Shown here: positions 1 through 23,999 of the stretch, one piece after another
How the letters are laid out: each line of letters opens with the position of its first letter
How positions within the stretch are numbered: position 1 is the stretch's first letter
IMG/VR virus record: IMGVR_UViG_3300031785_001144
Span: 1 to 23,999 of that record
Reading direction: 5' to 3' (one strand)
Source of the DNA: a virus
Length of the DNA stretch: 23,999 bases
Position numbers and translations under genes: made by a program
The notes under the pieces: generated by a model
The model's input: the letters and a program-made list of their open reading frames with translations, nothing else
Told to the model about the DNA's origin: nothing
The model's database searches: none

Positions 1-259
1 CTTTGAGAGTCTCTGCATCAAGAACCACGACCATGTGCCCCACGCTCCATTCAAAAGTTTCGTTTGCCTCCAGAGTCACCTTAAGCATTCGGTTAGCGTC
101 AGCAGTTCCATTAAAATAAATCTCAGCCGACTCGCTAGAAGAGTTGGTGTTGTGTAGCACGACAGTCTTAACCATACCTGTCACGGAGTTTGGGTCATAA
201 ATGTTAGCCGTTGATCCAGCTAATTGCCCACTGCTTAATAGTTTGTGCGTTGCTGCCAT
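1..259 (-). CDS. Virion protein, C-terminus cut by window edge
   Basis: The frame opens with ATG at 259-257, one base after the fibre stop, and stays open to the left edge, giving 86 codons. The product starts MAATHKLLSSGQLAGS and alternates short beta-strand-like stretches (KTVVLHNTN, AEIYFNGT, MLKVTLEANETFEW). This pattern (a 'GQL' start, a 'VKTVVLHNTN' strand, then 'NETFEW') resembles small beta-sandwich virion proteins often encoded just after tail fibres in aquatic phages; that comparison is from memory. Position directly after the fibre in the same direction supports a structural role, perhaps fibre accessory or decoration. The C-terminus is outside the window, so full length is unknown. 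It is too short and truncated to name further. Confidence 0.75.
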   Translation of the reverse strand, partial: MAATHKLLSSGQLAGSTANIYDPNSVTGMVKTVVLHNTNSSSESAEIYFNGTADANRMLKVTLEANETFEWSVGHMVVVLDAETLK

Positions 260-260
260 G

Positions 261-3200
261 TTATGATGCGTATAGCCAGACTGTCTTGGCGTTAATAGTT
301 ACGTCGGTTGAGTCGGTGCCATCGTCAGCAGCCCCTACAAGTTCCCCGACAAAATTTAGTTTAGACCTGACGGTGCTTACATCGGTGCCTTCATCCTGAA
401 TTGTGTGGCCTCCACCGCCACCGCCACCACCGCCAGAAGACCCCGGCTCAAAGTTACCTGTGGACGAGTTATACACCAAAGTCTGCTGGTGTGACAGCCC
501 GCTTAAATCAACGTCAGACAAATCCCCAACAGAAGCTGCGCCGATCCTTGCGTCAACCCTAGCAGAAGTATGATAGAGGTTGGTGGAGCCTTCAGTCAGG
601 TTGTCCGTGGTCTTTGTACCCAGCCTTGTATCCCACCTAGAGTCTGTGTAGTAGAGATTACTGGAGCCTTCGGTAAGGTTGTCTGTAGTCTTAGTACCAA
701 GCCTCGTATCCCACCTTGCATCTGTGTAGTAAAGGTTGCTAGAGCCTTCAGTCAGATTGTCAGTGGTCTTTGTGCCAAATCGCGTATCCCAGCGTGCATC
801 GGTGTAGTAAAGGTTGGCACTGCCCTCGGTCAGGTCGTCAGTGTCAGAAGAGGTTTCATCCAGCAGCTTATGCCAGTTACCTCCGTGCGCGAAGTAGCCC
901 TTGCCCGTGCCGTGGACATGCGCGAACATGCCGTGGTAGGTGGAAGCACTAGGCAGATTGGCTTCAGCTGTGTAGACATTGGAGAAAAGTATCTTACCAG
1001 TGGTGGTAATATCATTGCTCCCCATGTTGAGGCTGCTTCCGGTTACAGCGGATATAGCCCTAGCGTCTGTATGATATATGTTGCTGCTGCCCTCAGTGAG
1101 GTTGTCAGTGGTCTTTGCGCCCAGCCTCGTGTCCCAACGCGAATCGGTGTAATAGAGGTTGCTGCTCCCTTCGGTTACATCATCAGTAGTCTTGGCACTT
1201 AACCTCGTGTCCCACCTGCTGTCTGTGTAATACAGGTTACTGCTGCCCTCTGTTAAATCATCAGTGCTCTTCGCGCTTAGCCGTGTGTCCCACCTAGAGT
1301 CCGTGTAGTACAGGTTGCTGCTACCCTCATACACGTCATCCGTAGTCTTGGTGCTGAGCCTCGTATCCCACCTGCTGTCCGTGTAATAGACGTTGGTGCT
1401 ACCCTCTGTTAAATCGTCTGTGGTCTTAGTGCCTAGCCTCGTGTCCCACCTGCTGTTCGTGTAGTATAGATTGGAGCTGCCCTCCGTCAGGCCGTCAGTG
1501 TCTACTGGGATCGGCTTATAGGTTGAGCCATCATTAGTGAACTCCCACCTGTCACTGGACTCGTTCCATCTGAGCGTGGTATTGGTGCCAGTCCCGCGCT
1601 CCACCTCAATGCCAGCATTCTCTGTGGGGGAGCCAGTCTCCTCAGCGTTGAGGAGCATTATATTGTCGCCAATGTTAACCTGCTGAGTGTCCTTGGTTAA
1701 GGTGGTGCCGTGGACTGTCAGATTGTTGGCTACGAAGTTCTCTGTAGAGCTGCCACCCTTAGGATGGAACCTAGTATCAAGGTCTGTGGTTGAGAACTGA
1801 CCATTACTGTTGTCGTAAGACTGCAGCACAACTCCGTTGGAGTTTGAGCTGCTAGTGAGGGATGCCTGCGCCCGTGCGTTAGTGTGGTAGAGATTAGTGC
1901 TACCCTCTGTTAAGTTGTCGGTGGTCTTAGTGCCTAGCCTCGTATCCCACCTAGCGTCAGTGTAGTACAGGTTGGACCCTTCAGACAGATCCCCGGTATC
2001 TTTGGTTCCGAGCCTCGTGTCCCAGCGTGCGTCTGTGTAATACAGGTTTGATGACCCCTCTGAAACATCGTCGGTAGTCTTAGCACTTAGCCGTGTATCC
2101 CAACGGGCATCAGTGTAGTAAAGGTTTGAACCCTCAGCTAGGTCCCCAGTGTCCTTGGTCCCCAGCCGTGTGTCCCAGCGTGCATCAGTGTAGTACAGGT
2201 TAGAAGACCCCTCAGAGAGGTTATCCGTTGTCTTTGTTCCCAGCCTTGTGTCCCAGCGTGCGTCCGTGTAGTAGAGATTTGAAGAACCTTCGGTGAGGTT
2301 GTCTGTGGTCTTGGTCCCTAATCGGGTATCCCAACGAGCATCGGTGTAGTACAAGTTAGTACCCTCAGACAGGTCTGATGTGCTCTTTGTTCCGAGCCTC
2401 GTATCCCATCTTGCGTCCGTGTAATAAAGGTTGGTGCCCTCAGATAGATCCGTGGTGCTGAAGTCACCCATATCAACCTTCAGCTGGGCTGTGTCGAAAT
2501 CCAACCCTGAGTTAGGCTTGATGTCTACGCTTATGGAGTAGGAGTTACCTGCGTCGTTGTAAGAACCCGTGATCCCGTCTCCGTCAGACAGGAGGTTGCT
2601 CAGCCTGTCGTCAACCCTCTCATCAGTGAAGTAAAGATTGGAGCTACCCTCAGCTACGTCATCCGTGGTCTTAGTGCCAAGCCTTGTGTCCCATCTGGCA
2701 TCTGTGTAGTAGATGTTCGTTGTGCCCTCAGCCACGTCATCAGTGGTCTTGGTGCCAAGCCTAGTGTCCCATCGAGCTTCCGTGTAATAGAGGTTGGAGC
2801 TACCCTCAGCGACTGTATCAGTGGTTATGGCCACATTCTCAAACTGAGAGGATGTGGAGTTGTACCTGATTATGTTGTCGTTCTGGATGTTGCTAATGAT
2901 TACATCCGACAAGCCGTTAAGGGCTGTGGGAACAGACGGGGCTGGCTCCCAGTTACTGGTAACAGAGTTCCAAGTATAAACATCACCGTTAGCCGGAACC
3001 TGATTTCCTATAACCCTGCCCATCAGGTGGCTGGCGTTCCAGTAAGCAGTGGCCGACCCTACCGCTTGGTGGGTTACGGTTGTGTTTATGGTTATGTTCT
3101 GGGAGAAATCAACCCCTGTAACCGAGCCCGTTGCATCCCCGGTCAGAGTTATGTCCTTGCCAGCAGCCAGCTTTGTGGCCGTGTCAGCGTTACCTGTCAG

Positions 3201-3626
3201 CGTGCCAGTAAGGCCGGAGCTGAACGTAGTGTGCTGGCTGAAGGTGTTTGCCGCATCGTTGTATACAATGTTGGTGGGGAGCTGCGATGCGTTTGCGACA
3301 CCTGAAAGCCCTGTAATAGGTATGTTAGCCTCGACAACATCGAAGTAAACATTGCCCGCGCTGCTTGTGATGCTTACTTTTGTAGAGGCAGCTTGGAGCG
3401 AAGTCAGGTTTGTGGGCGTGATGAAGTTCCCCACAGGAACCCACTTAAGGTAAGTGGCATCAGGCGTTACTAGGCTCTCGTCCCATACATAGATAGATGT
3501 AGACGCGCCAGAACCGGACTCCCTGTTCCTTCTCCAGAAATAGGACCTCCACTTTCCGTTAGCATTTGCATCCGGTACATTCGGAGATCCGTCAGACCTG
3601 TCATTGCTGACAACAAATGCCGACAT
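261..3626 (-). CDS. Large repeat-rich phage tail fibre
   Basis: This 1121-residue protein is probably the receptor-binding fibre or a long fibre shaft. Residues 1-70 match the neighbouring 101-residue protein (VSNDxSDGxPNVP, KWxSYxWRRN, TYLKWxxxGNFI). Residues ~130-190 contain LTGNADTATKL and LTGDATGSVTG, typical of phage fibre shafts. Residues 272-1032 carry 21 copies of a ~26-residue unit of the form LTEGSSNLYYTDARWDTRL, in four blocks separated by three unlike inserts. The third insert contains ASTYHGMFAHVHGTGKGYFA, which resembles aquatic phage fibres. The C-terminus has a nine-glycine run (408-434), then HTIQDEGTDV. The ATG directly follows the upstream TAA. Fibre identity is well supported; the receptor is unknown. 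Confidence 0.93.
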   Translation of the reverse strand: MSAFVVSNDRSDGSPNVPDANANGKWRSYFWRRNRESGSGASTSIYVWDESLVTPDATYLKWVPVGNFITPTNLTSLQAASTKVSITSSAGNVYFDVVEANIPITGLSGVANASQLPTNIVYNDAANTFSQHTTFSSGLTGTLTGNADTATKLAAGKDITLTGDATGSVTGVDFSQNITINTTVTHQAVGSATAYWNASHLMGRVIGNQVPANGDVYTWNSVTSNWEPAPSVPTALNGLSDVIISNIQNDNIIRYNSTSSQFENVAITTDTVAEGSSNLYYTEARWDTRLGTKTTDDVAEGTTNIYYTDARWDTRLGTKTTDDVAEGSSNLYFTDERVDDRLSNLLSDGDGITGSYNDAGNSYSISVDIKPNSGLDFDTAQLKVDMGDFSTTDLSEGTNLYYTDARWDTRLGTKSTSDLSEGTNLYYTDARWDTRLGTKTTDNLTEGSSNLYYTDARWDTRLGTKTTDNLSEGSSNLYYTDARWDTRLGTKDTGDLAEGSNLYYTDARWDTRLSAKTTDDVSEGSSNLYYTDARWDTRLGTKDTGDLSEGSNLYYTDARWDTRLGTKTTDNLTEGSTNLYHTNARAQASLTSSSNSNGVVLQSYDNSNGQFSTTDLDTRFHPKGGSSTENFVANNLTVHGTTLTKDTQQVNIGDNIMLLNAEETGSPTENAGIEVERGTGTNTTLRWNESSDRWEFTNDGSTYKPIPVDTDGLTEGSSNLYYTNSRWDTRLGTKTTDDLTEGSTNVYYTDSRWDTRLSTKTTDDVYEGSSNLYYTDSRWDTRLSAKSTDDLTEGSSNLYYTDSRWDTRLSAKTTDDVTEGSSNLYYTDSRWDTRLGAKTTDNLTEGSSNIYHTDARAISAVTGSSLNMGSNDITTTGKILFSNVYTAEANLPSASTYHGMFAHVHGTGKGYFAHGGNWHKLLDETSSDTDDLTEGSANLYYTDARWDTRFGTKTTDNLTEGSSNLYYTDARWDTRLGTKTTDNLTEGSSNLYYTDSRWDTRLGTKTTDNLTEGSTNLYHTSARVDARIGAASVGDLSDVDLSGLSHQQTLVYNSSTGNFEPGSSGGGGGGGGGHTIQDEGTDVSTVRSKLNFVGELVGAADDGTDSTDVTINAKTVWLYAS
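531..2813 (-). repeat. 21-copy, ~78-bp coding repeat in the fibre gene
   Basis: The region encodes 21 copies of a unit of about 26 residues: [LV]xEGSsNLYYTDaRWDTRLgtKtTDd. Seventeen copies keep WDTR. Copies fall into four blocks (3, 8, 6 and 4 copies). The last copy of each block is divergent: LYFTDERVDDRL in the first block, and LYHT with no WDTR in the other three. Some units in block two lack one residue (EGTNLYY or EGSNLYY instead of EGSSNLYY). The protein sequence is nearly invariant, while the DNA copies differ at many synonymous positions. That argues for selection on the protein rather than recent duplication. The unit probably forms a repeating trimeric beta structure in the shaft, which is inference. 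Confidence 0.92.
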
Positions 3627-3932
3627 TTAGCTAAGCCTAATTTTAAGTGTGCCGTTTGTGTGATACATGGCCCCGACCATGACTCCGCCAGCCGCAGCGG
3701 CAGTATCGTCGGCATAGTTGGATAGTCCGTCGAACTGGATGAAGTTCCCTATCTTCTTCCACTTAAGGTAAGTGGTGTCAGACGCGGCAGTGTCATCCCA
3801 GATGTACAGGTTTACATCAGACCCGGTAGTGTTCCTGCGCCACATGTAGCTCTTCCACTTGGGCGAAGTCACAGCGTTTGGCACGTTGGGGGTGCCGTCA
3901 CTTTTATCGTTGGATACAATGATTGAACTCAT
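3627..3932 (-). CDS. Small virion protein sharing the fibre N-terminal domain
   Basis: This 101-residue protein uses the ATG at 3932, which shares one base with the upstream TAA (TAATG). An ATG two codons earlier lies inside the upstream gene and is less likely. The first ~65 residues align without large gaps to the start of the fibre encoded next: MSSIIVSNDKSDGTPNVP against MSAFVVSNDRSDGSPNVP, followed by KWKSYMWRRN, LYIWDD and TTYLKWKKIGNFI. The remaining ~35 residues are unrelated to the fibre (GGVMVGAMYHTNGTLKIRLS). A reasonable inference is a duplicated docking domain that seats both proteins at the same virion site, for example the distal tail or neck. No catalytic motif is visible. Confidence 0.8.
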   Translation of the reverse strand: MSSIIVSNDKSDGTPNVPNAVTSPKWKSYMWRRNTTGSDVNLYIWDDTAASDTTYLKWKKIGNFIQFDGLSNYADDTAAAAGGVMVGAMYHTNGTLKIRLS

Positions 3933-4726
3933 TAGCAAGAAGAGGAGGTTAAGGTTGTTATTATAGAGCCGCTGGTATCGCAGCCCTTGTTCTTGTGGTT
4001 GACCGCGTTGTCAGACAGCGGAGATACATTGCTGTATGCCACCTTCTTGCGGTCCCTAGCGTCTAGGTAAATTCTTTGGCGGAGCTTTTCGTAGGAACTC
4101 AGGTAGCTCATGTGCATCTGAATATCCCTGTCAACTTCCCTCGCCAGCTTGGACTTCACATACTCAGCCACAGCTTGAATAACCTCCTCATCCCCAAACG
4201 GGACCTGATCTGTATCAGAGAAAGTCCTGTCTATATTCTGGAAGAAGATTTCTATCTTATCCGTTGACGTGACCTGAGGGTAAACAATGAAGTTAACGCC
4301 GTTGGGGTGGATCGAAATGGCGTGATGGCCCTCTGCCGCGCCACACAGTAAGTCATGCCTATTGGCCCAAGCCCACACTGTAAGAGGGAACCTGAAGCAC
4401 TCGCTGTTAGAGTCGGCTGCTTCAGACAGGTCGTCCTGCCAATCGTAGTCCTCTTTACCGTCCACAAAGTAGGCGTCGGTAATCCTCATGTCCCCCTCAA
4501 GTGCCCCCGAGCTGGCACTTTCATCAACTGCCAGAGGCTCGGTGTCCTTGATTGTGCCATTTAGGCTGTAGGTTACGGAGCCATGAACCCTGTAGTAGGG
4601 GATATAGGACTGTATATCAATGACCCCGGACAGGATGGACCTGTTCACGAAGTCTTGAGTATTCAGCCTGTTGCTGTCTACGGTGAGGTAGACACGAACA
4701 GCGGTCTTAAATTCTGCCCACGTCAT
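3932..4726 (-). CDS. Probable head-tail connector (adaptor/neck) protein
   Basis: The product is 264 residues and starts MTWAEFKTAVRVYLTVDSNR. An amphipathic N-terminal helix, a central beta-rich part (GSVTYSLNGTIKDTEPL, HAISIHPNGVNFIVYPQV) and a long C-terminal helical segment (residues ~180-235, VIQAVAEYVKSKLAREVDRD) are compatible with a ring-forming neck or adaptor protein. The position after the major capsid protein and one small gene, and before the fibre, is where such genes usually sit. A purine-poor but acceptable SD (AGGGTAT) precedes the ATG. The last 20 residues are rich in Thr and Ser and end in Cys. The role rests on position and general fold impression, not a recognised motif, so another minor virion protein remains possible. 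Confidence 0.6.
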   Translation of the reverse strand: MTWAEFKTAVRVYLTVDSNRLNTQDFVNRSILSGVIDIQSYIPYYRVHGSVTYSLNGTIKDTEPLAVDESASSGALEGDMRITDAYFVDGKEDYDWQDDLSEAADSNSECFRFPLTVWAWANRHDLLCGAAEGHHAISIHPNGVNFIVYPQVTSTDKIEIFFQNIDRTFSDTDQVPFGDEEVIQAVAEYVKSKLAREVDRDIQMHMSYLSSYEKLRQRIYLDARDRKKVAYSNVSPLSDNAVNHKNKGCDTSGSIITTLTSSSC

Positions 4727-4765
4727 ATACCCTAAAAGTAAGGTCTAGCTGGCGGGCGGGCAATG

Positions 4766-5212
4766 TTATTTCTTAGACTGCCTGCCTCGCTTTGATTTCC
4801 CAGAGGAAGCCCTGTCTGTAGCCCCTGTTTGGAGGGCCTCGTTCAGGTCAACCTCAGCAGCTTTTTCAGCTTCAGCCTGCTTGCCTTGCACCACGCTTTG
4901 CACAGGTCCCACATCCTCCACCTGATTGAGGGTTTGTTGGGATGCCTTGGCTGACGAGAGCGTTGGTAAGGGATTGAATTCGGCTGAGATCGGTGTTTTT
5001 TTTTGACCTAACTCATCCCACTCTTTCTGAGACATCTCCGAGACACCAAGCTCCCCCTTCAGGTAGCCCTGTTCTTCCTTGTCATCAGTGCTGTATACGC
5101 CGTGCCAAACGCCTCCGATATGGGCCGTTGGCTCGAACTCTATCTGTTTGTCACCAACTGAGAAAAGTCGGTTACAGTTTACTGCTGAGTAGTATTTAGT
5201 CTTATTAGCCAT
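4766..5212 (-). CDS. Small virion or head-completion protein, function unknown
   Basis: The product is 148 residues. Residues 1-60 look folded (MANKTKYYSAVNCNRLFSVG, then FEPTAHIGGVWHGVYST). From about residue 75 it becomes low-complexity, rich in Gln, Ala and Glu, and ends in a strongly basic tail (SGKSKRGRQSKK) that could contact DNA or an acidic partner. It follows the capsid terminator at 5231-5260, so it may be transcribed at a lower level than the capsid gene through incomplete termination. The 39-base gap to the next gene holds no clear signal. I do not recognise the family; the location between capsid and connector suggests a decoration or head-completion role. Confidence 0.6.
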   Translation of the reverse strand: MANKTKYYSAVNCNRLFSVGDKQIEFEPTAHIGGVWHGVYSTDDKEEQGYLKGELGVSEMSQKEWDELGQKKTPISAEFNPLPTLSSAKASQQTLNQVEDVGPVQSVVQGKQAEAEKAAEVDLNEALQTGATDRASSGKSKRGRQSKK

Positions 5213-5230
5213 GTTCAGGTTTTTGAATGG

Positions 5231-5260
5231 TTAAAATGGAGGGGGCCGAAGCCCCCTCCA
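5231..5260 (-). terminator. Intrinsic terminator after the major capsid gene
   Basis: Read on the minus strand, a perfect 10-bp stem (TGGAGGGGGC with GCCCCCTCCA) closes a TTCG tetraloop, an exceptionally stable hairpin, and is followed by TTTT then AACC. It lies 40 bases after the capsid stop and 25 bases before the next start. It probably sets higher capsid transcript levels than those of the downstream tail genes, either by stopping RNA polymerase or by protecting the 3' end. Confidence 0.87.
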
Positions 5261-5299
5261 AATGTCCCTAAGGACTCTGCGTTTCTCCACCCCCGAGAC

Positions 5300-6961
5300 T
5301 TAGCTCGTTGCTACAGTGCAGCTTGCGGTGGTGTTAGTTACCGTTGGGCAGGCGTCCGAGAAGTTCTCGATAACTGCGTGACGGTTGGTGTCTCCCACGC
5401 GCACCTCGAAGGTTTTCGAGTTCAGCATGTAGTGAGTTACGTTCGGCGTAATGACACAGTTGTAAAGGTTGTCGTTGACGTTAGTCTGACGCTTCACACT
5501 GTTAGTGCCGATAATGTTGATTGCGATGTCGCTCCAGTCGATCATCCACAGGCCGCGTGAACGGCTCTTGTGAGCAGTCTGGAAGGCACCGATACGATCA
5601 TCGAAGTACGGATCAGTGAACACGGCGAGCTGGACGCCTTGGTCCGGCAAGTCGTACACGTTGTACTCAAGAACAGTAGCACCATTGTAGGTGATCTTCT
5701 GACCCGGCTGATAGAACAGTGACGAGCTAGTGCTGTACTTGGAGTTGTAGTACTTGATCATCATGTCGCGGATCTTGGCCGCAGTGAAGCGGTCAGTCAT
5801 CGCGTCGATAACCTCAACGGAACCACTGGTGGTCTCGCGGTAACGCTTCAGCAGGTAGCAGGTCTCGAAGATCGAGTCCAAGCTGAGGGCGTTGCCTTGT
5901 TTGTCCGAGACTTTGCCGCACTTGCCGAGCTGAGTACGAATGCCAAGAGTGTTGGCTTTGAACTCAAGGGCGCAGCTTGTGTTGGCTGGGTCCATTACCT
6001 GAGGCAGGTCTGTGTAACCTTCAACAGTCTGCTTATCGTTGATCTCCTGACCGTAGAACACGGAGTTGTAGAAGGCTTGCTCCATTTGCATCTCCTGCTG
6101 CTTGCGCTGCTGCGCGAGAGGGAGCTGACGGAACTTCTTGAAGTAGTTGCTAGTAAGCGGGGCTTCAAGGGCCTTCAGGTACTCATCGTTGTACTGGTGA
6201 GTCCAGCGAGTGGTTTGCTGCCAGTACTCGATCAAGGTCAGATCGTTAACCGCAGGGCCTTGCTGGCAGTAGCTCTCGTAGTCCGAGGTGCTGTTGGCGA
6301 GCAGGGTAACAGTGCCACCAGTCGGCTGGAAAACAGCTTTCTGAGCAGTGGTGTAGGCGGCGAACGTAGCAGATGCGTTGTTCGGCTCCACAACCACAGT
6401 GGCTTTCTCCACACCGCCAGCGTTTGCGTTGGTAGCAGAGATCACTTTGAACTGAACGGTTTGAGCCTCGCTGGAGGAACCGAGGTTCTCAACAAGGAGG
6501 TAGCTTCCGGGCAGGAAGTAGTTCTCAAGGTTTTTCAGCCCAGACTTAAACGTGGAAACCCCTGTGTTAACAGTGATGTCCCACAAGCCTGCGTGATTTG
6601 TTCCGCTGCCAGCACCCGAGTTGGCAGTGCCAGCCTCGATGGCGAAGTAGTTAGCGTTAACGACGTTACGACGAGGAACTAAAGTGTACGGTGCAATTAC
6701 CGACTTGTTCCCGCCACCGCTAGACTCACGAAGAGCCACATGCTTGGAGAGAAGCAGGTCTGTAAGAGTACGCTCACGCACACCAGCGAGGCGAGCCTCT
6801 TTGGTCTGGGCAATGATGCGGTCCATACCTACTTCTTTGAAGCCTTGGTCTTCAAAGTCTTGTTTGGTAAAGGCACGGATGTTCGCCCGAGTGAGCGTGC
6901 AACCCGTGGAATCGTCCACGACAATCAGCCGTGGGTCACAGTTATTGGTAGGAAATGCCAT
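5300..6961 (-). CDS. Major capsid protein
   Basis: The product is 553 residues with no membrane segment and a composition typical of capsid proteins: many Asn, Thr and aromatic residues spread throughout. It lies directly after a scaffold-like gene and before a strong terminator, which is the usual place for the capsid gene. Residues ~235-340 form a charged helical stretch (YWQQTTRWTHQYNDEYLKAL, then QQRKQQEMQMEQAFYNSVFY), followed by a beta-rich C-terminal half (ATVLEYNVYDLPDQG, GLWMIDWSDIAINIIG). An HK97-type fold is expected but not demonstrated here. The start ATG at 6961 has no SD within 15 bases, which is odd for a highly expressed gene. A ~120-residue Ala/Thr/Gly-rich insertion (residues ~105-225) could be a surface domain. 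Confidence 0.82.
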   Translation of the reverse strand: MAFPTNNCDPRLIVVDDSTGCTLTRANIRAFTKQDFEDQGFKEVGMDRIIAQTKEARLAGVRERTLTDLLLSKHVALRESSGGGNKSVIAPYTLVPRRNVVNANYFAIEAGTANSGAGSGTNHAGLWDITVNTGVSTFKSGLKNLENYFLPGSYLLVENLGSSSEAQTVQFKVISATNANAGGVEKATVVVEPNNASATFAAYTTAQKAVFQPTGGTVTLLANSTSDYESYCQQGPAVNDLTLIEYWQQTTRWTHQYNDEYLKALEAPLTSNYFKKFRQLPLAQQRKQQEMQMEQAFYNSVFYGQEINDKQTVEGYTDLPQVMDPANTSCALEFKANTLGIRTQLGKCGKVSDKQGNALSLDSIFETCYLLKRYRETTSGSVEVIDAMTDRFTAAKIRDMMIKYYNSKYSTSSSLFYQPGQKITYNGATVLEYNVYDLPDQGVQLAVFTDPYFDDRIGAFQTAHKSRSRGLWMIDWSDIAINIIGTNSVKRQTNVNDNLYNCVITPNVTHYMLNSKTFEVRVGDTNRHAVIENFSDACPTVTNTTASCTVATS

Positions 6962-7041
6962 AACGATTTAATGTATACTACATCTGACGATAATTCCTAT
7001 ACAGAGTTGCATCAAAATTAAGAAAAAGTATTTACTTTTCC

Positions 7042-8565
7042 CTATTCCACAAACTCTGGGAATCGCTCTCTCAGGCCTAGAGTATCAATTATATTGTTAC
7101 CCGGATGGTCCGGGTTCCCAGTAACCCCTGAATCGCCTTGCCCCGGAGCAGGGCTTACCGTAGCTTTCGGCGGAGTAACAGGCTCTATGTTCTGTTGCTG
7201 ACGCACTTCTTTCTGCGGTTCTGTGGAATCAGGTTGCCTTCTCACGAACCCGTACTTAGAAATCTGCTCCTCCATGTGCGAAATCGACTGCTTAATCCTA
7301 AGCCTAGCGTCCGCTGCGAGCAGTTCTTTGACATCCAAAGAGTCAAAAGTCCAGTGCCTTGAGGCCTTGTTGGGGTCTGCCTTTACTGCGGCATTGTACT
7401 CAGCCACTGGCAGAAATGACTTACCATCCCTATACCTGTGGTCTCCTCCGTTCTTAGCAAAGAACTGGCCTTGCTCAGACAGGAATGTATCTAACTGTGA
7501 GAGGCTTTCCTTTGATTGCTCAAAGGTTGTAAGCCCTTTCTCGTAATGCAGGTAGTCCTCATATATCTTGGACGTTCTGTCGCTGACATCTTTAGCCACC
7601 TGAGATTCCATTGGGTACTTGTCATAGGCCTCCTGATCTTTGCCTTCCTTTATTAGACTGGCTGCATCAACACCCTCGACATCTAGCACTGAAGCCCTGA
7701 ACTGATCGGACTGCGCCCTAATCTTCGGGGCCTCCTCGATCATCCGAGTCTTGTTCTCAAGCTGCTTGAACTTCTTGGATGACTTCTTCTCAAACTCCTG
7801 CATGGCCTGATCGCGGATCATCTGGCGTTCCAGCCTTCTCTCGTCAACAGGGGAGATCACAGGCTTGTTATTTGATACGAACGCCTCGATCTGCTCAGCA
7901 TTGTTTTCGTAGCTGAATGACTCATCTTCCTTAGACCTCTCTGCGATCCAGCCATCCAGCTCTTTATAGAAGCCGAGTAGGTTCTTCTTGTAGCCCTTGT
8001 ATTTATCAGGCATCTGATTCTCGGCGTACTCGACAAGCTCAAGCTCCATCTTCTGCTCCTCAAGCAGTCCGCTGGTATCCTCTTCAGGCTCTGGCTGCTT
8101 GGCCTCTGGCTCTGGGACTGGTAGCTCTGGGCGTTGCTGGGGGATCTCGCTCCTGACTATATCCCTAAGGTTCTCGGTCAGCTCCCTAGCAAACTCGTCT
8201 TTTGACTGGAAGGTGGTAGTGCGACGGGCTGGCTCTTCTTCCACAGCCTCTGGCTGTTTAGCCTCCTCGGGCTGAGGTGCTTCTTCTTGGGCGGCTTCCG
8301 GTGCTGGATCTGGCTCTGGTTCGCTTTCGTTAGTATCATTAACGACCCGACCCATGTCCTCATACAGCCTTGATACCATAAGGTCCTTCATGCCTCCGTC
8401 ATCCTCAGGCTCAGAATAGTCTGGCGGAGGGGTGGCTTCACGAGACCTAGGCCCGTTGAAGTTTTGATCTTCAGATTCCTGCACGGCCTGATCGGGCTGT
8501 GCGTCAGTGACTTGCTCTTGTGCCTCAGGCTGCTCTGCAACCTGCTGCGGTTGTTCTTCGCTCAT
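7042..8565 (-). CDS. Scaffolding-like protein
   Basis: The product is 507 residues and very acidic. The first ~165 residues are disordered and rich in Glu, Gln, Pro and Ala (MSEEQPQQVAEQPEAQEQ and similar runs). Residues ~165-370 are charged and helical, probably coiled coil (MELELVEYAENQMPDKYKGY; RRLERQMIRDQAMQEFEKKS). The C-terminus is Pro/Gly-rich and ends LRERFPEFVE. This layout and the place between portal and capsid genes fit an internal scaffold that guides capsid assembly. The start ATG follows the portal stop by one base. No protease motif (Ser-His or ClpP-like) is visible, so a protease-scaffold fusion is not supported. An internal core or ejection protein is a less likely alternative. 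Confidence 0.72.
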   Translation of the reverse strand: MSEEQPQQVAEQPEAQEQVTDAQPDQAVQESEDQNFNGPRSREATPPPDYSEPEDDGGMKDLMVSRLYEDMGRVVNDTNESEPEPDPAPEAAQEEAPQPEEAKQPEAVEEEPARRTTTFQSKDEFARELTENLRDIVRSEIPQQRPELPVPEPEAKQPEPEEDTSGLLEEQKMELELVEYAENQMPDKYKGYKKNLLGFYKELDGWIAERSKEDESFSYENNAEQIEAFVSNNKPVISPVDERRLERQMIRDQAMQEFEKKSSKKFKQLENKTRMIEEAPKIRAQSDQFRASVLDVEGVDAASLIKEGKDQEAYDKYPMESQVAKDVSDRTSKIYEDYLHYEKGLTTFEQSKESLSQLDTFLSEQGQFFAKNGGDHRYRDGKSFLPVAEYNAAVKADPNKASRHWTFDSLDVKELLAADARLRIKQSISHMEEQISKYGFVRRQPDSTEPQKEVRQQQNIEPVTPPKATVSPAPGQGDSGVTGNPDHPGNNIIDTLGLRERFPEFVE

Positions 8566-8566
8566 G

Positions 8567-10831
8567 TTATTGTAGGGGTTGGTTTGGGGGTGCGCCGCCG
8601 CCCTGAAGGACGCCAGCTATTTGTTGAATGTCCTGACTATTTTGCTGTACCGCTTGAGCTATTTGTTCAATAGCCTCAGGCGACATACCCCCAGCCCCCT
8701 CTAGCAAACTGTCACCTTCCTGACCCGGAGGAGCCTGCAGTCGCAGGTCCGTTGCGCCGAGCAGTCGGAAGATTTCATTAACAATCTCAAACACTTTGTC
8801 CTTAGGAATGTTAGGCAGAAGTATCTGAGACTGAGTAATGATTTGGAATAACTGAATCAAGTTCTGTGCCGACATTGTATTGAGGGCACGTTCAGAGCCA
8901 TCGCGGCTCGTAAAGATGTAGTCGTGTATAAGGTTGGATGTTGTGCCGACAATGGTTCTCCTAGTGCCGACTGAGCTAACTGCTTCATCCTCGTCTGGGA
9001 CGTATCGGAAACCAGCCTTCGCAATAACATCATCGGTGTATCTGTTAACCACTGGGAGGTACACCTCACTAGCACCCTTGGCTATCAGGCACTCGTAACA
9101 GATGCGCTTCATTGCAGCGCGACCCTCGTCGATTGATTCGCTGATGAAGTTGTATACAGACTCGGTGGTGTTGTTGATGATTGTTACTTCGGTTGCCGAT
9201 GTCTCCCGTGGGGCAGGTTGCCCTTGCTCCTGTGGAGACAGGGCCATGAGCCTTTCGGCAGTTGCCAGCAAGTTCTGTATGGACTGGAATATGGTTGTCA
9301 GCGCAGTGCTGGGTGAGCTCCTCACAACCTTGAAAACATTGTCCGACCTAGGATCAATGCCAAGATCCCTCAGCTTCTGGAACGATGCTTCGAGGACATG
9401 AGTGGAGGCGTAGAAGTTCTTGCCAGCCATCGTGTTCCTGAAGTCTTCAAGCACCTTCGCCCCCTCATCTGTGTCGGGGAATATGTCCGAGTTGATTACA
9501 GCCACGCTGAACAGGTCTGCCTTGGCAGTCTCAAGCAGCTGGGTCATCAGGTTGGTGAGCTGGTCTTGGTAAGGCATCAGCTCATGCGCCACTGACAGGT
9601 TGAGCAGCCGTGAGTCATTCTCGTTGAAGGAGAACACTGCAGCAGGTGTGCTTGGCATGATCTCCGCAAAGATGATTGTGTTATCGCCAGCCACCTTGAG
9701 GTGAATCCACACTGGGTACGGGTAGTCCCCTATGCCGAACTCGTTGGGGTTACACTTCCAGTAGTACTCACCCACGATAACCGAGGCGTCAGCCATCTTG
9801 CCTGAGTACCTGCCTACATTATTAACCCTGTCATTGTACGCTGATGGGTCCGCAATCGTTGATGCGGGGGTAATCTTTGTGTAGTGCTGGGTAAAGTAAT
9901 CAGAGAAGGTTACAAACACCGAGTCCTTCGCATCGCTGAAGCCAACAACGTCCCGGTTAAAGAATGCCGGGTTGTCCGCAATGTCACCGTAGCGTACCAC
10001 ATCCCAGAACCCGCAGTAGTTTGCTCCTGAGTCAGTGTTGATAGAGGTAAGCGGGTAGGCGTTATCCCAGAAAAGCCTTGAGGGGTGGGGAGTGATCCAC
10101 CCGAGGCCTTCTTTAGTAACCCTAGACACCTTGGGGATGGTTCCCTCAAAGCTGCCATCAGTCTTAAAGGCTTCAGCTACAGGGGATTTTGTCCACTGCA
10201 CATCCCTCTCCCAAGACGCACGGGGGAAAGCAACTGAGTGGCCGTAAAGGAACATGTCCCTAATGGCCTGAGTCTGGAAGTGCCTGTAGTCGAACTGGTC
10301 AGCCATGATGTCCATCCTTTGGGATAGAGCATCGGCCCTCAGCTTTCCTACAGGTCCGGTGGTGCGACTCTCATACTTAAAGAACGGGTACAGGTTGTTG
10401 TACTTGTTCACCTGTGCAGCAAGCCTGCGTGTAACAAACGACCTCACCAAGTTGACGTTGACCTCAAAGAATTTAGGCAGGTCGATGTCAACGATCTTGC
10501 CGCTCTCATCCCGCTTGGCGTACTGCTCAAGAGACTTCACTCCCTCAAGTGCTTTAGCGCATGACTTCATGTCGATGCGCTTCTGGGCGTACAGCACCAG
10601 AGGCATTGTGGTCTTGTTGATCGGGCTGGAATCCCAAGCCATGTCTACAGCACTGTATAGCTGGTGATTCCTGAGAGAGTAGGTCACATGCTCCGTCATC
10701 CGAGACGACACCATGTCCTCAATCTTCTCACGAATCTTGTGATCTGGGTTCTCTGTGTCGGTGCAGGTGAGTATCTTACGCAGGCGTTCGTTTGTAGTGC
10801 CAGCTTCCTTGAGGATGTCGAAGTCAATCAT
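8567..10831 (-). CDS. Portal protein
   Basis: This 754-residue protein is the likely dodecameric DNA gate at the capsid vertex, docking terminase during packaging. Evidence is mainly position (after terminase, before scaffold and capsid), size and composition. It has an N-terminal helical part with YSLRNHQLYSAVDMAWDSSP, a long central alpha/beta region (YPYPVWIHLKVAGDNTIIFA), a helical crown region (residues ~640-690) and a Gln-rich tail from ~705 (IEQIAQAVQQNSQDIQQIAG). Portal proteins of about 700-750 residues are common in short-tailed aquatic phages. The ATG overlaps the upstream TGA (ATGA), so translation is probably coupled. The SD is poor. Confidence 0.85.
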   Translation of the reverse strand: MIDFDILKEAGTTNERLRKILTCTDTENPDHKIREKIEDMVSSRMTEHVTYSLRNHQLYSAVDMAWDSSPINKTTMPLVLYAQKRIDMKSCAKALEGVKSLEQYAKRDESGKIVDIDLPKFFEVNVNLVRSFVTRRLAAQVNKYNNLYPFFKYESRTTGPVGKLRADALSQRMDIMADQFDYRHFQTQAIRDMFLYGHSVAFPRASWERDVQWTKSPVAEAFKTDGSFEGTIPKVSRVTKEGLGWITPHPSRLFWDNAYPLTSINTDSGANYCGFWDVVRYGDIADNPAFFNRDVVGFSDAKDSVFVTFSDYFTQHYTKITPASTIADPSAYNDRVNNVGRYSGKMADASVIVGEYYWKCNPNEFGIGDYPYPVWIHLKVAGDNTIIFAEIMPSTPAAVFSFNENDSRLLNLSVAHELMPYQDQLTNLMTQLLETAKADLFSVAVINSDIFPDTDEGAKVLEDFRNTMAGKNFYASTHVLEASFQKLRDLGIDPRSDNVFKVVRSSPSTALTTIFQSIQNLLATAERLMALSPQEQGQPAPRETSATEVTIINNTTESVYNFISESIDEGRAAMKRICYECLIAKGASEVYLPVVNRYTDDVIAKAGFRYVPDEDEAVSSVGTRRTIVGTTSNLIHDYIFTSRDGSERALNTMSAQNLIQLFQIITQSQILLPNIPKDKVFEIVNEIFRLLGATDLRLQAPPGQEGDSLLEGAGGMSPEAIEQIAQAVQQNSQDIQQIAGVLQGGGAPPNQPLQ

Positions 10832-11130
10832 GGGAATTTAATCGTAGGGTCTTGCTTGGATATGCGCTCACACGCAACCCAGTTTTCCAGCAGTGCAAAA
10901 TGGAGAGCCACATAGGCAGGGAACCTGTCCTTCTTGAGCCACCTCTTCATTGCTGAATGTGGTATGCAGAACATTGTGCCTAGTTCCAGTTCCGATAGTT
11001 CTAATAATTTGCATAATCTCCTAACACGAATGGCATCCCAGACTCCGGGGATTCCTAGTGAGTCATAGTACCTCTTTAGCCTGACTGATCCGCCAGTTTC
11101 AAGAGGGCTTAGCTTAGTATTTGTCGCCAC
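10828..11130 (-). CDS. Small HTH-like protein between terminase and portal
   Basis: The product is 100 residues. Residues ~35-70 read as a helix-turn-helix: VRRLCKLLELSELELGTMFC then IPHSAMKRWLKKDRFPAYVA, with the second helix after the turn and a recognition helix rich in basic residues. The gene overlaps the 94-residue gene upstream by 17 bases and the portal start by four. In such a packed packaging operon the protein may bind phage DNA during packaging or regulate late genes. An unusual feature is the N-terminal VRLKRYYDSLG stretch, which resembles VRLNRYPPVL in the HTH protein at 15031-15402, though the rest differs. The function is unknown. Confidence 0.6.
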   Translation of the reverse strand: MATNTKLSPLETGGSVRLKRYYDSLGIPGVWDAIRVRRLCKLLELSELELGTMFCIPHSAMKRWLKKDRFPAYVALHFALLENWVACERISKQDPTIKFP

Positions 11131-11398
11131 CTTTCTTGCGGGTGTCCAGCTTCTTGCCGAGGATCATCATCACAGGCGCGTCACCAGCGTCAGCAGGAGG
11201 GGGTGGGGCATCGGACTCATCCTTGTAAGAGTTCACAGCCACATCCTTCACGGAGAACACAGCTTGCTCGCCAGTGTTCTCGTCCATTGATACCGTTATC
11301 GTAAACTCACAGTCATCCCCTACAGACTTGGTAGCTAGGTAGTCCTTCATCTCGGGGTCATTTGAGATGTCCAACGATAGTTTGTCGTTCATGTTCAT
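11114..11398 (-). CDS. Small unknown protein in the packaging operon
   Basis: The product is 94 residues. The first ~60 residues contain a likely beta hairpin (DDCEFTITVSMDENTG, then EQAVFSVKDVAVNSY). A Pro/Ala linker (SDAPPPPADAGDAP) leads to a basic C-terminus (GKKLDTRKKGGDKY). There are two nearby ATGs (MNMNDK); no strong SD decides between them. It follows the large terminase after a 22-base gap and overlaps the HTH-like gene. I do not recognise the family. Small beta proteins here can be decoration or packaging accessories, but nothing in this sequence proves that. Confidence 0.55.
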   Translation of the reverse strand: MNMNDKLSLDISNDPEMKDYLATKSVGDDCEFTITVSMDENTGEQAVFSVKDVAVNSYKDESDAPPPPADAGDAPVMMILGKKLDTRKKGGDKY

Positions 11399-11420
11399 TG
11401 TGTATTATTAAGGTGTATTT

Positions 11421-12926
11421 CTAATCGACGCCACACTTTATGAGATTCGGCCTTACCTCCTGAACACTCAAGTACTTTTTACCTGATAGCTCCATCCTAA
11501 ACATTGGGTAGGTAATGCTGTCAAACTTGTGAATATATCTGGATCTTTTGGGCTTTGATGGGTTCTGCCTGTCCCCCGTGAGCTGGTGCAGCATCTCCAC
11601 AGCATTCCTGCATGTATCGGAAACGTAGAACTCGTCAGCCACCAGCTTGTTTGCCAGCAGCCTGACCCTAGCCTCCACTGACCCCTTCCCTTTGGGGCAT
11701 CCGACCAACTTTATCCTGCCCTCGGAATACCTTTCGACATCCCAAGCGTCGTAACTTCCCTCACCGCCGGGATGCCATTGGTTGATGGCGGATTCGTCAG
11801 AGATGTGGTGGAATTTGAAGTCGTGATCGAGCCTCCTGCTCCAGTAGTCCATTCTTCCGGTGATCTCTCTCACCAAGTTCTTATAGAGAATCTTCTCCCC
11901 CAAGTAATCAACCTCATCAAACACAGTCCATATAGCCCCATCCTTTGTGGGTATGGACTGCAGGAAAGTCACGGCAGAGAACACCTGACCTAGGTCATAG
12001 CCCACGATTATAGGGTGCCCCTTGACTGGCAGCAGGCCTTTCCCTGTCACCGCGTTCCCTCTCTTGTGGACCTCAGGCGAGTAGTACTCCCTGAACAGGG
12101 CTTCTCCTGAAGGCTTGTCTATCCACTCCCCAAGGATAAGCCTCCTCCTTTCTACAGGGTTATGCTTGAGGATCTGCTCTAAACTTTTGAGGTATGTCTC
12201 AGGGAGGCGATGGGTGTTCTCGGAGATTGGGACATGGTAGACTCCGAAGTCCTTATCAGACTCCCCTGTCTCCTCATCCAAGACATCCTCAAAAAATACC
12301 TTGTATACCCAGTTTGATGGGCCTTCTGGGTTGCAGCTTGCGGTGTATTGCTGTGGCCCCTCGATGTTTGATCGACGGTTTAACTGGGCTGCAGGGTAGG
12401 TGAAGTATTCCCTTCCGTTGCAGTTGGTTAGCTCATCCACATATATGAATGAGGGGGACATGCCCTTGATCCTAGCCTCAACAGCCTCCTTATAGGGGAT
12501 GGAAACCAGCAGGACTTTAGACCAGCCATTGAACCTGTTGCCAATCCACAAGTGCCTGTCCTTGGTGTTAGGGTCCAGCTTGGCTGCAGTATACTCCAGA
12601 CCCATCCCCTCCTTCCACTTGGGGAGGACGAGGGTTTCTAGGTCGTGCAGCACACCTTCCTTTCCTGTCCTGATGGACGGGGAAACAACTAAGGCGAGAG
12701 CGTTCTGGTTCTCGTAGCAGTGCCTGACAAGTTTGTATAGCAGGCCCATTGTCTTGCCGCTGCCCTTCTCACCGTAAGCTAAGAGAAACTTGCAGGGGTC
12801 TTCAAAGATCTTTTTCTGAGTCTTGTTCAGGTCTGGATACCAATCCCCATCAGCGTCTTGAGATGGCTTCTCGGGCGGGGTGTCTATTGCAGAGACCAGC
12901 GCGTTAATCTCCTCTTCTTTAATCAT
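11421..12926 (-). CDS. terL: Terminase large subunit (packaging ATPase-nuclease)
   Basis: This 501-residue motor packages phage DNA into the head and cuts it. N-terminal ATPase: adenine-binding Q37 region (LNKTQKKIF), Walker A at residues 52-59 (GEKGSGKT), Walker B at 160-165 with catalytic Glu (FIYVDE), and a coupling motif around SCNPEGP (197-203). GEWI (266-269) matches the hinge before the nuclease. C-terminal RNase H-like nuclease: first Asp at 311 (IVGYDLG), a second acidic cluster in HISDESAINQW, and a late Asp in HKFDSITYPMF. All key residues are present, so it looks active. The start overlaps the small-subunit stop by eight bases. Confidence 0.95.
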   Translation of the reverse strand: MIKEEEINALVSAIDTPPEKPSQDADGDWYPDLNKTQKKIFEDPCKFLLAYGEKGSGKTMGLLYKLVRHCYENQNALALVVSPSIRTGKEGVLHDLETLVLPKWKEGMGLEYTAAKLDPNTKDRHLWIGNRFNGWSKVLLVSIPYKEAVEARIKGMSPSFIYVDELTNCNGREYFTYPAAQLNRRSNIEGPQQYTASCNPEGPSNWVYKVFFEDVLDEETGESDKDFGVYHVPISENTHRLPETYLKSLEQILKHNPVERRRLILGEWIDKPSGEALFREYYSPEVHKRGNAVTGKGLLPVKGHPIIVGYDLGQVFSAVTFLQSIPTKDGAIWTVFDEVDYLGEKILYKNLVREITGRMDYWSRRLDHDFKFHHISDESAINQWHPGGEGSYDAWDVERYSEGRIKLVGCPKGKGSVEARVRLLANKLVADEFYVSDTCRNAVEMLHQLTGDRQNPSKPKRSRYIHKFDSITYPMFRMELSGKKYLSVQEVRPNLIKCGVD

Positions 12927-13584
12927 CTGAGGAAACCTTTACGTTGTCTGCTTCAATCTTGATGGCGTTAACTATCGGCCTAAATCCCGGCTTACCCCTG
13001 CTTTCTTCCCCCTTGCCTCCCTCGGATAGCTTCTGAGCTATAACGGCCTGAGTCATTGCAGCCTTTAGGGATCTGTCGTAAGTCCTTCCCTGTATCTCAA
13101 GCAGCCTTGACCTATCTTGTCGGAGCATTTGCTCCTCTTCCAGCGTCAAACCACCGTCCTCAAGCCTGCTGTTTATGTCATCTATGCAGGCCATTATCTC
13201 GACAAATGTCTTTGTCATCCCTCCACCAATGATCTCTACGGCCTTGGTGAAGTGTGTGTTGTGAAACTTCTGCAGGGCTTCCGCGCTCTTGGTAGCCTGA
13301 GGTGACAGGCCTATTGCGGTTAGCCCGTCCTTTAGGTTCTCATCCTCCCTGCTAAGGGCCTCGGACACCTGCTTCTCAGGCAGGAGTATTTCGCTGTCAC
13401 TGGCCTGAGATTGCTGCTTTCTGCCAAGCTCAACCATGTCTTGAGACACTGGCTGATCAATCTCCTTGGCGGCTTTCGCCCTGCCCTTAGGTCTTGTATG
13501 CCTTGCCCTGAGTTCAGGGTCTTTCTGGACCATAGACCTAAGGCCGCTGTAACTCATGTCCAAGAGGATAGCAGCACCCTTCAT
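12919..13584 (-). CDS. Probable terminase small subunit
   Basis: The product is 221 residues from the ATG at 13584, which has an excellent SD (AAGGAGG, eight bases upstream). It would recognise the packaging site and load the large subunit, encoded next with an eight-base overlap. Residues 1-25 (MKGAAILLDMSYSGLRSMVQ) read as the second and third helices of an HTH. The first helix (IETAIKEAG) is encoded upstream of the ATG in the same frame, so the true start may be earlier; a non-ATG start at 13638 is possible (see findings). Residues ~90-175 are helical and charged (QMLRQDRSRLLEIQGRTYD), as in the oligomerisation region of small terminases. Assignment rests on the HTH and on adjacency to terL. 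Confidence 0.75.
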   Translation of the reverse strand: MKGAAILLDMSYSGLRSMVQKDPELRARHTRPKGRAKAAKEIDQPVSQDMVELGRKQQSQASDSEILLPEKQVSEALSREDENLKDGLTAIGLSPQATKSAEALQKFHNTHFTKAVEIIGGGMTKTFVEIMACIDDINSRLEDGGLTLEEEQMLRQDRSRLLEIQGRTYDRSLKAAMTQAVIAQKLSEGGKGEESRGKPGFRPIVNAIKIEADNVKVSSDD

Positions 13585-13633
13585 GGAGCCTGCCTCCTTG
13601 ATTGCTGTCTCTATCTTGGATTTGAGTTCAGGG

Positions 13634-14692
13634 CTAATGGATGTACTCCTTGGTGGTGGACAGGTTGCTGTGCCCCATGTCCTTAGATACCTTCTGGCCT
13701 GCGAGTTCTTTCTGCAACCTTACAAGTACGCTGTTCTCCTCAGACCTGTATGCGTTGGTTGCGTAGGTGTGCCTGAGGCCGTGGAACGTGTGTTCGTACA
13801 GGCCCACGCTGTCGCATATCTCCCTAAACTCCGAGGAAAGTCGAGCCCTCCTTGTCTTGGTGCTGTAGATGGCCTTGTGCTTGGGGAAGATGTATACAGA
13901 ACTGGATATGGGTACGGCCATGAGTAGCTTGATTGTCCTCTCATCCATAGTGAACGGGCCTACCCTCTTGTCTCTCTTGTCTGTCCATACGGTTATGTCG
14001 GCACCGTCGAAACAGTCCAGCTCAAGGGAACAGATGTCCCCTAGTCGTAATCCGGTGGTGAAGGAGAGGGAGGTGGCGAACCTCCAGAATGGATCATCCG
14101 TGGCGGCAACTATTGCGGCGACGTTTGCCTCCGTGAATAGCTTCACCTCGCGCCTCTCCTTCTGGGCATGGCTAAGGTTGTCCATCGACACAACAACCCC
14201 CTCAGCCGGATTGCCCACACGCCAACCTTCGTCAGCGCAAAACTGTATAAAACTCCTGATAGAGGAAAGGTATGTCCCTCTAGTGCTGGCCTTGATACTC
14301 CAAGCGGGGTTGTTAACCCACTTGGAAACATGCTTAATGTCTACGAAAGACGGTGGCCTGTTGCCTAGCTTCATGTCCCTTATCCATTTGCCCACTGCTG
14401 TTAATGAGTTGTGCTCAGTCTTGGTTGATCGACCCTTGAGCCTCATCCTCTCAGCCCATCTCTCTAAGGCCTGTGTGAGATTGACCTTTTTGCCACCAAC
14501 TATCTTGGTTATGGCTTCAGCCGTCAACACTTGAGCCCTTGCAGCAAGCTCCAATTCCTCAAGTTTAGCTTCTTTTACCATCTTATTGGCAGTTATTTTG
14601 CATTTGCTACGGGTTGAAATCTCCTTCAGCCTTCCATCATTGCCTACGATTTTCGCATACCAGTAGCCATTACTCTTCTTTATTAACTTCAT
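13634..14692 (-). CDS. int: Tyrosine recombinase (phage integrase)
   Basis: This 352-residue enzyme would catalyse site-specific integration and excision. The N-terminus has a small arm-binding-like beta region (SNGYWYAKIVGNDGRLKEIS), followed by a core-binding SAM-like domain (~70-165). The catalytic domain shows the full set: R216 (TTGLRLGDICSLE), a Lys around 239 (WTDKRDKR), H304-x-x-R307 (HGLRHTYAT), H341 (MGHSN) and nucleophile Y350 (TTKEYIH). Only two residues follow the tyrosine, an unusually short tail; in the +1 frame a tail-like SPELKSKIETA follows immediately. It overlaps the coiled-coil gene upstream by 23 bases. Placement directly before terminase, in the same operon direction, is unusual, since integrases normally sit near regulatory genes. 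Confidence 0.93.
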   Translation of the reverse strand: MKLIKKSNGYWYAKIVGNDGRLKEISTRSKCKITANKMVKEAKLEELELAARAQVLTAEAITKIVGGKKVNLTQALERWAERMRLKGRSTKTEHNSLTAVGKWIRDMKLGNRPPSFVDIKHVSKWVNNPAWSIKASTRGTYLSSIRSFIQFCADEGWRVGNPAEGVVVSMDNLSHAQKERREVKLFTEANVAAIVAATDDPFWRFATSLSFTTGLRLGDICSLELDCFDGADITVWTDKRDKRVGPFTMDERTIKLLMAVPISSSVYIFPKHKAIYSTKTRRARLSSEFREICDSVGLYEHTFHGLRHTYATNAYRSEENSVLVRLQKELAGQKVSKDMGHSNLSTTKEYIH

Positions 14693-15062
14693 TTTGTGCT
14701 TTCTTCCAACGCAGGAGGAAGTCCTCCTTTTGTGTGGATAGATGTTTCGATAACAGTTTGTCCCTCACCAGAGCTTTACGCCTGACAATCCTCCTGTTTA
14801 CAGCAGTAACTGATGGGGACTTCCTCTTTTTCCCTAGAGATTCTAGCTTTCTGCGCTTGGCATTCAGAAGTGTATTCAACTTCTTAAGCTGTGCGGCTTC
14901 CTGCTTTACCTCCTCCTTCAGGGATGTATGGGATTCCTCCCTCTCTTTCTCACTATTTTCCCACGTTTTTAAGACCCTCTCCTTATGCTTCAGTAGCTTT
15001 TGGAGGGGCTCATCTTCGCTGTAAGCAGCCTTAAGCTGCTCGCTTGGAACTTCGTAAACCAT
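14670..15062 (-). CDS. Charged coiled-coil protein in the integrase cassette
   Basis: The product is 130 residues and almost entirely Lys, Glu, Arg, Leu and Ser. A long helix runs from ~15 to ~80 with heptad-like spacing (LLKHKERVLKTWENSEKERE, then KQEAAQLKKLNTLLNAKRRK). The C-terminal half is strongly basic (NRRIVRRKALVRDKLL), suited to nucleic-acid contact. It overlaps the HTH gene upstream by 32 bases and the integrase by 23, so the three are probably translated as a unit. No known domain is recognised. A recombination accessory role is possible given the neighbours, but unproven. Confidence 0.6.
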   Translation of the reverse strand: MVYEVPSEQLKAAYSEDEPLQKLLKHKERVLKTWENSEKEREESHTSLKEEVKQEAAQLKKLNTLLNAKRRKLESLGKKRKSPSVTAVNRRIVRRKALVRDKLLSKHLSTQKEDFLLRWKKAQNEVNKEE

Positions 15063-15402
15063 TCCTACTGTCCATCCACTTAACCACCAAAGGGCAGTAA
15101 TAAGATTCCCATTGGGGGGATCTCTTTAAGTAGGTGAACTTGGGTCGCTTCCTAAGGTAGTCCTCTACTCTTCTCATGTTGGGCTGGCTATCGAAATCAC
15201 AGCCACAGGCCTGTACAAAACGCCTCATGTCTTCGACTTCGATTCCATCCCATGAAATTGAAGCGGAGATTGCTTCGACTTTGGCCGGGGGAAGGCCTGA
15301 TCTCTCAGCAATCTCCGCAGTGGTAAGGGGTCGGCCCCGCTTCTCCCTTGCAAGGAGGCGGCATAGCACAGGGGGGTATCTATTTAGCCTGACCCAAAAC
15401 AT
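15031..15402 (-). CDS. HTH-type DNA-binding protein upstream of integrase
   Basis: The product is 123 residues from the ATG at 15402, chosen because TAGGA lies five bases upstream; an earlier ATG at 15435 lacks one. Residues ~27-50 form a clear HTH (RPLTTAEIAERSGLPPAKVE), with the typical AEIAxxSGLxxxxV pattern. It is followed by SWDGIEVEDMRRFVQACGCD and a C-terminal part rich in aromatic and basic residues (YLRKRPKFTYLKRSPQWESY). The WDGI/ACGCDF layout suggests a compact two-domain DNA-binding fold. Location two genes before the integrase suggests an excisionase or directionality factor, or a local regulator, by inference. A short inverted repeat (ATCGT-TCTT-ACGAT) lies 13 bases before the start and could be an operator. 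Confidence 0.65.
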   Translation of the reverse strand: MFWVRLNRYPPVLCRLLAREKRGRPLTTAEIAERSGLPPAKVEAISASISWDGIEVEDMRRFVQACGCDFDSQPNMRRVEDYLRKRPKFTYLKRSPQWESYYCPLVVKWMDSRNGLRSSKRAA

Positions 15403-15457
15403 ATTCCTATTATCGTAAGAACGATACGCCAACAAACTACAGCAAGTCTGCGTACTG

Positions 15458-16453
15458 TCAAACTCTTTCCGCGTTTTGTGAGAACAGCTTACGGTTTTTC
15501 TTGGCTAAATCATTGTCGGCCCACACGCCCCCTATGGAGGCTATGAATTTACCTCCCTTAGCCCTGTTTGTGCTCTCAAGAACTATCCTTAGGTTGTCCT
15601 GATGGTGTGCTCCCCCCAGAACAAGTGGTATCTTATGATCCACTTCGTACTTTTTGCCCGTCCTTTCCCGCTTCCTAAGGCATCTAATATATATTGCGTC
15701 CACTTTATCCATGTCTGTGCTTGGCAGAACAGCAGCCTTCATCCTTTTGCAGTATCGGATTGAGTTTAACTTAGCTATCTCTCTGTGCCTTTCCGGGGAT
15801 TCGAGCTTCCTTTTAAAGTAGGCTTTAGATTGCCTGAGCTTTAGCTCCGCTTTGTTCTTCAGCCTGTATTTCCTATCATACTTTCTTTTCTTTTCTTTCC
15901 CTGCCTTAGCCCTCTTTCTATCATAAGATCTTCTACGTTCCTTCTGGCAATCTTCGCATCTAACTTTCTTATGAAACCCGAAGAACTCTTTACCGCAATC
16001 AGCGCACTTAATGTTTAAGTAATCTCTGCAAGGAGTCACCTCCCTCCACTTTTTGTAAGATCCTCTTTGAACTTTGTTAATGTGTGCTTTCGAGCACGGC
16101 TCACACCTCTTGGTTGCGTAGTGTGCTACAAATTCCTTATTGCAGTCGGGGCAGGTTATTCTTCTGTGCTTCTTGGGCAGGTTTCCGTTTTCTCTTTTGT
16201 GCTTTTCAGCCCAGAATCTTAGCATTCTTTCTCTATCCAGTTTCTTAGCCCTGACCTCACTGCATTTCTTGCATCTTTTCTGGTATCGGTGTGACGGAGG
16301 GGCCGTGAAGCTGGCACCACAGTCTACGCATTCCCTTTTAACACGCTTAGGTGGCGGCTTGTTTCTTCCACCGCATTCATTGCATCTCTTAGCATTTGGG
16401 TGAGCCTTAAAAGAGCATCCGCATACAGTGCATACTTTCTCTTTATATGTCAT
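15458..16453 (-). CDS. HNH endonuclease with four zinc-binding repeats
   Basis: The product is 331 residues. Four Cys4 modules come first: C8/C11-C24/C27, C42/C45-C61/C64, C101/C104-C117/C120 and C150/C153-C166/C169, each of the form CxxC-x12-15-CxxC with a preserved F or FxA after the first pair. A very basic helical linker follows (~170-240). The HNH nuclease lies near the end: VDH at 271-273 with catalytic His 273, HH at 283-284 and N287 (HHQDNLRIV). Such free-standing enzymes in phages are often homing endonucleases; others act with terminase at cos sites. AAGGAGG precedes the start, which follows the upstream stop directly. Codons are richer in A and T than in the structural genes, hinting at later acquisition. 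Confidence 0.87.
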   Translation of the reverse strand: MTYKEKVCTVCGCSFKAHPNAKRCNECGGRNKPPPKRVKRECVDCGASFTAPPSHRYQKRCKKCSEVRAKKLDRERMLRFWAEKHKRENGNLPKKHRRITCPDCNKEFVAHYATKRCEPCSKAHINKVQRGSYKKWREVTPCRDYLNIKCADCGKEFFGFHKKVRCEDCQKERRRSYDRKRAKAGKEKKRKYDRKYRLKNKAELKLRQSKAYFKRKLESPERHREIAKLNSIRYCKRMKAAVLPSTDMDKVDAIYIRCLRKRERTGKKYEVDHKIPLVLGGAHHQDNLRIVLESTNRAKGGKFIASIGGVWADNDLAKKNRKLFSQNAERV

Positions 16454-16783
16454 TCAGCCCTCCTTTTCGTAGCCTTCAGGTATTTCAATCTCACGCAGGT
16501 CTAGCTGCTTTAGTAGTTGCCCCAAGCCCTTGGCGGCAAAGCCCTTCCCGAAGAGACTCTTAGCAGCCTTGAGAACCTTTTCTTCAGCTGCTTTAATCTT
16601 TCGCAGCATTGACGAGGTTGCCTTCATCCTTGTGTAGGGATGGGCCTGCATCTTTCTTTGCTCCACTATCAACTCCTCTCTCTTTAAGAGATGCTTGATC
16701 AACCTGTCCTGAGCCTTACTAACCTTACCCATCGTGTTTAACGCAGCATTATAGTGCCGCTCCTTAACTATTGTTATGCTCAT
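16454..16783 (-). CDS. Small basic helical protein, unknown
   Basis: The product is 109 residues, mostly helical and rich in Lys, Leu and Ala (KAQDRLIKHLLKREELIVEQ; RKIKAAEEKVLKAAKSLFGK). The C-terminus becomes acidic and short (LREIEIPEGYEKEG). There is no Cys pair and no membrane segment. No SD of note precedes the ATG at 16783. Its last codons encode the AAGGAGG used by the HNH gene, so the two are likely co-translated. The function is unknown; a nucleic-acid-binding accessory is possible from the net positive charge alone. Confidence 0.55.
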   Translation of the reverse strand: MSITIVKERHYNAALNTMGKVSKAQDRLIKHLLKREELIVEQRKMQAHPYTRMKATSSMLRKIKAAEEKVLKAAKSLFGKGFAAKGLGQLLKQLDLREIEIPEGYEKEG

Positions 16784-16800
16784 TGTTTTTAGAAGTTTGT

Positions 16801-16884
16801 TTATTTGCTCACACCATCCACCGCAATGGGCTGAGTACCACGAACACCATCACGGTTCTTACAGTTATTGATTTCATTCTTCAT
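16801..16884 (-). CDS. Possible 27-residue mini-protein
   Basis: A short frame runs from ATG at 16884 to TAA at 16801, encoding MKNEINNCKNRDGVRGTQPI and seven more residues (AVDGVSK). It fills an otherwise empty 90-base gap, and its start overlaps the end of the upstream gene by 11 bases. AGAAGAGG abuts the ATG, which is too close for ideal initiation. Composition is protein-like with no stop, but the length gives little statistical support. An alternative ATGA-coupled frame here is only 22 codons. Treat as tentative. Confidence 0.35.
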   Translation of the reverse strand: MKNEINNCKNRDGVRGTQPIAVDGVSK

Positions 16885-17089
16885 CCTCTTCTTTGAATGC
16901 CCAAGGATTGGTGCATGTATACTCTTCGTCAGGTTCTATTCTGAATACGATCTGACCAGCTACATCCAGTGCGGCGTGGTCGTCGTTATCAAACCTGTGC
17001 TCGTTGTCTTCCATTGCGTCAGCCAGCAGGGATACCACCCTCTCCAAGGCCCAACGCCCGTTTACTTTCTTCTCCTTCATTTTTTCCAT
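16874..17089 (-). CDS. Tandem small paralogue 3, acidic
   Basis: The product is 71 residues from the ATG at 17089, chosen because AAGGAAACA precedes it exactly as in the next copy upstream; in-frame ATGs at 17113 and 17080 are alternatives. Residues ~9-48 align without gaps to the two copies upstream: a VNGRWALERVVSLLADAME helix, a short loop, then DDHAALDVAGQ. The C-terminus is very acidic (WAFKEEDEE). It is probably a small all-helical protein that may oligomerise. The function is unknown; small accessory proteins of phages often act against host proteins, but nothing here shows a target. Confidence 0.65.
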   Translation of the reverse strand: MEKMKEKKVNGRWALERVVSLLADAMEDNEHRFDNDDHAALDVAGQIVFRIEPDEEYTCTNPWAFKEEDEE

Positions 17090-17096
17090 TGTTTCC

Positions 17097-17312
17097 TTAC
17101 CTATACATATCAAGTATCCGATGTTCCTCCCCTTCCACTTTCTTTATATTGATGCGATAGTACTTATCCTCATCAACCTCAGAGGCAGCTTTGGAGGCCG
17201 CACTGAGAATGGCCCGATCCCAAGTGGTGAAGTCTTCAGGGAATGCTTCCATTGATCTGGCGAGTAACTGTATGGCACGTTCCAGTGCCTCGCTTCCGTT
17301 TATTTTTTCCAT
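17097..17312 (-). CDS. Tandem small paralogue 2
   Basis: The product is 71 residues. The first 40 (MEKINGSEALERAIQLLARS, then MEAFPEDFTTWDRAILSAAS) are the clearest example of the family: INxxxALER helix, loop, DxAxLxAA helix, then a short strand (KYYRINIKKVEG). The start overlaps the upstream gene by 13 bases, and AAAAGGAAACA is the ribosome site. The start context (GGAAACAATGGAAAAAATRA) is nearly identical to that of the next gene down, which supports duplication of a unit including its ribosome site. The function is unknown. Confidence 0.65.
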   Translation of the reverse strand: MEKINGSEALERAIQLLARSMEAFPEDFTTWDRAILSAASKAASEVDEDKYYRINIKKVEGEEHRILDMYR

Positions 17313-17521
17313 TGTTTCCTTTTCTTTTTAAGCCACATTGCTCTGGCTATTTGTTGCTTCACAGGGTTGTAGTTGGGGTCTCCATCCATGAATCCTGAGG
17401 CGAAGTTATTGTTATTGCTTGGCAGCTTCCATACTGGTTGCTCCCCGTACTTCCTACACATCTCCTCATATTCTTTTTGAGAATTGTATGGGTCAATGTA
17501 GTCGCTCTCCTCTTCAGGCAT
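17300..17521 (-). CDS. Small unknown protein within the paralogue cluster
   Basis: The product is 73 residues from the ATG at 17521, one base after the upstream TAA, with GGAGGAC as SD; an ATG 12 codons earlier lies inside the upstream gene. The N-terminus is acidic (MPEEESDYIDPYNSQKEYEE), the middle has an Asn run (PSNNNNFASGF), and the C-terminus is strongly basic (AMWLKKKRKQWKK). The charge split suggests a peptide that bridges partners or binds nucleic acid. It interrupts the paralogue series and is unrelated to it. The family is not recognised. Confidence 0.6.
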   Translation of the reverse strand: MPEEESDYIDPYNSQKEYEEMCRKYGEQPVWKLPSNNNNFASGFMDGDPNYNPVKQQIARAMWLKKKRKQWKK

Positions 17522-17522
17522 G

Positions 17523-17702
17523 TTAGTCCTCCACGGCCACGGGTACACTAGCGTCACCGCTTATGAAGAATGCGCTATCAGTGGCCGCGATAACAGCGAG
17601 CGAATCCTCCTCATCGTACTGGTCTGGTTGTTCATCTATTGCAGCTGCGGCGATCTCTGCAACTCGCAGTATTGATTGTCTACAGTTTATTCGTTGTTCC
17701 AT
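17523..17702 (-). CDS. Tandem small paralogue 1, divergent
   Basis: The product is 59 residues, starting at an ATG immediately after the upstream TAA, with GGAGGAC as SD. Residues 5-45 align without gaps to paralogues 2 and 3: INCRQSILRVAEIAAAAIDE, then a loop and EEDSLAVIAATDSAFF. Shared positions include I/V-N near the start, L-x-R, the Ala-rich helix, an acidic residue, and D-x-A-x-x-A-A. It is too short for a naive gene finder with a 60-residue cutoff, but both junctions are perfect. The function is unknown. Confidence 0.65.
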   Translation of the reverse strand: MEQRINCRQSILRVAEIAAAAIDEQPDQYDEEDSLAVIAATDSAFFISGDASVPVAVED

Positions 17703-17846
17703 TTAGTCCTCCAGTTCTGCTTCAAAAACTTTATAGCCTTCGTCCCAATGCTCGTCGGATGTATCAAGAACCTTCGGGCATTTCTTGTGTGCGGTAACAT
17801 CGCTGACTAATCCGCCGTCCATTTTTATTTTAATAAATATTTCCAT
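17703..17846 (-). CDS. 47-residue unknown protein
   Basis: The product is 47 residues (MEIFIKIKMDGGLVSDVTAH, then KKCPKVLDTSDEHWDEGYKV and FEAELED). ATG follows the upstream TAA with no gap (TAAATG), and its own last codons (CTGGAGGACTAA) supply the SD for the next gene. It is composed of a beta strand, a short helical acidic part and a final strand, which looks like a small alpha/beta fold. Seamless junctions on both sides make it very likely real despite the short length. The family is not recognised. Confidence 0.65.
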   Translation of the reverse strand: MEIFIKIKMDGGLVSDVTAHKKCPKVLDTSDEHWDEGYKVFEAELED

Positions 17847-18044
17847 TTACTTGTTCTCCTTTCTCTTTTTGAGTCCGTCCATGTCAGCGAAGGTGTCTAT
17901 TGCATCCCATCCGCGCTCCACCATTAAGTCCTGCAATCGGTTTTCATTGTTTTGCAGAAACTCATGGGCTTCTTCTTCTGTTACATCGTAGGTGGACGTT
18001 ATGTCAGCAATGTCCCACACTACTTTTGCGTAAGTTGTTTCCAT
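17847..18044 (-). CDS. 65-residue unknown acidic protein
   Basis: The product is 65 residues. It begins METTYAKVVWDIADITSTYD, with a strand, then a helix TEEEAHEFLQNNENRLQDLM and a second helix ending in a basic tail (LKKRKENK). ATG follows the upstream TAA directly (GACGACTAAATGG). Its own end carries AGGAGAAC, the ribosome site for the next gene. The 'DVTEEEAHEFLQNNE' stretch resembles small phage proteins with a strand and acidic helix, but no family can be named. Part of the small-gene accessory run. Confidence 0.65.
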   Translation of the reverse strand: METTYAKVVWDIADITSTYDVTEEEAHEFLQNNENRLQDLMVERGWDAIDTFADMDGLKKRKENK

Positions 18045-18197
18045 TTAGTCGTCCTTATCTACATAGGTTATTTCGTATTGGGCATCTTCTAAGGTTTCGT
18101 GAACTCCTAATGTTCTAACCTTCTCTTCAGCCTCTTGCTCATTAGCTGCCTCTACATCGAAGCAGTTGTGTATAGTTAATCCTACTTTGTAGTTCAT
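18045..18197 (-). CDS. 50-residue unknown protein
   Basis: The product is 50 residues from the ATG at 18197; earlier in-frame ATGs lie inside the upstream gene. Sequence: MNYKVGLTIHNCFDVEAANE, an Ala/Glu helix (QEAEEKVRTLGV), then a strand (YEITYVDKDD). The beta-alpha-beta pattern of 'YxVxLTxxxxxxVEAxxxxEA' recurs in many small phage and plasmid proteins of unknown role. No strong SD is visible. The stop is directly followed by the ATG of the next gene. Confidence 0.6.
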   Translation of the reverse strand: MNYKVGLTIHNCFDVEAANEQEAEEKVRTLGVHETLEDAQYEITYVDKDD

Positions 18198-18210
18198 TGT
18201 TCTATATGTG

Positions 18211-18399
18211 TTACCATGACACCATGTCATCAGCATCAATGCCAATGATGTCGGTGAAGTTCAGCCCCTCTGGGGCGTCCGGGTTTTTCTCTTTGTGTTG
18301 CTTGATAGCAATAGCAGTGGCGTGCATAAAGGTGGGGGCATATACCTCCTCCTCTTTGCCATTGGTTAACTTAACTAGGTATGTGTTAGTCCTAGACAT
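18211..18399 (-). CDS. 62-residue unknown protein
   Basis: The product is 62 residues from the ATG at 18399, which overlaps the end of the 166-residue gene by eight bases and has AGAAAGGA upstream; a longer frame to 18471 lies mostly inside that gene. It starts MSRTNTYLVKLTNGKEEEVY, continues with helix APTFMHATAIAIKQHKEK, and ends FTDIIGIDADDMVSW. The strand-hairpin-helix layout is like the 50-residue neighbour (YxVxLT, then an Ala-rich helix), so the two may be distant relatives. The function is unknown. Confidence 0.6.
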   Translation of the reverse strand: MSRTNTYLVKLTNGKEEEVYAPTFMHATAIAIKQHKEKNPDAPEGLNFTDIIGIDADDMVSW

Positions 18400-18892
18400 C
18401 TTTGTTTTCCTTTCTTTCGGGTGTAACTGGCACCAACTTATCTCCAACAGCTTTGTATAGCGTTGCTCCACACTCGGCTAGTGCTGCAAGTGCGGCGTCT
18501 CCTGCGGTCTTGAACTTCTTTGAGTTGTCCACCTTGAGTATTGTTCCCTTGGCAGTGAGCACATACGAGTTGCCTCTATCCTTCTGGAACTTCTTGGTGT
18601 GCTTCTTGTTCTTCTCATTCCTGCGAACGTGTCCCTTCGATACGGCCTCAGCAGTGTAGTCAAGCAGCCAATCCTCTGCTGAGGACAGATCTACGACAGC
18701 CCTGCGAGGGGATACGAAGCGGCCTTTAATGTCCCCGTTCCTTAGTGCAGTGTTCAGGGCGTTGTGCATCCGCTTCTGGTTTGGCCATACTGGGTTGCCG
18801 TGAGGGCGTTTAAAGCCCTTGAAATGGTCCCACTGGTTTTGAATGATCTCCTTGATAGGTACTTCAGTTAGTTCGGTTGTTTCTTTTTTCAT
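18392..18892 (-). CDS. 166-residue unknown basic protein
   Basis: The product is 166 residues from the ATG at 18892 (MKKETTELTEVPIKEIIQNQ); a longer reading frame would begin inside the terminator hairpin and is unlikely. A middle region reads WPNQKRMHNALNTALRNGDI and is followed by basic stretches (HVRRNEKNKKHTKKFQKDRG). The C-terminal part (SYVLTAKGTILKVDNSKKFK) looks like a small beta fold followed by an Ala-rich helix. There is no SD; the start is preceded by TACATTTAATAGAT, similar to the context before the capsid gene. First gene after the terminator, so it may head a separately controlled transcript. The family is not recognised. Confidence 0.65.
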   Translation of the reverse strand: MKKETTELTEVPIKEIIQNQWDHFKGFKRPHGNPVWPNQKRMHNALNTALRNGDIKGRFVSPRRAVVDLSSAEDWLLDYTAEAVSKGHVRRNEKNKKHTKKFQKDRGNSYVLTAKGTILKVDNSKKFKTAGDAALAALAECGATLYKAVGDKLVPVTPERKENKDV

Positions 18893-18902
18893 ATCTATTA
18901 AA

Positions 18903-18947
18903 TGTAAAAGCCCCGCCGACAGGTGCATACACACCTGCCAGCGAGGC
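18903..18947 (-). terminator. Strong intrinsic terminator between gene modules
   Basis: On the minus strand a 16-bp stem (arms at 18932-18947 and 18910-18925, three G-U pairs, no mismatches) closes a six-base loop (TGTATG) and is followed by TTTTACATT. It lies 33 bases after the stop of the 60-residue gene and 11 bases before the next start. It divides the ATPase/VWA-led operon from the accessory small-gene run. The 166-residue gene must therefore use readthrough, antitermination or an unseen promoter. Confidence 0.9.
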
Positions 18948-18979
18948 CATCCCTTACTAATCAGCCTACGGCTGAGAGT

Positions 18980-19162
18980 TTACTTGATTGTCTTACCAAC
19001 ACTCGGAAGGGAGTGAATGTAAGAGTCCAAGTACTTGTTGATAGCAGCCTCTACTTTAGGTTCCATTTCAGTAATGCTTACTCTGGTGAACTTGCTACGC
19101 CCTTTGCTCTGGGCGATCTGCAAGATCCTCTCTTTCAGCAACCTCTTGTTTAACAAACCCAT
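18980..19162 (-). CDS. 60-residue basic protein, possibly histone-fold-like
   Basis: The product is 60 residues and basic. It begins MGLLNKRLLKERILQIAQSK, then GRSKFTRVSITEMEPKVEAA and INKYLDSYIHSLPSVGKTIK. The FTRVS turn, the long central helix and the final SxPSVGKTI motif resemble short DNA-binding proteins of histone-fold type; this is a memory-based comparison and is not certain. It is the last gene before the strong terminator, so it ends its transcript. It could coat or bend phage DNA. A small unrelated helical protein is the alternative. Confidence 0.65.
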   Translation of the reverse strand: MGLLNKRLLKERILQIAQSKGRSKFTRVSITEMEPKVEAAINKYLDSYIHSLPSVGKTIK

Positions 19163-19165
19163 AGT

Positions 19166-19390
19166 TTAATACTCCATTACTTTTACCTCTGATTCTGTTT
19201 CTATCCATACCTTAGCCCCGCAACTCAGCGGTTTGTCAGGGCTGTATACAACTCTGCAAGGGCCACTGATGTCCACACTGTGTGCATAGTCATTAGACTT
19301 GTACGTCTTCACAGTTAGGACTGGCTCCCTCTCTCCCGTCTTGCTGTTTGATTTTATTATGTGCTGATTCACATGAACAACGGTCTTCAT
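19166..19390 (-). CDS. Small conserved beta protein of unknown function
   Basis: The product is 74 residues, beginning MKTVVHVNQHIIKSNSKTGE, then REPVLTVKTYKSNDYAHSVD and PCRVVYSPDKPLSCGAKVWIE. The strong regular pattern (HVNQH, KTGEREPV, SNxYAHxVxIxGP, VVYxPDKPLSCGAxVWIET) looks like a well-conserved family that I recall from mobile elements with no assigned role. AGGCAAGG lies four bases upstream of the ATG. It is predicted to be all beta with conserved His, Cys and Asp. It overlaps the preceding small frame by 98 bases; this one is the better supported of the two. Confidence 0.75.
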   Translation of the reverse strand: MKTVVHVNQHIIKSNSKTGEREPVLTVKTYKSNDYAHSVDISGPCRVVYSPDKPLSCGAKVWIETESEVKVMEY

Positions 19391-19508
19391 AGCCTTGCCT
19401 GCTTTCTCCGTGTATATCCCACGAGTTATGTATTTGTTTTAGAATAGGTACTTGCGTGTGAAAAGAAACCACAGCATCTTTACCTCCGACTTTATTTTTC
19501 TTAGCCAT
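19293..19508 (-). CDS. Possible 71-residue protein, C-terminus doubtful
   Basis: A frame of 71 codons starts at 19508, just after the upstream TGA, with AGAGAGGTG as a plausible SD. The first ~25 residues (MAKKNKVGGKDAVVSFHTQV) look protein-like and explain an otherwise empty 119-base gap. The last ~33 residues lie over the start of the 74-residue gene in another frame and look like shadow sequence (rich in Cys, Ser and Gln). A frameshift that removed an earlier stop, or a truncated gene remnant, would explain this. Only the N-terminal part should be trusted. Confidence 0.4.
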   Translation of the reverse strand: MAKKNKVGGKDAVVSFHTQVPILKQIHNSWDIHGESRQGYEDRCSCESAHNKIKQQDGREGASPNCEDVQV

Positions 19509-19509
19509 T

Positions 19510-20346
19510 TCAAATTAACACCTCTCTTTCTGCGTTGATCTTTTCTATATCCTTGAGGATGTGGAACTTATGCAGCTGTTCCTGCATTGGTTTCATGTAG
19601 TGCTCCACATCGTACTTCCCGCGAGTTGCAGTAAGCTCTTGCCCACTAAGCATCTTGGAGGTGAGCTTCATCATCAGCTTGTCAGGTATAACACACTGCT
19701 CTGGAAGTGGTACTCCCAGAATCATCCTCTGCTGCCACCTATCATTGACCTCTTTAAGGAGGTCTCTCATCGCCTTAAATGTATACTTCACACTCCTTAG
19801 CGGCTCTTGCCAGTAATCTTCACCGACCCCTCTGGTCGTGCTGAAGTACATATCATAGTTCAGATTGTCCATATCAACAGTGTATGTCATCTCATCACTG
19901 TCAGGCTTCTTGCGCCTCTTGAAGAAATCATCAGCTTCCACGGGAATCACCCAAGGCTTTGGCTCAACCTCAGGATCGTAACTATTCCTGATGTAGGAGA
20001 TAAGCAAGTTATTCAGCCTGTCGTAGGCGTTTGAATGGTCTCCCGTAAGGACTGGATCAAATGGCTCACGAGAATACCGACACTCGCCATCCCACACATG
20101 ATCCATCTTGGGGTGATCGTACTTGTCCTGCCACAACATCATGTAGTACCGCCTTCCGTTGTACCTGATGCCCTTCAGCTTGCCTATCTGAAGGTTGGTT
20201 GCCGGATCAATGAAGTCTCCTTCACCGTTGAAGAAAACCTGAGGGCCTAAGTTCATGCACTGAACGTCACCGCCCGAAACCACATCAACAAAAGCTCTCG
20301 GAGAGTTTAGTGAGTGGTCAACGATCTTACTTGTATTAAGCTCCAT
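19510..20346 (-). CDS. 278-residue unknown protein in the ATPase/VWA operon
   Basis: The product is 278 residues from the ATG at 20346, where AAAGGA has an eight-base spacing; the ATG two codons earlier has only two. It overlaps the upstream gene by 11 bases. The first part is beta-like (MELNTSKIVDHSLNSPRAFV; GIRYNGRRYYMMLWQDKYD), with many Trp, Tyr and Asp residues. The C-terminal third is helical (TFKAMRDLLKEVNDRWQQRM). It has no signal peptide, membrane segment or nucleotide-binding loop. Tight coupling to the AAA+ and VWA genes suggests it may act with them, perhaps as substrate or adaptor, which is only inference. The family is not recognised. Confidence 0.65.
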   Translation of the reverse strand: MELNTSKIVDHSLNSPRAFVDVVSGGDVQCMNLGPQVFFNGEGDFIDPATNLQIGKLKGIRYNGRRYYMMLWQDKYDHPKMDHVWDGECRYSREPFDPVLTGDHSNAYDRLNNLLISYIRNSYDPEVEPKPWVIPVEADDFFKRRKKPDSDEMTYTVDMDNLNYDMYFSTTRGVGEDYWQEPLRSVKYTFKAMRDLLKEVNDRWQQRMILGVPLPEQCVIPDKLMMKLTSKMLSGQELTATRGKYDVEHYMKPMQEQLHKFHILKDIEKINAEREVLI

Positions 20347-20956
20347 AATCATTTTCCTTTCGTTTTATCTCTGCGTGTAAGGCTTTATACAGGGAGCAAT
20401 GTTCTGTCCAATCGTCCATTGCCCACATGCAAGCCTTCGTGATTAGTTTTTCAGGTATGTCTACCTTGGCTCGCTTGAACCCAAACGAGTCCTCAAGCAG
20501 CCTTGCTGCCAGTATTAAGTCGTAAGCTCTTGATAGCTTCCCCATTATCCTAACCCTTGCCCTACCCTTTACCACATCCTCAAGCGCAATTTTGAGGCTG
20601 TCTATCTTTTCTTTGTGCGCCTTCTTCGGACTGTCTACATGGCTTGTGAGTATGGACTTTGATCCTATGAATGTCATCCTAGCAACCATCAAGCTGGCCA
20701 CAGGGGTCAGGCTTGAGACTAGGACTATCTGTTTGTAACCAGCCTCGGGGCACTTCATTGCTGCCCGTCTTGTGGCAGGGATTGGATACCTGACTGCAAC
20801 CTCTTGGTTGTCTTTGTACAGTATCTCATCCACGCAATGCACTCGACCAGCTCTCTTCGGAGCAGTTAACCTGCTCCTAGCGTAGTCTCCAACAAGCCTT
20901 GCCTCGTTTAATTTCAACATCTTGTTCCTTATGTTCTTTCTTTTGACTGGGTTCAT
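20336..20956 (-). CDS. 206-residue basic unknown protein in the ATPase/VWA operon
   Basis: The product is 206 residues and very basic at the N-terminus (MNPVKRKNIRNKMLKLNEAR). A mid-region hydrophobic segment (KQIVLVSSLTPVASLMVARM) is too broken for a sure membrane helix. Residues ~110-150 are Lys/Arg-rich helices (PKKAHKEKIDSLKIALEDVV). The C-terminal part contains ACMWAMDDWTEHCSLYKALH. Its ATG shares a base with the upstream TGA (TGATG), so it is translated with the 78-residue gene. No catalytic motif is recognised. Like its neighbours, it may belong to the AAA+/VWA unit, but only position says so. Confidence 0.65.
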   Translation of the reverse strand: MNPVKRKNIRNKMLKLNEARLVGDYARSRLTAPKRAGRVHCVDEILYKDNQEVAVRYPIPATRRAAMKCPEAGYKQIVLVSSLTPVASLMVARMTFIGSKSILTSHVDSPKKAHKEKIDSLKIALEDVVKGRARVRIMGKLSRAYDLILAARLLEDSFGFKRAKVDIPEKLITKACMWAMDDWTEHCSLYKALHAEIKRKENDYGA

Positions 20957-21192
20957 CAGTTGTCCCTGAACCTGTCACGCAGCTTGCGCTCTCTTTCCAG
21001 CGCGTCCTCAAGCTCTGACCCAAGGTGAACAATCACCTTCAGTAAGTTGATGATGGAATCAATGCACTTATCGTTCCTTGTCATCAGGTTTAGTCTCACT
21101 GTGCTTGGGTTCAGTCGCTCTATTTCTTTAGCGACAGTTAGTATTGCCTCTTGCACCTCTTCAGAGGTGGGAGGTGCTTCATCTGGTATCAT
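20956..21192 (-). CDS. 78-residue helical protein coupled to the VWA gene
   Basis: The product is 78 residues from the ATG at 21192, which forms ATGA with the VWA stop; the longer frame starting at 21240 lies inside the VWA gene. It is mostly helical and charged (SEEVQEAILTVAKEIERLNP; IINLLKVIVHLGSELEDALE), ending in a basic-acidic helix (RERKLRDRFRDN). This looks like a small coiled-coil adaptor. Four-base overlap implies fixed stoichiometry with the VWA protein. The family is not recognised. Confidence 0.65.
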   Translation of the reverse strand: MIPDEAPPTSEEVQEAILTVAKEIERLNPSTVRLNLMTRNDKCIDSIINLLKVIVHLGSELEDALERERKLRDRFRDN

Positions 21193-22469
21193 TGATTTAT
21201 TACCACTACCTCTCCGAAGGGCGGCTCGAATGAGCGGCACTTACTGGTCAGTGCCCACAGTACAGGCAGGCCGGGATCGTAGTCATAGTCGTCGCAGTAC
21301 CCGTCTGTTAGGTACACCACACACTTGGCGTTGATCTCGTTCTCCTCTATGTAGTCGAACACAGGCTTGTACATCGTACCGCCACACCCTGTTGGTTTGA
21401 ACTCATCTGCGTCAGATACATCCTGCTCATGCACTTCTGTATCTGCCCACAGCACCTTGATCGTAGGGTCTTTGCCGTCCTGTTCAAGCTCACGCATCAC
21501 ACCAACCACCTCGGACAGTACGTCGTTCATGTCTTTCTCTGACATAGAGCCAGAGGTGTCTACACCGAACACGATGTCTCCGAACGTCTCATTCTTGAGA
21601 CCGGGCATGATGATCCCGCTCTGTATGAACCGCTTGTTGGGGAACCTGAATGAGTAGTCACTGCGAGCGAAGTCTGACAGGAACCTAGACAGATAGGCAC
21701 GCCAGTCTACCTTGGGTTCCATGATCTCCTCGACCAGTCGTTCAATGCCAGCAGGTAGCTTGCCTTGCCGCTTGGCAGCGGTGACTGCTTCCTGAAGGGT
21801 GATCTTGACGTTCTCCTCTACCTCTCTCAGGTCTGACTCAGACATGGCTGATCCGTCATCGTTGGTAGGCGTCTCCACCTGACCCCACTGAGGTACTCCA
21901 TCGGGAGCCTTCTTCTCACCACCACCAGCGTCTTGCTGGCCTTGCTGCTGTGGCTGTGGCTGCTGCTGTTGTTGCTGGCCGTCTGACTCTTGATCATCTT
22001 GTCCTTGTCCTTGCTGATCGCAGTCACCCCCAGACCCTCCGCCTTGCGGAGATGGCCGACCCTCGGGCTGGTCAGGACACTGGAGCTGGCTGTATATCTG
22101 CTCAGCAGACATGTCTCTGTACTTGTCGTCGAGTAAGGCATCCTCTGGGAGGGTCAGCCCTGAATCAACGATGATCGAGTTGATTGCGTAGTCGCAAGCT
22201 ACGTTCCACTTGAAGTGGTCTCGTGATCCAGATCTGGTGTGGTGCAATGATGCAACGTGCATCACCTCATGGCACAGCACACCGACAAGCTCGTCAGGCG
22301 TAAGGGACTCAACAAAGTCCGTGTTGTACCGCAGATGTATGCCATCTGTGGACATTGTTGGCCGATCATTGCACTCAATCCTCTTGAGGTTGTATAGGAT
22401 GGTCGCATAGAACGGCTCGGCATTGAGCACTGCAGTCAATGCCTTCTGCATCTTGGTTGCTACTATCAT
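21189..22469 (-). CDS. VWA protein with metallopeptidase-like N-terminal domain
   Basis: The product is 426 residues from the ATG at 22469; a longer frame to 22574 runs into the ATPase gene and is rejected. The N-terminal domain has a zincin-type HEVMH at 67-71 followed by WNVACDYAINSIIVDSG, as in the putative metallopeptidase domain often fused to VWA domains (DUF2201-type). A flexible Gln/Gly-rich linker (142-182) follows. The C-terminal VWA domain has an intact metal-ion-dependent adhesion site, DTSGSMS, at 304-310, and a late YLTDGYCDDYDYDPG. Such proteins pair with MoxR AAA+ ATPases, encoded here four bases upstream. The target is unknown. Both metal sites look intact. Confidence 0.88.
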   Translation of the reverse strand: MIVATKMQKALTAVLNAEPFYATILYNLKRIECNDRPTMSTDGIHLRYNTDFVESLTPDELVGVLCHEVMHVASLHHTRSGSRDHFKWNVACDYAINSIIVDSGLTLPEDALLDDKYRDMSAEQIYSQLQCPDQPEGRPSPQGGGSGGDCDQQGQGQDDQESDGQQQQQQPQPQQQGQQDAGGGEKKAPDGVPQWGQVETPTNDDGSAMSESDLREVEENVKITLQEAVTAAKRQGKLPAGIERLVEEIMEPKVDWRAYLSRFLSDFARSDYSFRFPNKRFIQSGIIMPGLKNETFGDIVFGVDTSGSMSEKDMNDVLSEVVGVMRELEQDGKDPTIKVLWADTEVHEQDVSDADEFKPTGCGGTMYKPVFDYIEENEINAKCVVYLTDGYCDDYDYDPGLPVLWALTSKCRSFEPPFGEVVVINQ

Positions 22470-22473
22470 AGTC

Positions 22474-23499
22474 TTAGGTGTACATACCAAGTACGTCTTG
22501 GTGTTTAAGTGCCCACTCTTGGAAGGCCTTGGTCTTTGTGAATGGTGCTTTGTCACCATGCTTGACGATGGCATCCTTGATGCACATCACACTGAACTCT
22601 GCTCCAACTCGGTCAAGGTACTCCTTGATACCCGCAATGGTCTTGCCATCGCATCGGTGGGCAAGTGCCCCCATCAAACCGTACAGTACGCTAACCTCAT
22701 CGGCAGCAGGTACAGGTGCAGTCTTGGGATTCTTGATGCACTCATCAGGGTCAGGCATCTTCTCCATCAGTCGATAGAATGCTAGGAACTCTGACGCAGC
22801 AGCATCACCCACATCACCAGCAAGTAACTCCATACCTGTCACGTCAATGGATACCTTCTTGGCAAGGCGAGACCAGTTGCGTGGCGTCGGAGTATTCTTC
22901 ATGTCTCGACTAGGCTTGAACGCATTGAGCAGCTCAGTCTTGAACCTCAGGAAGGCGGGGACAGATACTGGCATCCAGTCCTGCTCATAAGCCCATCCAC
23001 ACCAGTCATCAATGTGTGGCTCAAGGTGGAGGATAGTAGAGCGACCCTTGAGTGGCTCAAGCAGGGAGCCAACCCCTGCCTTGTCCTCAGCCCTGTTGGT
23101 AGCACCCATGAACCACACATGGTCACTGATCTTGTGACCAGCCACCTGACGTTGCAGGAAGAGCTGCATGATAGCTGCTTGGGTTGCTGGCGTAGCCTGA
23201 CCCATGTCATCGAAGAATGCGATGGTGGGCTTGTCTGCTGTGATGAGGGACTCCAGATCCTCGTAAGGGAGGTGTCGTGCCTTGGCCTGACCTGTCTGGT
23301 CTTGGAAGGCAAACGGCTGACCCTTGTAGTCAGTGGGGTCACTGACTGAGGGATGGTACAGAATGACCTCGTGACCAATGTCTTTGGCCGCTGCGATAAC
23401 GGTGTCAGTTTTGCCAACACCGGGGCCAGCTTCTAGGATGATAGGCTCTCTGATTTGAGCCAGCTTAACGATACTGTCTTTGATCTCTGCGATTCTCAT
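22474..23499 (-). CDS. MoxR-like AAA+ ATPase
   Basis: The product is 341 residues. Walker A at 25-31 (GPGVGKT), Walker B at 95-98 (FFDD, with the second acidic residue as catalytic base), and sensor 1 around 132-136 (GATNR) are all intact. The segment after Walker A (ILYHPSVSDPTDYKGQPFAF) matches the MoxR style of substrate loop. The C-terminus (residues 200-341) is helical and contains RNWSRLAKKVS, a likely sensor-2 or lid region. MoxR ATPases remodel partner proteins together with a VWA protein, which is encoded next. Its ATG overlaps the stop of the edge gene by one base (TAATG). Phages with such pairs are known, but the biological role is not settled. Confidence 0.92.
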   Translation of the reverse strand: MRIAEIKDSIVKLAQIREPIILEAGPGVGKTDTVIAAAKDIGHEVILYHPSVSDPTDYKGQPFAFQDQTGQAKARHLPYEDLESLITADKPTIAFFDDMGQATPATQAAIMQLFLQRQVAGHKISDHVWFMGATNRAEDKAGVGSLLEPLKGRSTILHLEPHIDDWCGWAYEQDWMPVSVPAFLRFKTELLNAFKPSRDMKNTPTPRNWSRLAKKVSIDVTGMELLAGDVGDAAASEFLAFYRLMEKMPDPDECIKNPKTAPVPAADEVSVLYGLMGALAHRCDGKTIAGIKEYLDRVGAEFSVMCIKDAIVKHGDKAPFTKTKAFQEWALKHQDVLGMYT

Positions 23500-23999
23500 T
23501 AGTAAACACCTTTCATAGCGTCTTGTATTTTATCTATCTGCGCCCTTGCCTCGATAGCTTTCTGCTCTCGAAGCGATGGGTTGTTTCGTAACTCGGAGCT
23601 TCCATGTGTCAACAGCGTGGATTTCACACTGTTCGCAAGCTCCTCAATGTTCTTGTCTCCTGTTAGGTTTAGCTTGGGTATTCTATTGGCAAGCTCCTCA
23701 ATCTTGGTGAGTGTGGTTGTCTGGAACTTGGGCTTGATAACCCTGACGTTCCCATCCTTGTCAACCTTCTCGTAAGGTTGCTTGGCCATTGCCTCCTCGA
23801 ATGCTTTGGTCAGCTCATTCAGCTGCTCATACAGGTTTGTATGCGCTTGCTTGAACTGTTGCTCATGCCGAGCGTCACACTGTGCCTTGAGTTCCCGCAT
23901 GATCTCGTCACTGGCATCGAATGCGAAGTGCTCACCCTTTGGTATGGGGTGATACCTGACATCCATCGAGAACTTGGCAGGGATCTCACTCACATCAGG
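23499..23999 (-). CDS. Unknown helical protein, N-terminus possibly beyond window edge
   Basis: The frame is open to the right edge (167 codons), so the true start may lie outside. Within the window a GTG at 23993 (VSEIPAKFSMD) and an ATG at 23966 (MDVRYHPIPKGEHFAFDASD) are possible starts. The protein is helical and charged (KEAxxELKAQCDARHEQQ-like, then TKAFEEAMAKQPYEKVDKDG), with a C-terminal helix (EARAQIDKIQDAMKGVY). No catalytic motif is seen. Its stop overlaps the ATPase start by one base, so it belongs to the ATPase/VWA operon. The function is unknown. Confidence 0.6.
   Translation of the reverse strand, partial: PDVSEIPAKFSMDVRYHPIPKGEHFAFDASDEIMRELKAQCDARHEQQFKQAHTNLYEQLNELTKAFEEAMAKQPYEKVDKDGNVRVIKPKFQTTTLTKIEELANRIPKLNLTGDKNIEELANSVKSTLLTHGSSELRNNPSLREQKAIEARAQIDKIQDAMKGVY

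Follow-up and report, generated by a model that had tools for sequence, protein, structure and literature searches.

The window, meaning the whole stretch of DNA analysed here, comprises all 23,999 bases of the IMG/VR record IMGVR_UViG_3300031785_001144, and reading of the sequence confirms a six-gene operon on its minus strand between positions 19510 and 23999:

23999-23499, minus strand: edge gene, DUF3150-like, 166 residues, without a start and cut by the contig end
23499-22474, minus strand: MoxR-type AAA+ ATPase, 341 residues, with Walker A GPGVGKT, Walker B FFDD and a PRNW motif
22469-21189, minus strand: VWA/metallopeptidase (DUF2201) protein, 426 residues, with PF13203 and PF09967 matches, a VWA fold in its AF2 model and a MIDAS motif
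21192-20956, minus strand: orphan of 78 residues, coupled to the VWA gene by ATGA
20956-20336, minus strand: orphan of 206 residues, coupled by TGATG
20346-19510, minus strand: orphan of 278 residues, coupled by an 11-nt overlap

All five junctions (TAATG, a 4-nt gap, ATGA, TGATG and the 11-nt overlap) are present in the sequence as originally described. Because the record is only 23,999 bases long, the edge gene is truncated by the contig end and cannot be completed from the record. At the other end the operon has no clear stop at 19510; since the next ATG, at 19508, comes one base past the 278-residue gene, the operon probably continues beyond this point.

The ATPase and VWA pair and its orphan neighbours

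The reading of the second and third genes as an AAA+/VWA remodelling pair is borne out by family matches. The ATPase matches PHROG_1297 (E=1.7e-59), and alignments show that it shares with its homologues the conserved MoxR-type features, namely the Walker A lysine, the Walker B aspartate, an asparagine, an arginine and the PR-W motif. On these sequence features it is a MoxR-type AAA+ protein that, by analogy, would form a ring and hydrolyse ATP. The motifs said to be intact are so for Walker A (GPGVGKT), for the HExxH region (HEVMHVASLHH) and for DTSGSMS, but the Walker B motif, FFDDMGQA, has aspartate as its second acid where the usual DE motif has glutamate.

The VWA protein has the DUF2201 architecture, a putative metallopeptidase domain (PF13203, E=1.5e-53, 182.6 bits against a Pfam cut-off of 23.2) followed by a VWA-like domain (PF09967, E=1.5e-18, 67.6 bits against a cut-off of 26.4). 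A VWA fold is seen in the AF2 model, and it is over the VWA half that this full model matches PDB entries; a profile search also gave a weak match to an M48 peptidase chain (E=0.006). The PHROG label of HNH endonuclease was rejected in favour of the DUF2201 assignment given by Pfam, which corrects the annotation of a large PHROG family. The window protein possesses both HExxH and the MIDAS pattern, D-x-S-x-S with the distal threonine and aspartate. Because the MIDAS residues D-S-S-T-D are kept in all 101 resolvable homologues, while the HE of HExxH is gone in 8 and was lost several times, the strictest constraint on this protein appears to fall on a metal-dependent docking site rather than on peptidase chemistry.

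The pair itself is already known. With tblastn, matches to the ATPase were obtained in 525 phage records and matches to the VWA protein in 612, N4-like phages included, all at less than 60% identity. What is added here is a recurring third gene, and it is not one of the three orphans. No relatives of the proteins of 78, 206 and 278 residues turned up among 50,697 phage records, in the IMG/VR scans or in any open reading frame of the fetched loci, and single-protein IMG/VR scans with the VWA, edge, 206-, 278- and 78-residue proteins likewise returned no true relatives. The sole IMG/VR match of the 278-residue protein (L002) was judged spurious, as it shares one short motif with a portal-like frame downstream of a terminase-like frame. 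The 78-residue protein has a weak match to the excisionase family PHROG_4691 (E=0.0033), the 206-residue protein has no significant family or PDB match, and the 278-residue protein has neither. Their proposed standing as fixed partners fails, since every relative examined has the pair but none of these three genes, the outcome that the original prediction itself had named as counting against it. Because these genes lack relatives in phages, in IMG/VR and in the trio loci, they are local passengers in the transcript or species-specific additions.

A DUF3150-like gene that recurs beside the pair

The edge gene is a different case. Its sequence relationships mark it as the C-terminal half of a divergent, DUF3150-like protein, with an N-terminal portion of about 120 residues predicted to lie beyond the contig end. 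A profile built from five plasmid homologues alone finds the edge protein (E=5e-23, 77.7 bits), and BLASTP matches it to a protein of cyanophage MinM2 that is annotated as DUF3150 and sited between the ATPase and VWA genes. The Pfam model PF11348 (DUF3150) is matched by 28 of 64 aligned family members, with a best value of 1.7e-9; the 166-residue C-terminal window fragment alone gives no match to it. When run over the phage records, PF11348 alone found nothing, not even the annotated MinM2 protein, and our own DUF3150 profile was therefore used for these records.

The DUF3150 structure is predicted with confidence (mean pLDDT 96) as mostly helical, with two helices of more than 40 residues. 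A fold search with this model gave no PDB match at E<=0.001, just generic helical-bundle hits over residues 154-283, a result that is no proof of a new fold for the predicted structure. Two candidate carboxylates, D23 and D233, are conserved in the family, and D233 is retained in the window. Two residues conserved in more than 90% of the family, D156 and R158, are absent from the window protein; D156 was dropped as a candidate MIDAS ligand because the window has histidine at this position, leaving D233 as a possible one. No mention of DUF3150 was found in the open-access subset of 5.39 million papers searched, nor was any biochemistry.

Recurrence of the edge gene with the pair was assessed in 92 viral loci from two independent scans of IMG/VR, one seeded with the ATPase (80 loci) and the other with DUF3150 (12 loci). 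Two wide alignments (A2 and A4) held sequences too divergent for scanning, and the narrower ones used in their place bias the viral set towards the clade of ATPases with a DD Walker B motif. All three genes, DUF3150, MoxR ATPase and VWA (DUF2201), are found in 78 of the 92 loci, on one strand in 77 of these 78 and with a median span of about 3.3 kb. Among the ATPase-seeded loci the full trio is present in 67 of 80, a count that, like the other co-occurrence counts, describes the DD clade rather than all MoxR-VWA pairs, since the scan used DD Walker B patterns. Of the 14 loci without the full trio, five have a contig end next to the genes found, which accounts for the gap, and four more start at the ATPase or only a few bases from it, where an upstream DUF3150 gene would be out of view. 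From the other direction, the DUF3150-seeded loci carry the ATPase in 12 of 12 cases and the VWA gene in 11, the twelfth locus ending there. Three gene orders occur among the 78 trios: ATPase-DUF3150-VWA (57), the window's own DUF3150-ATPase-VWA (14) and ATPase-VWA-DUF3150 (7). Given this recurrence, whether the junction pattern could have arisen by chance is moot for the first three genes.

In a quick tree, where it sits on a long branch, the window ATPase falls in a DD clade of 79 rows (support 99), and nearly every member of the clade with visible flanks has DUF3150; the N4-like ATPases form a separate clade (support 100). The distance matrices of the ATPase, the VWA protein and DUF3150 are correlated (r=0.72, 0.50 and 0.69, with none of 2000 permutations as high), which on this sequence measure indicates co-inheritance and not physical contact. 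The association is not universal, however. When 11 phage records were searched whole with our own profile, DUF3150 was found only in MinM2; N4 and nine other records carry the ATPase/VWA pair with DUF3150 nowhere in the record, and three viral records of the DD clade (those behind L048, L058 and L073) have none as far as they are sequenced. Because N4 and many other phages have the pair without it, DUF3150 is not a universal client of the MoxR-VWA pair. Thus a fixed extra component does exist, as the original prediction held, but of the four genes it flagged only the edge gene recurs with the pair.

The trio also extends to bacterial loci. Of 74 such loci fetched by DUF3150, 53 have the full trio and two (L130 and L168) have DUF3150, at a contig edge, with the VWA gene. 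The remaining 19 are divergent and lack a MoxR/DUF2201 partner; most of the 11 inspected have a classical AAA ATPase nearby, and some also carry DUF1257, SSB or a PD-(D/E)XK nuclease. On plasmids, large burkholderial ones among them, an ATPase-X-VWA run has a member of the DUF3150 family in the middle; in Simplicispira (L018) the ATPase is found several genes further upstream.

A proposed mechanism and its alternatives

On balance, it seems somewhat more probable than not that DUF3150, the MoxR ATPase and the DUF2201 VWA protein form the conserved unit, in which a motor and a VWA dock remodel DUF3150 or a target borne by it. On the model of CbbQ-CbbO, RavA-ViaA and midasin, the MoxR protein would act as an ATP-driven ring on which the VWA protein docks. 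Through its MIDAS metal site the VWA protein would then grip a carboxylate, either of DUF3150 itself or of a target that DUF3150 holds, and ATP hydrolysis would remodel the protein so gripped; DUF3150 would be a dedicated client or an adaptor bringing one. The carboxylate grip is proposed because of the analogy with CbbQO, where MIDAS mutants keep ATPase activity and lose substrate activation, and where the VWA protein is the substrate adaptor (PMC4660213). Directly supported are the identity of the three proteins, their genetic linkage and co-inheritance, the intact MIDAS and the gene context; with all of these DUF3150 may equally be client, adaptor or regulator.

What process the trio might serve is suggested by its surroundings. 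On the same strand and downstream of viral trios lie SNF2/DEAD-like helicases in 25 of the 26 loci having them, primase-like genes in 16 of 17 and DnaB-like genes in 14 of 15, whereas terminase-like (0 of 24) and portal-like genes (0 of 16) are never on the trio strand and always on the opposite one, these names being our own reading of the sequences rather than profile matches. Because of this placement, and because plasmids carry the trio, a role in early replication or establishment is favoured over one in virion assembly. That the pair with its peptidase domain is a chaperone folding and processing structural proteins, as proposed for jumbo phages and the ATV tail, therefore seems unlikely, even though an assembly role has been proposed for the jumbo-phage pair ASV44729/ASV44728, a member of the family analysed here at locus L012 (PMC7824862), and even though in the window itself the trio shares a strand with the structural genes and lies upstream of them. 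The loss of the putative peptidase HE in the 8 homologues also speaks against it.

A more specific proposal, that what the trio remodels is a complex of replication (the replisome) or of recombination, to which DUF3150 forms the bridge, is compatible with the client-or-adaptor account and names its target, and it can be entertained tentatively. Beyond the order of the viral genes, it draws on plasmid pCAR1, whose AAA-DUF3150-VWA run is followed at a distance of 10-20 kb by ssb, RecT and lambda-exonuclease genes, and on the AAA/DUF3150 islands of Deltaproteobacteria, whose neighbours include SSB, PD-(D/E)XK nuclease and helicase-like genes. Its support is gene context, however, with no DNA-binding domain recognised in the trio, and in the window the neighbours are unknown genes, with an integrase about 5 kb away. 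Carriage by mobile elements, together with flanking genes that vary freely, could instead point to a ternary system of defence or counter-defence in the style of MoxR-vWA-VMAP, with DUF3150 as third component; the logic of MoxR, vWA and one dedicated third protein is the same (PMC7159879). This is improbable given the placement of the trio with replication genes, the lack of an effector domain on the core proteins by Pfam, and the outcome of a PADLOC search, in which neither the ATPase and VWA proteins nor the three orphans nor a full-length DUF3150 relative matched any model.

Returning to DUF3150 as client or adaptor, three engines are seen beside it: MoxR with the DUF2201 VWA protein, a CbbQ-like AAA with a NorD-like VWA protein, and a classical AAA beside DUF1257. 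It is conceivable, though less likely than not, that DUF3150 is a dedicated client or adaptor working with at least three engines of mobile elements, in an as yet unnamed ternary class through which phages and plasmids achieve early replication or become established.

Relation to known systems

Among the closest counterparts are the trios on Cupriavidus, Burkholderia and Paraburkholderia plasmids, in which all three components are homologous to those of the window. The ATPase of the DD-type plasmids is 37-39% identical to the window's, and the DD Walker B motif is shared by four of the five plasmids examined, L016 having DE; the order differs, being ATPase-DUF3150-VWA on the plasmids and DUF3150-ATPase-VWA in the window. 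Similarly, the ORF101-103 region of pCAR1 encodes three consecutive proteins, an AAA+ protein, a true PF11348 member (E=8e-92) and a VWA protein, but the VWA protein is NorD/CoxE-like, the AAA protein has a CbbQ_C domain and the DUF3150 protein is just remotely similar to the window's. A 2009 paper on pCAR1 describes its ORF100-103 region as conserved on R478, Rts1, SXT and R391 (PMC2642839). This parallel run with a different VWA protein was counted for the trio reading.

In Escherichia phage N4, gp24 and gp25 are a homologous MoxR ATPase and DUF2201 VWA protein encoded by adjacent genes, as are other Schitoviridae pairs. Unlike the window, the N4 record has no DUF3150, its Walker B type is DE rather than DD, and the two ATPases belong to separate clades; the window pair was accordingly not taken as orthologous to gp24/gp25, its ATPase lying in the DD clade and a DUF3150 gene adjoining it. 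A MoxR-vWA pair with a fused peptidase domain has been noted in jumbo phages, with a role in virion assembly proposed (PMC7824862, 2021), and the two-protein architecture of the group 2.2 jumbo phages (Agrobacterium phage Atu_ph07, ASV44729/ASV44728), like that of the window, is thus in print (PMC7824862). It was described as a pair, however, and the Atu_ph07 record holds no DUF3150. The rubisco activase CbbQ-CbbO and RavA-ViaA resemble the window in joining a MoxR motor to a MIDAS-bearing VWA adaptor, and differ from it in having known clients (rubisco and respiratory enzymes, respectively) and no DUF3150. Hundreds of sequenced phages carry N4 gp24/gp25 or their homologues, and the literature searched gave no settled function for them; the third gene provides a concrete candidate for a target or adaptor, one that viruses have in common with conjugative plasmids, and narrows the tests to a single binding partner.

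Gene content of the window beyond the operon

Features of the window outside the six-gene operon
264-3626: tail-fibre-like protein of 1121 aa, containing numerous, nearly identical copies of a 'EGSSNLYYTDARWDTRLGTKTTD'-type repeat
8567-10831: large protein of 754 aa, encoded between the gene for terminase and those for the putative scaffold/capsid
13634-14692: integrase of the tyrosine type (PHROG_1), directly upstream of the genes that precede the terminase
15458-16453: protein of 331 aa, with repeated CxxC zinc-ribbon-like motifs and then an HNH/endonuclease VII-like domain
19166-19390: gene of 74 aa, directly downstream of the operon (PHROG_8676, E=1.7e-25; family label, unknown function)

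The 754-aa protein is likely the portal, and it had no match among 50,697 phage records, a collection in which the virus itself also has no close relative. Because the window encodes a tyrosine-type integrase, its gene content points to a temperate or integrating virus. The 74-aa gene is among the few small genes of the window that have relatives.

Motif changes in the ATPase and in homologues of the VWA protein

Throughout the clade that includes the window's MoxR ATPase (22474-23499), the Glu position of Walker B is occupied by Asp, a substitution for which a single change suffices on the ATPase tree. In the metallopeptidase-VWA protein, the HE pair of the HExxH motif has been naturally lost from eight homologues (loci L022, L040, L058, L068, L079, L111 and L112, and L012 of Agrobacterium phage Atu_ph07), and in these the metal site of the VWA domain (MIDAS) is intact wherever it is readable. 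We reject the 'HNH endonuclease' label that PHROG_1314 attaches to the window's protein (21189-22469), which is a DUF2201 metallopeptidase-VWA protein. RefSeq products such as N4 gp25 bear this label along with PHROG_1314.

DUF3150 with other partners

Divergent DUF3150-like genes are found without the MoxR/DUF2201 pair in Planctomycetes and Deltaproteobacteria (loci L171-L189), where a classical AAA ATPase of 470-590 aa lies nearby in most of the inspected loci, and DUF1257, SSB or a PD-(D/E)XK nuclease is also present at some. On plasmid pCAR1 (L115:8203-12341), an AAA ATPase (CbbQ_C), a DUF3150 gene (E=8e-92) and a NorD-like VWA gene are consecutive. This run parallels the DUF3150-ATPase-VWA trio of the window, but differs in that the VWA protein of pCAR1 is another, NorD-like one.
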